Source of the DNA: Candidatus Nanohaloarchaea archaeon
GTDB taxonomy: Archaea > Nanohalarchaeota > Nanosalinia > Nanosalinales > Nanosalinaceae
Direction of reading: 5' to 3'
Length of the DNA stretch: 64,000 nucleotides
Assembly: GCA_013343275.1 (NCBI GenBank)
Contig: CP046106.1
Location: 558,001-622,000, forward strand
Shown piece after piece: positions 1-64,000 of the stretch. The stretch's first letter is position 1. Every line of letters begins with the position of its first letter. The position numbers and the translations under genes were made by a program. Under the pieces are notes generated by a model, which saw nothing but the letters and a program-made list of their open reading frames with translations, did no database searches and had not been told where the DNA came from.

Positions 1-2
1 GG

Positions 3-368
3 TTCATGGGGGTTATGATCGAGCACTTCGCGGGCGACTTCCCGACATGGCTGGCGCCTGAACAGGTCAGAATCCTGCCAGTAACCGACGACAATATGGA
101 GTACGCGGAGAAGATCAAGGAAGAACTCTCGGATTTCAGGGTAGAGATCGAGGACCGCAGCTGGACGGTAGGCAAGAAGATTCAGGCCGCACACGACGAC
201 AACGTACCTTACATGCTGATCCTGGGCGACGACGAGGAAGAAGCAGGAGAAATATCGGTTAGAGACCGTGAGGAAAACGAGGATCGCGGGTTCTCAGTTG
301 AAGAATTCAGAGAAGCCCTCAGAGAAGAAGTTGAGGAGAAAAAACTGGAGCCCGACTTCCTCCAGTAA
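3..368 (+). CDS. thrS: Threonyl-tRNA synthetase, C-terminal part (5' end outside window)
   Basis: This is the 3' end of a class II synthetase gene whose start lies before the window; the frame is open from base 3. The first residues ([18 protein letters not shown]) match the end of the ThrRS catalytic domain. The next ~90 residues (QVRILPVTD..., [26 protein letters not shown]) match the HGTP-type anticodon-binding domain. The enzyme charges tRNA-Thr in the cytoplasm. The segment is very acidic. A T-rich stretch follows the stop codon. The identification is firm; the upstream architecture, including any editing domain, cannot be seen. Confidence 0.88.
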
Positions 369-380
369 AGGTCTTCCTCT

Positions 381-405
381 CACTTTTTTCCTATTTTCGC
401 TTTTT
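381..405 (+). terminator. Probable T-rich terminator after thrS
   Basis: Successive T runs lie just after the ThrRS stop codon and before the TATA box of the next gene. Archaeal termination commonly uses such T tracts without a strong hairpin. The assignment rests on position and composition only. Confidence 0.4.
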
Positions 406-412
406 GAACAAA

Positions 413-421
413 GTTAAATTT
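413..421 (+). promoter_or_regulatory. TATA box for the M29 aminopeptidase gene
   Basis: The A/T-rich element gttaaattt lies 21-29 bases before the ATG at 442, the spacing expected between TATA box and transcription start. The mRNA is therefore probably leaderless. Confidence 0.55.
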
Positions 422-441
422 CTGGCACACAATTCCTGTAC

Positions 442-1551
442 ATGAAACAAGGACAGTTGGAGAAGTTTGCAGAGATACTTGTCGAGAGATCAGCGGAAAT
501 TGAAGAAGGAGACAACGTATATCTGGCAGCTTATTCTACAGAGGTGCTTCCTCTGTTTGACGAGGTAAGAAGATACATTATTGAAAAAGGAGCTTATCCT
601 CACGAGCATCTGATCTACGATTCTCAGCTTGGAAGGGCTGGAATGGATTACCAGTGGCTGAAGCATGCATCTGATGAACAGCTATCACATATCTCCGAGG
701 CCAAGAGAAAGGAGCTCGAGGAGATGGATGCATACATCAATATAGGAGGCCGTAGAAACGAGAACGAGTTAAATAATATTGACTCAGAGAAAATTTCGAC
801 CCGGAAGAGAAATACTAAGGCTCTGGCTGACATGAGGCGGGAGATGAAATGGGCCTTGACACGCTACCCTACACATGGAATGGCGCAGAAGGCCTCAATG
901 TCGACAGAGAGTTTCAGAGACTTCATGTTTGAGGCTATCGACATCGACTGGGAGAAGCTTGAGGAGAAGAATGCGGAGATTAAGGAGAGGTTTGACCAGG
1001 CCGATAAGGTAAGAGTAGTATCGGAAGGTACTGATCTGGAGTTCAGTCTTGAGAACCGGACCGGGATGACCGGTGAGGGGAAACATAACTTGCCTGACGG
1101 AGAGGTATTCTACGCACCGGTGAAGGAGTCTGTCGAAGGAGAGATAGAGTTTACGTATCCTGGCAGAAAGCAGGGTAACGAAGTGAAAAATGTCTACCTG
1201 AAGCTGGAAAACGGCAGAGTGGTTGATTTCAGCGCCTCTAAAAACGAAGAGTTTCTCCGAGAACAGATCAGAACTGATGAAGGCTCAAGATACTTCGGAG
1301 AGTTCGGAATAGGAACTAACTGGAAGATAGACCAGTTCACCAACGAAATGGGATTAGACGAGAAAATTGGTGGCACAGTCCACTTTGCACTGGGAAGCGG
1401 ATTCAAGGGAAGCATGCCGGAAGGAGAAGAACCTAACGACTCTGCCATCCACTGGGACATCGTAAAAGACCTCAGAAAGCCAGAAGGCGATGGAGGAAAA
1501 ATCTATCTCGATGGAGAAGTCGTGATGAAAGACGGAGACTGGATGCTGTGA
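442..1551 (+). CDS. M29-family aminopeptidase (thermophilic metalloprotease family)
   Basis: The 369-residue protein has the length and layout of M29 aminopeptidases (AmpS/aminopeptidase T), cytoplasmic dimetal enzymes that remove N-terminal residues from peptides. Candidate metal ligands occur in the family order: E221 (GEVFYAP), E287 (GEFGIGTN), H314 (GTVHFALG), H337 and D339 (IHWD). The N-terminal half carries the usual EILVERSAEIEEGDNVYL opening. The gene has its own TATA box and no downstream partner, since eS19 has a separate promoter. The family is clear; substrate preference cannot be read from sequence. Confidence 0.85.
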   Translation: MKQGQLEKFAEILVERSAEIEEGDNVYLAAYSTEVLPLFDEVRRYIIEKGAYPHEHLIYDSQLGRAGMDYQWLKHASDEQLSHISEAKRKELEEMDAYINIGGRRNENELNNIDSEKISTRKRNTKALADMRREMKWALTRYPTHGMAQKASMSTESFRDFMFEAIDIDWEKLEEKNAEIKERFDQADKVRVVSEGTDLEFSLENRTGMTGEGKHNLPDGEVFYAPVKESVEGEIEFTYPGRKQGNEVKNVYLKLENGRVVDFSASKNEEFLREQIRTDEGSRYFGEFGIGTNWKIDQFTNEMGLDEKIGGTVHFALGSGFKGSMPEGEEPNDSAIHWDIVKDLRKPEGDGGKIYLDGEVVMKDGDWML

Positions 1552-1580
1552 AAGAAGAGCAGATATTCGCGCCGGTTTGA

Positions 1581-1588
1581 TTTAAAAG
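1581..1588 (+). promoter_or_regulatory. TATA box for the eS19 operon
   Basis: The element tttaaaag lies 23-30 bases before the ATG at 1611. It probably drives the five-gene translation cluster as a leaderless message. Confidence 0.55.
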
Positions 1589-1610
1589 TTTTTGAACATC
1601 GGTGTAATGT

Positions 1611-2015
1611 ATGACTACAGTATACGATGTAAAAGCGGAGCCTCTGATCATGGAAGTAGCAGAGGAACTCGAAGACGACTTCGAGGCCCCAGAATGGAGT
1701 AATTTCGTTAAAACAGGACAGCACAAGGATCGCACACCAGACCAAGACAACTGGTTCCACATCAGATCCGCAGCAATCCTGAGAAAGATCTACACAGACG
1801 GCCCGCTAGGAGTCTCCAGACTTCGAACCATCTACGGAGGAAAGAAGAACAACGGACACGGCCCTGAGCACCACGGAAAGGCTTCAGGAAATATTATCCG
1901 TACTGCACTTCAGAAACTTGAAGAAGCAGGCTACGTAGAGACAGAGGAAGGAGAAGGCCGCAAGATCACGGAGAAAGGTAAAAGCTTCCTCGACAACAAG
2001 TCCAACGAACTTTAA
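1611..2015 (+). CDS. rps19e: Small ribosomal subunit protein eS19 (S19e)
   Basis: The 134-residue protein matches eS19 of the archaeal/eukaryotic 30S subunit. Diagnostic segments are MTTVYDV at the start, DNWFHIRSAAILRKIY (~46-61), GPLGVSRLRTIYGGKKNNG (~64-82), and the C-terminal winged-helix part RTALQKLEEAGYVE. It begins a same-strand cluster with PDCD5, eL39, eL31 and aIF6, an arrangement common in archaea. The start follows a well-placed TATA box. Confidence 0.93.
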   Translation: MTTVYDVKAEPLIMEVAEELEDDFEAPEWSNFVKTGQHKDRTPDQDNWFHIRSAAILRKIYTDGPLGVSRLRTIYGGKKNNGHGPEHHGKASGNIIRTALQKLEEAGYVETEEGEGRKITEKGKSFLDNKSNEL

Positions 2016-2021
2016 AGACCG

Positions 2022-2348
2022 ATGGACGAAGACGAACTGGAGAAACTTCGCGAACAGAAAAAAGAAGAGATGCAGGAACAGCAACAGTCAGAGGAAGAGG
2101 CCCTCGAAGATCAGAGAGATCAGGTCAAACAGGAGGCCTCGAAGTACCTGACAAAGGACGCGAAGGAGAGAATGGGCAACATACGTGTTGCTCAACCAGA
2201 CTTGGCTTCCAGTATCGAGATGCAGATCGCGAGGCTCGGCCGATCAGGACGGGTCGAAAAGGTTACAGATGACCAGCTTAAAGATATATTGAAATCCTTC
2301 CAGAGTGAGAAGGAGAAAAACAGTTCAGATATAAAGTTCAGGAGGTGA
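2022..2348 (+). CDS. PDCD5-family DNA-binding protein
   Basis: The 108-residue protein starts 6 bases after eS19. It has the PDCD5/TFAR19 layout: a charged helical N-terminus (DEDELEKLREQKKEEMQ), then the three-helix core with YLTKDAKERMGNIRVAQPDLASSIEMQIARLGRSGRV. Archaeal members bind nucleic acid; their cellular role is unsettled. Its place between eS19 and eL39 is typical for archaea. The stop codon overlaps the Shine-Dalgarno sequence of eL39. Confidence 0.9.
   Translation: MDEDELEKLREQKKEEMQEQQQSEEEALEDQRDQVKQEASKYLTKDAKERMGNIRVAQPDLASSIEMQIARLGRSGRVEKVTDDQLKDILKSFQSEKEKNSSDIKFRR
2341..2348 (+). promoter_or_regulatory. Shine-Dalgarno site of eL39
   Basis: The octamer ggaggtga is a near-full complement of the 16S 3' end and lies 10 bases before the ATG at 2359. 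It contains the PDCD5 stop codon, which suggests coupled translation. It shows that internal operon genes here can use SD sites although first genes look leaderless. Confidence 0.7.
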
Positions 2349-2358
2349 AAACTGTACT

Positions 2359-2532
2359 ATGAGTTCAAACAAGTCACTAGGTAAGAAGAAAAGGCTTTCA
2401 AAAGCCAACAAGACAGCTAAATCCGCTCCACGATGGGTTTCACTGAAAGCGTTCGGTATGGACCGGGCAATGAAGAGGTCCATCAAGCCGCGTAAGAGCC
2501 GGCACTGGAGAAGAAACGACACCGACGAGTAA
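2359..2532 (+). CDS. rpl39e: Large ribosomal subunit protein eL39 (L39e)
   Basis: This short gene encodes 57 residues starting MSSNKSLGKKKRLSKANK, with the family's PRWVSLK and KSRHWRR motifs. eL39 lines the peptide exit tunnel of the 50S subunit. It is strongly basic, unlike most proteins here, as expected for an rRNA-buried protein. It is slightly longer than the usual ~50 residues, through a few extra residues before the KPRKSRHWRR segment and a short acidic tail. Confidence 0.92.
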   Translation: MSSNKSLGKKKRLSKANKTAKSAPRWVSLKAFGMDRAMKRSIKPRKSRHWRRNDTDE

Positions 2533-2547
2533 TCGGGTTTTTGACAA

Positions 2548-2985
2548 ATGACAAGATACAAGTTCAACATTTCAAAGGCCAGAGTTGTAGGCCCGAACAA
2601 GCGTTCAAAGAAGGCAATGAGCATCCTGCGCGAGAAACTGCAGGACGCAGAAGGAGAGGTAAGTATATCTCCGGAGCTTAACCAGGCTATCTGGCAGAAA
2701 GGCGGAGGCAATCCCCCCTCCAAGATAGCTGTCGAAGTTGAAGAAGTCGCTGGAAGAAAAGTTGCAAGGCCTGCAGAAGAGAAAGGCAGAGAAGAAACTA
2801 CTTCTACGACCGAAGAAACAGCTTCCGAGAACTACAGCGACGTAGTCGGAGGTACAGTAGGAGATGCAAAGGACGCGATCTCCGAAATGGAGAATCCTGA
2901 CTACGAGGCACTTCTTGAGGCCGAGAAAGAAGGAAAAGATAGGAAGACTTTGAAGGAATTTATCGAAGGCAAGATGGAAGGATAA
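2548..2985 (+). CDS. rpl31e: Large ribosomal subunit protein eL31 with C-terminal extension
   Basis: Residues 1-~75 match eL31, including MTRYKFNISKARVVGPNKRSKKAMSIL read across positions 2548-2628, then ELNQAIWQKGGGNPPSKIAVEV. Ordinary archaeal eL31 is ~80-100 residues; this one is 145. The extra ~65 residues comprise an acidic Thr/Glu linker and a helical tail ending NPDYEALLEAEKEGKDRKTL. The function of the tail is unknown to me. The gene sits between eL39 and aIF6, the usual archaeal order, with short gaps on both sides. Confidence 0.88.
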   Translation: MTRYKFNISKARVVGPNKRSKKAMSILREKLQDAEGEVSISPELNQAIWQKGGGNPPSKIAVEVEEVAGRKVARPAEEKGREETTSTTEETASENYSDVVGGTVGDAKDAISEMENPDYEALLEAEKEGKDRKTLKEFIEGKMEG

Positions 2986-2989
2986 GAAA

Positions 2990-3637
2990 ATGGAACTTTC
3001 TCGCTACAACTACCTCGGCAACTCGAATATAGGCTTCTACGCCACAGTAACCAATTCCCAGGCTATCTTCCCTCCAGAGTTCAAGGAGAAAGAGATGTTC
3101 GATACTGAAGATATAGAGACATATGTAGCGAGAACCAGGCTTGTAGGCCTTTTCACCGCAGGCAACTCCAACAGCATTCTGGTACCTGACGTAGTTACAG
3201 ATGTAGAGAAGAGAAAGATGGAGAAGGCCGGCATAGAGTTCACAGAGATCAGCGCACAGGAAACAGCACTCGGTAACCTGGTGCTGGCGAACGACAAAGG
3301 CGCAGTTATCAGCAAGACATTGGAAGATCAGAAGGAGAAGATTGAGGAGGCCTTGCAGGTAGAGGCCGAAGTAATGGATATTGCAGGAACGCCTAACCCT
3401 GGTTCATGCGGGGTAGCAAACAGTAGAGGAGTACTCCTTCACAGAGATACTTCGGAAGAAACTGCCGAGAAAGTGAAAGAAGTTCTGGATGTAGAATACG
3501 TAGATATCGGGACCGTTAACACAGGATCGCCTTTCGTTGGCGCAGGGGTTCTGGCAAACGACAAAGCAGTTTTAACTGGCCAGGACACTTCAGGACCGGA
3601 AGTAGGCCGGATCGACCGCGTACTGGTCGAAAAATAG
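2990..3637 (+). CDS. eif6: Translation initiation factor aIF6
   Basis: The 215-residue protein matches aIF6/eIF6, which binds the 50S subunit at uL14 and blocks premature joining with 30S. The pentein-repeat pattern is visible in the repeated NSNSILVPDVV, ALGNLVLANDKGAVIS, PNPGSCGVANSRGVLLH and NTGSPFVGAGVLANDKA segments. It starts 4 bases after eL31 and closes the operon. A T-rich stretch (tttttacctt) follows. Confidence 0.93.
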   Translation: MELSRYNYLGNSNIGFYATVTNSQAIFPPEFKEKEMFDTEDIETYVARTRLVGLFTAGNSNSILVPDVVTDVEKRKMEKAGIEFTEISAQETALGNLVLANDKGAVISKTLEDQKEKIEEALQVEAEVMDIAGTPNPGSCGVANSRGVLLHRDTSEETAEKVKEVLDVEYVDIGTVNTGSPFVGAGVLANDKAVLTGQDTSGPEVGRIDRVLVEK

Positions 3638-3707
3638 TTCTTCAGGCCTGTAAAACGAGGCCCAGACTTTTCTCGCATTATTTTTACCTTTGAATCATAA
3701 CGCTCTC

Positions 3708-3715
3708 TTTAAATT
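3708..3715 (+). promoter_or_regulatory. TATA box for the PEP synthase gene
   Basis: The element tttaaatt lies 26-33 bases before the ATG at 3741, which suggests a leaderless or nearly leaderless transcript. Confidence 0.5.
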
Positions 3716-3740
3716 CAGGGCTTTTCCATTCTAAAATATT

Positions 3741-6254
3741 ATGCCAAACGTACTATGGTTCGAAAACATTACAGCAGACGATACCTCCAGAGTAGGGGGT
3801 AAGAGTGCCAACCTCGGAGAACTTCAGAACGAAGTGGACGTACCTGTACTGCCAGGATTTGCCACTACAGCCAGTGCCTACGAGCAGTTCATGAAGGAAA
3901 CCGGCCTAAAAGATACTATCGAAAACCTTCTCTCAGAACTCGATATCGATGATGTAAACGATCTTCAGAAGAGAGGGGAGAAGATCAGAGGCCATATCCA
4001 GGACGCAGATATGCCAGAAGACCTGAGAAAGGACTTCGTTAAATCATACAGAGAACTGGAGGAGAAGCTTGGCGTCGACGAACCAAAGGTCGCAGTACGT
4101 TCCAGTGCAACAGCAGAGGACCTGCCAGGAGCATCATTCGCAGGCCAGCAGGACACATATCTAAACGTCTCCGGAGAGACCGAACTTATCCAGAAAATCA
4201 AAGACTGCTTTGCCTCACTTTTCACCAACAGAGCGATCTCCTACCGTGAGGATAAAGGATTCAGCCACTTCGATGTCAAGCTTTCTGCTGTAGTACAGAA
4301 GATGGGCCGTTCCGATACAGGATCCGCAGGAGTTATGTTCACACTCGATCCCGACAGCGGGTTCGACGAAGTAGTTACAATTAACGCAGCGTACGGTCTC
4401 GGAGATCTGGTTGTCGCAGGAGAGGTCAACCCAGACGAATTCACAGTACTGAAGAGAAACATGGGAATACTTGAAAGAAAGACCGGCGACAAGGAAATCA
4501 AGCTGGTTAGAAGCGAGGAAGAAGGGAAAGACAATGAAAGAGTCAAAGTACCTCAGGAAGAACGTGAAAAATACTGCATCACCGACAACCAGGTGAAAGA
4601 ACTCGCGAAGTACGGAATGAAGATCGAAGAGCACTACGGAAAACCCATGGATATTGAATGGGTGCTTGACGGCCAGACCAAGGAACTCTACATAGTCCAG
4701 GCCCGTCCAGAAACCGTACAGAGCGAGAAAGACGAAAACGTAATCGAAAACTACAAACTGAAAGAAGAATCTGAAGTACTTCTCGAGGGAGAGGCCATCG
4801 GCTCCAAGATCGGAAGCGGAGAGGCCCACGTACTGGACAGCCCGAAGCAGATCGACAAGTTCGAGGAGGGAGAGGTCCTGGTAACCGATATGACCGATCC
4901 TGACTGGGAACCGATCATGAAAAAGGCCGGAGCAATAGTCACGAACAAAGGAGGCCGAACCAGTCACGCAGCAATCGTCTCCAGAGAGCTGGGAGTACCG
5001 GCTGTAATCGGAACCGAAACCGCAACCTCAGAACTACACGACGGCCAGAACGTAACAGTCGATGGATCATCATCTACAGGAAAGATCTGGGAAGGTGCTC
5101 TCGAATTCGACATCGAGGAACACCACCTGGACGAGATACCGGAGACAGATACCGACGTACAGATCAATATTGGAGAACCAAGCGAGGTATTCAACCTTGC
5201 CCAGCTACCGGTCGATGGAGTAGGCCTTGCAAGAGAAGAGTTCATAATCTCCTCACATGTAGGAGAACACCCTCTGCACCTGATCGAGGAGGACAGAGGC
5301 GACGAATACGTGGAGGCCCTGCGTTCCGGCATAGGTAAGATCGGGGCCGCATTCTATCCCGACCAGGTAGTGGTAAGGCTTTCTGATTTCAAGTCAGATG
5401 AGTACGCACAGCTTGAAGGAGGAGAAAAATATGAGCCTGACGAGGCCAACCCTATGCTTGGTTTCAGAGGCGCCTCCCGTTACTACGACGACGAGTTCAC
5501 CAAGGCCTTCGAACTGGAGTGTGAGGCCCTGCGTAAATGTGTCGATGAGCTAGGCCTCGATAACCTGACAGTTATGGTTCCTTTCTGCCGTACAATAGAG
5601 GAGGCCAGGAAGGTCCGTGCAAAGATGAAAGAGTACGGCCTGGACCAGGGCGACATCGAGGTATACGTCATGGCAGAGATACCGGCGAATATCCTGCAGG
5701 CCGAGGAGTTCGCAGAGACCTTCGACGGGTTCTCGGTCGGTACCAACGACCTCACACAGCTGACTCTCGGAGTCGACCGCAACAGCGATAAACTGTCGCA
5801 TGTATTCGATGAGAGAGACGAGGCCGTGAAGAAATCGGTCAGAACCTTGATCAACAAGGCCCATCGTAAAGACCGGCACGTAGGCATCTGCGGAGACGCA
5901 CCTTCTACACACGACGAGTACGCCCAATTCCTTGTAGACGCAGGAATCGACGCAATCTCTGTATCACCGGACGTAGCCCTCGAGACAATTATGAAAGTAG
6001 CGGAGATCGAGGAAAACCAGGACGAGAGAAGCTCTGTGGAAGTCGATGTGGATGTAGAGGCCGATATAGGAAGTACCGCAGGCCAGATCTACGATACACT
6101 GAACCAGCAGGGCAAGACCACAGCCAACAAGATTCTGGAAACAGCTTCAGGAGTCAGTTCAAAGAAACTGAACCAGGCCCTCGGATGGCTTGCCAAGGAA
6201 GGCAAGATAGAGGTAGAGGAAGACGATGAAGGCAAGAAGTACTCTCTGAGATAA
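3741..6254 (+). CDS. ppsA: Phosphoenolpyruvate synthase with extra C-terminal winged-helix domain
   Basis: The 837-residue protein converts pyruvate, ATP and water to PEP, AMP and phosphate, the entry step of gluconeogenesis. Domains in order: an N-terminal ATP-grasp-like nucleotide-binding region (VGGKSANLGEL; AVRSSATAEDLPGASFAGQ), the swivelling phosphohistidine domain with GGRTSHAAIVSREL at ~404-417, and the PEP-binding barrel with SVGTNDLTQLTLGVDRN and the catalytic-loop HVGICGDAPS. The family is usually ~760-800 residues. From ~775 this protein adds a ~60-residue winged-helix-like domain (GQIYDTLNQQGKTTANKI..., LNQALGWLAKEGKIEVEED) that resembles the small DUF2582-type HTH. The core call is firm; the role of the tail is unknown. 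Confidence 0.93.
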   Translation: MPNVLWFENITADDTSRVGGKSANLGELQNEVDVPVLPGFATTASAYEQFMKETGLKDTIENLLSELDIDDVNDLQKRGEKIRGHIQDADMPEDLRKDFVKSYRELEEKLGVDEPKVAVRSSATAEDLPGASFAGQQDTYLNVSGETELIQKIKDCFASLFTNRAISYREDKGFSHFDVKLSAVVQKMGRSDTGSAGVMFTLDPDSGFDEVVTINAAYGLGDLVVAGEVNPDEFTVLKRNMGILERKTGDKEIKLVRSEEEGKDNERVKVPQEEREKYCITDNQVKELAKYGMKIEEHYGKPMDIEWVLDGQTKELYIVQARPETVQSEKDENVIENYKLKEESEVLLEGEAIGSKIGSGEAHVLDSPKQIDKFEEGEVLVTDMTDPDWEPIMKKAGAIVTNKGGRTSHAAIVSRELGVPAVIGTETATSELHDGQNVTVDGSSSTGKIWEGALEFDIEEHHLDEIPETDTDVQINIGEPSEVFNLAQLPVDGVGLAREEFIISSHVGEHPLHLIEEDRGDEYVEALRSGIGKIGAAFYPDQVVVRLSDFKSDEYAQLEGGEKYEPDEANPMLGFRGASRYYDDEFTKAFELECEALRKCVDELGLDNLTVMVPFCRTIEEARKVRAKMKEYGLDQGDIEVYVMAEIPANILQAEEFAETFDGFSVGTNDLTQLTLGVDRNSDKLSHVFDERDEAVKKSVRTLINKAHRKDRHVGICGDAPSTHDEYAQFLVDAGIDAISVSPDVALETIMKVAEIEENQDERSSVEVDVDVEADIGSTAGQIYDTLNQQGKTTANKILETASGVSSKKLNQALGWLAKEGKIEVEEDDEGKKYSLR

Positions 6255-6285
6255 GGCCTCTACTCCCAAAAATTCTCTTACTCTT

Positions 6286-6702
6286 TTATTTTATCCCAAT
6301 TACCTGATGCTCTACTCTCTGGCCATCATGCTTCAGAATTACATCATACCTGCCATCGGGAATGCTTGAAGTCTGTGCCTTGTAGACTACGGAGGCCAGG
6401 CATGAGTTAAAGTAATTGGCCGGTGCCTGAGTCTCGTTCTTTGCTATAATATCCAATTTGATAGTGTCCCCGCTTCTGCTGTACCTGTAGGAAAGATCGG
6501 CCTCGGTATTGTTTACAGGGTAGTGTCCGCTGAAAGCCAGAACGTTACCCGGCTTCAAGCTTATATCAAAGCCGGTCGTTCTATCGTAACGGCACTCTGT
6601 CTCCAGATCTGTGAAGTTAATCTGTTCTGATGGTGTTTCAAGAGCCAGAAAAGCCAGTGCAAGAACTAGAACCCCTCCCGTAACAAGCCAAAACCTGTTC
6701 AT
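6286..6702 (-). CDS. Exported membrane-anchored protein of unknown function
   Basis: The 138-residue product starts MNRFWLVTGGVLVLALAFLALE, a single hydrophobic signal/anchor helix, followed by a ~115-residue mainly beta-type outer domain with N-glycosylation sequons (NFT, NNT, NET) and two cysteines. There is no lipobox cysteine. It converges on ppsA with 31 bases between stop codons. I do not recognise the family. It is one of several small cysteine-containing exported proteins in the window. Confidence 0.65.
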   Translation of the reverse strand: MNRFWLVTGGVLVLALAFLALETPSEQINFTDLETECRYDRTTGFDISLKPGNVLAFSGHYPVNNTEADLSYRYSRSGDTIKLDIIAKNETQAPANYFNSCLASVVYKAQTSSIPDGRYDVILKHDGQRVEHQVIGIK

Positions 6703-6814
6703 AACTACCGATTGTTAGTAAAAAGTTTTAAAGTCTGCGGAGTAACACATCAAGGTTTTTCTGGAGGCCGCCCTCACCTAGATTTATTAACCTGAGAGCG
6801 AAAACAATTGTTAG

Positions 6815-6904
6815 ATGTCTAAAGGCAGGATAATAGGCCTTATTTCAGGTAAAGGCGGCGTAGGGAAGACCGGTCTAACAGTAAACCTTGTCTGTATCTG
6901 TTAA
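6815..6904 (+). pseudogene. minD: MinD/ParA-type ATPase, 5' fragment
   Basis: An ATG at 6815 begins a 29-codon frame reading MSKGRIIGLISGKGGVGKTG, the N-terminus of a MinD-type ATPase with its deviant Walker A motif (KGGVGKT), then LTVNL before a few unrelated residues and a stop. A complete MinD has ~260 residues. Similarity ends near 6893, where sequence belonging to the opposite-strand gene begins. A TATA-like gatttattaa sits ~30 bases before the ATG, so the fragment has kept its promoter. It looks like a gene broken by rearrangement. Confidence 0.7.
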
Positions 6905-7084
6905 ACCTATGCAGCCACCGTTGAAAGGTAGGCCTCTGCAGGTCTTCACCTCTGTATAGCAGGTACCGGTTGCCGTTGAGTAGGTCAGGCCCTGTGTAAA
7001 TAGAAATACGGCTGCTGCGGCTATAACTGCTGCAGAGATCTTGAGGACCTGTTCTATGTTCAGTTTGCGGGGAACGTTTTTCAT
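6875..7084 (-). CDS. Small exported cysteine-containing protein, truncated at its C-terminus
   Basis: The 69-residue product has an N-terminal membrane helix (VLKISAAVIAAAAVFLFTQGL) and an outer part with YTEVKTCRGLPFNGGCIGL. That motif matches YTEIDVQCLGVNAGGFCLGM in the 164-residue protein at 14739-15233, so the two are paralogues. The last codons (DKVYC and stop) are the reverse complement of the minD fragment, so this gene appears to have lost its 3' half at the same breakpoint. It may still be expressed as a short protein. Confidence 0.5.
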   Translation of the reverse strand: MKNVPRKLNIEQVLKISAAVIAAAAVFLFTQGLTYSTATGTCYTEVKTCRGLPFNGGCIGLTDTDKVYC

Positions 7085-7138
7085 GTTTTTATATTGTTTT
7101 AAGTAATAGCTTTAAGGGTAAGGTGAGAAATTTTAGTT

Positions 7139-7540
7139 ATGGCTATCGAACTCTGGATGGTTTTTGAGGCAGTTAGTAACGAGCAGGAGAAAGTTGAAGA
7201 AGCTCTAGATGAACACATTGAGGGATTGGAGAGCGAGGAAGAAGTTGAGATCCAGGAAGTTAACTGGGAGGAGGCTTCGAAAGTTAAAGACCCTCACCCT
7301 GACCTAGACGAAGGTTTCTCGAAGATTGTAGAAGTTGTACTTGAAACAGACTCATTCAACAAGGCTGTAGAGATAACCATCAACTATGGACCTACCTACG
7401 TACAGATAGAAGGCCCTGAGAACTTCAATCTTACACTGAAGGATAGCCAGGAGGCCCTACAGAAAGTTGCCGACACTATGCATAACTATGCTCAGATGGG
7501 GGCTGGTGGAGTACTTATATCTAAATCAGGAGAAGAATAG
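7139..7540 (+). CDS. Conserved-looking acidic cytoplasmic protein, function unknown
   Basis: This 133-residue protein has no signal peptide or membrane helix. It alternates acidic helices (NEQEKVEEALDEHIEGLE) with beta-like segments (FSKIVEVVLETDSFNKAVEITINYGPTYVQIEGP), suggesting a small alpha/beta fold. I do not recognise a family. It lies 25 bases before the membrane-HTH gene on the same strand and may be cotranscribed with it. Confidence 0.7.
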   Translation: MAIELWMVFEAVSNEQEKVEEALDEHIEGLESEEEVEIQEVNWEEASKVKDPHPDLDEGFSKIVEVVLETDSFNKAVEITINYGPTYVQIEGPENFNLTLKDSQEALQKVADTMHNYAQMGAGGVLISKSGEE

Positions 7541-7565
7541 AAGGTTTTTGAGAGACAAGGATAGC

Positions 7566-8456
7566 ATGAAGAAACTACTGGTCTGTCTGTTGCTCTTAGC
7601 ATCTATTTCCACAGCGTCAGCGACCGTTGTGGCTCATGAGAACGTGACTGTGGATCTCGAGGACTCCAGTTTCGATGTGAATTTGGATATCCGGGAGTTA
7701 ACTTCCGATAGTTTGACCTATGTTATTGCATACCCCATAGATAATCTTGAAGCAAAGATTAACGGCGAGAAAGCAGGTTGCTACGTTAAGGACCTGCAGA
7801 TAGGTTCGGAGATACATTGCAGAACCAATAAAACAAGCAACTTCACTGCTCATTTCCGGTTTCAGGCCTCGGGAATTACCTCGGACAGAGAGAGCGTGAA
7901 TTACTTCCAGTATACACGGGCTTTCAGAGTTCCGACAGATAATTATCGGCTTAAGGTAGTACTGCCTGAGGACTCCGGAATAGTTAACGACGAGAACATT
8001 TCACAGCCAGTAATCTCCCCGAGCTATGGCCAGACAGGAAGTGATGGCCAGAGAATCTTTGTGGAGTGGCAGACGAATCCGCGCCTAGGTGGCGAACCTA
8101 TCACATTCAGCATATTTTATAACGAGCCGGAGGAAGATTTCGGGCTAGTACAGTACATAGGTATAGCGCTCTTGGCCGCACTGATTCTGCTCCTTGGATT
8201 CTCAGTATGGAGAAGAATCTCCAAGATAGATATTTCAGAGGCCTACGAAGATCTGGATCAGGATCAGAAAGATATAGTGGAATTGCTGCGTGAAAACGAG
8301 GGTAGCATGCTTCAGAAGGATGTAGTGGATAGTTCAGAGTACTCAAAGGCCAAGGTCTCTGGAGTAGTGTCAGAACTTGTAGATAAAGGTGTTATAGAGA
8401 AGGAGAAAGAAGGTAGAAGTAACAAGCTTAAGATCTCCGACAAGTACAGTTTCTAG
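7566..8456 (+). CDS. Membrane-spanning regulator: exported sensor domain, TM helix, cytoplasmic winged helix
   Basis: I chose the ATG at 7566, giving 296 residues, because it begins a clean signal peptide (MKKLLVCLLLLASISTASA); the open frame reaches further upstream but overlaps the previous gene. Next come a ~190-residue outer beta-rich domain, a TM helix (YIGIALLAALILLLGFSVW, ~residues 209-227), and a cytoplasmic winged helix (DQDQKDIVELLRENEGSMLQ... VSGVVSELVDKGVIEKEKEG). This matches haloarchaeal membrane-bound HTH proteins (DUF7345/DUF7343-like as I recall them). It probably links an outside cue to transcription; ligand and targets are unknown. Confidence 0.75.
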   Translation: MKKLLVCLLLLASISTASATVVAHENVTVDLEDSSFDVNLDIRELTSDSLTYVIAYPIDNLEAKINGEKAGCYVKDLQIGSEIHCRTNKTSNFTAHFRFQASGITSDRESVNYFQYTRAFRVPTDNYRLKVVLPEDSGIVNDENISQPVISPSYGQTGSDGQRIFVEWQTNPRLGGEPITFSIFYNEPEEDFGLVQYIGIALLAALILLLGFSVWRRISKIDISEAYEDLDQDQKDIVELLRENEGSMLQKDVVDSSEYSKAKVSGVVSELVDKGVIEKEKEGRSNKLKISDKYSF

Positions 8457-8457
8457 A

Positions 8458-8748
8458 TCAGTTGCTTACTGCTATGTTCCACCATCTTACGCTACCGTTG
8501 TAGCTCTTTCTGCAGACACATTTCAGTTCGGCAGATTCGTTTACCTTTTCCGGTAAATCTGTCTCAACCTGTTCAGGGGTAAAGCAGTCTACCGTGCCCT
8601 TGAAGCTCTTGTTCTGCATTATATTTGTCTCAAGAGTATCACAGTAACCTGCCTTCATTTCCTGGCTATTACCAGAGATTAGCTCTGCGGATAGTCCTCC
8701 TGCTACTATTCCTGCAATAAGCGCCGTTATCAGCATAAACTTCTCCAT
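8458..8748 (-). CDS. Small exported protein with four cysteines, function unknown
   Basis: The ATG at 8748 gives 96 residues starting with the signal/anchor MEKFMLITALIAGIVAGGLSA; the longer frame to 8811 overlaps the upstream gene. The outer part has cysteines in GYCDTL, VDCFTP and KCVCRK, which could form two disulfides. It is the last gene of a three-gene leftward operon, 4 bases after the thioredoxin-fold protein, so it could be a substrate or partner of that redox protein. That link is inferred from position only. Confidence 0.6.
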   Translation of the reverse strand: MEKFMLITALIAGIVAGGLSAELISGNSQEMKAGYCDTLETNIMQNKSFKGTVDCFTPEQVETDLPEKVNESAELKCVCRKSYNGSVRWWNIAVSN

Positions 8749-8752
8749 TAAT

Positions 8753-9424
8753 TTATTCACCTGTACTATTCGTAAACCGCTCTTCAATATAACCTCTTGA
8801 CCTGTAACCATGTATAACCATTTCCCTGTTTATAACCAGGGCCGGAGGCTCAGAGATATTGTACTGGTGCTTCAGCACACTCACCATTCCATCATCCATG
8901 CTGGTAGGAACCGAGAAAATCAGGAGGTCATCCTGATACTTCTGCTTCAGAAGACTGAGCTGCTGGCCCTGCCTCTTACAGGCCCCACATTCCGATGCCT
9001 GAAGAGTTTCAGTGAAGAAAAGCACAGTATTCGCATTGTAGTCGCATTCCTTCTTTAATTCTCCTACAAACATCCAGTAACGAAGGCCTGAAAGCACGTA
9101 ACGCCTCTTTATCTGCTTGAAATTCCCAGCATTCATGATACTGTTCTTCTGGTATTCCTGAACCTTGTTCAGCCTCATATTGTAGTCTTTGATCATGTTG
9201 GTAAGGCCTTCTTCCATAGTAGAGCAGGACTGCACTTGGTTCGATCTCAGATAGGTAAGCTGAAGGTTCTGGCTCTGTAATTCCACCACGTCCTCATTCA
9301 ACTCTGCCTGCAGCCTCTCCGACCTCCTGTCATCCATAAAGTTGCTGAAGAGAATTCCCAGACTAAACACTAGTACAGTCAGCAGCGCTGCAAACAGGTA
9401 ACGGTATTTCTGTATTTCTCTCAT
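8753..9424 (-). CDS. Membrane-anchored thioredoxin-fold protein with CGAC motif
   Basis: The 223-residue protein has an N-terminal TM helix (~9-29), a coiled-coil region (~32-95) and a C-terminal thioredoxin-like domain. That domain carries C146-G-A-C149 (ASECGACKRQGQQLSLLKQKY) and a cis-Pro-type segment (SEPPALVINREMVIHGY). The anchor orientation puts the redox domain outside, fitting disulfide formation in exported proteins. Similar membrane thioredoxin proteins are common in DPANN archaea. It lies between a GT-C glycosyltransferase and a small cysteine-containing exported protein. Confidence 0.75.
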   Translation of the reverse strand: MREIQKYRYLFAALLTVLVFSLGILFSNFMDDRRSERLQAELNEDVVELQSQNLQLTYLRSNQVQSCSTMEEGLTNMIKDYNMRLNKVQEYQKNSIMNAGNFKQIKRRYVLSGLRYWMFVGELKKECDYNANTVLFFTETLQASECGACKRQGQQLSLLKQKYQDDLLIFSVPTSMDDGMVSVLKHQYNISEPPALVINREMVIHGYRSRGYIEERFTNSTGE

Positions 9425-9426
9425 CG

Positions 9427-10845
9427 CTAATTCACTCTGTATATACTGTAGTTACAGCTTTCACCTTTATCTTGATAAACATTCATATAATTCCTCTCCA
9501 CACTCTGCTCGAAGGCCTGTATTGAGGCCTTGCAGTCCTTGTCTCCCGGGAAACAGTACCAGGCACAGCTGTTTACGGAGATATAATCTGCTGTTCTCTG
9601 GGCGGCCTGATAACTGCTGTTCAGTGTCAATGGAGGTAGAGGATAGTACTTGAAATCGCCGTAAGGCATTATTCCAGCATCGTTCGCAGCCACAGTACCT
9701 GTCAGGTTGCTGTGAGCCTGATAGAAGTCCACTCGGGCCTCATTTACGTACCGGTTCTGGCCGTAAGTAATACCTGCAGAGATCAGAACCGCCAGGACCA
9801 GAAGGCCTGTTACAGCGAGATTTTTCCTGTCAAAGCTAACTCTATCCATTAACTCTCCATCCATCAACTGTTTCAATCCTTCTGCGGAGATCAAGGCCAT
9901 CAGAGGAAGGAACAGCAGCATGAAGCGGGTCTCCTTCCTCGGGAACGAGGCGAAGAATAGGTAGAGCAGCGAGAAAGCTGATGTAAACCCATAGTAACTG
10001 CTTTTCCTGTACTTCACTATGAAGTAAAGGCCTACAGGCAGAAGGATTAGGAATGGATTTACTTTTACGCCGTTGAACATGTAGTACAGGCCGTACATGT
10101 ACGAGCTTTCTGTAGAGGCTGGTATCGAAAAGCCACGTATGAAAGGCTGCAGAAAGCTTCCATAGACATATTTGTTGGCTAAGAGGTAAGGTGTGGCCAG
10201 TGTGAAAAATCCTGCAGTATAGACTGCCGAAGCCTTGAAGGCCTCCATTAATTCCTCTCTGTTGCAGTATACCAGATAGAAGACTGCTGCTGGCCCCACT
10301 ATTGCTGCAGGGAACCTGGTTAGGAATGCAAGGCCGCCTAAAAGGCCTGCTAGATAGATCTTCTTCTTAGTTGCCAGGTAGATGGATGTGAATACCAGGA
10401 AGGATGCAGGTATCCCTGTCAGCAGCATGTTAGTGTAGTATACAAATGTAAATGTGGCTGCAGTTATCCCGGCAGTGTAGGCTGCTGTCTTTCTGTCGAA
10501 TAGATCTTTTACCATTACGTAGACTCCTGTAAGCCCTGTTACTGAGATAGTTACTGCCAGCAGCCTAGTGAATCCTTCGGCCGGCATACCTAGTTTCCAT
10601 AGGGCTCCGAGAACGACAGGTAGCATTGGAGGCCTGAACTGCTCCCACAGCCCGATATTTCCACCTGAGAAAAGTGCTTTGCCCATCCCCCAGTAGATAG
10701 CTGTATCCCATATCAATGGGTGTGTCCAGATTCTGGATAGAATGAAAAGCTGTGCTAGAGCAAAAACAGTTATTATCGATGTAAAGGCCTTGTTACTGTA
10801 AATCCAGTTCCTGATGTTCTCGAAGATCTGACGATCTGCAGGCAT
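9427..10845 (-). CDS. GT-C membrane glycosyltransferase (family 39/ArnT-like)
   Basis: The 472-residue protein has ~10-12 hydrophobic segments and an acidic motif in the first outer loop (HPLIWDTAIYWGMGKAL, ~residues 42-58), the pattern of PMT/ArnT-type glycosyltransferases that use lipid-linked sugars. FRPPMLPVVLG and LARLLAV-like segments fit family 39. It begins an operon with a thioredoxin-fold protein (2-base gap) and a small exported protein. It probably glycosylates surface proteins or lipids; donor and acceptor are unknown. The final ~100 residues form a soluble outer domain with cysteines. Confidence 0.8.
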   Translation of the reverse strand: MPADRQIFENIRNWIYSNKAFTSIITVFALAQLFILSRIWTHPLIWDTAIYWGMGKALFSGGNIGLWEQFRPPMLPVVLGALWKLGMPAEGFTRLLAVTISVTGLTGVYVMVKDLFDRKTAAYTAGITAATFTFVYYTNMLLTGIPASFLVFTSIYLATKKKIYLAGLLGGLAFLTRFPAAIVGPAAVFYLVYCNREELMEAFKASAVYTAGFFTLATPYLLANKYVYGSFLQPFIRGFSIPASTESSYMYGLYYMFNGVKVNPFLILLPVGLYFIVKYRKSSYYGFTSAFSLLYLFFASFPRKETRFMLLFLPLMALISAEGLKQLMDGELMDRVSFDRKNLAVTGLLVLAVLISAGITYGQNRYVNEARVDFYQAHSNLTGTVAANDAGIMPYGDFKYYPLPPLTLNSSYQAAQRTADYISVNSCAWYCFPGDKDCKASIQAFEQSVERNYMNVYQDKGESCNYSIYRVN

Positions 10846-10922
10846 GTTAAAGAATTTCTGCAGTAACCCACATAAATCCTGCGCCCATCAAAGGAGAGAA
10901 GATGGGTTTTTGTAAGAAGATT

Positions 10923-12095
10923 TTACTCTTTCTGTATCTCTCTGAGGAATACTGTGGCGTACGAACCTTTTGGCAGGTCGAACTTGACCGTCATCTTGTT
11001 CTTCGCCATGTTCAGAGAGTCATCCCCGATATCCAGTATCTCAAAGTTCCGGAAGTCAGCGAAGGCACGCCGGTAACTCCCTTCAGACCGGAGTTCTGGA
11101 AGGTCTGAAAGTCTGAAGTCGTCCTGTGAAACACCTTCTTCCTCCAGAACTTCCTCCATCAGGTTCTCCGGTTTCTCATCCTTCAGATCTGTTTTGTAAC
11201 CTACAAGAGGGATCTCATAGTCCTCTTCGTACCATCCGTCAGCGAGAAGCTGTGAGAGAACGCGGTTGTAAACCCATGATTGATATGCGTGTATGAAAAG
11301 TGTCTGCAGGCCTTCAGGCAGCCTTTTGATCGCACCTTGATAGTCTTCCGGGTGCTTGGTCAGGTGGTACAGCAGTGTCTTCTCGTACCGATACTTCTTC
11401 GGGAATTTCTCTGCAGCACCTTCGACCTCTCTGGTTTCCCACAGCTCTTCCCTGGTCTTTCTGATGCTCTTGTACTCCTGGTCATAAGGCTTGGCGATAT
11501 ACGTCCAGACGGCCTCTTCATAGTTTCCTTTCAGAAGATGGCGGCCTACCTGATGCGTGATAGGTCGTGTGGAACCAAATCTCTGAGGGCCGAAGTAGTT
11601 AGGGAACTTTCCATCCATTTCATCTACTATCTTCAGTGTTCTGTTCCTGAGATCCTCTATCGGCAGGTTCAAATCCCTGATAGTGATCTCAAACCTGTTT
11701 GCAGACAGGTTGCCTACTCCTATCTTGTGGCCGTATCCTACTACTTCCAGATCAAATTCGTCAGTATATATTCCGCGGATATCCTCTGGATCTACTCCTT
11801 TCACAGAGATATACTGTTCTGTAACCGCTTTCTTGTCCTTGTTACCAGCGTAACCTATCCTGTCCTTCGAAATATGGAGCATGCTAGACAGCTTGTCTAT
11901 AGCATCCATTGTCGTCATGTTCTGTTTCCTGAGCTTGACTATGAGGTGATCTCCTTCCCCTGTCTCGTGGCTCGCAAGCTCTCTAACTACAAAATCGTTT
12001 ACCTGTTCTTTTAGAGCACCGTCTATACCAAAAGTATCTGTATAGTACTCCCAATCCATTTCCGACAAGTTTACCGTAGTATTTTCCATTTCCAT
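10923..12095 (-). CDS. truD: tRNA pseudouridine(13) synthase TruD
   Basis: The 390-residue protein makes pseudouridine 13 in tRNA. The catalytic-Asp segment is GNKDKKAVTEQYISVKG (~100-116), with NYFGPQRFG (~164-172) and HAYQSWVYNRVLSQLL (~270-285) as further family marks. The TRUD insertion domain lies between these last two. It lies 14 bases downstream of Pth2 on the same strand, a neighbourhood often seen in archaea. The start could also be the second Met two codons later. Confidence 0.92.
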   Translation of the reverse strand: MEMENTTVNLSEMDWEYYTDTFGIDGALKEQVNDFVVRELASHETGEGDHLIVKLRKQNMTTMDAIDKLSSMLHISKDRIGYAGNKDKKAVTEQYISVKGVDPEDIRGIYTDEFDLEVVGYGHKIGVGNLSANRFEITIRDLNLPIEDLRNRTLKIVDEMDGKFPNYFGPQRFGSTRPITHQVGRHLLKGNYEEAVWTYIAKPYDQEYKSIRKTREELWETREVEGAAEKFPKKYRYEKTLLYHLTKHPEDYQGAIKRLPEGLQTLFIHAYQSWVYNRVLSQLLADGWYEEDYEIPLVGYKTDLKDEKPENLMEEVLEEEGVSQDDFRLSDLPELRSEGSYRRAFADFRNFEILDIGDDSLNMAKNKMTVKFDLPKGSYATVFLREIQKE

Positions 12096-12109
12096 CTTCT
12101 CAAAACCTC

Positions 12110-12457
12110 TTATTCAATCAAGTTAAGATCTCCTGTTATACTATCGATTTTAGACTCCGGGGCCGGCCCAATTCCCAGAGCAGTTACCGTGCCTGACTGT
12201 ACCTCGGTCAGACCAGCATCTTTCACAAGATAAGCCGGCAAGCCTTCCTCTTTAGCTTTCTGAAACCGAGACTTAATATCTTTATCTCCGATATCCAGAG
12301 CAATCTTCTTCGAACCCCGGGACTCCCATTCCTTTTTATCCTCCCCATCAGCCCTCTTGTAGGCATTAAGGGAGGCATGACAGGCCTGTGCAATAGACTT
12401 GCCTCTGGACATACCGAGGTCCTCTTTCAGAACTATGGCCTGTTTGTACTCCGTCAT
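12110..12457 (-). CDS. pth2: Peptidyl-tRNA hydrolase, archaeal/eukaryotic type (Pth2)
   Basis: The 115-residue protein releases tRNA from stalled peptidyl-tRNA. The Pth2 signature is complete: YKQAIVLKEDLGMSRGKSIAQACHAS (read across 12380-12457 on the minus strand), PAYLVKDAGLTEVQSGTVTALGIGP. The length is normal. It leads the Pth2-TruD pair. Confidence 0.93.
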   Translation of the reverse strand: MTEYKQAIVLKEDLGMSRGKSIAQACHASLNAYKRADGEDKKEWESRGSKKIALDIGDKDIKSRFQKAKEEGLPAYLVKDAGLTEVQSGTVTALGIGPAPESKIDSITGDLNLIE

Positions 12458-12664
12458 GTTATCAGATTTTGTTTTTCGGATTTATTAAATAGGGAAACTG
12501 CGTCCACACCACTACAATACCCAACCAATCTTTATTTACCTTTTGGTGACAACACCACAGGGCTGGGAGGGCGTGGTTTCGAATTATGATTTTTGCCTGT
12601 AGACAGGTAGCAGATTTCCTTTCCGAGCAAGGTTATCTGCCAGGATCAGGTTCTATAGGAACTA
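12458..12664. other. Intergenic region with a structured segment
   Basis: No gene is evident between pth2 and tRNA-Val. A TATA-like tttattta (about 12530-12537) points rightward. Downstream there is a perfect-armed hairpin: gcagat (12610-12615) and atctgc (12635-12640) enclose cctt and aagg arms. Another inverted repeat, accac/gtggt, lies near 12551-12575. A small RNA or a tRNA 3' processing signal is possible, but I could not assign a class. Confidence 0.3.
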
Positions 12665-12738
12665 TGGGTTCGCCCAGATTCGAACTGGGGATCTTCGCCT
12701 TGTAAGGGCGACGTCATAACCAACTAGACCACGAACCC
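12665..12738 (-). tRNA. tRNA-Val (anticodon TAC)
   Basis: The minus strand folds into a full cloverleaf: acceptor GGGTTCG/CGAACCC with discriminator A, anticodon stem TCGCC/GGCGA around loop CTTACAA (U33 present, anticodon TAC), and T arm CCCAG-TTCGAAT-CTGGG. The CCA end is not encoded. No intron is visible. Confidence 0.95.
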
Positions 12739-12818
12739 TCTCTCAGCATTCCGACTTCCGGAACAGTGGCCTATCCGCATTGTAAATAGGGAGAAGTAAT
12801 TCTTAAAATAGGAACGGA

Positions 12819-14684
12819 TCAGATTTCCTTGCCGAGAATCGGATCGTAAACAGTTTCTCCCTTCGAAAAGTACGGATACCTTACTCTCGACACTTCCGAA
12901 CCCTGCAGATGGGAACGGGCCTCTTCCTCCGATACCTCGTAATCGATCAGCTCTTCGGCCTCAACACTCTGCTCATCTACCTCAAGATCCAGCACGGACT
13001 CAGTTACCTCATTTGAGTCCTCCTGGACAAGGCCTTTATCTCGCAAAGTATCTATCACTGCAGTAAACTTCGAGAGATCGATATCAAGCTCCTCAAGTAT
13101 CCCTGACTTCTCTCTTCCCTCTTTCAGCATGCTGTAGACCTCCCTCTCAGTACCTGAGACCTTAGGCCTTTCAGCCTTCACATTATTCTTCACTCCATCG
13201 ACTAGAACCTTCTTCTCATCGTTTTCAAGCAGGTAGAGAGGATAGTAGGCCGGCGAATACTTTTCACCCGTTTCAGACTCCAGCTCGCCGCGTGATTTCT
13301 TTGTCTCGAATACATCTACGCTCTCCTTCTCGACGTAGCTGTCAGAGGTCTGTGTCTCTCCTCCATGCTTCGATTTACGTGTCCTAACATCTGTCATGAC
13401 AGGATACTCGTTTCCAAGCACAAAGGCCACTCCAGGAGGCAATGATTTTATCATGTCCTCTACCTCACTGGTTATCCCCTCGAAGGACTTGGATATGGCC
13501 TTGAGATCGTTTGGATTAGTTACTCGAAGGATAAACTGAGTATTGGCCTGCGAAAGAACGTTTTTGTCGATCCTTGCGGGCCTCTGACTGATCACTCCTA
13601 GACCCAAGCCGAATTTACGGCCCTCCGAAGCAATTTTTCTAAGTATTGGATTTGATATTGTCTGGCCGAAACCTTTCTCCGGTGTGAAGTTGTGGGCCTC
13701 CTCTATCACCGTTATGAACGGAGGAATCTGATTCTTCTTCCTGAGATCAAACAGCTTCTTCGCTAGCAGATATGCAGTCATCTCCGCCGTATCCGGCTCA
13801 ACAGCTCTAAGATTGATGATCGTGGCTCTTCCTGGCTCTACAAGATTTTCCAGATCCATCGGATTATCGGAGAAAAGGCCGGAATCATCCAGCTGCTCCA
13901 GATAGTTCAGCAAGTTCCATTTAGCAGTTGAGTCCTCGTTAGATACTGCATCCATCAGATCGTTGAGGTTATAATCCTCGTCTTTCTCCTGTAACCGTTT
14001 CAGCGCGTTGTAAAGTACTCCCATCTGTGAGTTAGTCAGAGAGTCAGGGATCAGAGTCGTGAGCTCTTTTTTCTCGAAGTTCTTCGAGGAGAAACGGAGA
14101 GGTACAGCGTCAGAGTTGATATCAGTGTTAGGTGAGAACTCCTTGATATTATAGGCCTGTTGCTCTTCGTCGTTCTCCGGATTTTCCTGGCGGAGCGAGG
14201 AGTATTCTCCGTGAGGATCAAGTATAAGCACAGGGAAGTCATCTTCCAGCATCTCCTCGATTAAGACTCCCGTTAAATACGATTTTCCAGCTCCAGTCTG
14301 TGCAAGTACTGCGAAGTGCTTGTAGAAGTCTTCTGCATTGACGTGGATGTCGATACCAGGGTTGGTTTCTAGGGAGCCGATGCGGAGGCCGTCGTCTTTG
14401 AGGCCTAGTGTGTCGGAGATGAGTTCCTGGTCTGCTTTGTATACTATTGAGTCCGGTTCTATTACCCTTCTTGGCGCTTTTGTGAGGCCTTTGTCTCTGT
14501 ATCCGATTATGTTGGCGTGGGCCATTGTTTCGCCGTCTGGTTTTTTGGTTACTTCGTCGACCTGGCCTAGTATCCATTTTTCGTTGCTCTTTACTGATAT
14601 GAAGTCGAATTTTCTTACTTCTTCTACTGCTCGGAATTTGAATGATGAGGTGGTGACTTCTCCTTCGATTGTTCCTAGCTGCAT
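12819..14684 (-). CDS. herA: HerA-type DNA helicase/translocase
   Basis: The 621-residue protein starts with a HAS-barrel (QLGTIEGEVTTSSFKFRAVE). It continues with a FtsK/HerA RecA-like core: Walker A AQTGAGKSYLTG (~148-159), DPHGEYSSL, and Walker B with glutamate FITVIEEAHNF (~325-335). SEGRKFGLGLGVISQRP and SQANTQFILRVTN complete the family pattern. HerA works with NurA in DNA end resection, often beside mre11-rad50; here it stands alone. The last ~150 residues hold a small helical domain and an acidic tail. Confidence 0.9.
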   Translation of the reverse strand: MQLGTIEGEVTTSSFKFRAVEEVRKFDFISVKSNEKWILGQVDEVTKKPDGETMAHANIIGYRDKGLTKAPRRVIEPDSIVYKADQELISDTLGLKDDGLRIGSLETNPGIDIHVNAEDFYKHFAVLAQTGAGKSYLTGVLIEEMLEDDFPVLILDPHGEYSSLRQENPENDEEQQAYNIKEFSPNTDINSDAVPLRFSSKNFEKKELTTLIPDSLTNSQMGVLYNALKRLQEKDEDYNLNDLMDAVSNEDSTAKWNLLNYLEQLDDSGLFSDNPMDLENLVEPGRATIINLRAVEPDTAEMTAYLLAKKLFDLRKKNQIPPFITVIEEAHNFTPEKGFGQTISNPILRKIASEGRKFGLGLGVISQRPARIDKNVLSQANTQFILRVTNPNDLKAISKSFEGITSEVEDMIKSLPPGVAFVLGNEYPVMTDVRTRKSKHGGETQTSDSYVEKESVDVFETKKSRGELESETGEKYSPAYYPLYLLENDEKKVLVDGVKNNVKAERPKVSGTEREVYSMLKEGREKSGILEELDIDLSKFTAVIDTLRDKGLVQEDSNEVTESVLDLEVDEQSVEAEELIDYEVSEEEARSHLQGSEVSRVRYPYFSKGETVYDPILGKEI

Positions 14685-14706
14685 CGTGTATAATCAGCCG
14701 AGTCGA

Positions 14707-14719
14707 ATATTGATAAAAT
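14707..14719. promoter_or_regulatory. Shared TATA region between herA and the 14739 gene
   Basis: One A/T-rich stretch (atattgataaaat) lies ~24-30 bases from the herA ATG (14684, minus) and ~20-30 bases from the GTG at 14739 (plus). It could serve both divergent genes as leaderless messages. Confidence 0.45.
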
Positions 14720-14738
14720 ACTCGATAATTAGGCCGGA

Positions 14739-15233
14739 GTGGGTTTTAAGAAGATAGTCAACAGATTTCTGAGTATGGAAGTAATGGGCCAGGAGATCTC
14801 AGAGGAACTTCAGGAACAGCTCAAGTATGTAGGTATTTCATTTGCGATACTTGTTGTACTGCTTGCTGGCCATAACCTGCTTGCTCCTGACAGCGATCAG
14901 AAAGTAGGTTACACCGAGATCGATGTACAGTGTCTTGGAGTCAACGCTGGCGGTTTCTGTCTTGGTATGCAGAAACAGACTCATACTACTTACAACTACG
15001 ATAACTATACTGAAGTCGAGCCAGGTACCGCGAACTTCTACCGGAGAGTTGAATCCGAGCTCATGATGCAGGCCTACAATATCTGCGATGAGAAGATGAA
15101 TGGCATGGCCTGGACTGACGAGGCCTCTTACCGTAACAGGACTGCGACAGAGTGGATGCAGAATGAGAACGTGACCCTGCTTCCATGTGAGAAGACTTTC
15201 TTCAGGCCTCTTCCAGAGGATACCTCGAGTTAA
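14739..15233 (+). CDS. Small exported cysteine protein, paralogue of the truncated 6875-7084 gene
   Basis: The GTG at 14739 is placed ~26 bases after a TATA box; ATGs at 14775 and 14784 are alternatives. The protein (164 residues from GTG) has one TM helix (YVGISFAILVVLLAGHNLL) and an outer domain with YTEIDVQCLGVNAGGFCLGM plus cysteines in YNICDEK and LLPCEKT. The YTE-C-GG-C pattern is shared with the 69-residue protein at 6875-7084, so this appears to be the intact family member. Function unknown. Confidence 0.6.
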   Translation: MGFKKIVNRFLSMEVMGQEISEELQEQLKYVGISFAILVVLLAGHNLLAPDSDQKVGYTEIDVQCLGVNAGGFCLGMQKQTHTTYNYDNYTEVEPGTANFYRRVESELMMQAYNICDEKMNGMAWTDEASYRNRTATEWMQNENVTLLPCEKTFFRPLPEDTSS

Positions 15234-15275
15234 AAAAATTTCCTTTCCCTAAAGTTTTCTATAGAAGGTGTAAAT

Positions 15276-15773
15276 ATGTCTGAAGAGTTTGAACATGTAG
15301 AAAAGACTTTCGTTGCTTTAAAACCTGATACTGTTAAGAGAGGCCTTATCGGCGATATTATCTCCCGTTTCGAGGATGCAGGTTTCAAGATCTGCGGTAT
15401 GAAGATGGTATGGGCCACAGATGAGCTTCTCGAAGAGCATTACGAGGAGCACGTAGAGAAAGATTTCTACGAGAGGCTTGCAGAGTACATGAAGAAAGGG
15501 CCTGTCGTTGCGATGGTTCTTGAAGGCGTTAATGCTGTTGAGAACATCCGGAAGATCGTTGGAGAGACCGATCCTACTGAGGCCGATCCTTCAACTATCA
15601 GAGGTACTTACGGCCATATCTCGTTCGCTCATGCGGATGGTTCCGGAAGGCTTCACAAGAACCTGATTCACGCATCGGCCGAGCCAGAGGAAGCTGAGAA
15701 GGAGATCAGCATCTGGTTTGAGGACGATGAGATCCACGAGTTCGAGACCGCTCAGGAAGAATGGGTTCGGTAA
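15276..15773 (+). CDS. ndk: Nucleoside diphosphate kinase
   Basis: The 165-residue protein interconverts NDPs and NTPs. It carries KTFVALKPDTVKRGLIGDII at the start and the phosphorylated histidine in NLIHASAEPEEAEKEI (~128-143), where most family members read N-x-x-H-[GA]-S-[DE]. The middle loop TDPTEADPSTIRGTYG matches the family. It is a little longer than the bacterial form, as in several archaea. Confidence 0.92.
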   Translation: MSEEFEHVEKTFVALKPDTVKRGLIGDIISRFEDAGFKICGMKMVWATDELLEEHYEEHVEKDFYERLAEYMKKGPVVAMVLEGVNAVENIRKIVGETDPTEADPSTIRGTYGHISFAHADGSGRLHKNLIHASAEPEEAEKEISIWFEDDEIHEFETAQEEWVR

Positions 15774-15869
15774 AACCCGTCTTTCCTCATTCTTTTCTCC
15801 AATTTTTTCTTCTGCAGTTCACGGAAATGATTTAATCCTTAACGACGAATTTTTCTACTGTGATTATTT

Positions 15870-16121
15870 ATGGCAGATAATAGACTTTACCGTTCAGAGA
15901 CAGATAGAATCCTGGGAGGAGTATGCGGAGGTATCGCAGAAGTATACGACTTTGATCCTTCCGTAGTCCGGTTGATTACTCTACTACTGATAATTACCGG
16001 AGTAAGTCCTCTACTCTATCTGATCGCATGGCTGATCATCCCTTCCGAAAGCGAGGTTAAAGACCGCGAGAACGTGGAAGTAGATCAGAGCCAGCACGAA
16101 GAACCAGAAGACGAAGAATAA
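15870..16121 (+). CDS. PspC-domain membrane protein
   Basis: The 83-residue protein has the PspC domain: RLYRSETDRILGGVCGGIAE followed by a hydrophobic segment (VVRLITLLLIITGVSPLLYLIAWLIIP) and a short acidic tail. PspC proteins take part in membrane-stress responses in bacteria; the archaeal role is unclear. The gene stands alone, converging on pheT, with a repeated hairpin element in the gap. Confidence 0.85.
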   Translation: MADNRLYRSETDRILGGVCGGIAEVYDFDPSVVRLITLLLIITGVSPLLYLIAWLIIPSESEVKDRENVEVDQSQHEEPEDEE

Positions 16122-16180
16122 TTACCGAGGACGTCAGCACTCAAAATCAAACCTCTGAAAGCAGTTGAGCGCAGCGATGC

Positions 16181-16214
16181 TGCTTCTGATGATCGAAATT
16201 TCAGAAGTTCGGTC
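16181..16214. repeat. Copy 1 of a ~30-base repeated element with hairpin
   Basis: The core tgatgatcgaaatttcagaa followed by gttcgg recurs with one mismatch at 42471-42498. The core can fold as cgaa-a-tt around tcag. Both copies lie in gaps downstream of a plus-strand gene and facing a minus-strand gene. Confidence 0.5.
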
Positions 16215-16246
16215 CCGCAGGGTTCATCATCCGCCCTCTATTTTTC

Positions 16247-17896
16247 TTATTCTTTCAGGTCATGTACCTTCTCTATATTGATTTCCAGGCCTGCAGCTGG
16301 ATATTTCAGGTCCCAGTTCTGCATTACCTTCTCTGAGAACTCGCCGATTATTCCTACCCTCTTGTCCTTGAAGTAGATTGCAGCCGACCGCGATTCCTTG
16401 AAGCAGCCGCGGTATTTTTCCTGTAAGTTGAATTCCAGGCCTAGGTCTCTTTCAAGAGTCTGCAGTACTGCTCTTGCGTCTGTATAGTCTTTTTCGTTGC
16501 CTGTTGCTATGTAGGCTAGTTTTTTCTGGTTAGAGGCTCCTGTACTGGAGCTATCGAGCTGTACTACATCTGCTACTTCGAAGAATTCCTGTGGGTAGCT
16601 GTGGTGTCTGTTGTCGTGCAGTGTCTGGAATAGTGAGGGTAGCAGCCAGTTTCTGACTACTTCCTGTTCTCTTCCTGCCGCGTTCGCTACCTCTGCTACA
16701 TCGTCTTCTTCAACCTCCATCCTGTCGAAGATTTTCTCTTTGCTGGACAGGTAGTACGTGTTGGTCTCAAGTGCGCCAGCTCCAGCCATTACATCTCTGA
16801 TCCGATCCTCGAAGTCCTGAAGTGGTTTAATAGAAGCCATCTGATCGACATCCGGCACCTCAGGCTCTATATTGTCGTATCTGTGCGCTATGACTACATC
16901 TTCGATCAGATCATACTGATGCATGAGGTCCGTTCGATAACAGGGTATCTCTACCTTGATCTTGCCGTTATTCTTTTTCCGGATGCCGTACTTCATCATT
17001 TTCAAGCGCTCAACTACTTCTTCCATGGATAGATCGAGACCTGAAATCTCCCTGAAGTATTCAACATCCAGAGTCATCTCATCCGGTGAGAGATCAGGAA
17101 ACTCCTGTCCATCAACCATTACAGACTCTACCTGACCGCCTCTCTCTGCGAGAGCTGTGGAGAGAATATTCAGTGCCTTCAGTACCGTTTCACGATCTTT
17201 ACCCGTAACGTCGATAAATATATCCTGTGTCCCTGTATCAACCTCAGTCAACTGGTTGTTAATAATCGGCGGGAAACTGAGAACCTTCCCTTCACTATCT
17301 TCAATTATAGGATACTTTTCTTCATTCTCCAGAATCCAGGCATACTTCTGACCTTTCTCATGTTCATCTAGGATCTCTCCAAGCTGCATATGCCTATCGT
17401 ACTCCAGTGGCTTGAACGAGACCTTTTCCGGCTCTACAGCTTTGTAAGTAAATGGTTCCTCGACTGTAGACAGATCATGAAGGCCTATCGCCAGTTTATC
17501 TCTCCTGCGGCCCATAGTCTCGTGCATCTTCTCCTGTAGCTGTATCAAACCGTTAATTTTCTTCTCAGATAGGTCAAGTCCGCGGACAACAGCTCCTCCG
17601 ATGAAAGGCCTTACATCTTCGACCGATTCATCAACTTCTACCTCGACAAAGCCGTCATCTACGCTGTAATCTTTCCTACCTGTTTCTATGTCGAAGAATC
17701 CTCTGTATGCTCTGGCAAGGCCTTCTACTGAAAGCAGGTCGGGCCTGTTCGGATATGTTTCGACTTCGCAGACGTTGCCGTCGATGCGGTGCCAGTGCGC
17801 TCCAAGCATCGAACCCTCTTCAATCATTCTTTCGTTTTCGATCTCTTCTCCTACAAGTTCGTCGAACTCTCTCTTATCAACTTCAATATTTGGCAT
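16247..17896 (-). CDS. pheT: Phenylalanyl-tRNA synthetase beta subunit
   Basis: The ATG at 17896 overlaps the pheS stop by one base (TAATG), so I prefer it over the ATG ten codons upstream. The 549-residue protein is the archaeal short-form beta subunit. Marks include MPNIEVDKREFDELVG, VETYPNRPDLLSVEGLARA (B3/4 editing region follows), and the catalytic-like module with LLPSLFQTLHDNRHHSYPQEFFEVADVV. It works as an alpha2beta2 enzyme with PheS. Confidence 0.93.
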   Translation of the reverse strand: MPNIEVDKREFDELVGEEIENERMIEEGSMLGAHWHRIDGNVCEVETYPNRPDLLSVEGLARAYRGFFDIETGRKDYSVDDGFVEVEVDESVEDVRPFIGGAVVRGLDLSEKKINGLIQLQEKMHETMGRRRDKLAIGLHDLSTVEEPFTYKAVEPEKVSFKPLEYDRHMQLGEILDEHEKGQKYAWILENEEKYPIIEDSEGKVLSFPPIINNQLTEVDTGTQDIFIDVTGKDRETVLKALNILSTALAERGGQVESVMVDGQEFPDLSPDEMTLDVEYFREISGLDLSMEEVVERLKMMKYGIRKKNNGKIKVEIPCYRTDLMHQYDLIEDVVIAHRYDNIEPEVPDVDQMASIKPLQDFEDRIRDVMAGAGALETNTYYLSSKEKIFDRMEVEEDDVAEVANAAGREQEVVRNWLLPSLFQTLHDNRHHSYPQEFFEVADVVQLDSSSTGASNQKKLAYIATGNEKDYTDARAVLQTLERDLGLEFNLQEKYRGCFKESRSAAIYFKDKRVGIIGEFSEKVMQNWDLKYPAAGLEINIEKVHDLKE

Positions 17897-19299
17897 TATC
17901 GATCTCCTCCATTGCTTGGCCTCCATTTAGGAGTTTCCTCCAAGATTTCAATATCATTCCTATAAAGCTCTCGGATGTCCTGTATCTCTGCGGCTTTCAT
18001 AGCCACCCTTCCAAGACCTAGTCCCCATGCGAGAACAGTGGCCTCGAATCCTAGCATCGGTTTAACGACTTCCGGACGGAACAGGCCTGCTCCTCCGAGG
18101 CCCATCCATTCCTCTTCTTCGTCGTCCCATACCTGTACTTCTGTGCTCATCTCGGTGTAAGGATAGTAGGAAGGAATGAGGCGGAACTCTTCGTAACCCA
18201 TTTTCTCGAAGAACTCACTGAGGTATCCTTTCAGATGTGTGTAGTTGAGGTCCTCGCCGACTACGATTCCATCTAGCTGTATAAACCCGGGAAGATGGGT
18301 GCGGTCAACTGTTTCGTTCCTGAAATTGCGGCCAATTACAAACAGTTTCTTCGGTAGTTCCTCCTCATTGATATCGATTTCATGCAGTCTTCTTGCGCTG
18401 ACAGCTGTAGTATGTGTTCTAAGCACGTTTCTCGAGGCCTCATCCTCGCTCCAGTCATAGCCCCATCCTCTGCTTCCGGTTGTCCAGCCATCTTCATGCG
18501 TCTCCTTAACGTGCTGCACTTTTTCGCCGTACTCGGAGAGATCGGTCTCTGCCGGAGTCTCCATAAAGAATGTATCGTGCAGGTCACGGGCCGGATGGTC
18601 CTGAGCAGTGTAAAGTGCATCGAAGTTCAGGAAGCTTGGAACCACGAAGTCTCCGGTCATCTGCTGGAATCCCATCTCGACGAATTTTTCTCTCGCAAAT
18701 CCGAGAATTTCCTTGTAGAAATGCTTTTTACCTATCCGTGGCGTCTGGACCCGAGCCTCGACATTAAAGTCTTCTTCAACCTCTTCTACATCCAGATCTT
18801 CGCCTTTCTCAGTAAGAACAAGTATTCTCGTTACCTCAGTATCTATATCGACAAGGCCTCTGTCCTCGTCTTTCTGCATGAAATCTTTCTCATTTAGCCG
18901 AGTCTTGAGTTTGTCTTCTTCCAGTGCTTCTTTCCCTTTGTCTGTAAGTGCTACTGATCCTCCTTCTATCTCTATCCAGTCCTTCTGCCGGGCCTTCCCC
19001 AGCGCTACGTCCAGGTTGAGGTCCTGAAGATTGGCGAGGGATTTGTCTCCTTCGTCTACTCTTTCAATCAGTTTGTGTTCTGGAGATCCTTTTGCTGCTA
19101 CTTCTTTCCCTGTCTCTGTCAGGTATCGGGTTATTTCTTCCTCTTCTTCTACTTCTATCAGGCCTTTTTCCTGCAGTTCCATTGCTGAGCGGTTGACCAT
19201 TGACTGGTCGAATCCTTTCTTCTCCAACTCCTCTACTGTCTGCTTACCCTGTTTTTTCAGTTGTTCAAGTATATCTATGGCCTGAGTTGAGAGTCTCAC
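17896..19299 (-). CDS. pheS: Phenylalanyl-tRNA synthetase alpha subunit
   Basis: The 467-residue protein begins with a GTG 20-30 bases after a TATA box. An N-terminal winged-helix tRNA-binding region (~1-150) is followed by the class II catalytic core: FDALYTAQDHPARDLHDTFF (motif 1/2 region), WDDEEEEWMGLGGAGLFRPEV and AWGLGLGRVAM (motif 3). PheST translation is probably coupled through the one-base overlap. Confidence 0.93.
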   Translation of the reverse strand: MRLSTQAIDILEQLKKQGKQTVEELEKKGFDQSMVNRSAMELQEKGLIEVEEEEEITRYLTETGKEVAAKGSPEHKLIERVDEGDKSLANLQDLNLDVALGKARQKDWIEIEGGSVALTDKGKEALEEDKLKTRLNEKDFMQKDEDRGLVDIDTEVTRILVLTEKGEDLDVEEVEEDFNVEARVQTPRIGKKHFYKEILGFAREKFVEMGFQQMTGDFVVPSFLNFDALYTAQDHPARDLHDTFFMETPAETDLSEYGEKVQHVKETHEDGWTTGSRGWGYDWSEDEASRNVLRTHTTAVSARRLHEIDINEEELPKKLFVIGRNFRNETVDRTHLPGFIQLDGIVVGEDLNYTHLKGYLSEFFEKMGYEEFRLIPSYYPYTEMSTEVQVWDDEEEEWMGLGGAGLFRPEVVKPMLGFEATVLAWGLGLGRVAMKAAEIQDIRELYRNDIEILEETPKWRPSNGGDR

Positions 19300-19318
19300 A
19301 ACGCGGTTTTACTCAACG

Positions 19319-19330
19319 GAATCTTAAATA
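19319..19330 (-). promoter_or_regulatory. TATA box for pheST
   Basis: The stretch read as tctatttaag on the minus strand lies ~20-30 bases before the GTG at 19299. This supports a leaderless GTG start. Confidence 0.5.
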
Positions 19331-19338
19331 GATAATTT

Positions 19339-20091
19339 CTAGGCCGATTCCAGAACCGCTCCCAGAACTATAAACAGCACACCTGTCAGGAAGAGTTTTG
19401 TCAGGTCTTTCCAGGTGTCAAGGTCGAAATGTTCTCTGTACATCGCTGCCGACACCAGGCTTCCGCAGATACCTGCCACTACGAAACCTGCCATTTCAAG
19501 GGTTGCATGTGGAACATAGGCTACTGGTGATGGAGTCTTACCTGAACCCATAATCAGCTCTGCTATACCTTTGAGCTCTGAGACAAGCTGGGCGATGAAA
19601 ACTCCGAGAACAGAGGCATTCCAGGTAAGTATGAAAGCTCCTGCAGAACCTATAATCGCTGATACAGCGAATATCGAAAGATACAGCACCAGGTTATTAG
19701 ATAATACTACAAAGAAAATATCAGGTATTACCGCATTTCCTGCGAGGCCTAGCTGGGCGGCCTGTTCGCTGAAAACAGCAGTCTGCATAGCAAAGTCCTT
19801 GGTGAAGAACAGGCCTAGCGAGAGGAATGCTACGAACTCTCCCAGGAATAATGACCCATAAAACTCTATTTCATCGCTGTGAGGCCTTCCCCTATCTTCA
19901 TCATCAAGGAAGACCCTGGTCAATGGATATACGAGAGGTATAGATGCAAAAACTACAGAAAGAACAGATGTCTGGCCCGGAAAAACTATTTTAGCTACAG
20001 CAAATCCTGTTAAGCCAGATATAAGGCCTAGCAGGGCTACGAATAAAAGACTTCCCTGTTTCTCCTCCCTCAGAATAAGTTCCGGCAGCAT
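19339..20091 (-). CDS. SpoIIM-family (stage II sporulation M-like) membrane protein
   Basis: The 250-residue protein has about six TM helices and archaeal SpoIIM features: a soluble first loop, LSNNLVLYLSIFAVSAIIGSAG, LTWNASVLGVFIAQ, and YVPHATLEMAGFVVAG near the C-terminus. SpoIIM-type proteins are widespread in non-sporulating archaea; a role in membrane organisation is suspected but not established. A TATA-like gtttaaac lies ~26 bases before the start. Confidence 0.8.
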   Translation of the reverse strand: MLPELILREEKQGSLLFVALLGLISGLTGFAVAKIVFPGQTSVLSVVFASIPLVYPLTRVFLDDEDRGRPHSDEIEFYGSLFLGEFVAFLSLGLFFTKDFAMQTAVFSEQAAQLGLAGNAVIPDIFFVVLSNNLVLYLSIFAVSAIIGSAGAFILTWNASVLGVFIAQLVSELKGIAELIMGSGKTPSPVAYVPHATLEMAGFVVAGICGSLVSAAMYREHFDLDTWKDLTKLFLTGVLFIVLGAVLESA

Positions 20092-20134
20092 AAAGAAGAA
20101 ATGATGGTAGGTGGTTTAAACCGGTTTTCCAGAA

Positions 20135-21289
20135 CTATCTCTGGAGTTCTAGATCGATGTTTCTGTCCCACATTTCCTGGGCCAGTTCGCCGTCGTACAT
20201 CATCTGCTGCACCAGCTCATCTGCATTCTCCTTTCTCTCCTGGTGCTCCTGAAGGAACTCGTTCAACTCTTCTACCAGTATTTCCTTGATCTCGCCAGTC
20301 ATCATCTCGCCGGAGGAGTACTTCTCAGCGATCTCCCGGATTCTCTCATCGTCCTCCATCAAAAGGTTTCTCAACCACTGGAAAGAGGTATCAACTGCCA
20401 GATCAGCGCCTTCCTCACGGTGTTCTTCCAGAGTATCGCCTCCACCTGAGTAAGCATGCTTCTTGACCTTCTCCTCGACCTCTTCAGGGCTGTCATCCAG
20501 CATGATCGCGGTCTTCGGCTTCGAGGAACTCATCTTCCCCTCAGGCCCTGTCAACGCCGGGATAAACTTGGAGTGGATCGCCGCTGTCTTCTTGTGGCCG
20601 AACTTCTCGGCAATATCCCTCTGGATCCTCCAGTACGGATCCTGATCGATCGCAGCCGGGATAACGCACCGCTTGTCCTCGAAGAATGTCGGAATATTCT
20701 GTATAGCAGGCCAGAAATTCATTCCAATATTGGTCGAGCCTTCAAAGCCGAAAACGCTCTGGGCCTGTGAATTATTGATTTTTTCGGCAATCTTCACGAT
20801 TCCATCATACATGTGACCCATGTATTCTCTGTTTCGGAAGATGAATGTCTTGTCAGGATCAAAGCCAACAGCTGCGATCTCCCTGATATTATCCTCTGCG
20901 TACTTATCGATTTCCTCATCTGTTATATCGCGGTCCCAGTACTTCTCGTCGTCAGTAACCTGTATATACACGTTGACATCGAACTTCTCCTGAATCCACT
21001 TCGTGAAGTAGAAACTGATAATATGGCCTATATGCATCTTGCCGCTAGGCCCGATACCGGTATACAGGAAGAAGCCGTCTTCTTCCTCGTACTCATCAAG
21101 CGCCTTGTCAAGGCCTCTGTGGGAGTAGATGAAGTCTCTCTTCATGTAGAGGTTCTCATCTCCAGCCAGATCGAAGAATCTCTCCTTCAACTCCTCGTCG
21201 ATCTCCTCGGTTCCGAATTTATCTATTAGTCTATCGTAGTCTACCTGACCCTCCACATCGAAAGGCGTCACATCAAAATCCTCTGCCAT
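20135..21289 (-). CDS. trpS: Tryptophanyl-tRNA synthetase
   Basis: The 384-residue class I synthetase has a HIGH-type motif in GIGPSGKMHIGHIISF (~78-93) and a KMSKS-type motif in GPEGKMSSSKPKTAI (~252-266). The long N-terminal part and DDEKYWDRDIT match archaeal/eukaryotic TrpRS. An aggagg motif precedes the start by ~13 bases, and the M20 peptidase gene ends 16 bases upstream, so trpS is probably the third gene of an operon. Confidence 0.92.
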   Translation of the reverse strand: MAEDFDVTPFDVEGQVDYDRLIDKFGTEEIDEELKERFFDLAGDENLYMKRDFIYSHRGLDKALDEYEEEDGFFLYTGIGPSGKMHIGHIISFYFTKWIQEKFDVNVYIQVTDDEKYWDRDITDEEIDKYAEDNIREIAAVGFDPDKTFIFRNREYMGHMYDGIVKIAEKINNSQAQSVFGFEGSTNIGMNFWPAIQNIPTFFEDKRCVIPAAIDQDPYWRIQRDIAEKFGHKKTAAIHSKFIPALTGPEGKMSSSKPKTAIMLDDSPEEVEEKVKKHAYSGGGDTLEEHREEGADLAVDTSFQWLRNLLMEDDERIREIAEKYSSGEMMTGEIKEILVEELNEFLQEHQERKENADELVQQMMYDGELAQEMWDRNIDLELQR

Positions 21290-21305
21290 AGTTTTTATCG
21301 TCCTC

Positions 21306-22358
21306 CTAGTTAAGTTCTGATCGAAGAAAGCTTTTCAAGATTTCACAGTATGCTTCCAGGCTTTCAACCTCCACATACTCGTCTTCAGCGTGAAGATTGT
21401 AGCCTTCCGGGCCGAAACAGACCGCAGGAACACCTTTCTCGGTGAAGAACCTCATGTCGCTCGCAAAGTTCTCCCTCCTGAAATCAACCGTTTCTCCAGA
21501 AACTTCCTCAGCTGAAGTTTTCAGGGCCTGAGCTCCAGAATTTTCCTCCGAAGTCTCCAGCATCGGGGCCTCCGCCAGGACTTCGTACTCCAGGCCTCCC
21601 ATTTCTTCTAGATCTCTCAGAACTTCCTCCTTCGGGTACTGGTTTGAGTACCGGATATCTACCTGTAGAGAGGCCTTGTCAGGTATCTGGTTGACAGGTC
21701 CTTCAGCGGAGATATTGCCCAGGTTGATCGTGGTTCCAAACTCGGCCTCATGGTTAAATCCTGATCTGAACTCCATGTACTTTTTGAGGAGTTTTTCGGC
21801 CGCGTTCTCGCCTCTATCAGGTTTGGACGCGTGAGCGTTCTCCCCTGAGGCCTTTAACTCGAGCTGGAGAACCCCTTTCTGCTCTGTGACTATTGATGGG
21901 AAATGACCTGAGTCATCGGGCTCCGCTGAAATTACCAGTTCCGGTTCAATCCCTGTTTCTTCAGTTACGTGGCCTGTGCCGTTAAATCCTCCTCTTTCCT
22001 CGTCAGATGTAATTAGGATTCCTAGATTCTCGGCCTCAACTTTCTGGGCAGCTTCGATGATACAGGCAATCCCTGACTTCATGTCGGCTGTTCCTCGGCC
22101 GTAAATTCGGCCGTTACGCCTTTCTGGTCGGAAGAGCGAGTCTTTTGCATCTACCACATCGATATGGCCGTGGAGGAGAATTTGCGGTTCACCCCTCGTA
22201 GCCAGTAGAGATTTTTCTCCTTCCTCCTCGAATCTCTGTATATCAAAGTCTTCTGGCAGTTCTTTCTCAACCAGTTGAAGGCCTTTCTCTATTTCTCCTA
22301 GGTTTCCTTCTACCGTCCTGAGTTTTACCAGTTCTTCAGTCATTTCCTCTATATTCAT
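21306..22358 (-). CDS. M20-family peptidase/deacylase (ArgE/DapE-like)
   Basis: The 350-residue protein is a dizinc hydrolase. Ligand segments are LLHGHIDVVDA (His and adjacent Asp), GRGTADMKSGIACII (bridging Asp), SDEERGGFNGTGH (catalytic Glu pair) and ISAEPDD, with a distal His in GYNLHAEDEYV. A lid domain (~170-275) separates the two halves. Substrates in this family include N-acyl amino acids and small peptides; which one applies cannot be told. It overlaps the GNAT gene by 4 bases (ATGA). Confidence 0.85.
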   Translation of the reverse strand: MNIEEMTEELVKLRTVEGNLGEIEKGLQLVEKELPEDFDIQRFEEEGEKSLLATRGEPQILLHGHIDVVDAKDSLFRPERRNGRIYGRGTADMKSGIACIIEAAQKVEAENLGILITSDEERGGFNGTGHVTEETGIEPELVISAEPDDSGHFPSIVTEQKGVLQLELKASGENAHASKPDRGENAAEKLLKKYMEFRSGFNHEAEFGTTINLGNISAEGPVNQIPDKASLQVDIRYSNQYPKEEVLRDLEEMGGLEYEVLAEAPMLETSEENSGAQALKTSAEEVSGETVDFRRENFASDMRFFTEKGVPAVCFGPEGYNLHAEDEYVEVESLEAYCEILKSFLRSELN

Positions 22359-23083
22359 GCCATTCTCTCGCCTCCTTCAGTGAATTCGTAGTCGGACTTC
22401 CTGGCTGCTCTTCCCAGGCTGTGTGCGGCCTCCGATTCGCTGACCTCTCCTGCTACAACCAGGGCATCGCCATCCTCGAAGGACATGTTGAGGCCTTCTT
22501 CTCCATACATAAAGTCCTGGAAATCATCGTTCTCCGGTATGCTGGAGTACATTCCTCCATCGTAGATGTCTGCGTAGGCCTCTCTCATTACCGGGCCTTC
22601 CATTTCTTTGTCGACGTCGATCGCTTCTCCCAGATCCTGTACTTCTTCCAGCATCTCCTCTTCTTTTCCTGGCTGTGGGTATACTTCGAAGCAGTTGTCT
22701 GCGCAGGCGTACATGTTCGGGTTCTGCGTTCTATAGCCGAAAAGCTCGTCTCCCTCCGCCTCCTCCACCACTCCTCTGCTGAGTAGTGTACTGCCGACGC
22801 ATCTTCCCTGCAGGCTATCGTCAACCGCAAGACCTACCTCGTAGACAGTGTCGTCCATCCGGGATAGGCCTGAGAATGCTACGTACTCTCCGTCCTCGTC
22901 TTTTGCTGTGACGAGTGTAGGTACTCTGAGGTGGTCTCTTGCGTCCTGATCGGTTGGGACACCTTCCTTGGAGAAAGCGTTCTGCGCGACGTCAACAAGC
23001 TGTTGTTCGGCCTCGGAGTTGGCCTCTAGAAATTCTTCTGGATTTTGATGTACCTCTATCTCAAGGCTTCCAAAAACGTCCAC
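22355..23083 (-). CDS. GNAT-family N-acetyltransferase-like protein
   Basis: The 242-residue protein has a GNAT acetyl-CoA motif in YEVGLAVDDSLQGRCVGSTLLSRGV (read across ~82-106), with QGRCVGS as the Q/R-x-x-G-x-G/A loop. Residues ~115-242 are not obviously GNAT-like and include cysteines in YACADNCFEVYPQ. Overlap with the downstream M20 hydrolase suggests a joint role in acylation and deacylation of a small molecule, which is inference. Confidence 0.65.
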   Translation of the reverse strand: MDVFGSLEIEVHQNPEEFLEANSEAEQQLVDVAQNAFSKEGVPTDQDARDHLRVPTLVTAKDEDGEYVAFSGLSRMDDTVYEVGLAVDDSLQGRCVGSTLLSRGVVEEAEGDELFGYRTQNPNMYACADNCFEVYPQPGKEEEMLEEVQDLGEAIDVDKEMEGPVMREAYADIYDGGMYSSIPENDDFQDFMYGEEGLNMSFEDGDALVVAGEVSESEAAHSLGRAARKSDYEFTEGGERMA

Positions 23084-23400
23084 CCTGTTCTCGGGCTTCC
23101 GATGTCGAATAGTTTTCAGTCTGTTCCATAAGTCAAATCACGTAAGCAAAGATTGCCAGAAAAGCTTTAAATAGCTTACAGAGCTTCTACCTGGTTTTTA
23201 GAGATAGCTGAAGCTGTAGAGATAAGTTTAACCTGGAGTAATACTGGCAAAGCTAAAATAAAACGTATGTGGAGTTAAGGCCATGAGAAGTTCTTGATTG
23301 AGGAGATCTGTAGATAGCTGTGGCTCAGAGAATTATTTCTGTGCAGGAGGCCAAAAGCATCCACCTTTCTGAGCCATGTTGAGATGTTGAAGGTTCACTG
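23084..23400. other. 317-base gap with promoter-like signals and one micro-ORF
   Basis: No ordinary gene is visible. A strong TATA-like gctttaaatagc lies at about 23163-23174 and could drive the leftward GNAT operon or a rightward transcript. A 9-base inverted repeat (tggctcaga at 23321-23329, tctgagcca at 23368-23376) flanks the minus-strand micro-ORF described separately. Confidence 0.4.
23333..23377 (-). CDS. Micro-ORF, 14 residues, KGGCF motif (putative)
   Basis: On the minus strand an ATG begins MAQKGGCFWPPAQK and stop. A TATA-like attttaac (23400-23408) lies ~27 bases before the ATG, the spacing used by leaderless genes here. The core AAA-GGT-GGA-TG(C)-TTT matches the micro-ORF at 25445 codon for codon, apart from a synonymous TGC/TGT change. 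The ORF lies inside a 9-base inverted repeat, so a small structured RNA is the main alternative. Confidence 0.35.
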   Translation of the reverse strand: MAQKGGCFWPPAQK

Positions 23401-23408
23401 TTAAAATT
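23400..23408 (-). promoter_or_regulatory. TATA-like element before the 23377 micro-ORF
   Basis: The minus-strand attttaac overlaps the stop codon of the AstE/AspA-like gene and lies ~27 bases before the micro-ORF ATG. Position is the only evidence. Confidence 0.35.
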
Positions 23409-24159
23409 CTTTTCTCTGGGCCCGGTAGCCAAGCGTTCCATTGTATCCATTTGTTGACATGAGAACCGGGTAGAACGGTTTTTCAGCACTTAAACTCTCG
23501 TCTCCTCTGGTAGCGTAGACTTCACCTTCCTCCACTTTCTTGAAGTTCTCGGCCTGGAAGCTCCAGTCACCTTCTACCTTATCAAATACCTCGAATAACT
23601 GTGGACTTGATTTCCGGGCCTTACCGTCTATAACGTTCTGGGAAGCTAGGAAGTTTTTGATTACACCTAGCGCGTTTTCAACGGCCTGATCTGTTCCCTG
23701 GAATCCCGCCTCTACAACCACTCCTTCTACGTGTTCGTGAAGCTTCCCTTCTTTACCAGGGAAATGCGCTGCATTCTTTGCTCCTGTCGATGCAAGCATG
23801 TCCCGGATTTCGTCGTTCAGAGTTGAGCAGGTTGCGAAAGGTAGCGGATAGGAATGCGTAGTGTGTATGTCCAGAAGCTTTGTGCCTTCTACAGCATCGA
23901 TTATCTTCGAGGCCAACCTCTCCTCGTACCTCTCTGACTCAGGATCTCCAGGAAAGGATCTGTTCAGGTCTGACTCGAGAAATCTCTGACCTTCAAGAAG
24001 CGCTTTTTCGTTTCCGATCACAAACTGGACCGGTTTACGGAACTCTCTTTCCTCCGATAGAAACTTCTCGATCGCTTTCTTGCCTGCCGGCTCATCACCG
24101 TGAACCGAGCCCATTACAGTAAATTCAGGCTCTCCATCTCCTCTTCTCACTACCTTCAT
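23401..24159 (-). CDS. AstE/AspA-family zinc hydrolase (succinylglutamate desuccinylase/aspartoacylase type)
   Basis: The 252-residue protein has the M14-like zinc site of this family: GSVHGDEPAG (His and Glu ligands, ~17-26), DLNRSFPGDP (~64-73) and LLDIHTTHSYPLPF (His ligand, ~95-108), with VVVEAGFQG carrying the candidate catalytic Glu. These enzymes cleave N-acyl groups from amino acids or related compounds. It follows pgk by 40 bases on the same strand. The substrate cannot be predicted. Confidence 0.82.
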   Translation of the reverse strand: MKVVRRGDGEPEFTVMGSVHGDEPAGKKAIEKFLSEEREFRKPVQFVIGNEKALLEGQRFLESDLNRSFPGDPESERYEERLASKIIDAVEGTKLLDIHTTHSYPLPFATCSTLNDEIRDMLASTGAKNAAHFPGKEGKLHEHVEGVVVEAGFQGTDQAVENALGVIKNFLASQNVIDGKARKSSPQLFEVFDKVEGDWSFQAENFKKVEEGEVYATRGDESLSAEKPFYPVLMSTNGYNGTLGYRAQRKEF

Positions 24160-24199
24160 AAAAAGAAAATTCTTCGAAGGTAATTCAAAAAGATTTCAC

Positions 24200-25360
24200 C
24201 TATCTCAGGGCCTCTACGGCCGCCAGTTTCTCTCCACTCAGATACCTGACAAAGGCTCCTCCTGCTATAGAGACATGTGAGAAATCTTCCAGTTCGTAGT
24301 TAAATCTCTGTACAAGCGAGGACGTGTGGCCTCCTCCAAGAACAGTGTAGGCATCGGACTCTGCCATGGCCTTGACTATTTTCCGCGTTCCTTCCGGATG
24401 TTCTTCGAAAGCACCCATAGGCCCTTTCATAACTACGGATTCCGCATCCCTGATCTCTTCAGCAAATTTTTCTGCAGTTTCAGGGCCTATATCCCACGTC
24501 ATTTCGTCCGGTATTTCCTCTACCCTGTACTCTCCAGAATCCGTTCTGACGTCCTCCGGGAGCACTACCTTCTCGCTGTAGTTATTGATTACTCTCTCAA
24601 GTTCTCCTTTCTTTGAGTCAAGGCCGTGGTCTTCAATCCACTGCTTCTTCTCTCCCAGATCGTGGCCTTCTATAATGAGAGCGAGTTCTCCAGGAATTCC
24701 CCCCAGTAGGACTTTATCCACAGATTCTATCATTTCATCCAGTATACCGATCAGGTCGGAAGGTTTCTCCCCACCGAGAACAAGCACCCCGTTATCAAAC
24801 CTGTCTCTAACTTTTCCACAGCTCTCAAGCTCCTTCTCCATGACAGGGCCTGCGTAAGAATCCAGTTTCTTGGTAAACCCTACCATGGAGCCATGGCTCC
24901 TGTGAGCTGCGGAGAACGCATCATCGACGTAGAGATCAAATTCTGGTGCAATCCTTTTCACAAATATATCTTCGGCGTGTTGTTCTGCCGAGGCATTTCT
25001 GAGCTCCTCTGAAAGAAACCTTACATTCTCCAGCAGCGCTACACCTCCTTCATCCATGTCTTCAACAGCTTCAGCAAGTTCAGGCCCGAAGAAACCCGGA
25101 ATAAATTCTACTTCATTCCCGAGAGAATCAGATAGGATCTCTGAATGCTTTTTCAGCGACATGAAATCGTTTCTACCTGGTCGGCCCTGGTGAGCCATCA
25201 CCACTGTCTTCGCGCCTCTATCAGAAAGCTCCTCTACCGTCTCAAGGTACCTCTTGAATCTTACAGTTTTCTGTGGTTCGCCGTCCTCAATCGGAAGGTT
25301 TAGATCAGTTCTGAGAAGAACTTCCTGGCCCTGAATATCAATATCATCTATAGAGTTCAT
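24200..25360 (-). CDS. pgk: Phosphoglycerate kinase
   Basis: The ATG at 25360 gives 386 residues beginning MNSIDDIDIQGQEVLLRTDLN, which fits the family N-terminus; the frame extends 18 codons upstream with a poor match. Marks are RTDLNLP, AHQGRPG, the nucleotide-domain VLGGEKPSDLIG and the C-terminal TVLGGGHTSSLV. It transfers phosphate between 1,3-bisphosphoglycerate and ADP, reversibly. With ppsA, FBP aldolase and FBPase it fits a gluconeogenic or reversible lower glycolytic path. Confidence 0.9.
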   Translation of the reverse strand: MNSIDDIDIQGQEVLLRTDLNLPIEDGEPQKTVRFKRYLETVEELSDRGAKTVVMAHQGRPGRNDFMSLKKHSEILSDSLGNEVEFIPGFFGPELAEAVEDMDEGGVALLENVRFLSEELRNASAEQHAEDIFVKRIAPEFDLYVDDAFSAAHRSHGSMVGFTKKLDSYAGPVMEKELESCGKVRDRFDNGVLVLGGEKPSDLIGILDEMIESVDKVLLGGIPGELALIIEGHDLGEKKQWIEDHGLDSKKGELERVINNYSEKVVLPEDVRTDSGEYRVEEIPDEMTWDIGPETAEKFAEEIRDAESVVMKGPMGAFEEHPEGTRKIVKAMAESDAYTVLGGGHTSSLVQRFNYELEDFSHVSIAGGAFVRYLSGEKLAAVEALR

Positions 25361-25411
25361 GGCTGCTGTATTACGATGTAATACTTCCAGGTTTTTAACT
25401 TTTCCAAGCAG

Positions 25412-25420
25412 CATTTAAGA
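25412..25420 (+). promoter_or_regulatory. TATA-like element before the 25445 micro-ORF
   Basis: The element catttaaga lies 25-33 bases before the ATG at 25445, the usual leaderless spacing in this window. Confidence 0.4.
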
Positions 25421-25444
25421 TTCCGGTCAAAACTTCTCCATACA

Positions 25445-25504
25445 ATGAAAGGTGGATGTTTTGGACTGTCCTCAGAGGCAGTCACACGGCAAAGTATTCA
25501 ATAA
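25445..25504 (+). CDS. Micro-ORF, 19 residues, KGGCF motif (putative)
   Basis: An ATG at 25445 begins MKGGCFGLSSEAVTRQSIQ and stop, placed correctly behind a TATA-like box. The KGGCF core matches the minus-strand micro-ORF at 23333-23377 with one synonymous codon difference. The gap between pgk and glyS holds nothing else. The transcript could instead be a small RNA: gactg and cagtc can pair around 25464-25484. Too short for family recognition. Confidence 0.35.
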   Translation: MKGGCFGLSSEAVTRQSIQ

Positions 25505-25555
25505 TCTAAAACCTTCTAGTTCTGACTATAAAAATTTCCACGAGAGTGTTTCTGC

Positions 25556-27268
25556 ATGAGCAAGTCACTTACAGAAAAACTTTCTGAGCTGGCGAAGAGA
25601 AGAGGATTCTTCTTCCAGTCTTCAGAGGCCTACGGTGGTGTCGCAGGTTTCCAGACCTTCGGCCCCGAAGGCGCAGAACTCAAGAGAAACATCGAAAACA
25701 GCTGGAGAGAAACATTCTCCGACAGCCTAGGCCATCGAGAGATCGAGGCCCCGACCATTATGCCGGAGCCGGTTTTCGAGGCCTCAGGGCATCTAGACAC
25801 GTTCGACGACATGATAATAGAATGCCCGGAATGCGGAACATCAAGCAGAGCCGACCATCTCGTGGAAGATAACACAGATATCGAAGAAGCAGAAAGCTTC
25901 TCACACGAGCAGGTAGAGGCCTTGATCAAGGAACACAACCTTGAATGCCCAAGCTGCGGAGAAGACCTCAGTAACGTAGCAGTAGAGGACTTCAACCTGA
26001 TGTTCGAGACAAGCATCGGCCCAGGATCAGGCCAGACAGGATACCTCAGGCCGGAAACCGCACAGGGAATATTCGTAGAGTTCCCACGGCTGAAGGAATA
26101 CGCAAGAAACCAGCTACCGTTCGGCATAACACAGATTGGTAAAGCATACAGAAACGAAATTTCACCGAGGAAAGGTCTCGTCAGAGTCCGTGAACTGACT
26201 CAGGCCGAGCTTGAGCACTTCATCGATCCGGAAGAAGACGAACCACGGCTTGAGAAAGTTGAAGATGTCGAGCTGAAGCTTTACAGCCGTGAACAACAGA
26301 ATGCTGAAGACGGTGAACCTCAGTTCATGACCGTCAAGGAAGCAGTTGAAGAAGAGGTTGTCGAATCTGACTGGATTGCCTATTATCTCGGTATCGCGAA
26401 GCAGTGGTATGAGGAGATCGGAGTCGATATGGAGCGCTTCCGGTTCCGCCAGCATCAAAACGATGAACTCTCCCACTACGCAAGCGACTGCTGGGACGCA
26501 GAGAGCCAGGTCGACGGCGACTGGATCGAGATCACCGGTTTCGCGTACAGAGGCTGCTACGATCTGAAGAAGCACGACCAGTACAGCCGAGAAGACTACA
26601 AGATCTTCAAAGAGTACGACGAACCAAAGACCGTAGAGAAGAATACAGTCAGCCCGGACATGGGTTATCTAGGCCCTGAGTTCGGTGATAAGGCAGGCAA
26701 GATTGCAGAGAAGCTTGAGGAGATCGCAGAGAACGAACCTGAAGCCTTTGAAGCAGACAAGGTATTTGTCGAAGTGGACGGCGAGGAATACTCCGTTCCC
26801 GCTGATAAATGCAACTTCAGCGTCGAAGAAGTCACTGAGAACGGCGAGCATATTCTCCCTCACGTTGTCGAGCCTTCATTCGGTATCGACAGGATGGTTT
26901 ACACAGTTCTGGCTCATGCCTACGATGAGGACGAGGTCGACGATGAGGAGAGAACTGTTATGCGGTTCAACGAAGAGGTTGCTCCGACAGAGGTCGCTGT
27001 CTTCCCTCTAATGGATAAAGAAGGCCTTGGCGAGAAAGCACAGGAAGTAGCGGACAAGCTGCGTGAAGAAGGTTTCTCCGTCAAGTACGATGATACCGGA
27101 AATATCGGTAAGCGTTACAGAAGGCAGGACGAAGTCGGCACACCTGTCTGCGTAACAATCGATTATGAGACACTTGAAGATGAGCCTGAGACCGTAACTG
27201 TCAGGGATCGTGACTCGACGGATCAGGAACGTGTGGAGATCTCAGATCTGGCCGATTACCTGGCCTGA
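25556..27268 (+). CDS. glyS: Glycyl-tRNA synthetase (alpha2 type)
   Basis: The 570-residue class II synthetase is the archaeal/eukaryotic/Gram-positive dimer type. Marks are RRGFFFQSSEAYGGVAGFQTFGPEG at the start, two CxxC pairs (ECPECGTSS, LECPSCGEDL) in an inserted zinc region, LRPETAQGIFVEFPRL (motif 2 region), QIGKAYRNEISPRKGLVRVREL and PSFGIDRMVYTVL (motif 3). The anticodon-binding domain occupies the last ~110 residues. A TATA-like ctataaaaa precedes the ATG by ~30 bases. Confidence 0.94.
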   Translation: MSKSLTEKLSELAKRRGFFFQSSEAYGGVAGFQTFGPEGAELKRNIENSWRETFSDSLGHREIEAPTIMPEPVFEASGHLDTFDDMIIECPECGTSSRADHLVEDNTDIEEAESFSHEQVEALIKEHNLECPSCGEDLSNVAVEDFNLMFETSIGPGSGQTGYLRPETAQGIFVEFPRLKEYARNQLPFGITQIGKAYRNEISPRKGLVRVRELTQAELEHFIDPEEDEPRLEKVEDVELKLYSREQQNAEDGEPQFMTVKEAVEEEVVESDWIAYYLGIAKQWYEEIGVDMERFRFRQHQNDELSHYASDCWDAESQVDGDWIEITGFAYRGCYDLKKHDQYSREDYKIFKEYDEPKTVEKNTVSPDMGYLGPEFGDKAGKIAEKLEEIAENEPEAFEADKVFVEVDGEEYSVPADKCNFSVEEVTENGEHILPHVVEPSFGIDRMVYTVLAHAYDEDEVDDEERTVMRFNEEVAPTEVAVFPLMDKEGLGEKAQEVADKLREEGFSVKYDDTGNIGKRYRRQDEVGTPVCVTIDYETLEDEPETVTVRDRDSTDQERVEISDLADYLA

Positions 27269-27362
27269 TCCTCCTTTCTTCTCTCTTTCTTTTCTGGTAC
27301 CGATTAGAGCAGAATCAATTTAATTTTTAGGCAGGCCTAAACTATGTTGTGATCGAGGTCAT

Positions 27363-27623
27363 ATGTCTGTACTTGATGTTGTTGAGGAGATAGAGAATGG
27401 ATGTGTTGATAACCGGTACCGTGATGAAGTCCTGGAGGTAGCTAGCGAGGTTGAGGAATATTTTGAATCCCTTGAGGATGCTGCATCATTTGCTGAGGCA
27501 TATGATAGAGAGTATAACCGAGAAAACCCGGGTTATGATCCTGAGGGTTATGCTGAGCAGTGGGCCGATAGTTTCGACGGCGATATGTCCGGTATTGTAG
27601 ATTCTCTGAGTCACGAAGATTGA
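27363..27623 (+). CDS. Small acidic protein of unknown function
   Basis: The 86-residue protein is rich in Glu, Asp and Tyr, with no membrane helix or recognisable motif. A gaggt sequence lies 5 bases before the ATG as a possible Shine-Dalgarno site, and an A/T-rich element lies further upstream (~27317-27330). Its composition fits a real halophile gene, but I cannot assign a family. It lies 28 bases before the AN1-rhomboid gene and may be cotranscribed with it. Confidence 0.55.
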   Translation: MSVLDVVEEIENGCVDNRYRDEVLEVASEVEEYFESLEDAASFAEAYDREYNRENPGYDPEGYAEQWADSFDGDMSGIVDSLSHED

Positions 27624-27651
27624 TAAAAAGGTACTTGAGTAAGGCCTTTGC

Positions 27652-28608
27652 ATGGGAGAGTGCTCGAAATGCGGGAAGCAGGCAATGACTTTCACCTGCC
27701 GTTACTGTAACGACAAGTTCTGTTCAGAGCACCGTCTGCCGGAGAACCATGACTGTGAAGGCCTTGAGGAAGGCGTGCAGCAGGAGAAAGAGGAGACTCG
27801 TAAATGGTTCGAGGAGAAGAAGCTGAAGCAGGAGACCAAGCATGGCCAGCCAAAGAAGCAGAAGTCATCATTTTTCCGCGACGCGGTAAATTCACTGAGT
27901 AGAAATGCTACTTTCGGTATAATCACTGTTACTGTTATCTCCTTCATGCTTCAGGCTGTGCCGGGATACGTTGAGTTCATGCAGCTTTCACCGGCGCTTA
28001 CCCAGGCAGCTGTTGAAGCCACAAATTCGGCGGTAGAAGGAACTTTACTTACTACCACACTTGTACAGCAGCCATGGACTCTTCTGACAGTTATGCTCCT
28101 TCACAGCGGCTTCCTTCATATCTTTGCGAACATGGTTACTTTCTACTTCTTCGGAAGCGTTGTGGAGAGATCTATAGGTGCGAAAGAAACACTGAAGATA
28201 TATCTTATTTCAGGCCTTGCAGCAAGCATAGGTTTCGTGGTATTCAGGAATCTAATCTACTACATACACGATTCTGCAATTGTAGGAGGCTTGCCTGTTC
28301 TCAGCCCAGCAGTTGGGGCTTCAGGAGCAGTAGTTGCATTCCTTGGCATAGTAGCTATGCTCTATCCTGAAGCAGAGGTACTGCTCTACTTCTTCATACC
28401 TATGAAGATCAGAACTGCGGTACTCGCTTTCGGAGCAATAGAGTTCGTCAATCTGGCCTTCAAGCTTGCAGGCACCACACTACCTGTAATCGGTATGTTC
28501 GCGAGCTCAGCTCACCTCACAGGGCTTGCAGTGGGCCTCTGGTACGGCAGAAAGCTTCAGGACAGGTACGGCCGTAAAAACAGTTTCTTTGATATAGCCC
28601 GTTTCTAG
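27652..28608 (+). CDS. Rhomboid-family intramembrane serine protease with N-terminal AN1-type zinc finger
   Basis: Residues ~1-40 form an AN1-like zinc finger (CSKCGKQAMTFTCRYCNDKFCSEHRLPENHDC). A charged linker follows, then a six-helix rhomboid domain. Rhomboid marks are HSGFLHIFANMVTFYFFG, GASGAVVAFLG with the catalytic Ser, and SSAHLTGLAVG with the catalytic His. The enzyme cuts TM helices of membrane proteins. The AN1-rhomboid fusion also occurs in haloarchaea and suggests that the cytoplasmic zinc finger recruits partners or substrates. Confidence 0.88.
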   Translation: MGECSKCGKQAMTFTCRYCNDKFCSEHRLPENHDCEGLEEGVQQEKEETRKWFEEKKLKQETKHGQPKKQKSSFFRDAVNSLSRNATFGIITVTVISFMLQAVPGYVEFMQLSPALTQAAVEATNSAVEGTLLTTTLVQQPWTLLTVMLLHSGFLHIFANMVTFYFFGSVVERSIGAKETLKIYLISGLAASIGFVVFRNLIYYIHDSAIVGGLPVLSPAVGASGAVVAFLGIVAMLYPEAEVLLYFFIPMKIRTAVLAFGAIEFVNLAFKLAGTTLPVIGMFASSAHLTGLAVGLWYGRKLQDRYGRKNSFFDIARF

Positions 28609-29147
28609 AGAGTTGAACGCTCAACTTCGTAGTAAGTTACATCGTTCTCTGTATCGACCACGCCCCACAGCATTGTGGCCCGAACGTTCTGAGCCAGTCG
28701 AGCACCTCTAGACATCTCCTGAAAGCTCATGGTATGGTTCTCAGGTACAGCATGCACAAGATACTTTGTATGCTGTCTATCCCGTTTATCTCCTTCAGCA
28801 TATGGATTTACGCCACGTGGGTAAACTCTGAAATGGGAGCCGAACTTGAAACCACTCTTCACGATGTAACCTCGTTCACGGAGATCGCTGTAGACAGTAA
28901 ACTTCTGGTCGAACTCCTCATCGATATCGGAGAATCGCTGGAATATCTCATCCCTACCAAGCTCTTCCCCTGATTCATCTTCGACCTCTATCTCATCTCT
29001 CTCGTAGAGGTGAAAGGCCTCGGAGAATGAAAGTTCAAGTCTGCCATCGTCCAGGATCTTCCCATAGTATTTCTCGCTGTGGATCTCTTCCGCATCCTCC
29101 TCATCCCAGACCTTGACAGTGCTACCAGTAATTTTTGCTGTAACCAT
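28605..29147 (-). CDS. endA: tRNA-splicing endonuclease, EndA type
   Basis: The 180-residue protein is of the short (alpha4-type) size. It aligns by eye to archaeal EndA through FTVYSDLRERGYIVKSGFKFG, FRVYPRG (Tyr109), QHTKYLVHAVPE (His126) and LAQNVRATMLWGVVD. Tyr and His of the catalytic triad are present. At the place where Methanocaldococcus EndA has its catalytic lysine (SVRKK), this protein reads Ala157 (NVRAT), which deserves a check. The enzyme removes bulge-helix-bulge introns from tRNAs and rRNAs. Its 3' end overlaps the rhomboid gene's stop by 4 bases. Confidence 0.85.
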   Translation of the reverse strand: MVTAKITGSTVKVWDEEDAEEIHSEKYYGKILDDGRLELSFSEAFHLYERDEIEVEDESGEELGRDEIFQRFSDIDEEFDQKFTVYSDLRERGYIVKSGFKFGSHFRVYPRGVNPYAEGDKRDRQHTKYLVHAVPENHTMSFQEMSRGARLAQNVRATMLWGVVDTENDVTYYEVERSTL

Positions 29148-29183
29148 AATTCAGAAATAGAACGTGAGACTTTTAGGCCTATT

Positions 29184-29846
29184 TCAGAAACTTCCGAGAT
29201 CTTTCTGCGAGGCCTCCTTCAGTATTCGCTCCGCAGTACTCCACGACTTCCTTGTCTCCTTAGGTAGCTCTCCTTTCTCCTCCACATACTTCTCCAGGAA
29301 ACTAATCGTAGGCTTATCATGAGGGTATCCCGAGGCAAAGTCATAACCGTACTTCTTCTTCAAATCGTCGACATGACTCTCCCTTGCAGACTTCGCCACA
29401 ATAGAAGCAGCAGAGACAACAGGAAAAGTATCATCGGCGCCATGCTCCGCAACAAAATCTACATCTGCAAATCTTTCAGGTAGCTGATCCTTCAGCTTAT
29501 TGATAAATCTCTCCGCGTTCGGTTCCGGGAGATCAACGATCACTTTATCCGCATCAGTTCTTCCAATTACATCTGTAAAGGCCTTTACCTCGATCTCGTT
29601 TAGAGACATTACATTTCGAAGCTCATCTATCTCCTCGGCCTTGACTTCCTTCAGAAAGGCCTCTCCATGCTCTTCCAGCTGATCCCGAATTGATTCTCTC
29701 TTCTTCCCAGATAGCTTCTTCGAGTCCTTTACTCCAAGTTCCTCGATCTCATCTATTCTTTCTTCGTCTATCATGAATCCTCCGATAAACATCGAGCCTA
29801 TTACCGGGCCTCTTCCTGCTTCGTCAATTCCTAGAACCTTGGCCAT
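29184..29846 (-). CDS. rnhB: Ribonuclease HII
   Basis: The ATG at 29846 gives 220 residues beginning MAKVLGIDEAGRGPVIGSMF, the standard RNase HII opening with the first two acidic residues (D, E). The frame runs 32 codons further upstream without similarity. Other active-site segments are VIVDLPEPN and SAASIVAKSARESHVDDLKKKYG. It cuts RNA in RNA-DNA hybrids, such as misinserted ribonucleotides. A TATA-like box shared with the next divergent gene lies ~30 bases upstream. Confidence 0.93.
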   Translation of the reverse strand: MAKVLGIDEAGRGPVIGSMFIGGFMIDEERIDEIEELGVKDSKKLSGKKRESIRDQLEEHGEAFLKEVKAEEIDELRNVMSLNEIEVKAFTDVIGRTDADKVIVDLPEPNAERFINKLKDQLPERFADVDFVAEHGADDTFPVVSAASIVAKSARESHVDDLKKKYGYDFASGYPHDKPTISFLEKYVEEKGELPKETRKSWSTAERILKEASQKDLGSF

Positions 29847-29872
29847 AGAATACAGATTTGATATTTCGCCCA

Positions 29873-29882
29873 AGATATATAG
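29873..29882. promoter_or_regulatory. Shared TATA region between rnhB and the 29908 gene
   Basis: The symmetric agatatatag lies ~27-36 bases from the rnhB ATG (minus) and ~26-35 bases from the ATG at 29908 (plus), so one element may direct two leaderless messages. Confidence 0.45.
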
Positions 29883-29907
29883 TTCTATCTCGGGAAACTC
29901 TGTCTTG

Positions 29908-30237
29908 ATGGTAGAGAAGAGAACTATCGATTTACTTAACATTCTTCTACTTGCGGTCCTGTTATTGAGCCTTAGTTCGTATCTTCCATCTAGCTCCTCA
30001 AAACTTACAGGAAGCTTCTACAGCCAGCCTGTTGATCAAGAACCGCAGTGCTATTTTTCGAATGACGGCGAAGTGTCGCAGATACCTGTAGGATCCTGCT
30101 GTCCGAGTGCAAGAGAGATGGCAAGATGCGTATCCAGCAGTAGCGGAGTAACCTGTTTCAACTCGGAAGACAGAAATCTGACACTCAATCATGAAGCAGT
30201 AGAGTACTGCAGTTCAAGAGGGATCGAACTTGGATAA
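29908..30237 (+). CDS. Small exported cysteine-rich protein of unknown function
   Basis: I chose the ATG at 29908 (109 residues) because it follows the TATA element and begins with a signal/anchor (LLNILLLAVLLLSLSSYLP); the longer frame runs through rnhB. The outer part holds cysteines in PQCYFS, GSCCPSA, ARCVSS, VTCFNS and EYCSS, enough for several disulfides. The gene overlaps the GH3 gene by 8 bases, which suggests coupled expression and perhaps a joint role outside the cell. Confidence 0.6.
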   Translation: MVEKRTIDLLNILLLAVLLLSLSSYLPSSSSKLTGSFYSQPVDQEPQCYFSNDGEVSQIPVGSCCPSAREMARCVSSSSGVTCFNSEDRNLTLNHEAVEYCSSRGIELG

Positions 30238-31441
30238 GAAGTACCACCTTGCAGCGACTTTTCTACTGGTATTCGCCATAGTTACTGTTCAGGCAGTAGG
30301 CCAGACAGCCAGTGTAAAAACCGAGACTCCAAACACTACTTCAAATGAAACCAATACAAGCGAAAAGGCCTACGACCTTACCGGATACCAGGGGATCAGA
30401 CTTTACGAAGAAAACAGGACCATCTATCTGGATTCGATAGGCCTCAAGCAGAAGATAGGTTTGATGACGGAAACCTGGAGGCTTAACAGTGGAAGAATCA
30501 GTCAGGATGATGTAATGGGTGGTTTCCATCTCGGAGGCCTTGGTTCACGGGAGTCAACTATGGAGGTTATACATAACTACAGTCAGGGCCGGCCGATTGA
30601 ACCACTTGTCTCTATGGATATGGAGGGCTGTGGAAACCCTATATCAGGCTTCATGAAAAGCAAGTCCCTGGATGAGATCAAAAATGTTTCTTCAGCCCGT
30701 AGACTTGGTGAGAAGCACGGCAGCCATCTCAGGAAAATAGGTGTAGACATCAACTACGCCCCCGTCCTAGATGTTAACGATACGATATGGAAATGCCGGA
30801 GTTTTGAAGGAGACTACAGAGAAACCGCGGAGAAAGGATGTGCATACATAAGAGGTCTTCAGAGCGAGGGAGTAATGGCTACCGCCAAACACTTCCCAGG
30901 AGAGACCTTGACAGGCAAGGATCCTCATAACAAGATAAAACACGTCAACCTCACAAAGGAAGACACCTACCCCTTCAGGAAGGCCGTTGAATGCAACGTC
31001 TCCGCCATCATGATATCACACCAGATAACTACCGGCGTGATAGACTCAAACGGCAAGCCTGCCTCAGTCTCCAGAAACGTAGTGAGAACCCTGAGAGAAG
31101 AATACGGATTCAAAGGCCTTATAGTCACAGATGCTATCAACATGGGCGGTATTGACAAGTACTACGAGAGCGAGAAGAAAAAATATCTTGCGCTCTTCAG
31201 GGCCGGTAACGACTTCATCCTGAATCTGGCTGGCAACGAGCAAGACAAGAAAGAGATGGTAAAGTTTGTCGCTCAGGCAGTTAGATCAGGAAAACTGGAT
31301 AAAAGCAAGATAGATAGATCAGTAACCCGGCTTCTGAACGCTAGAGGCTGGACAGTAGTTACAGAGGACGATAACAGAACCAGAGTTTACCGGCCCGGAA
31401 GACTGCCTGGCCCAACCAACATCAACAGTTTAAAAGAGTAG
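30230..31441 (+). CDS. Exported glycoside hydrolase family 3 enzyme (NagZ-like)
   Basis: A TTG start at 30230 gives 403 residues with a signal peptide (LAATFLLVFAIVTVQAVGQ) and a Thr/Asn-rich linker. The GH3 barrel shows YAPVLDVN, ATAKHFPGE, a D-P-H segment as in the NagZ acid/base loop, and IVTDAINMGGI with the candidate nucleophile Asp. There is no second GH3 domain, as in short beta-N-acetylglucosaminidases. Archaea lack peptidoglycan, so a GlcNAc-containing polymer or glycoprotein is more likely than muropeptides. Bacterial ancestry is possible. Substrate is inferred only. Confidence 0.8.
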   Translation: MDKKYHLAATFLLVFAIVTVQAVGQTASVKTETPNTTSNETNTSEKAYDLTGYQGIRLYEENRTIYLDSIGLKQKIGLMTETWRLNSGRISQDDVMGGFHLGGLGSRESTMEVIHNYSQGRPIEPLVSMDMEGCGNPISGFMKSKSLDEIKNVSSARRLGEKHGSHLRKIGVDINYAPVLDVNDTIWKCRSFEGDYRETAEKGCAYIRGLQSEGVMATAKHFPGETLTGKDPHNKIKHVNLTKEDTYPFRKAVECNVSAIMISHQITTGVIDSNGKPASVSRNVVRTLREEYGFKGLIVTDAINMGGIDKYYESEKKKYLALFRAGNDFILNLAGNEQDKKEMVKFVAQAVRSGKLDKSKIDRSVTRLLNARGWTVVTEDDNRTRVYRPGRLPGPTNINSLKE

Positions 31442-31462
31442 GACTTTATCTGATAGTTAGAG

Positions 31463-31537
31463 AGCGGGGTGGAGCAGCCAGGAGTGCTCGTCGGGCTCAT
31501 AACCCGGAGGTCCGTGGTTCAAATCCACGCCCCGCTA
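31463..31537 (+). tRNA. Initiator tRNA-Met (anticodon CAT)
   Basis: The cloverleaf is complete: acceptor AGCGGGG/CCCCGCT with discriminator A, giving the A1-U72 pair typical of archaeal initiators. The anticodon stem has three G-C pairs (GGGCTCATAACCC), another initiator mark. The T arm is CGTGG-TTCAAAT-CCACG. CCA is not encoded. Confidence 0.95.
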
Positions 31538-31830
31538 TCAAACCCGCATATCAAACTTGCTTGAAATTCTCTCTACCTAGGATCAGAGCATTCTACAAAA
31601 CTACATAGACTCTTCGACATCAAATTAACCGCCCAGATATCTAGCAATAATTCAGAATTAGTCTTTCAGGCTGGAAGATCTATTACCAGCTTTTTAGCTA
31701 ATTTGAAGGTGCCGTGAACAGTCCCTATTTCCGGCTGGAAGAGTCGTTAATTTAAATAAGGTTGTTGAGGATTGTATACTTACGTGGGGGCGTAGGGGTA
31801 GATGGTACCAGACAGGTGTAAAAACAGCAA
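31538..31830. other. 293-base gap with promoter for the zinc-ribbon gene
   Basis: No gene is evident. A TATA-like aatttaaata lies at about 31749-31758, and a second A/T element gtatactt at about 31774-31781. The phrase ggctggaagag/tc occurs twice (about 31679 and 31732). A short ATG frame at 31802-31855 (17 codons) overlaps the start of the next gene and may be fortuitous. Confidence 0.35.
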
Positions 31831-32187
31831 ATGCAGAAACTTGGAAACATACTGATCAATGTAATGCAGGAACTTTCGAGAACCTCCACAAACGGAGAGG
31901 CTCATATAGAGGTAAACAGCACTGTCTGCAGCCCTGAAGAGTTTGAGACATTATTCGGCTACTTTACCCGCGGAACAATTCTTGAGAGGATCGACCTGGA
32001 CGTGGAGAAAATTGATCCTGTTGTAACATGTGGTTGTGGATTTACCGAGAAAGCAGATGAAGGCCACGATGGATACACTAAATGCCCGGAATGCGGCAGA
32101 TTCGCCGAGATCAGAGACCCAACATACAACATTGTGAAGCCTAACCCCGAGACTAATGGGGAAAGACAAAGCATCCGCTTCTCGTAA
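31831..32187 (+). CDS. HypA-like zinc-ribbon protein
   Basis: The 118-residue protein resembles HypA in layout: an N-terminal alpha/beta part (SPEEFETLFGYFTRGTILERIDLDVE) like the HypA metal-binding domain, then a zinc ribbon (VTCGCGFTEK... TKCPECGRF). HypA inserts nickel into hydrogenases, but no hydrogenase gene is in the window. The N-terminal Met-His-Glu nickel motif of true HypA is absent (MQKLGN...MQELS). It is better read as a HypA-fold zinc protein of unknown role. A divergent paralogue adopted for RNA or protein binding is possible. Confidence 0.5.
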   Translation: MQKLGNILINVMQELSRTSTNGEAHIEVNSTVCSPEEFETLFGYFTRGTILERIDLDVEKIDPVVTCGCGFTEKADEGHDGYTKCPECGRFAEIRDPTYNIVKPNPETNGERQSIRFS

Positions 32188-32275
32188 AAATATATTCAAA
32201 AAGTTTCCAGCAAATTCTAAATTTAACCGAAAGTGTGAAGGCCAGAAACTCTCTGGTCTTCGACAGACTCTTTAT

Positions 32276-32358
32276 GCCGGGGTAGCCAAGTGGCCAAAGG
32301 CGATGGACTCAAGATCCATTCCCGCAGGGGTTCGCAAGTTCAAATCTTGTCCCCGGCA
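32276..32358 (+). tRNA. tRNA-Leu (anticodon CAA)
   Basis: This is a class II tRNA: acceptor GCCGGGG/CCCCGGC with discriminator A, anticodon stem ATGGA/TCCAT around CTCAAGA (anticodon CAA), a long variable arm (TCCCGCAGGGGTTCG) and T arm CAAGT-TCAAATC-TTG. No intron is visible. CCA is not encoded. Confidence 0.95.
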
Positions 32359-32445
32359 ATCCTTATCTAAGGCAGTTTCAATAGAAATATTAAGACATTT
32401 TAGATGCTTTTTTCTAAGAGAAGAAACGGTTAGAAGACCTGTATC

Positions 32446-32880
32446 CTATTTCAGATCTGAAAGCTCGTTTTGAAGGTTATCAAGCTCGCTTCTCAGCTCT
32501 TCTATCGAGTTATCCATCTCCGGGTTCTGAGCGGAGTCGATATCTAGGTTCTGGTCAAGGTTAGCGGTACTGTTTGCCTCCATCTGCTGATTATTCTGTG
32601 GAGAGGAAGTCTGCGCGCTCTGGCGGTCGTTAAGTTCTTCTTCAGGCATGTTATCCTCTAACTCAGGCATCTGGCCTGCTACTTCGCCCAGCTCGTTGTT
32701 CAGGCGTTCTATATTATCATTTACCGTATCTATTGCAGTCTGCTTCACCTGTCTGACCTGTCTAAGGACCTCCATTGCCTCTTCAATATTGGAAATCGTA
32801 TCCTCTACCGAGTCCAGGTCATTGAGAAGTTCTCTGTATCCATCCAGTTTGACGTAAAGCTGGTCCTGTTCGGAGTCCAT
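32446..32880 (-). CDS. Coiled-coil protein of unknown function
   Basis: The 144-residue protein has a long heptad-rich helix (~8-70: NDLDSVEDTISNIEEAMEVL...), a Gln/Asn/Ser-rich middle (~85-118: AQTSSPQNNQQMEANST) and a second short coiled coil at the C-terminus. There is no signal peptide or membrane helix. I do not recognise it. Acidic composition and an isolated position fit a genuine halophile gene. Confidence 0.6.
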   Translation of the reverse strand: MDSEQDQLYVKLDGYRELLNDLDSVEDTISNIEEAMEVLRQVRQVKQTAIDTVNDNIERLNNELGEVAGQMPELEDNMPEEELNDRQSAQTSSPQNNQQMEANSTANLDQNLDIDSAQNPEMDNSIEELRSELDNLQNELSDLK

Positions 32881-32963
32881 AATGGTACAGTGGAGAAAGC
32901 TGCTTATTAAAAATACTGATCAACCCAATCGCGAAAATCGGCAAGTCCTGTAAGGGATAAAAA

Positions 32964-33042
32964 CAGGGCTCAGAGGTGTTCAGTTGTCATCAACCCTCTG
33001 TTCGAGGTTCAGACGATGTCGAAAAATTCCTCATCATCGCAC
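32964..33042 (-). ncRNA. Probable C/D-box guide RNA
   Basis: Read on the minus strand: box C ATGATGA (33031-33037), box D' CTGA (33009-33012), box C' TTGATGA (32987-32993) and box D CTGA (32970-32973), in the correct order. The D'-C' spacer can form cctc-gaaca-gagg. A TATA-like element (33063-33072) lies ~26 bases before box C, and a T run follows box D. The D' guide contains cgacatcg, which pairs with the conserved GAUGUCG stretch of 23S rRNA as I remember it. The class call is good; targets are tentative. Confidence 0.65.
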
Positions 33043-33062
33043 AGGTCAAAGATAACCCTCCG

Positions 33063-33072
33063 AATTTAATAA
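33063..33072. promoter_or_regulatory. Shared TATA region between the C/D RNA and the PAP2-like gene
   Basis: The stretch aatttaataa lies ~26 bases from the inferred 5' end of the guide RNA (minus) and ~28-37 bases before the ATG at 33100 (plus). Confidence 0.45.
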
Positions 33073-33099
33073 GGTCTTTCTAGAGAAAACATTGAGTAA

Positions 33100-33678
33100 A
33101 TGGACAGGAAACAGTTGGCGTACCGAATCTCCCAGATCTTCCACCCTGCTGTAATCGAGACACCTGCAGCAATCACTGCCCTCTACATGTATGGCCTTAC
33201 AGCAGGAGAAATACTTTACTTCGCAGTCATCCCTATAGCAACTTTAACGGCAGTACTGTACGCACTCCTCCGGATTCCAAGGTATAGAGGCCTCGATATG
33301 GATATCCAGAAGGACCGCCATATCATGTATCCCCCGGCAATACTGCTTCTGTCGATTTTCGCAGCTCTAACCAGTCTACTCAACGGCCCGGAGATTATAG
33401 TTTCACTCTATCCCGGAATGGTTGGCGTGGCTGTCGTTAACTTCCTGGTTAATAGAGAGGTGAAGATAAGCCTGCATACAACAGGCATGGGAGTGCTTAC
33501 AGCTATCTTCACAGGCATCTTCGGAATGCTAGGCCTCGCCTTTTTCCTTGCCTCTGTCTTCGTAGGCTGGTCGCGTATAATGCTGAGAAGGCATACCTTG
33601 ACCGAGGCCATGCTCGGTTTCTTCGTGTCGTACAGCCTGGTTTTGAGTTCTCTGCTTGTGTGGATGGGAAGCGCATAA
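33100..33678 (+). CDS. PAP2-superfamily-like membrane phosphatase
   Basis: The 192-residue protein has five to six TM helices. Weak PAP2 (lipid phosphatase) motifs occur in order: QKDRHIMYPP for K-x6-RP, SLHTTGMG for the P-S-G-H motif, and SRIMLRRHTLTEAMLGF for S-R-x5-H-x3-D. The last Asp is Glu and the first motif is degenerate. Archaeal members may dephosphorylate polyprenyl or isoprenoid phosphates. The family is likely; activity is unproven. Confidence 0.6.
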   Translation: MDRKQLAYRISQIFHPAVIETPAAITALYMYGLTAGEILYFAVIPIATLTAVLYALLRIPRYRGLDMDIQKDRHIMYPPAILLLSIFAALTSLLNGPEIIVSLYPGMVGVAVVNFLVNREVKISLHTTGMGVLTAIFTGIFGMLGLAFFLASVFVGWSRIMLRRHTLTEAMLGFFVSYSLVLSSLLVWMGSA

Positions 33679-33715
33679 AAAATTCATCGGAGAAACTCTG
33701 TAGTGTTGATATAAA

Positions 33716-35026
33716 ATGATTGAAAGAACCTACACCAACAAAGTTACAGCCGATCAGGACGGCGAGACAGTCGCTGTTTCCGGATGGGCTCACGAGATCC
33801 GCGATCTCGGAGGAATAACCTTCGTAGTTCTGCGGGACAGAAAAGGCCAGATACAGCTAACATTCAAGGAAGACGAAGACGAAGAACTTTTCGAAAATGC
33901 ACAGAATATAGGTAAAGAAGACGTTATCTGGGCCAAAGGTGTAGTACAGGCGAACGAACAGGCTCCTGGCGACAGAGAGCTTCACCCTGAAGAACTGAAG
34001 ATTATTGGAGAGGCTGAATCTCCTCTGCCTATGGATATCTCCAGCGAAGTCGAATCAGAGATGTCCACCAGACTTGACAACAGATTCATGGATCTCAGAA
34101 GGCCTGAGAAGCATGCAATCTTCTCACTTAGATCCCATCTCCTAGATGCGATGGAGGACTGGTTCGATGAGAACGAATACATCAACATCCAGACGCCTAA
34201 TATTGCAAAAATGGGTGCAGAAGGAGGAGCAGAGCTCTTCCCTGTAGTATACTATGGTGAAGAGGCTTTCCTTTCCCAGAGCCCTCAGCTTTACAAGCAG
34301 ATGCTGATGGCAGCAGGATTCGACAAGGTCTACGAGACAGGCACCGCTTTCAGAGCTGAAGAGTTCGCAACTTCACGCCACCTCTCAGAAATCTCCATGT
34401 TCGATGTTGAGCTGGCATTTATCGACAGCCAGGAAGATGTAATGGATGTGCTAGAGGAATCTCTGCGGCATACACTGCAGGAAGTCGAGAAAGAAGCCGC
34501 CTCCGAACTGGAAACTCTCGGAGTAGATCTTGAAGTACCGGAAGATGACTTCCCGAGAATCAGCTTCGAGAAGGCCCGCGAAATCCTGAAGGAAGAGTAC
34601 GATCACGTACCAGAGGACGAAGGAGATCTCGACACCAAGGGAGAGAAGCTTCTCGGAGAGTACTTCGAGGAACAGGGTCATCCTGCGTTCTTCGTAATAG
34701 GTTATCCTGGCGAGAAATTCTACTACATGGAGGCCCGTGAAGGCGATGAGTACGGATCCAGACGGTTCGACCTGATCTACAAAGGCCTTGAGCTCGCATC
34801 AGGAGGTCAGAGAGAGCATGACATGGACCGACTAATGGCCGCGATCGAGGAGGAAGGTATCGATCCCGACGACATAAGCTTCTATCTGGAGTCTTTCAAG
34901 TTCGGAATGCCTCCACACGGTGGATACGGCCTTGGAATCGACAGGCTTGTCAAGCAGGTCGCAGAACTTGACAACGTCAAGGAAGCAATCCTGTTCCCAA
35001 GGACACCAGAACGGTTAACACCGTAA
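33716..35026 (+). CDS. aspS: Aspartyl-tRNA synthetase, predicted non-discriminating
   Basis: The 436-residue class IIb enzyme has an OB-fold anticodon domain (~1-105) and a catalytic core with FMDLRRPEKHAIFSLRS, FRAEEFATSRHLSEISMFDVE (motif 2) and GYGLGIDRLVKQV (motif 3). His26 (GWAHEIRDLGG) and Pro84 (QAPGD) are present at the two positions linked in archaeal AspRS to acceptance of tRNA-Asn. It would then also make Asp-tRNA-Asn for a GatCAB amidotransferase. A TATA-like tgatataaa lies just before the ATG. Confidence 0.92.
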   Translation: MIERTYTNKVTADQDGETVAVSGWAHEIRDLGGITFVVLRDRKGQIQLTFKEDEDEELFENAQNIGKEDVIWAKGVVQANEQAPGDRELHPEELKIIGEAESPLPMDISSEVESEMSTRLDNRFMDLRRPEKHAIFSLRSHLLDAMEDWFDENEYINIQTPNIAKMGAEGGAELFPVVYYGEEAFLSQSPQLYKQMLMAAGFDKVYETGTAFRAEEFATSRHLSEISMFDVELAFIDSQEDVMDVLEESLRHTLQEVEKEAASELETLGVDLEVPEDDFPRISFEKAREILKEEYDHVPEDEGDLDTKGEKLLGEYFEEQGHPAFFVIGYPGEKFYYMEAREGDEYGSRRFDLIYKGLELASGGQREHDMDRLMAAIEEEGIDPDDISFYLESFKFGMPPHGGYGLGIDRLVKQVAELDNVKEAILFPRTPERLTP

Positions 35027-35101
35027 AGACCTCCATTTTTCCTCCTTCTCATTTCTACACCGCACTTTTTAATCAAGTAAGACGCACAAAAATGTATTGT
35101 T

Positions 35102-37645
35102 ATGGCCGCAGAAACAGAAACCGTGCAGAAAGAAGATGAAGGCAGGAAGGCCCAGACAAAGATCAACAAGGTCACCTGTAAAGGATTCAAGAGCTTCCAG
35201 AGAAAAACCTCAATACCGTTCTATAAAGGCCTTACAGCTGTTGTAGGGGAGAACGGTAACGGCAAGTCGAATATTCTGGATGCGATCAGTTTTGTTTTCG
35301 GCAAGAGGTCTTCTCAGCTCCGTGCAGAAAAGCTTGAGCAGCTGATTTTCAACGGTGGAGATAACCGTAAGGCCGCAGATCATGCTCATGTAACAGTTTA
35401 CCTGGACAATACCTCCGGAGTTTTCGATGAGTTTATCGAGGATGAAGAAGAGGGAAGCCCTGACGAAGTTACTGTAGGTCGCAAAATTACCCGTGCAGGT
35501 TCCTCCATGTACAAGTTCCAGGGCACTAACTGCAAGAGAAGCAAGATTGACGAATTATCTCGGAAGGCTGGTATCGATCCGGATGGATATCACTTTGTCA
35601 GGCAGGGCCAGATCACGGAGATCGTTGAGCAGAGCCCGACTGAGAGAAGGAAGATTATCGACGAGCTTTCCGGCGTGGCAGAGTTCGATGAGAAAAAGGA
35701 TGAGGCGATGGAGGAGCTTGAAGAGGTCGAGCAGAAGCTTCAGGAGCAGGAGATACTGCTTGATGAGAAAAAAGAATACTTGGAAAGTCTTGAAGATCAG
35801 AAAGATGCGGCGATAAAGTACAGGGAGCTCGATGAGCGGAAGGACAAGCTGCAGGCCTCTATCCTGGAGGTCCGTAAGAGAGCACTGTCTAACCAGCTGG
35901 CGAATATTAATACCGATACAGATGAGAAGAAGGAGAGGATTGAAGAACTGGAGGAAGAGCTGGAGGAGATAGATGAGGAGATCGATGAGAAACAGGCCCG
36001 TATAGAGGAGATCGAGGAGAGTCAAGGCGGTAATAATGATATTCAGCACCTTCAGAACAGGATTGAGAAGAAGGAGGGTAAGATCGAGAACAAGCGTGAT
36101 AAGGTCAAGGACCTGGAAGAGACGATCAAGGAGTTGGAGCGTATGCAGAACAACCGCAGCACAGGCTCCAAGGCAGTTGACGCAGTACTGAACATGGATA
36201 ACGATTCTGTCAACGGCATGTTCCAGGACCTTATCTCATACGAAGACCGATTCTCTACAGCCATCCAGACTGCGGCAGGAGGCCACATGAACGACGTCGT
36301 TGTGGAAGATAAGCAGACCTCTGTTGACATGATTAACTACCTGAAACGTGAGAACATCGGCCGGGCCCGTTTCCTGCCTCTGGACAAGATCAAGGACCGA
36401 TCAAAGTCCGCAAAAAGCCAGATGGCGAAGAAGCGGAAAGGCGTAATCGGCTATGCATCCGAGCTTGTGGACAACGACTCCAAGTTCGACAAAGCTGTCA
36501 GCAACGTTTTCTCCGATACACTTATTGCCGAAGATCTGGACTCCGTGAAAGATATCGATGGTGTCCGCGTGGTTACTCTTGACGGCGACGTCATGAGCAG
36601 AGGAGGAGCAATGACAGGTGGTAAGAAGAAAAGAAGTCGTTCCAGTTCCAGCAGCTCTTCTTCCGGCCGACTTGATCCAAAGAAGAAAAAGAAGGAGAAG
36701 GAAGAACTTGAGGACGAGATAGAGGACCTGCAGAAAGATATTGCCGAACTGAAAAACATGAAGGAACGCAAAGAAGAGGAAGAAGAGACTGATGAAGAGC
36801 TTCGTGAGGAGAAAAAGCAGCTGCGCGAAGATCTTAACGAGTTGAGGGATGAAAGGCAGGAGAAGTACTCTGAGAAGCAGAAGCTGAAGAGCAAGATCGA
36901 CAGCGTAGGCCAGAAGAAAGCCAATCTGAAAGCCGAACTGGAGAATGTGAAGGAGGACCTTGAGGACTTTGAATACGATGAAGATGAGCTCTCTCTGGAG
37001 GCCTCTCCTGAGGACCTGAAGAAGAAAAAGAAGAAGATTGTACGGAAGCAGAACAATATGGGGCCTGTGAACATGCGAGCCATCGATGAGTACAAGGAGA
37101 AGAAGGAGGAGTTTGAGGAGTTCAAGGAGAAGGTATCTGAGATCAGGCAGGAGAAGCTTGAGATCGAGGACTGGATCGAGGAGATAGAGTCAGAGAAACG
37201 CGAGCGATTTATGGATACCCTGGAAGACGTGCAGGACAGCTTCGAGGAGATATTCCAGAAACTGTTTGAAGGTGGCGAAGGCAAACTGGTTCTGGAGGAC
37301 GACGATATCGAGAAAGGCCTCCAGTTCAAGGTCGCACCTCCGGGAAAGGATCCGCATATCATTTCATCGCTTTCCGGAGGAGAAAAGACCATGACCGCGA
37401 TCTCCTTCATCTTTGCGATCCTGGAGTACGAGGAAAGTCCTTTCTACATCATGGACGAGATCGACGCCGCGCTTGACAAGGACAACTCCCGCAAGCTTTC
37501 TGAATTACTGAAGGATTACGCAGAGGACAACCAGTTCATAGTCATCAGCCACAACGACATCACTGTACGGCACGCAGAGAGGGCCTACGGAGTTTCGATG
37601 CGGGACGGCGTTACAAAGATGCGGAGTATCGAACTGGATGCCTAG
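35102..37645 (+). CDS. smc: SMC chromosome-segregation ATPase with shortened coiled-coil arms
   Basis: The 847-residue protein has Walker A GENGNGKSN (~49-57), a Q-loop region (YHFVRQGQITEIV), hinge (~352-510, ending GDVMSRGGAMTGG), signature LSGGEKTM and Walker B YIMDEIDAALD near the C-terminus. Typical SMCs have ~1,150-1,190 residues. The two arms here are ~150-180 residues each, about half the normal length. A Ser/Lys run (RSRSSSSSSSSGRLDPKKKK) follows the hinge. ScpA and ScpB lie just downstream, beyond two opposite-strand genes, so a condensin complex is expected. Confidence 0.93.
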   Translation: MAAETETVQKEDEGRKAQTKINKVTCKGFKSFQRKTSIPFYKGLTAVVGENGNGKSNILDAISFVFGKRSSQLRAEKLEQLIFNGGDNRKAADHAHVTVYLDNTSGVFDEFIEDEEEGSPDEVTVGRKITRAGSSMYKFQGTNCKRSKIDELSRKAGIDPDGYHFVRQGQITEIVEQSPTERRKIIDELSGVAEFDEKKDEAMEELEEVEQKLQEQEILLDEKKEYLESLEDQKDAAIKYRELDERKDKLQASILEVRKRALSNQLANINTDTDEKKERIEELEEELEEIDEEIDEKQARIEEIEESQGGNNDIQHLQNRIEKKEGKIENKRDKVKDLEETIKELERMQNNRSTGSKAVDAVLNMDNDSVNGMFQDLISYEDRFSTAIQTAAGGHMNDVVVEDKQTSVDMINYLKRENIGRARFLPLDKIKDRSKSAKSQMAKKRKGVIGYASELVDNDSKFDKAVSNVFSDTLIAEDLDSVKDIDGVRVVTLDGDVMSRGGAMTGGKKKRSRSSSSSSSSGRLDPKKKKKEKEELEDEIEDLQKDIAELKNMKERKEEEEETDEELREEKKQLREDLNELRDERQEKYSEKQKLKSKIDSVGQKKANLKAELENVKEDLEDFEYDEDELSLEASPEDLKKKKKKIVRKQNNMGPVNMRAIDEYKEKKEEFEEFKEKVSEIRQEKLEIEDWIEEIESEKRERFMDTLEDVQDSFEEIFQKLFEGGEGKLVLEDDDIEKGLQFKVAPPGKDPHIISSLSGGEKTMTAISFIFAILEYEESPFYIMDEIDAALDKDNSRKLSELLKDYAEDNQFIVISHNDITVRHAERAYGVSMRDGVTKMRSIELDA

Positions 37646-38076
37646 CTTTTCTTGGAAGCAGTAACAGATAATGCAATTAATAGTGCAAGCAATACCAGAG
37701 AAAGAGCTACAGATATCTCGGCATTAGGACTTCCAGATACACTGGCCGGGCCAAGCCAGTCCTCAAGAACCCCTATAGTACTTCCTACTAGTGCCAGACC
37801 TATGAAGAGTTGAGGCCTTAACTCCCGGTTTTCCTTCAATATCTCTCCCGCTACTGATCCAACCAGAGAAACCATCAGCACCGTACTCAGGAAGGCTATT
37901 AGCTGTGCAGGTCCAGAAACAGGTATTATTTTAGAGAAGAAACCTGCCGCAAGGCCTGATACTGCTGCGGCAAAGGCTATAGATAGTAGAACTGCAAATA
38001 TTACCTGCAGCTTTCTCATTGCTCTGTGAGCTAGCTCGGCACCTTTTCTAACTCTTGGATCAATTTTCTTCGGCAT
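37642..38076 (-). CDS. Membrane protein of unknown function, four TM helices
   Basis: I use the ATG at 38076 (144 residues, MPKKIDPRVRKGAELAHRAM), since the longer frame overlaps the upstream gene by almost 90 bases. Four hydrophobic segments follow a basic N-terminus. I see no catalytic motif. It overlaps the PsiE-like gene by 17 bases and the smc stop by 4 bases. The pair probably forms a two-gene operon. Confidence 0.65.
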   Translation of the reverse strand: MPKKIDPRVRKGAELAHRAMRKLQVIFAVLLSIAFAAAVSGLAAGFFSKIIPVSGPAQLIAFLSTVLMVSLVGSVAGEILKENRELRPQLFIGLALVGSTIGVLEDWLGPASVSGSPNAEISVALSLVLLALLIALSVTASKKS

Positions 38077-38584
38077 GGGACTTGTGATGAACCAGTTCTC
38101 TTCTCTCCTGTTTATGTACAACGTAGAAAGCAGCCACCAGGACGACAAGTATCAGCGAGTAGGCTGCGCCGGCAAGCAATGCATCAGTTTTAGTCGCGTA
38201 CGCCTCAACCCTGTAGGTGATCAGACTTCGGACAACACCAATTATTGCGACATCAACGACCAGTGGTAGAACCGCAAGGCCCTCAAGATGCGCTACCGAA
38301 GTCCTGAAAACCTCGACTATCAGGAAGAGAAGCAGTGCTGTTTCAAGAATTCCTATAATATTTGAGGGGTTGAAAATTGCTCCCGACATCATAGTCTGGA
38401 AAAGCATGACTGCCAGATCAAACACAGCAAAAGCAAATAAAACCAGCAAAATATATGCTACACCTAGCTGAAGATAGTTCATACCTCTCTCAGAGATCTC
38501 TGCAAGCCGTCCAACCATATCAGAGGACTCTTCATGTGTCTTCTCCACTGTTTCCTCAACCATCTCCTCCTCAGCTTCACTCAT
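38060..38584 (-). CDS. PsiE-like membrane protein
   Basis: The 174-residue protein has an acidic N-terminus and four TM helices. LETALLLFLIVEVFRTSVAH and VVDVAIIGVVRSLITYRVEA resemble the PsiE family (phosphate-starvation-inducible E), whose biochemical role is unknown. A TATA-like cttaaatct lies ~26 bases before the ATG. The family call rests on remembered motif spacing. Confidence 0.6.
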   Translation of the reverse strand: MSEAEEEMVEETVEKTHEESSDMVGRLAEISERGMNYLQLGVAYILLVLFAFAVFDLAVMLFQTMMSGAIFNPSNIIGILETALLLFLIVEVFRTSVAHLEGLAVLPLVVDVAIIGVVRSLITYRVEAYATKTDALLAGAAYSLILVVLVAAFYVVHKQERRELVHHKSHAEEN

Positions 38585-38707
38585 GGCAAAAAGATTAGCC
38601 TAACCAGAACTTAAATCTAAGGCCGCCAGTACCTGTTTATTTTAATGAGTTAGTACAAAAACTCAACACGGGGGCCAGATGAGGGGTAAACAGCAAGAGT
38701 TGTAATA
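38585..38707 (+). promoter_or_regulatory. Promoter and leader of scpAB
   Basis: A TATA-like tttattttaat (about 38636-38646) is followed by a gagtt/aactc inverted repeat and an eight-codon frame (MRGKQQEL, 38679-38705) ending 2 bases before the scpA ATG. Unlike most first genes here, scpA therefore has a leader of ~40 bases. The small frame may be a leader peptide or chance. Confidence 0.35.
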
Positions 38708-39454
38708 ATGGATCAGTACGATATTCAGATGCTTGCAGAGCAGCCCTGGGAAGAAACACTTAACGCCTTGACAGCCGATATGCCTGCTGAGGAAGTAGAT
38801 ATATGTGTTCTAACAGACCGTTACAAGGAGTACATCGACCAGCTGCAGCAGTACGATCTTAAAGTACCGGCCCGCGCAATAAGAGTCTGCGCAGCGCTTC
38901 TAAAGATGAAAGCTACCGCAGTGTACTTTGAAGACGAAAACGAGCAGGAAGAGGAACCAATGGAAGATCCTATGGCCTTTGAAGATGAGGAAATGATGGA
39001 GGAGGATCAGGGCCGTGATCCTGATCTTGAGATGGGGCCTGAGCTTGATATGCCTGTTAAGGCGAAACCTAAGAGGCGTGTACAGCTTGAGGAGCTGAAG
39101 AGTTCTCTGCGTTCTGCGCTGGAGGTTAAAGAGCAGCGTGAGGAACGGCAGCAGGAAAGGGCCGAGATGGACGATGTCTTCGAGATGGATAAAGAGGATT
39201 TAACCAGCAAGATCGATTCTCTTTTCAACCGTATCAAAGGCATGATTTCAGAGGAGACCAAGGAAGAAGTCGAGTTCGAAAAGATCGTCGAATCAAATGA
39301 TACCGAGGAGAAGATCGAGAAGTTCAAACACATACTGCATCTTGAAAACGACAGGAAAGTAGATGTAATACAGGAAGAGTTCTTCGACGACCTCAAGGTG
39401 AGGCCGGAAGCTGAAAAACCTGGAAACGAGGACGAAAACTATGTTACAAACTAA
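38708..39454 (+). CDS. scpA: Segregation and condensation protein ScpA (kleisin)
   Basis: The 248-residue protein has the ScpA layout: an N-terminal region (PAEEVDICVLTDRYKEYIDQLQQYDLKVPARAIRVCAALLKMKATAVYF, split here by description at ~27-75), an acidic middle, and a C-terminal winged-helix part. Kleisins bridge the SMC heads. It is followed 10 bases later by scpB. Confidence 0.85.
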   Translation: MDQYDIQMLAEQPWEETLNALTADMPAEEVDICVLTDRYKEYIDQLQQYDLKVPARAIRVCAALLKMKATAVYFEDENEQEEEPMEDPMAFEDEEMMEEDQGRDPDLEMGPELDMPVKAKPKRRVQLEELKSSLRSALEVKEQREERQQERAEMDDVFEMDKEDLTSKIDSLFNRIKGMISEETKEEVEFEKIVESNDTEEKIEKFKHILHLENDRKVDVIQEEFFDDLKVRPEAEKPGNEDENYVTN

Positions 39455-39464
39455 GTGATCAAAA

Positions 39465-39974
39465 ATGGAAGACGGAAAGAAAGCAAGACTGGAGGCCGCA
39501 CTGTATCTTTCAGAGGAGCCAGTAGACAGCAAAGAGATAGCAGATGTTCTCAACCTTGGAAGCATGGGATACGTAGATATGCTGATCGATGAGTTCAAGG
39601 AAGACCTCAAAGACGAGCACAGAGGATTTGAACTGATCGAGACGGACGCAGGCTACGAGCTGAAAGTCAAAAAAGACCATCTGGAACACGTATCACATCT
39701 AGCCCCGCACCAAGACCTCAACGAAGGCCAGCTCAGGACACTCTCTCTTATAGCATACAATGCACCGCTGGAACAGGCAGATCTCGTCGAAATCCGTGGA
39801 AACCGGGCCTACCAGCACGTAAAAGAACTAGTAAACCGCGGATTCATCGAGAAAGAGAAAGACGGCCGTACAGCAATACTAGACGTTACAAACTTCTTCC
39901 TGGACTACTTCGATATCGACTCAGTCGACGAGTTCAAGGAAGGCCTGGAAGAAGATATGGAGATAGAGGAGTAA
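39465..39974 (+). CDS. scpB: Segregation and condensation protein ScpB
   Basis: The 169-residue protein contains two winged-helix units. The first is ARLEAALYLSEEPVDSKEIADVL; the second has QLRTLSLIAYNAPLEQADLVEIRGNRAYQHVKELVNRGFI, the best-conserved ScpB segment. It binds ScpA in the SMC complex. It is the last gene of the pair and converges on the RNR-like gene. Confidence 0.9.
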   Translation: MEDGKKARLEAALYLSEEPVDSKEIADVLNLGSMGYVDMLIDEFKEDLKDEHRGFELIETDAGYELKVKKDHLEHVSHLAPHQDLNEGQLRTLSLIAYNAPLEQADLVEIRGNRAYQHVKELVNRGFIEKEKDGRTAILDVTNFFLDYFDIDSVDEFKEGLEEDMEIEE

Positions 39975-39980
39975 AGAGAA

Positions 39981-40310
39981 CTATTCAAGGCCTGCATGTG
40001 AGCACTCCTCGACGTACAGCTCGAAGAAATCACCTGGTTCTCTGAGATCCTCTTTCTGAAGCAAGATATCTGCCGCAACCTCTCTCATCGCAGGATCTGC
40101 ACCAATGTAGGATTTGGAAGCTTCCAGACAGGCCTCGAAGATCTCTTCCTGCGAGCTTCTGTCGTCAAGGCCTTCATTGACTTCTGTCACCAGCTTCTCC
40201 GTTTTAAGATCCGGCTGCGCGTTCTCCAGAGCCTGATCAAAAATTTCTCTAACTGTTTTGGAACCTTTTTCCTCCCGAATATCTTTCTCTTTACTCCTCT
40301 GTTCGATCAT
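39981..40310 (-). CDS. Stand-alone RNR N-terminal (ATP-cone-like) module
   Basis: The ATG at 40310 (109 residues) lies ~25 bases after a TATA-like ctatatct. The sequence aligns by eye with the N-terminal ~110 residues of class I ribonucleotide reductase alpha: TVREIFDQALENAQPDLKTE, EEIFEACLEASKSYIGADPA, EVAADILLQ and the final YVEECSHAGLE. It stops where the RNR catalytic domain would begin. The zinc ribbon of NrdR is absent. Two NrdR-box-like palindromes lie upstream. It could be a free regulatory subunit, half of a split RNR, or a remnant. Confidence 0.5.
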   Translation of the reverse strand: MIEQRSKEKDIREEKGSKTVREIFDQALENAQPDLKTEKLVTEVNEGLDDRSSQEEIFEACLEASKSYIGADPAMREVAADILLQKEDLREPGDFFELYVEECSHAGLE

Positions 40311-40330
40311 AATGTGGAACACACCTCTTC

Positions 40331-40338
40331 AGATATAG
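40331..40338 (-). promoter_or_regulatory. TATA box for the RNR-module gene
   Basis: Read on the minus strand, ctatatct lies 21-28 bases before the ATG at 40310. It favours that start over the Met four codons upstream. Confidence 0.45.
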
Positions 40339-40361
40339 CAGCAGCTACAACAACCGCTGAT

Positions 40362-40410
40362 TTACTACATGTAGTGGTTAAGAAATGCTCCCTCCCCCGA
40401 CATGTAGTGT
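40362..40410. promoter_or_regulatory. Tandem NrdR-box-like palindromes
   Basis: A perfect 12-base palindrome actacatgtagt (40364-40375) is followed by a second half-matching site, gacatgtagtgtc (40399-40411). Their centres are 33 bases apart, close to three helical turns. The first matches the remembered NrdR consensus (acaCwAtATaTwGtgt) at 11 of 16 places, with CATG instead of ATAT in the middle. They lie directly upstream of the RNR-module promoter. Binding is inference. Confidence 0.4.
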
Positions 40411-40525
40411 CTATCTGACTTTTTTCGATAGGTCAAATATAAACCCTGCCATGTTGAGGAAGAGCGAATAAGCTGAACATCTGAGAGTTCCTGTTATTTT
40501 AACAATTCGGAACCAAGTTCGAGTT

Positions 40526-42421
40526 ATGGAGTTAACCAGTCTAGACCTCTCAATACTGATGAAAGAGCTGAAGCAGCTGGAAAAAGGGTTTGTGCAGAAA
40601 GTATACCAGCGCGGAGAAGAACTAACGATAGAGGTTTACGTGCCAGGAGACGAGAAAAAGAGACTGGTGATCGGAACAGACAGATGCTTCATATCGAAAT
40701 ATAAGCGAGATAATCCAGAGAGACCTCCAGGTTTCTGCATGGAGCTGAGGAAACATCTGGGCCGTATCGACAGTATAGAGCAAAGCGGTTTCGATCGTAT
40801 ACTTGAGATAGATGCCGGCGACAAGAAGTTTATCGCAGAGATGTTCGGAAAAGGGAACTTCATACTTCTAGACGAGGGAAAAATAATTGGAGCTCTACGA
40901 GAACAGGAATGGGCCGATAGATCTATCAGAGTCGGAGAAGAATACGAATATCCCGAACCGACAGAGGATCCACGAGAGGTTGACGACTACTTCTCATTGA
41001 TGGACGAAGAAAGCGAAATAGTAAGAGATATAGCCTCCAAGCTAAGTTTCGGGGGAACATACGCAGAAGAACTGTGCCACAGAGCAGAAATAGAGAAAGA
41101 CACTGTAATAGAGGAACTCAGCGAGGATGAAAGAGACAGAGTCAGAGAGGAGATCGATAAAATACTGGAACAGGAAGACGAGATAAGGCCTGTACTGTAC
41201 ATCGATGAGCTCCCTGAGAGAGCTGCACCTTTCCCTCTGGAAAAATACGAGGACCTGGAAAGAGAGGAAATGGAGACCTTTTCCGAAGCTCTAGATGAGT
41301 ACTACTACCGCAGAACACGGCAGAAGAAAGAAAAAGAGAAGAAGGAGGCCTTCCAGGAGAAGCTCCAGGGACTGGAGGCTCAGAAAGAACAGCAGGAGCG
41401 CAAGCTGCAGGGCCTCCAGAAGTCGTCGGAGCAGAACCGGGAGAAGGCCGAGATAATTTATGAGAACTATCAGCTGCTTCAGAAGATCAAGGACAGCCTG
41501 GAAGAATCCATCGAAGAACACGGCTGGAAGGAAACCCAGGAGAAACTGAAAGAGGCCGAGACAGAGCTTTCTGAACACGTCAACTCGCTGAACGAAAGAG
41601 AAGAGTTTTTCTCAGTCAGCGTCGACGGTTACAGCATCAAACTAGAACCCGATGAGAGCCTTGAGGCAATTGCATCTTCCTACTACGACAAGGCCAAAGA
41701 TTCGGAGTCAAAGATGGAGAGCGTGGAGAAGGCCCTGGAGAAGACTCAGGAGAAGATAGATGAACTCAGCGAGGAAGAGTTCGACTACGAGGAGGAACTC
41801 GAGGACAAGTCACAGAAGCGGTCGAAAAAGTGGTTCGAGAAGTACCGCTGGTTCTACTCCTCAGAAGATTATCTGGTGATCGCAGGTAGAGACGCTCAGA
41901 CCAATGAAATGCTGGTAAACAAGCACATGGAAAACGATGATCTCTACTTCCACGCCGACTTTGACGGCGCACCCAGTGTCGTAGTCAAGGAAGGTCAGGA
42001 CTGCGGAGAGGCCACTCGTGAAGAGGCTGCGAAAGCTGCTGTCACGTTTTCAAAGACATGGAAAGCTGGCATAGGTGCAGACGATGTATACTACGTCGAT
42101 CCCGAACAAGTCACAGAAAACCCTGAATCCGGAGAGTACCTGCAGAAAGGTGCATTTGTCATTCGCGGCGAAAGAGAATACATGAGAAACATCTCAGTAG
42201 AGGCCTCAGTAGGAGCATACCAGATAGAAGACTCTCGGGTGCCGATGTGCGGCCCGGAATCAGCAATCTCCGAACACTGCGACGAATATATAACCCTACA
42301 ACCAGGCCACACCAAGAAATCAGAGATCGCCAAAAAGATACAGTCAGGCCTCAACAAAGATCTGGATCTCGACTACATAATCCGCTCACTACCGCCCGGA
42401 AAATCAGAAATCAAAAACTAA
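40526..42421 (+). CDS. rqcH: NEMF/Rqc2/RqcH-family ribosome quality control protein
   Basis: The 631-residue protein has the NFACT order: NFACT-N (~1-160, MELTSLDLSILMKELKQLEK, with D90-R91 in GFDRILEID at the tRNA-contacting position known from RqcH), a helix-hairpin-helix-like part, a long coiled coil (~250-430) and NFACT-R (~450-590, KWFEKYRWFYSSEDYLVIAGRD, NDDLYFHADFDGAPSVVVK). In other organisms it binds obstructed 50S subunits and helps extend stalled chains with alanine. A TATA-like ttattttaac lies ~26-35 bases before the ATG. Confidence 0.9.
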   Translation: MELTSLDLSILMKELKQLEKGFVQKVYQRGEELTIEVYVPGDEKKRLVIGTDRCFISKYKRDNPERPPGFCMELRKHLGRIDSIEQSGFDRILEIDAGDKKFIAEMFGKGNFILLDEGKIIGALREQEWADRSIRVGEEYEYPEPTEDPREVDDYFSLMDEESEIVRDIASKLSFGGTYAEELCHRAEIEKDTVIEELSEDERDRVREEIDKILEQEDEIRPVLYIDELPERAAPFPLEKYEDLEREEMETFSEALDEYYYRRTRQKKEKEKKEAFQEKLQGLEAQKEQQERKLQGLQKSSEQNREKAEIIYENYQLLQKIKDSLEESIEEHGWKETQEKLKEAETELSEHVNSLNEREEFFSVSVDGYSIKLEPDESLEAIASSYYDKAKDSESKMESVEKALEKTQEKIDELSEEEFDYEEELEDKSQKRSKKWFEKYRWFYSSEDYLVIAGRDAQTNEMLVNKHMENDDLYFHADFDGAPSVVVKEGQDCGEATREEAAKAAVTFSKTWKAGIGADDVYYVDPEQVTENPESGEYLQKGAFVIRGEREYMRNISVEASVGAYQIEDSRVPMCGPESAISEHCDEYITLQPGHTKKSEIAKKIQSGLNKDLDLDYIIRSLPPGKSEIKN

Positions 42422-42470
42422 AAAATTCTCCAGAGAGTTACCTCTTACCAGAAGCCACCCTGTGTGGCTT

Positions 42471-42498
42471 GTGATGATCGAACTTTCAGAAGTTCGGC
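42471..42498. repeat. Copy 2 of the repeated hairpin element
   Basis: The sequence tgatgatcgaactttcagaa plus gttcgg matches the element at 16181-16214 with one mismatch. Here cgaactt and aagttcg form a perfect 7-base stem with a tcag loop (42479-42496). It lies between the rqcH stop and tRNA-Pro. Confidence 0.5.
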
Positions 42499-42505
42499 GG
42501 GGTGC

Positions 42506-42539
42506 GAAACTCCTCTCGGAGTTTCTGTGCCCACAGAAA
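42506..42539 (+). terminator. Two overlapping hairpins upstream of tRNA-Pro
   Basis: gaaactcc (42506-42513) pairs with ggagtttc (42518-42525). The second arm also begins an alternative stem, tttctgtg (42522-42529) with cacagaaa (42532-42539). The two folds are mutually exclusive, and a T-rich stretch follows. This could end rqcH transcription or shape processing of the tRNA-Pro precursor. Confidence 0.4.
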
Positions 42540-42553
42540 AGTTTGAATTTTTC

Positions 42554-42626
42554 GGCGGGGTAGTGTAGTGGACTATCATCGTACCCCGGGGCGGTACGGA
42601 CCCGCGTTCAAATCGCGGCCCTGCCA
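42554..42626 (+). tRNA. tRNA-Pro (anticodon GGG)
   Basis: Acceptor GGCGGGG/CCCTGCC (one G-U pair) with discriminator A, T arm CCGCG-TTCAAAT-CGCGG and anticodon stem GTACC/GGTAC enclose the loop CCGGGGC. The anticodon is GGG. Position 33, almost always U, reads C. The tRNA abuts the stop codon of the opposite nucleotidyltransferase gene with no gap. Confidence 0.88.
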
Positions 42627-43430
42627 TCAAATGATTTTTCTTTTCAAAACCCAGAGATGCTGTAGCGGGATATTCGCGAGAGCGTTCAGAGTGAACAGGT
42701 AAGGTCTGTGCAACCTGTCTTCTCGAGCTTTGAAGAAAAGTTTCTTCTGTCCAGAGAAGCTTGGAACGATCTCTGTGGCCTCCTCCAATTCGGGCGCATT
42801 TCCAGTAGTGAGAGCATAGCAGTTGTAGTACGACATTTTCTGCGCCTCCATCGCGTAGTCAACTGCCCTCTGTGAGAATATTCTGTAAACCGGCTGAGGT
42901 ACTGCGAGAAGCATGGAGTTAAACATGCTTCCGAAAAGCTGTGAAGGCCAGTGCCTTTCAGGTTCAAGTTTGCCCAGCCATTCTATATCAAGTTCAGAAC
43001 CATATATCGATTTCATCTGACCAAATATACCTTTAAGCAGCACTTCGTCTGCGATAAAGTAGTCGACAAAAAACGGTAAACCAAAAATTCTGTGGTGGAC
43101 AGGTTTCTTGAGCCTTTCCTGTGAAGTTACCTGCGTCCAGACAAATATGCCTGCTGCTCTCTCAAACCAGTACTGCCGGGAGGATACATCGAAAAACTGT
43201 CTCTCAAAATCAGCTATTTCTTTCTCAACCTGCTGAATAACCTCTTTATCTGGGTTTCCTTCCAGCACCAGCAGGAGATCCAGATCGCTTGATTCAGATA
43301 CTTCTCCACGCACGCCACTACCATATGCCTGAACAGAAGACACCTCATACCTTTCAACCACTTCAGACAGCTCTTCCAGATATTCTCGAGTTCGTTCAGG
43401 CAGCTGCAAATCAGATAAATCGAACTCCAT
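42627..43430 (-). CDS. Nucleotidyltransferase-domain protein (MNT/pol-beta type)
   Basis: The 267-residue protein has the nucleotidyltransferase motif QAYGSGVRGEVSESSDLDLLLVLEG (read across ~34-58): G-S followed by D-x-D. The remaining ~200 residues are helical, with many aromatic residues and no motif I recognise. Such proteins transfer nucleotides to RNA, proteins or antibiotics. No HEPN partner is adjacent, so a toxin-antitoxin pair is not indicated. The substrate is unknown. Confidence 0.7.
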   Translation of the reverse strand: MEFDLSDLQLPERTREYLEELSEVVERYEVSSVQAYGSGVRGEVSESSDLDLLLVLEGNPDKEVIQQVEKEIADFERQFFDVSSRQYWFERAAGIFVWTQVTSQERLKKPVHHRIFGLPFFVDYFIADEVLLKGIFGQMKSIYGSELDIEWLGKLEPERHWPSQLFGSMFNSMLLAVPQPVYRIFSQRAVDYAMEAQKMSYYNCYALTTGNAPELEEATEIVPSFSGQKKLFFKAREDRLHRPYLFTLNALANIPLQHLWVLKRKII

Positions 43431-43444
43431 AAGAAATCAACCTC

Positions 43445-44380
43445 CTAGACAACCATCATACCTATACCGGCAGTCAAGGCCATTGAAAGAAGGAATGCTC
43501 CTATCCATGCGGCTGCCGTCCTGCCGATCTTCTTCGGATCTGTGTTGGATTTTCCTTCTACAAGGCCTGATCCTATAACAGATGCTATGACTGCTTCGTT
43601 GAAGGAGATCGGTATTCCGTAGAATATTCCTATCTGGGCAAGTATAGCTGCTGTTCCAAGGGCTGCAACACTTCTTCGAGGCCCGATATTGGAGTAGTCG
43701 AATGATATAGCTCTGATTATCCGTGGACTGTACAGCCAGGCACCCATCAGGATTGAGAGGCCGCCCATCAGCAGCAGGGCGCTGGTTGAAGATATCAGTC
43801 CTGTCAAGGGGCCTACTGCAAGGCCGACTGCTGATGCTCCTGCGGAGTAGGCTACGTAGCTCCCTGTGAGAAGTAGCAGTAGTCGGATCTCTCTTTCCGA
43901 GTCTTCCTTCGAGACATATTTCCTGAGGAGTTTGGCGATAGTGTAGCTGAGGCCTACCGAGAGGAAAGGTATTGCTATCCAGTACGCAAAGATCTTGCTT
44001 ATCCCGGAAAGCAGTATCGGGTTGCCGAACGCCAGGCCGCTCCCTATAACCGCTCCTATAACTGTAAAGGCTGTAGGCATAGGGTAGTCTCCCATAACCG
44101 ATATTATAACCAGGCCGGCAGCTACGAAAAGTATCAGTGCGGCCTGAGCTGTCTGAATCTGACCTCCTATTATTCCGGAGCCGACAGTTGATGTAACGTT
44201 CTGACCCTGAGTTAAAGCCCCGAGAAAAGCGAAGAAGCCGGCGAAAAGTGCGGAGCGCAGAACGTTAGCTGATCGAGCGCTGTTAACCGGGCCGAAAGCC
44301 GATGCTACTGTAGAGGCGCCGATAGATATCCCCATAAAGATTGAGGCCGCGAGCGCTGATACGTAGAGGAGTTCCTGCAT
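43445..44380 (-). CDS. PiT-family (phosphate/sulfate permease-like) transporter with altered signatures
   Basis: The 311-residue protein has ~10 TM helices in two inverted repeats. The two PiT signatures (GANDVANA-type) appear as GASTVASAFGP (~22-32) and GASAVGLAVGP (~187-197), so Asn and Asp of each signature are gone. Flanking segments (SALFAGFFAFLGAL, STVGSGII, SFNEAVIASVIGSGL) keep the family shape. It may carry a different anion or use another coupling ion. Its start overlaps the preceding gene's stop by one base (TAATG). Confidence 0.75.
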   Translation of the reverse strand: MQELLYVSALAASIFMGISIGASTVASAFGPVNSARSANVLRSALFAGFFAFLGALTQGQNVTSTVGSGIIGGQIQTAQAALILFVAAGLVIISVMGDYPMPTAFTVIGAVIGSGLAFGNPILLSGISKIFAYWIAIPFLSVGLSYTIAKLLRKYVSKEDSEREIRLLLLLTGSYVAYSAGASAVGLAVGPLTGLISSTSALLLMGGLSILMGAWLYSPRIIRAISFDYSNIGPRRSVAALGTAAILAQIGIFYGIPISFNEAVIASVIGSGLVEGKSNTDPKKIGRTAAAWIGAFLLSMALTAGIGMMVV

Positions 44381-44955
44381 TATTCTTCCTCTCTAAAGTT
44401 TTCTTTCAGGCCTTCTCTTTTCTCTTCTTCTGGCACTGCTACATCCATCTCGAACTTGCCGTTCTTCTTGTCCTTTATATCGACTGAGAAGTCCTCTGTA
44501 TCCAGATAGTAAGGGTTAAATCTCAGAGTTATCCATGAGTAGATCGCAGACTCTATCTTCCTGAGCAGGCCTGCAATGCGAGAGTAAAAGGGTTTGGCAG
44601 CTTCTTCAGATGCTTCAATTATTTCCTTGTCCGGAACCTGTTTCTTCGCAGCCTTCTGACCTGCCTCTGCCATTTTACCGGAGGCCTCTTTCAGGTCGTT
44701 CCTAACTCCGTCGCTTTCCTTCTCCAGCTTCTTCTCCTTCATAACTGCTTCGTCAACAGTTTTCCGCTTGACATCGCTCTCAGATTCCTCTACCTTCGGC
44801 CTCCATTCTCCGAACTTCTCCAGAGACTCGGCCTCCGAGCCGGATTTCTCCATTATATCTTCTACTTCTTCCCCGAACTCGGCTATCTCCTTCCAGTTTC
44901 CGTTTTTCTTAACGCCAGAGTTAGTCTCATTCACAGAGTCCTCATCTTCCGCCAT
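44380..44955 (-). CDS. Acidic helical protein paired with the PiT-like transporter
   Basis: The 191-residue protein is cytoplasmic, highly charged and mostly helical. GNWKEIAEFGEEVEDIM, FGEWRPKVEE and RFNPYYLDTEDFSVDI resemble a haloarchaeal family I remember as DUF5828. In many organisms PiT genes follow a PhoU-like regulator (DUF47); this protein holds that position but does not look like DUF47. A regulatory role for the transporter is plausible from the one-base overlap only. Confidence 0.55.
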   Translation of the reverse strand: MAEDEDSVNETNSGVKKNGNWKEIAEFGEEVEDIMEKSGSEAESLEKFGEWRPKVEESESDVKRKTVDEAVMKEKKLEKESDGVRNDLKEASGKMAEAGQKAAKKQVPDKEIIEASEEAAKPFYSRIAGLLRKIESAIYSWITLRFNPYYLDTEDFSVDIKDKKNGKFEMDVAVPEEEKREGLKENFREEE

Positions 44956-44991
44956 CTATACCATGTAGAAGATGCAGGCGTCTATTAACCT

Positions 44992-45582
44992 TTACGGTTC
45001 AGAGACCTTATCCATCAGATCGGAGAAAACAGTTTCTTTAGACTGCGACGCATCCACAAGAAAAATACTTTCATCCAGTTCATCAACCAGCTCTCTGTAT
45101 CTGACAACCACTTTCTCCTGGAAATCCAGCTCCTCAAATATATTGCCGTCACGGCCTCTATCATCAACCCGTTCCATACCTATCTCAGCAGAAACATCCA
45201 GTACAACAGTTAAGTCGGGTCTCAAGGCCTCACTGTTCAATTCCTTCACCCAGCCGAACTCTGCTCCGAGAACAGGCTGGTAAACCAGAGAAGAGTGATA
45301 GTACCGATCACATACAACAGTCTGGCCTTCCATCAGCCTCGGGATTACTTCCTCCTCCAGATGCACCATTCTATCTGCCGCAAAACCTAATGCAATGGCC
45401 TCCGGAGAGTACTCATCTGAGGAAATCATTTCGTCAACTTTCTCACCTACAGAGTTAGCTGCAGGTTCATGCGTCCAGAAAGCGTCAAGCTCTTCAGCCA
45501 GTTTCTTCGACTGCGTCGTGGTACCAGCGCCGTCAGCACCTTCAACCACGATAAAAGTTCCAGGAAAGTCCTCTGATCTCAC
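44992..45582 (-). CDS. tmk: Thymidylate kinase-like protein with Thr in place of the P-loop Lys
   Basis: The 196-residue protein follows the dTMP kinase pattern: IVVEGADGAGTTTQSKKLAEEL (P-loop region ~11-32), CDRYYHSSLVYQ (DRY motif, ~92-103) and a LID-like REGION with DDRGRDGNIFE. The P-loop Lys of G-x-x-G-K-T-T is replaced by Thr21. I recall dTMP kinase annotations with GAGTTTQ, so this may be a known variant. It phosphorylates dTMP to dTDP and fits with ThyA, DHFR and SHMT nearby. Confidence 0.82.
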   Translation of the reverse strand: MRSEDFPGTFIVVEGADGAGTTTQSKKLAEELDAFWTHEPAANSVGEKVDEMISSDEYSPEAIALGFAADRMVHLEEEVIPRLMEGQTVVCDRYYHSSLVYQPVLGAEFGWVKELNSEALRPDLTVVLDVSAEIGMERVDDRGRDGNIFEELDFQEKVVVRYRELVDELDESIFLVDASQSKETVFSDLMDKVSEP

Positions 45583-45629
45583 ACCGAGAAATTACTTCTG
45601 AGAGCTTTTTGTACCTATCCATCCGCCAG

Positions 45630-45637
45630 GTTTAAAC
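45630..45637 (+). promoter_or_regulatory. TATA box for the 45661 gene
   Basis: The element gtttaaac lies 24-31 bases before the ATG at 45661. Confidence 0.5.
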
Positions 45638-45660
45638 AGTTACGACCTGAAGTCCTGAAT

Positions 45661-46305
45661 ATGAAAACAGATGAGCTCAAGAGCATAGGCCTCAGCGCAG
45701 CACTCATACTGGCAAATATCGCAGTAATGTGGGTCTTCGCGTTCACACCGCTCTCACAAATCTCTGAAATAGTATTCACACACCTTATCCTCGGAGTAAT
45801 ATTCTACGGAATACTTCTGACAGCAGGAGTACACCTCGCAAAGAGCGGGATAAGAAACAGCGACAGCAAAAAGGCCTGGACAGGCACAGGAGTACTGCAG
45901 TTCGCCTACGGCATATTCGGAGCCGGAGTACTCAGCATGGTAGGCCCGAAAACACAGGCCCTCGCACTTGGAGCCACAGCAGTAATAACAACAGGAATAA
46001 CAGTTATCAGCGGCCTGGCAGTCTACCTGACAGACCACAACTTCTCCTCATGGCAGCGATACTCAAACTACCTTTTCATGGGAGTATTCCTCATGGCCCT
46101 CATAGGAACATTCACCGCACCACTGGCAATCCTGGCCTTCATCCTTGCACTGCTCGGATTCATAACCTACCTGGTCTACGAAATCTGGGATATGAAACAG
46201 AGGCCCTCCAGCATCTACCTCAACGGCATCGGTATCTACGTGGCCTTCATGGGAGTCTTCGTCCAGATCCTCCAGCTAGTTATCGAGATGATGGCCGACA
46301 GATAA
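45661..46305 (+). CDS. BI-1/YccA-like membrane protein
   Basis: The 214-residue protein has six to seven TM helices. TDHNFSSWQRYSNYLFMGVFLMALIGTF and ILALLGFITYLVYEIWDMK (read in pieces across ~120-175) match the spacing of Bax-inhibitor-1-family proteins (RDLSS...FLFMG; AYD-type segment), with the second Asp-like site as E in YEIWD. BI-1 proteins are pH-sensitive ion-leak channels in bacteria. The assignment is moderate. Confidence 0.5.
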   Translation: MKTDELKSIGLSAALILANIAVMWVFAFTPLSQISEIVFTHLILGVIFYGILLTAGVHLAKSGIRNSDSKKAWTGTGVLQFAYGIFGAGVLSMVGPKTQALALGATAVITTGITVISGLAVYLTDHNFSSWQRYSNYLFMGVFLMALIGTFTAPLAILAFILALLGFITYLVYEIWDMKQRPSSIYLNGIGIYVAFMGVFVQILQLVIEMMADR

Positions 46306-46373
46306 CATCTTCCCCCTATTCCTTTTTTCTATAACCTGAAAGCTTAAACAGGAGGAAAAACCATCTGTGTTAC

Positions 46374-48506
46374 ATGAAGCATAAAGCTCTAGCCGCAGCA
46401 CTAATCGTACTTCTAACCCTCCCAGCAGCATCAGCACAGATCAGCGACAGCCTGCAGGAAAAACTCTCTCAAACACCCGGCACCGAAAGAGTCGATGTCA
46501 TAATTTTAACAGCCAGGAACGCCAGCGATCAGGCGAAGAAAGCAGTTAGGCAGGCCGGAGGAAACGTTAAACATGAATTCAACTTGATAAACGGAGTGGC
46601 AGTTAGTATACCAGAGGTAGCAGCGGAAAACCTGGCCAGCAAAGATTTTGTCCGGGAGATACAGCCTGACTTCAAGGTAGAGACAGTTCTAAGCGAAAGC
46701 ACACAGACAGTAAACGCAGAGAAAGTCTGGAACAAAAACGCGACAGGAGAGAACATCGATGTGGCCGTACTGGATACCGGAATCGAAGATAACACCATAC
46801 TTGATGTGGAAAAGCAGGTTTACTACGCCGGAAGCGATACTGACGACCTGAACGGTCACGGAACACACGTCGCAGGGATAGTAGCCTCACCAAACGAAAG
46901 ATACACAGGCGTAGCCCCCGGAGCAGATCTGTTCGACGTTAAAGTACTTGAAAGCGAAGGAACTGGATCCGCATCAGACGTGATCGAAGGCCTGGAGTAC
47001 GCAGTCAACAACGGCGCTGAAATCGCTACATTAAGCCTTGGCGCACAAGTAGAGACATGTGACGGTTCAAGCGCACTCTCAGAAGCAGTAAACAACGCCG
47101 TCGAGAAAGGTCTTGTCGTAACTGTCGCCGCAGGGAACGCAGGGCCGGAAGATCAGACGATTACAGCTCCAGGATGTGCGGAACGGGCGCTTACCGTAGG
47201 CTCCAGTAGCAACGGCGAAGTCTCCGAGTTCTCCAGCAGAGGCCCTACAGCTGACGGCCGTACAAAACCAGATCTAGTTGCCCCAGGAGAACGTATTACC
47301 TCACTCTGGAAGAACTCCGGGAACAGCCCGCAGTTCAACACTCTTTCAGGTACTTCAATGGCCACACCTCACGTGGCAGGTGCAGCAGCGATCCTGCTGG
47401 CGGAGAAGTCAGGCCTGACACCAAGAGAAGTTAAGAACATAACCACCTACACAGCCACGGATCTGGAGTATCCTGATGATGCGCAGGGTAGCGGCCGACT
47501 GAACGTGTACGCAGCATATCAGGCCGTCACTGAACCAAATCAGACTGGAAGCTCGGAAAACAACGCCCCTTCAATCAGCGTAGTAGGTTCAACCGTAAAC
47601 ACAACAGGAGAAATAACAGCTGAACTCAAAGTTAACGTCTCAGACCCAGACAACAGCTCTCTAAACACATCTTTCTACATTGACGGAGAGCTCAGATCCA
47701 AGGTCGAAGGCTACGGAGTTACGACCTACACAGCCACGAATCTCAGCGCCAACACCACATACAACTGGAGTGCTGGGACAACAGACGGCATTAACACAAG
47801 CCGAACAGCTGTAAAGACCTTCAGCACAGAAATTAGGGAAGAAAGCAACCGGACTGAAAATGTGACCGGGCCTCTCCCTCCAGGAATCAGAAAGAAGGAA
47901 GAAAAGCCTCCAGCATTCCAGTGGGGCTTACCAGCATTCCTGAGACCTGATTTCTCATTCCCTGGCAACTTCTTCCAGGGGATCAGCCAGAGTATAGGTC
48001 TGGGCCAGCAGAAACAGCAGCCGGAAAAGAAAAGAAGTCCAAAAACAGAGAACCCAGAACAGGCCCAGAAAGCCACAGAAAGCAGATCAGGAAAACCCGT
48101 CGGACAGAAAGACCAGAAACCAGGAAAGAAAGCGCAGAAAACGGAAGAAAAAGGCAGTAATCTCGAACAGGCTAACAGCAAATCTCCTAACCTTGAGAAA
48201 AAACCCGGAAAGGCCAAAAACAGCTCGGAAACTTCAGATAAGGATCGAGGATCTTCAAAAGCCAGAAACGCTACAGAAGCAAGGAGTCCGGAAGCAGGAA
48301 AGAAGAACCAGTCCAGAGAAAAACAAGGCAAGAAGAGAGGTAGTGACGCAGAGGCGAAAGCAGGTGCCAACGCATCTATTGAGACAGGGAACGGAAAAGC
48401 ATCAGCAAAAGCCGAAGGAAAGGCCTCAGCAGAGAAGAAATCAGGAGAGGAGAAAGAACCGGGAAAAGGGCCTCTGAACAGGGCCGCGGGTTTTTCTGAC
48501 CGGTAG
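46374..48506 (+). CDS. Exported subtilisin-like serine protease with a long basic C-terminal tail
   Basis: The 710-residue protein has a signal peptide ([16 protein letters not shown]), an I9-type inhibitor prodomain (~30-105), and an S8 domain with the Asp/His/Ser triad in [22 protein letters not shown] and [17 protein letters not shown] fibronectin-like domain follows (~392-495). The last ~190 residues are low-complexity and rich in Lys, Gly, Ser and Glu ([35 protein letters not shown]), strongly basic against an otherwise acidic proteome. A TATA-like gcttaaac lies ~30 bases before the ATG. It resembles halolysins in its core. Confidence 0.88.
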
Positions 48507-48570
48507 ATGGTTCATGGGCTTCCTCGGCTGAATCGAAAGACAGTTATGACTTAAAGCAGAATACTGTAAC

Positions 48571-49833
48571 ATGAAGCACCGAGATCTCTCCGAGGCCGAT
48601 CCCGAAGTCCACAAAGCACTGAAGAACGAGATTGAGAGGCAGGAAAGCGAGTCCCTTGAGATGATCGCGTCCGAAAACTTTGTGCCGAAACAGGTGCTCC
48701 AGGCCCAGGGATCAGTACTGACGAACAAGTACGCAGAAGGTTATCCCGGAAACAGATACTACGCCGGATGCGAGCACCACGACCGTGTTGAAAACTTAGC
48801 GCGGGAACGGGCCTGCGAAATATTCGATGCAGATCACGCGAATGTTCAGCCGCATTCAGGTTCTCAGGCCAACTTTGCAGCATATTTCTCACAGCTCGAG
48901 GCCGGCGACAAAATACTGGGGCCAGTACTATCCCACGGGGGACATTTAACGCACGGACACGGCGTAAACTTCTCAGGCGACCTGTTCAACTTCGAGACCT
49001 ACGGAATCAACGATGAAACGGAGAGATTTGAGAAAGAAGACGTAATGGAGGCCGCAAAGGAACACAATCCGGATCTAATCGTCTGTGGATACTCTGCCTA
49101 CCCACGCGAGATAGATTTCGAGATGTTCAGAGATGTCGCTGACGAAGTCGGATCATTACTCATGTGTGATATCGCTCATATCTCAGGCCTTGTAGCTGCT
49201 GGAGAGCACCCAAATCCATTCCCACAGTGCGACATAGTCACAACTACCACTCACAAGTCTATTAGAGGCGCCCGCGGAGGAATGATCCTGTGCAAGGAGG
49301 AATTCGCTGATGATGTAGATTCAGCAGTATTTCCGTACAGCCAGGGAGGGCCTCTGATGCATCAGATCGCAGGAAAAGCTGTATGCCTGAAAGAAGCTCA
49401 GAAATCAGAGTTCAAGGATTACGCAGAGCAAATCAAGAAGAACACGAAGGCGCTGGCGGAAGGCCTTCGTGAAGAAGGTCTGAAAATGGTTTCAGGCGGT
49501 ACGGATAATCACCTGGTGCTTGTCGACCTGAGAGACGAAGAGGTAAGCGGAAAGGAAGCTGAAGAGGCCCTGGAGGAGGCAGATATAGTTGTTAACAAGA
49601 ACGCTGTGCCTTACGATCCCAAACCCCCTATGGTTACCTCCGGTATCAGGATCGGAGCCCCTGCACTGACAACCCGGGGAATGGAGGAAGAAGAGCTAAG
49701 TGAGATCGGAGAGATGATCGGAAAAATAGTGAAGAACCCTGAAGATGAAGGCCTGAAGTCGGAGATACAGGAGAGAGTTTCAGAGTTGCTTGACGATTTT
49801 CCTCTGTACGAGGATTCAGATGTCGAGATCTAG
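48571..49833 (+). CDS. glyA: Serine hydroxymethyltransferase
   Basis: The 420-residue PLP enzyme converts serine and tetrahydrofolate to glycine and methylene-tetrahydrofolate. Marks are [31 protein letters not shown] (across ~29-60), [57 protein letters not shown] with the PLP lysine in TTTHKS (~224). It supplies the one-carbon unit for ThyA, which lies just downstream. Its 3' end overlaps the small opposite gene by 4 bases. Confidence 0.95.
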
Positions 49834-50060
49834 CGGTACATGTCTCCAAAATCGAAGTCATCCCAGTCAGGTTCTTCATCCAGACAGAAATCGTAGTGGT
49901 TGTCGGTAAGCAGACAGGTCATACCGTACTCGAAATCGTACATAGAACTCAGAGGCCTTGACACATGGATAGACTCCTCTTCTGTTTTACCAGTCACTCT
50001 CTGGTCTACTGAAAGATCTCCCATACGTTCCTCGTTCAGGTACAAAGTATTTTCTTCCAC
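49830..50060 (-). CDS. Small acidic protein of unknown function
   Basis: A GTG at 50060 gives 76 residues ([20 protein letters not shown]...), ending in an Asp-rich run ([15 protein letters not shown]). The start lies ~26 bases from the A/T-rich element shared with thyA, and the stop overlaps the glyA stop. Placement and acidity favour a real gene. I recognise no family. Confidence 0.5.
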
Positions 50061-50080
50061 TTCTCAAACATGGTTCTCAA

Positions 50081-50090
50081 AATATAAAAT
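50081..50090. promoter_or_regulatory. Shared TATA region between thyA and the 49830 gene
   Basis: The element aatataaaat sits 21-30 bases from the GTG at 50060 (minus) and 38-47 bases before the TTG of thyA (plus). thyA would then have a ~20-base leader carrying its Shine-Dalgarno site. Confidence 0.5.
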
Positions 50091-50112
50091 AACTCAACTC
50101 GAATCGAATCTT

Positions 50113-50119
50113 GGAGGGG
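50113..50119 (+). promoter_or_regulatory. Shine-Dalgarno site deciding the thyA start
   Basis: The sequence ggagggg lies 8-10 bases before the TTG at 50128. The longer open frame from 49900 runs over the opposite gene and has no ThyA similarity. Confidence 0.6.
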
Positions 50120-50127
50120 TTGAATTC

Positions 50128-51216
50128 TTGGAACAGTACCACGAACTGGTAGAGAACATTCTCGAAAACGCAAACTACAGGCCTAACAGGACAGGAGTCG
50201 ACACTTTAAGCACTTTCTCACAGCACTTCAAAGTCGACTTGCAGGAAGGATTTCCGCTGCTGACGACTAAAGACATGTCTGGCTACAGGTGGAACTCTTT
50301 GATCCATGAACTACTTTGGTACTTCTCAGGAGAAGAACACATCAAGAACTTAAGAGAGCACACCAAGATCTGGGACGCATGGGCCGACGAACAAGGCCTT
50401 CTACCGACAGCATACGGCCGTTTCTGGAGGAGATACCCGATCCCTGAAGACGAAGATTTGCTTGAGGGAGAGTGGTGGCCGACAAATACCGACGAATGGA
50501 TCGAAAAAGCAGAAGACCAGTACGATCTCAGCGAGGATGAGATCAGAGAAGGAATCAGCCAGTGGATAAACGAAGAGGAAGATGGAAGAAAAACTTTCGA
50601 CCAGATCCAGTACGTAATCGATACTTTGAATGGCGACCACCCATATAGATCCAAGAACTCGAGGAGACTGATTATCAACGCATGGCACCCGGCCAACGCA
50701 GCAGTCTCAAAGCTTCCACCATGCCACTTCACCTGGGTTCTCAACGTACAGAACGGAAAACTGAACACACACCTCACACAGCGGTCAGGCGATACCGCGC
50801 TCGGAATACCGTTCAATATAGCCGCATACGCACTGATAACCAAGATCATAGCGAAGCAGACTGATCTGGAGCCAGGAAAGTTCTCCCACACGATCGTAGA
50901 CTCCCACATATACTGTGGAAAAGGAGAAAGAGGCCAGTGGTACGAGGAAAACCTCGAGAAACTCAAAGAGAAAGTTTCAGAGGCCTCTGAAAAAGAAGAT
51001 TTCCTCCAGATCAGAGAATGGATAATAGAAAACGCTCCGGAGCAGGAGAAAAACTATGACCATGTTCCAAACCTGTTGAAGCAACTCTCCCGAGAACCAA
51101 GGAAAAGGCCTTCGATCAATCTTCCTGGGAAAAGCATTGAAGAACTGGAGTACGAGGACTTTGAACTGGAAAGCTATGATCCTCATGAAGGCCTTGAGTT
51201 TTCGGTGGCGGAGTGA
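50128..51216 (+). CDS. thyA: Thymidylate synthase ThyA with two insertions
   Basis: A TTG start gives 362 residues beginning MEQYHELVENILENANYRPNR; E. coli ThyA has 264. Core motifs are RTGVDTLSTFSQ, TAYGRFWRRY, catalytic Cys in KLPPCHFTWVL, QRSGDTALGIPFNIAAYAL, DSHIYC and QLSREPRKRPSINL. About 45 residues are inserted after YGRFWRR and about 45 after DSHIYCGKG, both acidic and helical. The enzyme methylates dUMP using methylene-THF and releases dihydrofolate, which the DHFR gene two places downstream would recycle. Confidence 0.92.
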   Translation: MEQYHELVENILENANYRPNRTGVDTLSTFSQHFKVDLQEGFPLLTTKDMSGYRWNSLIHELLWYFSGEEHIKNLREHTKIWDAWADEQGLLPTAYGRFWRRYPIPEDEDLLEGEWWPTNTDEWIEKAEDQYDLSEDEIREGISQWINEEEDGRKTFDQIQYVIDTLNGDHPYRSKNSRRLIINAWHPANAAVSKLPPCHFTWVLNVQNGKLNTHLTQRSGDTALGIPFNIAAYALITKIIAKQTDLEPGKFSHTIVDSHIYCGKGERGQWYEENLEKLKEKVSEASEKEDFLQIREWIIENAPEQEKNYDHVPNLLKQLSREPRKRPSINLPGKSIEELEYEDFELESYDPHEGLEFSVAE

Positions 51217-51755
51217 TGTCGGACAGCAGGGATCCGGATTACGAGAACGAGATAAGGCCTTTGATAAGGAGTTTCGGTAGAAATGAGTTCCGTGCAAGAG
51301 ATCTAAGTTCTCTAAGTAGTTACTCTCCTCAGGGCCTCGGCCATAAACTGAAGTCAGCAGCGGATAAAGAGGCCTACAGCATAGAGGTTGTAGATCGCTT
51401 TCCTTACGTTTTCCAGGTTCCTGACGAAGAACTGGAAGATATCTCCCCGGAGAGGAATGAAAATGCAGAGTACCTTGAGATTTTCCATATAGGTGAGGCC
51501 TACAGACTGCTACTAGATGAGGGTCAAGAGGAGGATGAAGAATCAGAAAGAGATGGATTTGACGAAGTTTACAGCATGCTTGAGGAAGATGACGAGCTAT
51601 CTGAGAAAGAGGTTCGTAGAGAGTTAAACAATCATATAGATCTGGAGACGATGGGCGCCAGAATGCAGAGAAATGGAGAGCTATTCCAGAATTTCAAGGA
51701 ATACAGAGATGTCGAATACATTTCCGAACAGAAAAAATTCACATTAGAGGGTTAA
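51216..51755 (+). CDS. Unknown acidic protein between thyA and folA
   Basis: I use the ATG at 51216, which overlaps the thyA stop (TGATG); a GTG one codon upstream is possible. The 179-residue protein is cytoplasmic and acidic. Its N-terminal part (IRSFGRNEFRARDLSSLSSYSPQGLGHKLKSAADKEAY, ~15-55) looks like a helix-turn-helix, and a second helical unit (SEKEVRRELNNHIDLETMGARMQ) lies near the end. It is followed by folA after 2 bases. A regulator of the thymidylate operon is a guess from context. Confidence 0.6.
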   Translation: MSDSRDPDYENEIRPLIRSFGRNEFRARDLSSLSSYSPQGLGHKLKSAADKEAYSIEVVDRFPYVFQVPDEELEDISPERNENAEYLEIFHIGEAYRLLLDEGQEEDEESERDGFDEVYSMLEEDDELSEKEVRRELNNHIDLETMGARMQRNGELFQNFKEYRDVEYISEQKKFTLEG

Positions 51756-51757
51756 AA

Positions 51758-52228
51758 ATGGAGAGAATCATTATAGCAGCAGTAGCAGAGAACAATGTAA
51801 TCGGGAAGGATGGAGAGATACCCTGGCATATCCCAGAAGACCTGAAACATTTCAAGGAGAAAACTACAGGCCATCCGGTAATCATGGGCCGTAAAACATT
51901 CGAATCACTGCCAGAAGATTACAGGCCCCTACCTTCTCGTACCAACATAGTACTCACGAAATCAGGGATCGATAGAGAAGACATCAGAGTTGCTGAAAGC
52001 CTTGAAGAGGCCTACAGCATCGCAGAAGAGATCGACGACAAGGCCTTCATCATAGGCGGTGCTTCCGTCTACAAACAGGCCTTACCTGATGCCGACAGAA
52101 TGGTTCTGACAGAAGTGCATAGAGAAGTCGACGGAGATACATACTTCCCGGAGTTTGATGAAGAAAAGTGGAGAGAAATCGAAAGAGAGGAACACGAAGG
52201 ATTTGACTTCGTGACTTACTCGCGGTAG
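51758..52228 (+). CDS. folA: Dihydrofolate reductase
   Basis: The 156-residue protein reduces dihydrofolate with NADPH. Marks are IIAAVAENNVIGKDGEIPWHIPEDLKHFK (across ~4-32, with the active-site acidic residue in PEDL), GHPVIMGRKTFESLP and KAFIIGGASVYKQALP. Length is normal. It ends a three-gene operon thyA-unknown-folA. Confidence 0.95.
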   Translation: MERIIIAAVAENNVIGKDGEIPWHIPEDLKHFKEKTTGHPVIMGRKTFESLPEDYRPLPSRTNIVLTKSGIDREDIRVAESLEEAYSIAEEIDDKAFIIGGASVYKQALPDADRMVLTEVHREVDGDTYFPEFDEEKWREIEREEHEGFDFVTYSR

Positions 52229-52366
52229 TTACCAAGTTTCTCAGGAACTTTCCGGAAATCTACCCTGCCCGTGTACTGGAGCACGGCTACGACAACCAGT
52301 ATCTTCGGTGAGTCATAAGAGTTTTGCACACCTATCCTATGTGTGGGCAATTCAAAATCGGAGGAA

Positions 52367-54637
52367 GTGAAGGTTGAAGACCTTGATATTCCTGAGAGAA
52401 TCAAGCAGGACTACATCGAGGAGGGAATTACAGAGCTGAATCCTCCACAGAGACAAGCCATTAACTCAGGCCTTATGGCGGGTAGCGATATGATTGTCGC
52501 AGCGCCGACGGCCTCCGGGAAAACCTTTATCGCGGAATTAGCGATGGTTAACCAGGTTGTCAAGCAGGACAAAACCGCTGTATACATCGTGCCGTTGAAG
52601 GCTCTGGCCTCTGAGAAGTACCAGGATTTCAGCGAACGCTACGAGAATCTGAACGTCAGGATCTCTGTAGGCGACCTCGACGATGAAGGTAAAGGCCTTG
52701 ACAACGCAGATATAGTGGTAACTACCTCTGAGAAGCTGGATTCCATGCTGAGACATAACCCGAGCTGGATTCACAACATAGGCCTTGTAGTAACGGACGA
52801 AATCCATTTACTGACTTCTCCCGAGAGAGGGCCTACTCTAGAGGTTACATTGACGAGGCTGCGCGAACTCTTAGATTTCCAGATGCTGGGACTTTCCGCT
52901 ACGATCTCCAACTCCTCCGAGCTGGCCAAGTGGCTGGATGCAGAGCTTGTCGAATCAAGCTACAGGCCTGTAGATCTGGAGCATGGAGTCTACTGGCAGA
53001 ACGAGGTAGAGTTCTTCACCGGCGACGAGGACATAGATCAGGCTGAAGACAGTTCAGATGCTCCTGAAGGCTTCAAGACCGGGGCAGAGGTAAAGGAACA
53101 GGAAGATGTGAAAGAGGAAGGCCGTACCGAGTTTATCGATGATGTGCACGGCCGCGGCGTTACAAATATTATTGAAGATACTCTTGAGAAAGAAAAACAG
53201 GCCATTGTGTTCTGTAACTCACGGAAAGGTGCGGAAAAAAGCTCTGACCGGGCTGCAGAAGTTACAGACAACGATATCAGCTATCAGGAGCGTCAGGACC
53301 TGGAGGAGTATGCAGACAGGATTTTGAACGTTCTTGGTTCGCCCACCTCCCAGTGCAAGCGGCTGGCTGAGAATGTTCGGCAGGGCGCAGCCTTTCATCA
53401 TGCAGGATTGACTCAAAAGCAAAGATCTCTAGTTGAGGAAGCATTCAGAGAAGGATTGATCAGGACTGTTTCTGCTACTCCTACTCTGGCTGCTGGAGTT
53501 AATCTCCCGGCTTTCAGAGTTATCATCCGTGATCTAAAGCGTTATACAGGTAGCGGTATGGACTTTATCCCTGTTCTGGAGTATGAGCAGATGACAGGCC
53601 GTGCTGGGAGGCCGAAGTACGATGATCGTGGGGAGGCTATCAGTATTGCGAAGAATCCTGGTATGAAGGATGAGATTCTGGAGAGGTATATCCTGGGTGA
53701 GCCGGAGAGGATTCAGTCGAAGCTGGCTGTTGAACCGGTTCTCAGGATGCATACTCTTTCTCTCGTGGCCTCGAAGTTCTGTACTGATATGGATGAGCTG
53801 TTGAGCTTTTACAAGAAGACTTTCTACGCGCACCAGTTCGAGGAACTCTCAGAAGTTGAGGCCCAGATTCAGGATGTTGTCGACCAGCTGATAGATTACG
53901 GGTTCATGGAGGCCGAGGAAAGCGATCTGGAGGCTACAAAGGTTGGCAGGAGAGTTTCAGAGCTGTATATCGATCCGGATTCTGCGCATAGAATGCTGGA
54001 GTCTCTGGAGAAGGCCGAACAAATGGATGAGACGAGGCCTATCTCCTATCTTTTCATGTTGGCCCGTACTTCGGAGATGAATCCTCCTCTGCGGGTTAAG
54101 GATGATGAATGGAGCGATTACGAGCAGATGTTGATGGATGCTCAGGATTACCTGCTTGAGTCGGTGCCTAATGAGTGGGATGTCGAGTACGAGGCTTTCA
54201 TGAACTCTATGAAGACTGCGGCGATGATGCAGGCCTGGATTGGTGAGAACGATGAGGAGAAGTTGATGAACGAGTTCAATATTGCGCCTGGCGGTATCCG
54301 GGCGAAGATGCGTAACGCTGACTGGCTGGTGTACGCTGCGAAAGAGCTGGCCCGTACAGAGGATATAGATACCGGTAAAGACCTGGAAAAGCTCAGAATA
54401 CGTCTGAAGCATGGTATCAAGGAGGAGTTACTGGGCCTTGTGAAGTACGATCAGATTGGTAGGGTGCGGGCCCGGAAGCTGTACGATAACGGTGTCAGGG
54501 ATAAAGAGGATATCCGTGAAGTTGGTTTTGAGAAGTTGAAGAAGTTGATCGGTAAGCGGACTGCGAAGAAGCTGAAGAAACAGGTCGGCGAGGAGAATAT
54601 CTTTGATCGCGAGAACATTATGGATTATTTCGAGTAA
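52367..54637 (+). CDS. hel308: Ski2-like DNA helicase Hel308
   Basis: A GTG at 52367 begins MKVEDLDIPERIKQDYIEEG, which fits the Hel308 N-terminus and follows ggagga; an upstream GTG at 52343 adds 8 residues without similarity. The 756-residue protein shows LNPPQRQAI (Q motif), APTASGKT (I), DEIHLL (II), LSATI (III), FHHAGL (IV), ATPTLAAGVNLPA (V) and QMTGRAGRP (VI), then winged-helix and ratchet domains and a C-terminal helix-hairpin-helix. It unwinds DNA at stalled forks. Confidence 0.92.
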   Translation: MKVEDLDIPERIKQDYIEEGITELNPPQRQAINSGLMAGSDMIVAAPTASGKTFIAELAMVNQVVKQDKTAVYIVPLKALASEKYQDFSERYENLNVRISVGDLDDEGKGLDNADIVVTTSEKLDSMLRHNPSWIHNIGLVVTDEIHLLTSPERGPTLEVTLTRLRELLDFQMLGLSATISNSSELAKWLDAELVESSYRPVDLEHGVYWQNEVEFFTGDEDIDQAEDSSDAPEGFKTGAEVKEQEDVKEEGRTEFIDDVHGRGVTNIIEDTLEKEKQAIVFCNSRKGAEKSSDRAAEVTDNDISYQERQDLEEYADRILNVLGSPTSQCKRLAENVRQGAAFHHAGLTQKQRSLVEEAFREGLIRTVSATPTLAAGVNLPAFRVIIRDLKRYTGSGMDFIPVLEYEQMTGRAGRPKYDDRGEAISIAKNPGMKDEILERYILGEPERIQSKLAVEPVLRMHTLSLVASKFCTDMDELLSFYKKTFYAHQFEELSEVEAQIQDVVDQLIDYGFMEAEESDLEATKVGRRVSELYIDPDSAHRMLESLEKAEQMDETRPISYLFMLARTSEMNPPLRVKDDEWSDYEQMLMDAQDYLLESVPNEWDVEYEAFMNSMKTAAMMQAWIGENDEEKLMNEFNIAPGGIRAKMRNADWLVYAAKELARTEDIDTGKDLEKLRIRLKHGIKEELLGLVKYDQIGRVRARKLYDNGVRDKEDIREVGFEKLKKLIGKRTAKKLKKQVGEENIFDRENIMDYFE

Positions 54638-55019
54638 AACGTCTTCTGTCCTCCAGAGAGTTCTGCGCTTCATCAAATACCTCTTCAAGATAATCTGATT
54701 TCAGGAACTCCTGTGTATTTGACCATAGGCCTAGATGGTCGAAAGGCTCTGGGAAAATAGATTCTGTTTCCACTGCTTGCTCGCTCTCGAAGTAAAGATC
54801 AAGCTTGTCATCTACCTCATCCAGAGACTCCAGGAGCGATTCGTACACCTCTCTTTCCGTATCTCGGAACACTGCCGCCGTATCCGGATCATCCAGTTCC
54901 TCCAGCCTCTCATCGAGAATACCTTCCAGCACAGAGACATATTCACCTAACTGGTCCTCAGGTACAAGATTCAGAGGCTGCTGATAGCTTTTCAATGAGT
55001 ACTCGCTCCAGTTCGACAT
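54618..55019 (-). CDS. Acidic helical protein of unknown function
   Basis: The 133-residue protein is acidic and predicted mostly helical (GEYVSVLEGILDERLEELDDPD, EREVYESLLESLDEVDDKLDLYF). It has no membrane segment or known motif. Its 3' end overlaps hel308 by 20 bases in a convergent layout. I do not recognise it. Confidence 0.6.
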   Translation of the reverse strand: MSNWSEYSLKSYQQPLNLVPEDQLGEYVSVLEGILDERLEELDDPDTAAVFRDTEREVYESLLESLDEVDDKLDLYFESEQAVETESIFPEPFDHLGLWSNTQEFLKSDYLEEVFDEAQNSLEDRRRFTRNNP

Positions 55020-55098
55020 ATTAAACCATGTAACAACAGAAATTTTTCTATCTTTCGCCCCAGAAAAAGAAGTAAAGAGTAAATAAGGAGGGCCTTTT

Positions 55099-55968
55099 CT
55101 AGAGTAGGCCCGTGAAGAAATCTACGATCGCTACGACAATTCCTGAGTCGGCGGATTGACTGTCTTTCTCAGTCTTGTTTCCTGTCGCGTTGCCTTTTTC
55201 AGGGGTGTAGGATTCATTTCCTGTGCTCTTTGTGTCTTCTGTTGCATTGGTTGAATCCTGTGTCTGTTCCTGTTCTGTCTGGTTGCCCTCTTCTGTTGAG
55301 TCAGCTGTCTCGTTGGTTGTCTGATCAGAAGTGGTGTCGTCGCTGGTTGTGTCGTCAGTGGACTGTTCTGACGTGTTTTGATCTGTAGAGTCCTGTGTCT
55401 GTGAGTCCCGGGTTGTGTCTATCTCGTTGTCTGTAGTTGTATCTTCTGAATCTGTGTCCTTCTGTCCAAGATATGTTGTCAGAAGTGTCGAGGTCGAGGT
55501 TCCTGTCCTGCTGTCCTCAACTGTACCTGTAAATGATAGCTCCATACTCTCGTTAGGATAAGTTACTGTAACATCTACAGAAGCTGTTGTATCGACGTTG
55601 TCTGCGTCGCTTGGACTTACGGAGAAAGTTACTGTCTCTGTAACTGTGTCGTTGTCGACTCCGTTAACCAGTTCCGCCGAGCTGCTGATCGAGACGTTCT
55701 TGATAGAGGCCTGGTTGACAGAGATATTGCCTTCAAGGACCTCCGGGAAATGGATGTAGAATGTATCTGTATCTCCATCAGCACTCAGATTGTTAACGTC
55801 GAAGACAACTTCCTGGTTGCTTACAGTCTCGCCAGGCACTGGATTCGCCGGTTCAAGGCTGGCATCGCCGAAAGTTGCTGAAGTTGCAAGGCCCGCAAGC
55901 AAAGCGAAAGAAAAGGCCATTGCGGAAAGTTTGAATACATTACCGAAAGTTCCTGTCGAATTTTCCAT
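55099..55968 (-). CDS. Exported Thr/Asp-rich stalk-like surface protein
   Basis: The ATG at 55968 (289 residues) lies ~26 bases after a TATA-like box and begins a signal sequence (KLSAMAFSFALLAGLATSA). A beta-type domain (~30-165) with Asn sequons is followed by a ~105-residue Thr/Asp/Ser/Gln run (TTDNEIDTTRDSQTQDST...), a typical O-glycosylated spacer. The C-terminus is hydrophobic (SGIVVAIVDFFTGLL) and could anchor it. It resembles haloarchaeal surface proteins in layout, but no sorting motif such as PGF is seen. Confidence 0.65.
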   Translation of the reverse strand: MENSTGTFGNVFKLSAMAFSFALLAGLATSATFGDASLEPANPVPGETVSNQEVVFDVNNLSADGDTDTFYIHFPEVLEGNISVNQASIKNVSISSSAELVNGVDNDTVTETVTFSVSPSDADNVDTTASVDVTVTYPNESMELSFTGTVEDSRTGTSTSTLLTTYLGQKDTDSEDTTTDNEIDTTRDSQTQDSTDQNTSEQSTDDTTSDDTTSDQTTNETADSTEEGNQTEQEQTQDSTNATEDTKSTGNESYTPEKGNATGNKTEKDSQSADSGIVVAIVDFFTGLL

Positions 55969-55990
55969 AGGTTTGCACCAATATAGCAAG

Positions 55991-56000
55991 AAAAAGTATA
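55991..56000 (-). promoter_or_regulatory. TATA box for the stalk-like surface protein
   Basis: Read on the minus strand, tatacttttt lies 23-32 bases before the ATG at 55968. It decides that start over the ATG seven codons upstream. Confidence 0.5.
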
Positions 56001-56055
56001 GGCCGCCAACCTTAAGTTAGTTGGCAGATAGAGCAGAAAGAAGCTTGCTAGAGGC

Positions 56056-56913
56056 CTATAAAGCCCTCTCCTCTATCCTTTCAACCATGTCGGGGTGGCC
56101 GGCGAAGAAAGGGGTTCTCTGATGAATATCGTCAACCTGTACATCCAGCACCGATCTATCACCGTTACTTGAGGCGCTTCCTGCAGTCTCAGCAATGAAA
56201 GCCATCGGGTTGCCCTCGAAAAGTATCCGGTACTTGCCGTTATCGTAGCCTTCCTTCGCAGGATAGCCAAATACCCCGCCGTGGTGCAGCATCTGGTTGA
56301 AGTCGCCGACGAGCGAGCCACCGTAACGGAGCTTGAACTCATCCGAGAACTCTTCTTCTAACTCCTCGAAACTTTCAAACCAGGACTTGTTACCGCCGAA
56401 ACCGTACGTCTTCTTGCCTTCAATCTCTACATCCTCGCTCGCCAGATAGAGATTAACTTCATCACCAGAACTTTCCTCAACAACGTACTCATCTACCTGG
56501 CCGTTCCTTGCGACAGTAACAGTTGTCAGAGGTCCGTAGAGAATGTAAAATGCAGCTACAAGATCCTCACCGCTGCAGGGTAGCACTCCATCGTAGATAC
56601 CGACAATTGTTCCTACAAGATTATTTGTCGGAATGTTAGAAGAGCCATCCAGTGGATCGATGGCCACGGAAAGGCCTTCACCACAATCAGTTACTTCATG
56701 CTCTTCCTCCGATGCAAACTGGCCTACTCCTTCGATAGAGGTTATCTTCTCCTTGAAAAATTCGTTGGCCCATACATCGGCCTCCATCATTTTCTCATCC
56801 GAAGGATTTTCTTCCCCAACGTACTCTCTGCGGTGCATCAGGCCCGAGGAAATATGTGGTACGGCCTCGGCTACTTTCTGGATTAATTCGTCGACCACAT
56901 CTTCTTTTTCCAT
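56056..56913 (-). CDS. fbp: Fructose-1,6-bisphosphatase, class I
   Basis: The 285-residue protein has the class I FBPase pattern: FASEEEHEV (metal-binding Glu), AIDPLDGSSNI (~86-96), GGVFGYPAKEG, KYRILFEGNPMAFIAETAG and DIHQRTPFFAGHPD at the C-terminus. It hydrolyses FBP to F6P, committing carbon to gluconeogenesis. It starts 2 bases before the FBP aldolase stop, so aldolase and phosphatase are one operon. Most archaea use the bifunctional type V enzyme, so a class I FBPase suits the halophilic lineage. Confidence 0.92.
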   Translation of the reverse strand: MEKEDVVDELIQKVAEAVPHISSGLMHRREYVGEENPSDEKMMEADVWANEFFKEKITSIEGVGQFASEEEHEVTDCGEGLSVAIDPLDGSSNIPTNNLVGTIVGIYDGVLPCSGEDLVAAFYILYGPLTTVTVARNGQVDEYVVEESSGDEVNLYLASEDVEIEGKKTYGFGGNKSWFESFEELEEEFSDEFKLRYGGSLVGDFNQMLHHGGVFGYPAKEGYDNGKYRILFEGNPMAFIAETAGSASSNGDRSVLDVQVDDIHQRTPFFAGHPDMVERIEERAL

Positions 56914-56914
56914 T

Positions 56915-57694
56915 TTAATCCTCGAAGATTACTTCCTCAAGCTGGTCAAGCAGTTCTTCCGGGTTCTCACGCTGGAAGATATTCCTTCCGACAGCAAGGC
57001 CGTTTCCGCCCGCGTCTATCACGCTCTGAACATCTTCAATGAAGGCCTCGTCGCTTCTCTTGGATCCTCCAGACATAACTGTTTTCATCTCACCGGTTAC
57101 ACGTTCAACTTCCTCCCAGTGCTCCTGTTTGCCCGGGTACTTGCATTTTACCATGTCTGCGCCAAGCTCAAGGCCGAGCCTTGCTGCGTACGCAATTAGA
57201 TCAGGGTCTTTCTGGCCGGAGTAGTCGGAGTTCTGAACTCCTTTTCCTCTTGGATAGGCCCACATTACTACCGGTACACCGTATTTCCGGGCCTCTTCCT
57301 GTACTTCTCGGAACTCCTTCCACATCTGGTCCTCGTGAATGCTTCCTGCGTACATCGTGTATCCCACTGCGTCAGCTCCCAGTTCTTCGACCGCATACTC
57401 CACGCTGCACTGTTTCGGACTGTAGTAGTCCTCTCTTTCTGGCAGGGCCGAGTTACCGTTTAACTTGAGAAGCAGATTTACTTCGTCGCGGTACTCCGGA
57501 TAGTATGTCTCCGCTACTCCCTTCTGAACCGCCACACATGTTACAGCATCGTGGCGGCCGACCTCGAAAACGTGTCTTGGATCAGCACTTTCAGGCTGCG
57601 GTTCGAAATCCGTAGGCCCATGCTCTGTTCCATGGTCATAAGCCAGGATTAGGGAGTTACCATTGCGGAAGATAGTATCGTTATCGAATTTCAT
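56915..57694 (-). CDS. fba: Fructose-bisphosphate aldolase, archaeal class I (DhnA type)
   Basis: The 259-residue protein matches the DhnA-type Schiff-base aldolase: ILAYDHGTEHGPTDF (~16-30), AYPRGKGVQN, ADMVKCKYPGK with the candidate Schiff-base Lys (~176-186), and MSGGSKRSDEAF and GGNGLAVGRNIFQ for phosphate binding. It condenses GAP and DHAP to FBP. It is the first gene of the fba-fbp pair; a TATA-like gattttaa lies ~26 bases upstream. Confidence 0.92.
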   Translation of the reverse strand: MKFDNDTIFRNGNSLILAYDHGTEHGPTDFEPQPESADPRHVFEVGRHDAVTCVAVQKGVAETYYPEYRDEVNLLLKLNGNSALPEREDYYSPKQCSVEYAVEELGADAVGYTMYAGSIHEDQMWKEFREVQEEARKYGVPVVMWAYPRGKGVQNSDYSGQKDPDLIAYAARLGLELGADMVKCKYPGKQEHWEEVERVTGEMKTVMSGGSKRSDEAFIEDVQSVIDAGGNGLAVGRNIFQRENPEELLDQLEEVIFED

Positions 57695-57801
57695 AATACG
57701 AAGTATTACGTTTGGCTGAATTTTAATCTTGCGGAGGCCCGTGATATTCCTGCCTTTTTACCAATCTTTAAAATCTAGCTAGAGCCAAATTTATCTTAAC
57801 G

Positions 57802-59007
57802 ATGCCCGACTCCGATTACGAACCTGATATAGAGACAGGCGCAGACACATTACTGGATTTCCTGGAAGAGAAGTCAAAATACCCTGTCTCACAGATTTCT
57901 GAAGATCTCGGTATACCAGAGGATCAGGTGGAGAGATGGGCAAAAGCTCTCGAGAAAAGCGGCCTTGTAAGCATTGATTACTCCGCGATAAAGGGCATGG
58001 TTCTGGAATATGCCTCCGATAAGTCTGTAGAAGAACTTAACAGAGGTAGACACGAGCTTTCGCTGGAGACAGATAGCGTTGAAATCAATGTAGAGGAGAT
58101 TGAGGAAGAGGAGGGCGAAGTTGAGAGCAGCGGAAACAGCAGCGAGGCTGGCTTCGTAGAGAAAGATGAAGGAGAAGAGGAAGATACAGAAGGGAAAGAT
58201 ACTAGTGAAGATTCCTCTGAGAGCAGCAAACCTTCTGCAACAGATTCCGGAGATCAGGAGTCAGATGAACCTGGGTCAGATAGCAGCCAGGAAGATCAGA
58301 GTATAGAATTTGGCCCGGAAGGAGAGCACGAAGGAACCGAAAAAAGCAAAGATGATACTAATGGTTCTCCAGCAGGAGAAGGTCCTGATGTAGATATTTC
58401 AGCCGAAGAGAGCGATTCCGGGGAGTCCGACAGCCCCGGAGTTACTATGAAGGCCAAGAAGGCCATGCTGAACAAGCTTAAAGGAAAAAGCAAAGATAGT
58501 TCTAAGAGCAAGTCTTCCGAAAAATCCCGATCTGGCGAAGGAGAAAACACTGTCCAGAAGGATTCTGGAAGCCAGAGTTCCGGAGAGAGCGAGGTTTCTG
58601 ATAAGATAGATTCTGATCTATCTCATATCAAGAGTAAGAGTTCTGGAAAGTACAGTTCTGAGGAGGATATTGACTGGAATCCTGGCGAGAATATTCAGGA
58701 AGTGGATCAGAATATAAAGGAGCTATCGGATCTGCTTACAGACCCAGAGGTAGATGACGATGAGGTATATGATAGGATAGACTATCAGACAGAGGTGCTG
58801 AAGGACAAGTTGAAGGAGAAGCCTCTTTCAGAAAGGGATAACGAGGAGGAGCTCAGGGACGATATTACGGAAACGATCGAGACCTTAAACAAGAAGATTA
58901 GTGAGTCCGGAAGCCTCAGAAACCGTTTGAAGTCTTTAATACGTACTATCAAGGCTTATCTGGCTAAATTTGTTAATGCTATAGGGATACAGAAGGTGGA
59001 TGAATAA
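57802..59007 (+). CDS. Winged-helix protein with long acidic linker, first gene of the pilus-like operon
   Basis: The 401-residue protein begins with a winged-helix-like domain (~15-75: ADTLLDFLEEKSKYPVSQIS, DQVERWAKALEKSGLVSID). A ~180-residue Glu/Ser/Asp-rich disordered stretch follows, then a basic patch (KAKKAMLNKLKGKSKDSSKSKSSEKS read in two pieces) and a helical C-terminal domain (~290-395). It overlaps the secretion ATPase gene by one base (TAATG). It could be a regulator or an adaptor of the pilus machine. I do not recognise the whole protein. Confidence 0.65.
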   Translation: MPDSDYEPDIETGADTLLDFLEEKSKYPVSQISEDLGIPEDQVERWAKALEKSGLVSIDYSAIKGMVLEYASDKSVEELNRGRHELSLETDSVEINVEEIEEEEGEVESSGNSSEAGFVEKDEGEEEDTEGKDTSEDSSESSKPSATDSGDQESDEPGSDSSQEDQSIEFGPEGEHEGTEKSKDDTNGSPAGEGPDVDISAEESDSGESDSPGVTMKAKKAMLNKLKGKSKDSSKSKSSEKSRSGEGENTVQKDSGSQSSGESEVSDKIDSDLSHIKSKSSGKYSSEEDIDWNPGENIQEVDQNIKELSDLLTDPEVDDDEVYDRIDYQTEVLKDKLKEKPLSERDNEEELRDDITETIETLNKKISESGSLRNRLKSLIRTIKAYLAKFVNAIGIQKVDE

Positions 59008-60515
59008 TGGGAGAAGTAAAGCAACAGTATGAAGTAATAGCAGATCATGTACCTGCGGAAATTACTATAGAAGAGGAACCTGAGGAGTACGTCCTTAGGT
59101 ATAGGTTAAAGAGGCCGCAACCCAGCGTAGCTACAGAGGCACTACTTGACAGCGTTAGAGAAGAGGTAATTAACAAGGTTGATATTAATACCGATCAGCT
59201 GGATGACTCGGAGAACCTTAGCAAGACCAGAGAGATCTTCCGGGATAAAGCTGAAGAACTGCTCAAAGAGGAGCTCCCGGAGACAGATGACGAGAGAATT
59301 GAGGCTATGGTCGGCAATCTCATACATAGCATGCTCGGCCTTGGAGACGTGGAGATTCTCCTGAACGATAACCATCTCGAGGAAATCGTAATTAACAGCA
59401 GCGAGGAGCCAGCCTGGGTATATCACAAGGAGCTTGGATGGATGAAGACAGATATCACGTTCGAGAGCGAGGAGGAGATCTACAACTACGCCTCAGAGAT
59501 CGGAAGAGGAGTAGGTAAGAATATTTCCTCACTACATCCACTGTTAGACGCTCACCTGCCTTCTGGAGACAGAACAAATGCTACAATAAGTCCGATCTCC
59601 ACACAGGGGAACACAGTCACAATCAGAAAGTTTGCACGCGATCCATGGACAATCACCGACTTCATCGATATAGGGACCATCGATAAAGACGTAGCAGCAT
59701 TTCTCTGGCTATGCATACAGTACGAAATGAACATAATTGTATCAGGAGGTACAGGAGCCGGTAAGACATCACTGCTAAACGTTCTGACGCCTTTCATACC
59801 GCCAAACCAGAGAATTGTATCCATCGAGGACACAAGAGAGATCTCGCTACCAGAGTTCCTTCACTGGGTGCCTCTAACGACGAGAGAGGCAAATCCAGAG
59901 GGCCAGGGAGAGGTGTCAATGCAGGATCTGCTTGTAAACTCTCTGCGTATGCGTCCAGACCGCATACTGGTAGGAGAGATCCGACGTAAGAAACAGGCGG
60001 AAGTACTTTTCGAAGCAATGCAGACCGGCCACTCAGTATACTCAACGCTGCACGCAGACACTGCAGAGACCACAATCAAGAGAATGACCAACCCCCCAAT
60101 AGATGTACCTGAGACAGTTGTAGAGGCTGTCGACCTGAACGTAGTCATGTTCCGTGACCGTAGAAGAAACTTCCGACGTGTACTTGAAGTGGCGGAGATA
60201 CTTGAAGATGACGAAGAGGAAGGCCTAGACGCGAACAAACTCTACACCTGGGACTCAAAAGAGGATGAAATACATAGAGAGAACGACTCCAAGGAGATCA
60301 TGGATAAACTTGAGATGCTTACCGGCCTGGATCAGGACGAACTGATGGATAACCTGCGGGAGAAACGGCAGGTTCTCTCCTGGATGATAGAACACGAGGT
60401 AGACTCTGTGGAAGGAGTAGGCCGTGTAGTGGCAGAGTACTACTCCCACCAGGACAAAGTCGTTGAGGCAGCCGAGCAAAACAAAGATCCATCGGAGATT
60501 ACACGCGGGGGCTGA
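59007..60515 (+). CDS. Type II/IV secretion-type ATPase (TadA/GspE superfamily)
   Basis: The 502-residue protein powers assembly of type IV pilus-like filaments. The N-terminal domain (~1-190) leads to Walker A SGGTGAGKTSLLN (~249-261), an Asp box in RIVSIEDTREI, Walker B region RMRPDRILVGEIRRKK and His box AMQTGHSVYSTLHADT. Two TM platform genes and a pilin follow, the usual archaeal order. Confidence 0.92.
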   Translation: MGEVKQQYEVIADHVPAEITIEEEPEEYVLRYRLKRPQPSVATEALLDSVREEVINKVDINTDQLDDSENLSKTREIFRDKAEELLKEELPETDDERIEAMVGNLIHSMLGLGDVEILLNDNHLEEIVINSSEEPAWVYHKELGWMKTDITFESEEEIYNYASEIGRGVGKNISSLHPLLDAHLPSGDRTNATISPISTQGNTVTIRKFARDPWTITDFIDIGTIDKDVAAFLWLCIQYEMNIIVSGGTGAGKTSLLNVLTPFIPPNQRIVSIEDTREISLPEFLHWVPLTTREANPEGQGEVSMQDLLVNSLRMRPDRILVGEIRRKKQAEVLFEAMQTGHSVYSTLHADTAETTIKRMTNPPIDVPETVVEAVDLNVVMFRDRRRNFRRVLEVAEILEDDEEEGLDANKLYTWDSKEDEIHRENDSKEIMDKLEMLTGLDQDELMDNLREKRQVLSWMIEHEVDSVEGVGRVVAEYYSHQDKVVEAAEQNKDPSEITRGG

Positions 60516-60518
60516 CGT

Positions 60519-61361
60519 ATGGAGCTTAACTCCGAAAAACTTCTTCTACCGCTGGCCCAGAAGTCACACAAAGCTGTTCCACAGCTTGAAAGAGATCTGA
60601 TGACGGCAAGGATTGATCAGGAGCCAGAAGAATACCTTTCAGATGCAATCTCCAAGTCATTCAAAGTCGGCATACCTTCAGGCCTCAGCCTGTTATTCGC
60701 TGGCTACAACATAAGCAACCAGACAATGATGCTGATGGGTGCAGCGGCACTACCTCTGCTGACGATAATGGCCTTCCTGACTTTTGCCAACTACCCGAAA
60801 ATCCAGACTAACAAGAGAACCCGTAAACTCGAAAAGGACCTTCCATACGCACTTAGAGACATGCTTATCGAAGTTAAATCAGGCATCCCATTATACGATG
60901 CAATGCAGACCGTTACAGAGGGATATGGGGAGGCCTCCGAAGAGTTCCAGAGGATTGTAAGAGATATTGACGGAGGTAAATCAATGGTAAAGGCCCTTGA
61001 AGAATCCATTGTTAGAAACCCTAGTGAGGAGTACCGCCGGGCCATGTGGCAGCTCAACAACTCTATAAAATCCGGGACAGATGTGGCCCTGGCGCTGGAT
61101 TCGATCGTAGATTCTATTATCAAGAAACAGAAGCTGCAGATCAAGAAATACGGTAAAGAACTTAATCCATATATCCTTATCTACCTGCTAATCGCTGTTA
61201 TTGGGCCTAGCCTAGGAATTACAGGCCTGATCGTAATCTCCAGCTTCACAGGCACCAAAGTAGGAACAACTACATACGCAGGAATACTTGGAGGAATGAT
61301 AGTCTTCCAGCTGTTCTTCCTCAACCTGATTAAATCCAAGAGACCGGAGGTAAAAGCATGA
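60519..61361 (+). CDS. Type II secretion F-domain membrane protein (TadB/TadC-like), first copy
   Basis: The 280-residue protein has TM helices at ~50-95 and ~225-275 around a cytoplasmic T2SF domain (KDLPYALRDMLIEVKSGIPLYDAMQTV...). It forms the inner-membrane platform of the pilus. It starts 3 bases after the ATPase gene and overlaps the next platform gene by 4 bases (ATGA). Confidence 0.88.
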   Translation: MELNSEKLLLPLAQKSHKAVPQLERDLMTARIDQEPEEYLSDAISKSFKVGIPSGLSLLFAGYNISNQTMMLMGAAALPLLTIMAFLTFANYPKIQTNKRTRKLEKDLPYALRDMLIEVKSGIPLYDAMQTVTEGYGEASEEFQRIVRDIDGGKSMVKALEESIVRNPSEEYRRAMWQLNNSIKSGTDVALALDSIVDSIIKKQKLQIKKYGKELNPYILIYLLIAVIGPSLGITGLIVISSFTGTKVGTTTYAGILGGMIVFQLFFLNLIKSKRPEVKA

Positions 61362-62335
61362 GCAGATCACTTATCAAAGGCATATTTGAGCTAAATCCTC
61401 AGGCCTTCAAGGACACTGTTGAAGAAGAGGCAAAGTACGCAGACATAGAGGACTACGAGCACACAAGCCTGTACCTCAGCCTCCTAGGGATATTTATATC
61501 AGGAGTAATTGCTGCCCTGATACCTATGTCGCTCAAGGTCAAAGCAGGCATATTTATAGGCCTGGGAAGTATATCCTACTTCTTTACCCCTTATATTGTA
61601 ATATCTCTACTGGCTCAGAAGAGAAAGAACGAGATGGAGAGAGTCCTACCAGATGCACTGCTCCTCATAAGTACAAACCTGAAGTCAGGCTCCAGCATTA
61701 ACCGTGCATTCCTTATCAGCGCGAGAGACGAGTTTGGGCCTCTTGCAGATGAACTAAGGAAGACTGCAATAGAAATCTCCGGAGGTAAGTCAGTTACAGA
61801 AGCACTTGACTCCATGAGAGAAAGAGTTAAGTCAGAACTGTTCGCAGATACTCTGAAAGTACTTTCAGATGCTCTTGAGTCAGGAGGTAATACAGCAGAG
61901 CTGCTGGAGTCAAGTGCAGATGATATAAGGAGCTCTCTAGAGCTTAGAGAGGAAATACAGTCCAGTATCCGTATGTACGTCATGTTTATCCTTATGGCTG
62001 CAGTAGTTGGCGCACCAATCCTCTTCTCAATCACCGTATACATGTCCCAGACTACCAGTCAGATGTGGGAGCAGACCAATCTGCAGGATGCCAACCAGTT
62101 CGCATCAGGGGGAACCGGAGGTCTCTCCTTCTCACAGCCACAGGTAAACACAGAATTCCTGATCTTCTTCTCGATTGCTGCCCTCATAATATCCAACAGC
62201 TTTGCAGGAATGATAATTTCGCAGATCAAAAACGGAAACATACGTGAAGGTGCTAAATACATACCCTTCACAGTCACTATATCCGTAGCTATATTCCTGG
62301 GTGTTAAGACTGCTGTAACCACAGCTCTCGGATGA
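61358..62335 (+). CDS. Type II secretion F-domain membrane protein (TadB/TadC-like), second copy
   Basis: The 325-residue protein repeats the platform layout: two N-terminal TM helices, a T2SF domain (ERVLPDALLLISTNLKSGSSINRAFLI, SGGKSVTEALDSM, ESGGNTAELLESSADDI) and C-terminal TM helices. Archaeal pilus systems commonly have two such genes in tandem, thought to form a heteromeric platform. Confidence 0.88.
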   Translation: MSRSLIKGIFELNPQAFKDTVEEEAKYADIEDYEHTSLYLSLLGIFISGVIAALIPMSLKVKAGIFIGLGSISYFFTPYIVISLLAQKRKNEMERVLPDALLLISTNLKSGSSINRAFLISARDEFGPLADELRKTAIEISGGKSVTEALDSMRERVKSELFADTLKVLSDALESGGNTAELLESSADDIRSSLELREEIQSSIRMYVMFILMAAVVGAPILFSITVYMSQTTSQMWEQTNLQDANQFASGGTGGLSFSQPQVNTEFLIFFSIAALIISNSFAGMIISQIKNGNIREGAKYIPFTVTISVAIFLGVKTAVTTALG

Positions 62336-62336
62336 A

Positions 62337-62346
62337 TAATATAAAG
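62337..62346 (+). promoter_or_regulatory. TATA box for the pilin gene
   Basis: The element taatataaag lies 22-31 bases before the ATG at 62368. The pilin may thus have its own leaderless message, in addition to readthrough from the operon, as expected for an abundant filament subunit. Confidence 0.5.
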
Positions 62347-62367
62347 GAGCTAAACCTAGAATAAGAC

Positions 62368-62838
62368 ATGACCATGGACTATTTCAACCAGACCCGTAAA
62401 GGTCAGTCCGCAATTGAGTATCTGACCACTTACGGTTGGATGCTTTTGGTCGTCGCTATTGTAGGAGGAGCAATCTTCACAACAGTACAGGGACAGACAA
62501 ATATCTCAAACTCGTCTGGTTTCTCTAACGCAGACGTGAGAATCTCCCAATTTGGAATGACTTCTGACGGGCTATCAGTTGAATTTAGGGCTGCTGCATC
62601 ACAGGCAGTAACAATCAACCAAGTAAATATCACCGAAGAAGGTACTCCAACAAATGGGATGAACAGGACAGGGTTAAGCATAACCATTCCTGTCGGAGAA
62701 ACCAAGACTGTCCAGTTCGATAACTTCACAGAGGGCAACACCCAAAGAACCTACAATGTTGACGTAGTTTACGACAGCGGCGGTATACCAGACCTAATAG
62801 TATCGGGTACAATCACAGGTACTATGACAACCAACTAG
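62368..62838 (+). CDS. Type IV pilin-like protein with class III signal peptide
   Basis: The 156-residue protein starts MTMDYFNQTRKGQSAIEYLT, followed by the hydrophobic YGWMLLVVAIVGGAIFTTV. KGQSAIEYL matches the class III (Q-x-S-x-E-x-x-x-L) signal processed in methanogens by EppA-type peptidases, with cleavage before QSAIEYL. The outer part is beta-rich with several N-glycosylation sequons (NIS, NIT, NFT). It lies directly after ATPase and platform genes. No peptidase gene is in the window. Confidence 0.85.
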   Translation: MTMDYFNQTRKGQSAIEYLTTYGWMLLVVAIVGGAIFTTVQGQTNISNSSGFSNADVRISQFGMTSDGLSVEFRAAASQAVTINQVNITEEGTPTNGMNRTGLSITIPVGETKTVQFDNFTEGNTQRTYNVDVVYDSGGIPDLIVSGTITGTMTTN

Positions 62839-62863
62839 AATTAAATATCCTTTTTCTTTATTC

Positions 62864-64000
62864 TTATCTAGCTAATCCCGAAATCCCAAGTCTACTCGCG
62901 ATACTATCACTCAACCGGAACCAAGGAATCATATTGCCCCGACCGTAACTGACACCTGCTACTTCCACTAGAGTGCCCGCGCCGTTGAAGTATTCATAGC
63001 CGACTGAGGATGTGGAGTTACTAGCTGATATTTCTGTCTCGTTGATGAAAGTGGCGACCGAGCCATTGTAATTTACAGTATTGTTCGCGAAGCGTTCCTC
63101 AACGCCAGGATATCCTGAGACAGCTAGGTAGCAGCTTTCTGAAATAATCTCTCTAAAGTGAGATCTGTATACTTCACCTTCGTGCACAATAAGAGGTTCA
63201 GAATCATCGATAGTACTGATATTTACGTTGGATGCATATACAGAGTTGTAGGAACCTGAAATACTTGACTGGCTGGTAACTATAGCTGCAAACCCATCCG
63301 TTTCTGATGTAGTGTAGTTCGAAGGATTAGATGTCACAAGCACCCTCTCTATAGGATCAGATATAGAGGCCATAGAAGGCTCAACAGCTGCTCTACCGTA
63401 GCCTGTTCCATTATAGTCAGAGGCAGAAATAGTTAGGGATTCTGAGATAGGAGAACTGAAGCCACACTTGTTGAAGCTAGCTTCGTAACCCCTGGAAACA
63501 AGATAAGGATCTCTAACACTAGTAATAGGCCTGGAAGTGTCAAAAGTAGAGTTAACTATAGTTTGCCTTTCCCTCCCATTATAATTTATACTCAGAGCTG
63601 TTTCCACTCTCAGCGTGAGATTGGAGATTTCCACCGATACCTGAGATAGTTGAGAGGAAAGTCTGAATCCTGAGTTTTCAGCCAAGGCCTCTGATCGAGA
63701 CTCCCACTGATTAAAGGTATAATTAGATACTCTATCGCCATTGAAAGTACCGGATACAAACACATTCTCCGAGGCGTTCTCTACATTATCAACAACAATA
63801 CTATTGGAGATAGAGTAGTTGGCGAGGTTTCGAAGCGCAGTCTGAGCGAACAGACCTTGATTCTGGCGCCACGATACCCGGTAACTGTCCAGTACATTAC
63901 TCGATGCGTAGTCTGTATCCTGTTTCTCAAGGCCTCCAGGAACTGTTATCAGGCCGAGCATAACTACTGCTGCTACAAGAGCGAATGGAGTGTATGCGAG
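62864..64000 (-). CDS. Exported pilus-like/surface protein (5' end outside window)
   Basis: The reading frame stays open from the internal ATG at 63961 to the window edge (LAYTPFALVAAVVMLGLITV), so that hydrophobic stretch is part of an N-terminal membrane helix and the true start lies outside. The ~360 visible outer residues are Ser/Asn-rich, with many sequons (NYS, NAS, NST, NGS) and cysteines in NKCGFSS and SESCYLA. It converges on the pilin gene. A minor pilin or another surface protein of the pilus locus is likely; I do not recognise the family. Confidence 0.65.
   Translation of the reverse strand, partial: LAYTPFALVAAVVMLGLITVPGGLEKQDTDYASSNVLDSYRVSWRQNQGLFAQTALRNLANYSISNSIVVDNVENASENVFVSGTFNGDRVSNYTFNQWESRSEALAENSGFRLSSQLSQVSVEISNLTLRVETALSINYNGRERQTIVNSTFDTSRPITSVRDPYLVSRGYEASFNKCGFSSPISESLTISASDYNGTGYGRAAVEPSMASISDPIERVLVTSNPSNYTTSETDGFAAIVTSQSSISGSYNSVYASNVNISTIDDSEPLIVHEGEVYRSHFREIISESCYLAVSGYPGVEERFANNTVNYNGSVATFINETEISASNSTSSVGYEYFNGAGTLVEVAGVSYGRGNMIPWFRLSDSIASRLGISGLAR

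Follow-up and report, generated by a model that had tools for sequence, protein, structure and literature searches.

In bacterial release factor 2 (RF2, prfB), which regulates itself by +1 frameshifting, a short frame-0 ORF carries an internal SD-like sequence too near the P-site codon, which is a shift-prone NUU (CUU, rarely UUU), and a slow A-site codon, after which the +1 frame leads to a useful product, combining sensor and effector. The slow codon is UGA, a stop that RF2 itself reads, and it is often followed by C (UGA-C; PMC5009743). Leader-peptide attenuators (trpL, ilv/leu, pheL) sense tRNA charging at specific codons of a short leader ORF upstream of the amino acid's genes; in the literature we found none reported in archaea. 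In T-box riboswitches a specifier codon, also in tandem copies, marks the controlled tRNA synthetase (aaRS) or biosynthesis gene. Antizyme and Ty, both eukaryotic, also rely on a +1 shift where the A-site codon is slow, for regulation or expression; the signal is polyamines or a rare tRNA, and there is no amino-acid specifier. In E. coli, shifting at the codon of a scarce aminoacyl-tRNA, the hungry codon (Gallant and Lindsley), was described as a starvation error; Atkins et al. (2016) noted that it could yield starvation-specific trans-frame products, of which no examples were known (PMC5009743). For archaea, a 2021 review of recoding gives one confirmed cellular -1 case and one suggested viral +1 case (PMC8211752).

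The leaders described here share with RF2 the short frame-0 ORF, the close SD-like sequence, the NUU codon, the slow codon often followed by C and the useful +1 frame. Their slow codon, however, is a sense codon that specifies an amino acid and matches the aaRS, so that they would work like RF2 without being members of the RF2 type. Their +1 frame usually ends at the start of the next gene whereas that of RF2 is the gene itself, and they are archaeal, have GGUGR as SD and occur genome-wide, with putative OR and AND arrangements, rather than in a single gene. With E. coli hungry-codon shifting they would share the same physical event.

We analyzed a window of 64,000 nucleotides (contig CP046106.1 of a Candidatus Nanohaloarchaea archaeon, positions 558,001 to 622,000), in which two tiny ORFs on opposite strands had been predicted, from sequence alone, to encode Cys peptides with a KGGCF core. 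Both ORFs are real (Trp leader 1 and Gly leader, Table 1), each has an AT-rich, TATA-like box about 30 nt upstream of its ATG, and their common core AAAGGTGGATGYTTT is identical save for one synonymous base, a similarity above chance. Further copies were sought and found repeated in related nanohaloarchaea. The original prediction thus holds in that the ORFs are real, related, promoter-proximal and recurrent, and fails in its Cys-peptide reading. The pgk and AstE-like genes around which it placed the ORFs do adjoin them but are merely neighbours: the plus-strand leader (specifier Gly) lies upstream of GlyRS and the minus-strand leaders (specifier Trp) upstream of the TrpRS operon, a placement that had been missed together with Trp leader 2 and with the agreement between each enzyme and the codon that follows KGGCF. 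The pair of Trp leaders recurs with a spacing of 268-281 bp in genomes G001, G004, G008 and G010. That Trp leader 1 opens into a short +1 frame with no evident target was counted against the frameshift reading proposed below.

Table 1. Features of the Trp and Gly leader loci in the window.
Feature	Positions	Strand	Remarks
TATA-like box of Trp leader 1	23402..23407	-	30 nt before ATG; inferred promoter
Trp leader 1 ORF, frame 0	23333..23377	-	MAQKGGCFWPPAQK, stop
Trp leader 1 shift cassette and specifier	23351..23368	-	AAA GGT GGA TGC TTT + TGG (Trp)
Trp leader 1 trans-frame (+1) reading	23275..23352	-	GLLHRNNSLSHSYLQISSIKNFSWP, stop; one Trp codon near end; stops before leader 2
Trp leader 2 ORF, frame 0	23061..23129	-	MEQTENYSTSEAREQGGRFWKP, stop; third copy in window
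Trp leader 2 shift cassette and specifier	23070..23087	-	CAG GGT GGA CGT TTT + TGG (QGGRFW)
GNAT-family ORF in the open +1 frame of Trp leader 2	22355..23083	-	Acetyltransf_1, E=7e-5; TGA overlaps next ATG
M20-family peptidase, second gene of Trp-leader operon	21306..22358	-	PF01546
Tryptophanyl-tRNA synthetase, third gene of Trp-leader operon	20135..21289	-	NF008924, E=8e-164
TATA-like box of Gly leader	25414..25419	+	TTTAAG; 31 nt before ATG; inferred promoter
Gly leader ORF, frame 0	25445..25504	+	MKGGCFGLSSEAVTRQSIQ, stop
Gly shift cassette and specifier	25448..25465	+	AAA GGT GGA TGT TTT + GGA (Gly); GGUGR complementary to 16S 3' end
Gly trans-frame (+1) reading	25464..25559	+	DCPQRQSHGKVFNNLKPSSSDYKNFHESVSA, stop; TGA overlaps GlyRS ATG (ATGA)
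Glycyl-tRNA synthetase, putative regulated gene	25556..27268	+	TIGR00389, E=6e-200

The search of 28 nanohaloarchaeal genomes yielded about 112 leader ORFs in 21 of them, including both predicted ORFs. All share a cassette with the consensus NAR-GGU-GRN-YRY-KUU, after which comes a single specifier codon X. The degenerate motif gave about 122 matches in the 19 genomes of the family versus about 15 for reversed-pattern controls, and the KGGCF-coding pattern 3 matches in the 915,886-bp genome versus 0 for the reversed-pattern control (about 0.2 expected by simple arithmetic). Codon 1 is Lys, Gln or Glu and never TAR in the 112 leaders, which argues that frame 0 is read. Because the loci were retrieved by motif, and the stretches around the motif matches then analyzed, the seeming limits on codon 4 (CGY 52, TGY 39, TAY 19 and CAT 2) and on the P-site codon (UUU 77 and GUU 35) are partly ascertainment. 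GUU, which occurs mainly with an X beginning in C, is a less obvious codon for +1 re-pairing and was also counted against the frameshift reading; CCC-UCU was found in the SerRS leaders of G000 and G003. A C stands directly 3' of X in 67 of the 112 leaders. Most leaders have a TATA-like box about 25-35 nt upstream of the ATG, which suggests that these translated-looking ORFs are promoter-proximal. Outside the phylum, an exact scan for ATG-AARGGTGGATGYTTT in contigs of 84,980 species returned 9 nanohaloarchaeal and 16 scattered other matches, not above chance.

The residue that carries information follows KGGCF and specifies the synthetase encoded downstream. X matched the amino acid of the downstream aaRS in all 71 leaders that precede one (permutation mean 8.9, maximum 23, 100,000 permutations), covering C, F, G, H, K, L, P, S, T, V, W and Y in 20 genomes and 65 genome-enzyme pairs. 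Biosynthesis genes also lie downstream of leaders, besides these 12 aaRS classes, and Ala, Arg, Asp, Glu, Asn, Gln and Met are absent as X among the 112 leaders. In aaRS leaders the specifier is a single codon in frame 0, with no codon run.

Frame 0 stops soon after the cassette, at least 38 nt upstream of the gene. In all 50 direct aaRS leaders frame +1 is open as far as the gene start, versus 11.6 expected from dinucleotide shuffles (P ~1e-36); frame +2 is open in 11 of these 50 versus 11.7 expected, which is the chance level. The frame +1 stop falls between -13 and +16 nt from the gene start in 49 of the 50, overlapping the start codon exactly as ATGA or GTGA in 18; in the exception, CysRS of G023, frame +1 stays open for about 300 nt and stops in the ATGA at the true CysRS start. 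Twelve leaders overlap the downstream ORF, and their frame +1 reads into it. When trans-frame peptides were tested for protein-coding constraint it was essentially absent, with 106, 123 and 130 substitutions by codon position, almost no bias, and many short indels, so only openness and stop placement appear to be selected, a result counted against the frameshift reading.

Serial cassettes take two forms. Double cassettes in frame 0 have different X (Ile or Val, then Leu), and second cassettes with the same X lie in frame +1 in G004 (His and Trp), G009 (His and Trp, two), G011 (His, where the P-site codon of the serial cassette is CUU, as in RF2) and G008 (Ser). Runs of Ile, Leu or Val codons occur only in frame +1 and in one class of leaders: in all four Ile-only leaders the 15-residue end of frame +1 includes 5-8 Ile but no Leu, Leu runs close frame +1 in several Leu leaders, and Ile+Leu leaders carry both.

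We consider it very probable that the leaders are programmed +1 frameshift elements that sense uncharged tRNA at a hungry sense codon and deliver ribosomes to the synthetase start. A near-leaderless transcript would begin at the leader ATG, as the TATA-like boxes suggest, and be read to the cassette, where RGGUGR may pair with the 16S anti-SD. RGGUGR or GGUGR is complementary to the 16S 3' tail (..GGATCACCTCC), and GGTG lies 5 nt from the P-site codon versus mostly 7-8 nt from ordinary starts. As this spacing is 2-3 nt shorter than at a normal start, pairing with KUU in the P site would create strain toward +1, as in RF2, whose SD spacing (3 nt versus 5 nt for the leader GGUG) is in a different register. 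The A-site codon X would be the sensor: with its cognate aminoacyl-tRNA plentiful, X would be read in frame 0 and translation would stop a few codons later; with it scarce, the ribosome would wait, the P-site tRNA would slip by +1 and reading would go on in frame +1. Because that frame is open to the gene and ends about 15 nt or less from its start, often as ATGA, the ribosome would then reinitiate on the aaRS by translational coupling, and starvation for X would thus raise the aaRS for X.

In the overlapping cases frame +1 would be the regulated gene itself and the product a fusion protein. The GNAT product of the window is probably such a leader-GNAT fusion, since the GTG start of its ORF sits inside the cassette of Trp leader 2, and the junction is predicted to read ...EQGGRF-GSLEIEVHQNPEE... 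Two frame-0 cassettes with different X would form an OR gate, and a second same-X cassette in frame +1 an AND gate. The codon run that ends frame +1 in Ile/Leu/Val leaders of other operons may be a peptide like that of a classical attenuator, one that ribosomes would reach only by shifting.

Each GGTG of the cassettes contains a GTG in frame +1, so the sequence by itself also fits two overlapping uORFs without frameshifting, in which uORF1 (KGGCFX) stalls at X for want of the aminoacyl-tRNA, while uORF2, started from the GUG in frame +1, has its translation coupled to that of the gene. In the overlapping genes (GNAT, HisG-like, AbrB-like) the frame is likewise open from the cassette GTG. A ribosome stalled at X would nevertheless cover that GUG and starvation would turn the gene off, the wrong direction. 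The model leaves unexplained why a G always precedes the GTG, why positions 3 and 8, each an anti-SD partner, are R, why the codons in the P site are shift-prone (UUU, GUU, CCC and CUU) and why X lies at a constant distance. We regard it as unlikely. Plain leader-peptide attenuation, where a stall at X alters RNA folding or transcription and frame +1 is irrelevant, is very unlikely: the complete match of X to the aaRS is what any codon-sensing leader would give, and hairpins adjoin X in some leaders, but neither the uniformly open frame +1 with stops at the gene start, nor second cassettes in frame +1, nor one X codon in place of a run is predicted by it. The hairpins of the two window leaders, which were folded, are no more stable than shuffles (z -1.4 and -0.6), and no conserved terminator or antiterminator was seen in these folds. 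Like attenuators, the leaders place a short ORF with codons for the amino acid ahead of its genes. They further differ from attenuators in that a single specifier codon stands in a fixed cassette and the readout would be the reading frame, although the Ile/Leu/Val class resembles them even in its codon runs.

An archaeal T-box-like RNA, which would bind tRNA directly through X as specifier and through base pairs between UGGN and the 3' end of the tRNA, was considered because AARGGUGGN resembles the T-box core, and the specifier-codon logic is the same. It was dropped because N does not track the amino acid, being A in 97 of 112 leaders whatever the amino acid, and some leaders read UGAA. An Rfam search gave no T-box match, cassettes often stand right after the ATG of a near-leaderless transcript, and the in-frame ATG and never-TAR codon 1 point to translation, making such an RNA highly improbable. 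In the frameshift reading the sensor would be the translating ribosome and the ORF would be needed; there is no T-box structure, and the likeness, tandem copies included, is one of shared logic, not homology.

A functional family of 14-19-residue Cys peptides, predicted from the KGGCF core at both window sites, is just as improbable, as across the leaders Cys is swapped for Arg, Tyr or His and Phe for Val, the C-terminal parts are unrelated and X tracks the downstream enzyme. The protein-level constraint that had been read into KGGCF gives way to conservation at the nucleotide level inside a fixed reading frame, with codon 4 and the remainder of the peptide variable. A peptide-level arrest motif was dropped on the same swaps. 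The alternative of small structured RNAs, suggested by nearby inverted repeats, was rejected on the fold z-scores given above and an Rfam search without a match. Pairing of the cassette with a downstream CAAAACCTTCTAG element was considered for GlyRS and TyrRS leaders and dropped, the element being absent from this genome's Val and Trp leaders.

It is quite probable that nanohaloarchaea use a genome-wide code in which a specifier codon in an RF2-like cassette gauges the charging of one tRNA and the reading frame is the output, with cassettes combined in OR and AND fashion; this would be a first natural use of hungry-codon frameshifting and an archaeal leader system specific to amino acids. If true, it would add a third way, beside T-boxes and classical attenuators, to couple each aaRS to its own tRNA charging, needing the ribosome alone, in host-dependent, salt-loving dwarf archaea that may live off host amino acids. 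It would offer a compact design for amino-acid-controlled expression, and several annotated GTG starts (GNAT, HisG-like, AbrB-like) would be wrong because the proteins would be frameshift fusions. It would also supply more than 100 candidate sites of natural +1 shifting whose trigger is known, an unusual data set for frameshift mechanics.

A further point counted against the frameshift reading is a TATA-like sequence about 29 nt before the own ATG of certain aaRS genes, most of all GlyRS, from which transcripts independent of the leader may arise. No leader was found with the motif used in G006 (96% complete), where GlyRS seemingly begins straight after a TATA-like box.

We confirmed on the sequence both tiny ORFs of the original prediction, at the positions and with the readings it gave, and searched the entire 915,886-bp genome with the pattern AAR-GGN-GGN-TGY-TTY, yielding three matches (reversed control, 0). 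The plus-strand copy reads KGGCF-G upstream of the glycyl-tRNA synthetase, the minus-strand copy reads KGGCF-W at the head of an operon whose last gene is the tryptophanyl-tRNA synthetase, and the third reads KGGCF-V upstream of the valyl-tRNA synthetase (synthetase names from NCBIfam, or from similarity to relatives named by NCBIfam).

Leader features (window positions unless a genome is named; G000, the window's own genome; G003, a related genome; L, fetched stretches)
Feature	Position	Strand	Remark
Trp leader 1, ORF	23333-23377	-	KGGCF-W
Trp leader 1, +1 frame	23275-23352	-	stops before leader 2
Trp leader 2, cassette to ORF end	23087-23061	-	
GNAT-like ORF	23083-22355	-	GTG start inside Trp leader 2 cassette
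Gly leader, ORF	25445-25504	+	KGGCF-G
TATA-like CTATAAAAATTT	25527-25538		~29 nt 5' of GlyRS ATG
Val leader	451562 of own genome		KGGCF-V
SerRS leader	G000:C1:670699 (L129/L044)		MKGGRPSENRR...
QGGCVL/QGGRVL leaders	G000:C1:319114 (L163); G003:C1:659066 (L160)	- (L163)	upstream of class-I glutamine amidotransferase; X=Leu
Branched-chain leaders	L129, L091, L081, L022, L106, L107 and others		

In relatives, the true motif is nucleotide-level yet framed: a cassette NAR GGT GRN YRY KTT, followed by a specifier codon X. The fetched stretches from the 28-genome phylum, which leave out some eleven further matches from the relatives' scan, held 131 matches, 112 of them in frame with the ATG of a short ORF, and these leaders, spread over 21 genomes, supply the further copies that the original prediction had proposed looking for. 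Codon 4 is TGY, CGY, TAY or CAT, so the Cys conservation implied by a Cys-peptide family was not borne out; codon 5, the P-site codon, is TTT in 77 leaders and GTT in 35, the limits on both codons being partly ascertained because the motif itself was used to fetch the loci. TAR, a would-be stop, never occurs as codon 1, and TATA-like boxes concentrate 25-35 nt 5' of the leader ATG. P-site GTT is almost restricted to X starting with C (29/32), and TTT is used when X starts with A or G (43/43).

Motif matches were chosen without looking at neighboring genes. In 71 of the 112 leaders the next genes include an aminoacyl-tRNA synthetase, and every one of these 71 has an X that specifies the synthetase's amino acid (100,000 permutations gave a mean of 8.9 and a maximum of 23); 12 synthetases are covered (Cys, Phe, Gly, His, Lys, Leu, Pro, Ser, Thr, Val, Trp, Tyr). 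Targets outside the synthetases fit as well, with X=Ile upstream of a threonine ammonia-lyase (IlvA family). By this motif, no leader was found for some synthetase genes (GlyRS of related genomes G004 and G006, some TyrRS), nor any in G006 as a whole (L227; 96% complete, same family), suggesting natural loss or a different site there; the G006 GlyRS seemingly starts right after a TATA-like box.

The leader's own frame stops early, at least 38 nt (median 66 nt) 5' of the gene. All 50 direct synthetase leaders (spacers of 74-200 nt) have frame +1, from just past the P-site codon, open to the gene start, with 11.6 expected from dinucleotide shuffles of those spacers (P ~1e-36); frame +2 is open in 11 vs 11.7 expected. 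The +1 stop falls at -13 to +16 nt relative to the gene start in 49 of the 50, overlapping the start codon as ATGA or GTGA in 18; the Gly leader's +1 reading finishes GCA TGA across the GlyRS ATG. The exception is CysRS of G023, whose start was mis-picked, since the +1 frame extends ~300 nt, reaching an ATGA at the true CysRS start. A test for selection on the trans-frame peptide as such detected none; what is conserved is openness and end position. The TATA-like sequence before GlyRS lies inside the open +1 frame and recurs in relatives, and GlyRS may thus have a second, leader-independent promoter. The Trp leader 1 +1 frame has an ending common to relatives (...SSIKN-[FIL]-SW type).

The cassette resembles the RF2 +1 shift site, with an SD-like sequence lying too near a slippery NUU codon; the slow codon comes next, and the base after it is often C. 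RGGUGR could pair with 16S rRNA, whose tail is GGATCACCTCC; GGTG lies mostly 7-8 nt from ordinary starts yet 5 nt from the cassette's P-site codon; the stimulating spacing in RF2 is 3 nt (PMC5009743). RF2 shifts at CUU_U, or UUU_U in a few species, with C nearly always next after UGA (PMC5009743). SerRS leaders of G000 and G003 use CCC-UCU instead of UUU/GUU, where frame +1 stays open for 165 and 213 nt, as far as SerRS, and CCC_U sites are known +1 shift sites (PMC5009743). Because of this likeness, we propose that scarce aminoacyl-tRNA for X would lengthen the pause at X, letting the P-site tRNA slip +1, and that the slipped ribosome would be carried to the gene start, reinitiating there or yielding a fusion. 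The main rival, a second uORF initiating at the GTG within GGTG, would have its start blocked by the stalled ribosome, and leaves the conservation flanking GTG without explanation. The literature searched, which covers few subscription papers, held neither KGGCF nor a system of this kind among archaeal leader peptides, archaeal T-boxes or hungry-codon regulation.

His, Trp and Ser leaders of four related genomes (G004, G008, G009, G011) carry a second cassette with identical X in frame +1 of the first, which would make sense only if ribosomes read that frame. Branched-chain leaders often have two frame-0 cassettes, Ile or Val in the first and Leu in the second. Their +1 frames in many cases finish in runs of exactly those amino acids: the final 15 residues hold 5-8 Ile and zero Leu in Ile-only leaders, Leu leaders end in Leu runs, and Ile+Leu leaders in runs of both. 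A plain attenuator therefore seems to follow the putative shift. The proteins after these leaders are mostly without name, and may serve amino-acid or peptide supply.

Frame +1 passes directly into the downstream ORF in 12 leaders, Trp leader 2 among them. GNAT, HisG-like, AbrB-like and aminotransferase-like proteins there, and M20 in relatives, share an odd M-x-x-F start set by the cassette; since it recurs on unrelated proteins, what look like starts here are probably frameshift junctions.
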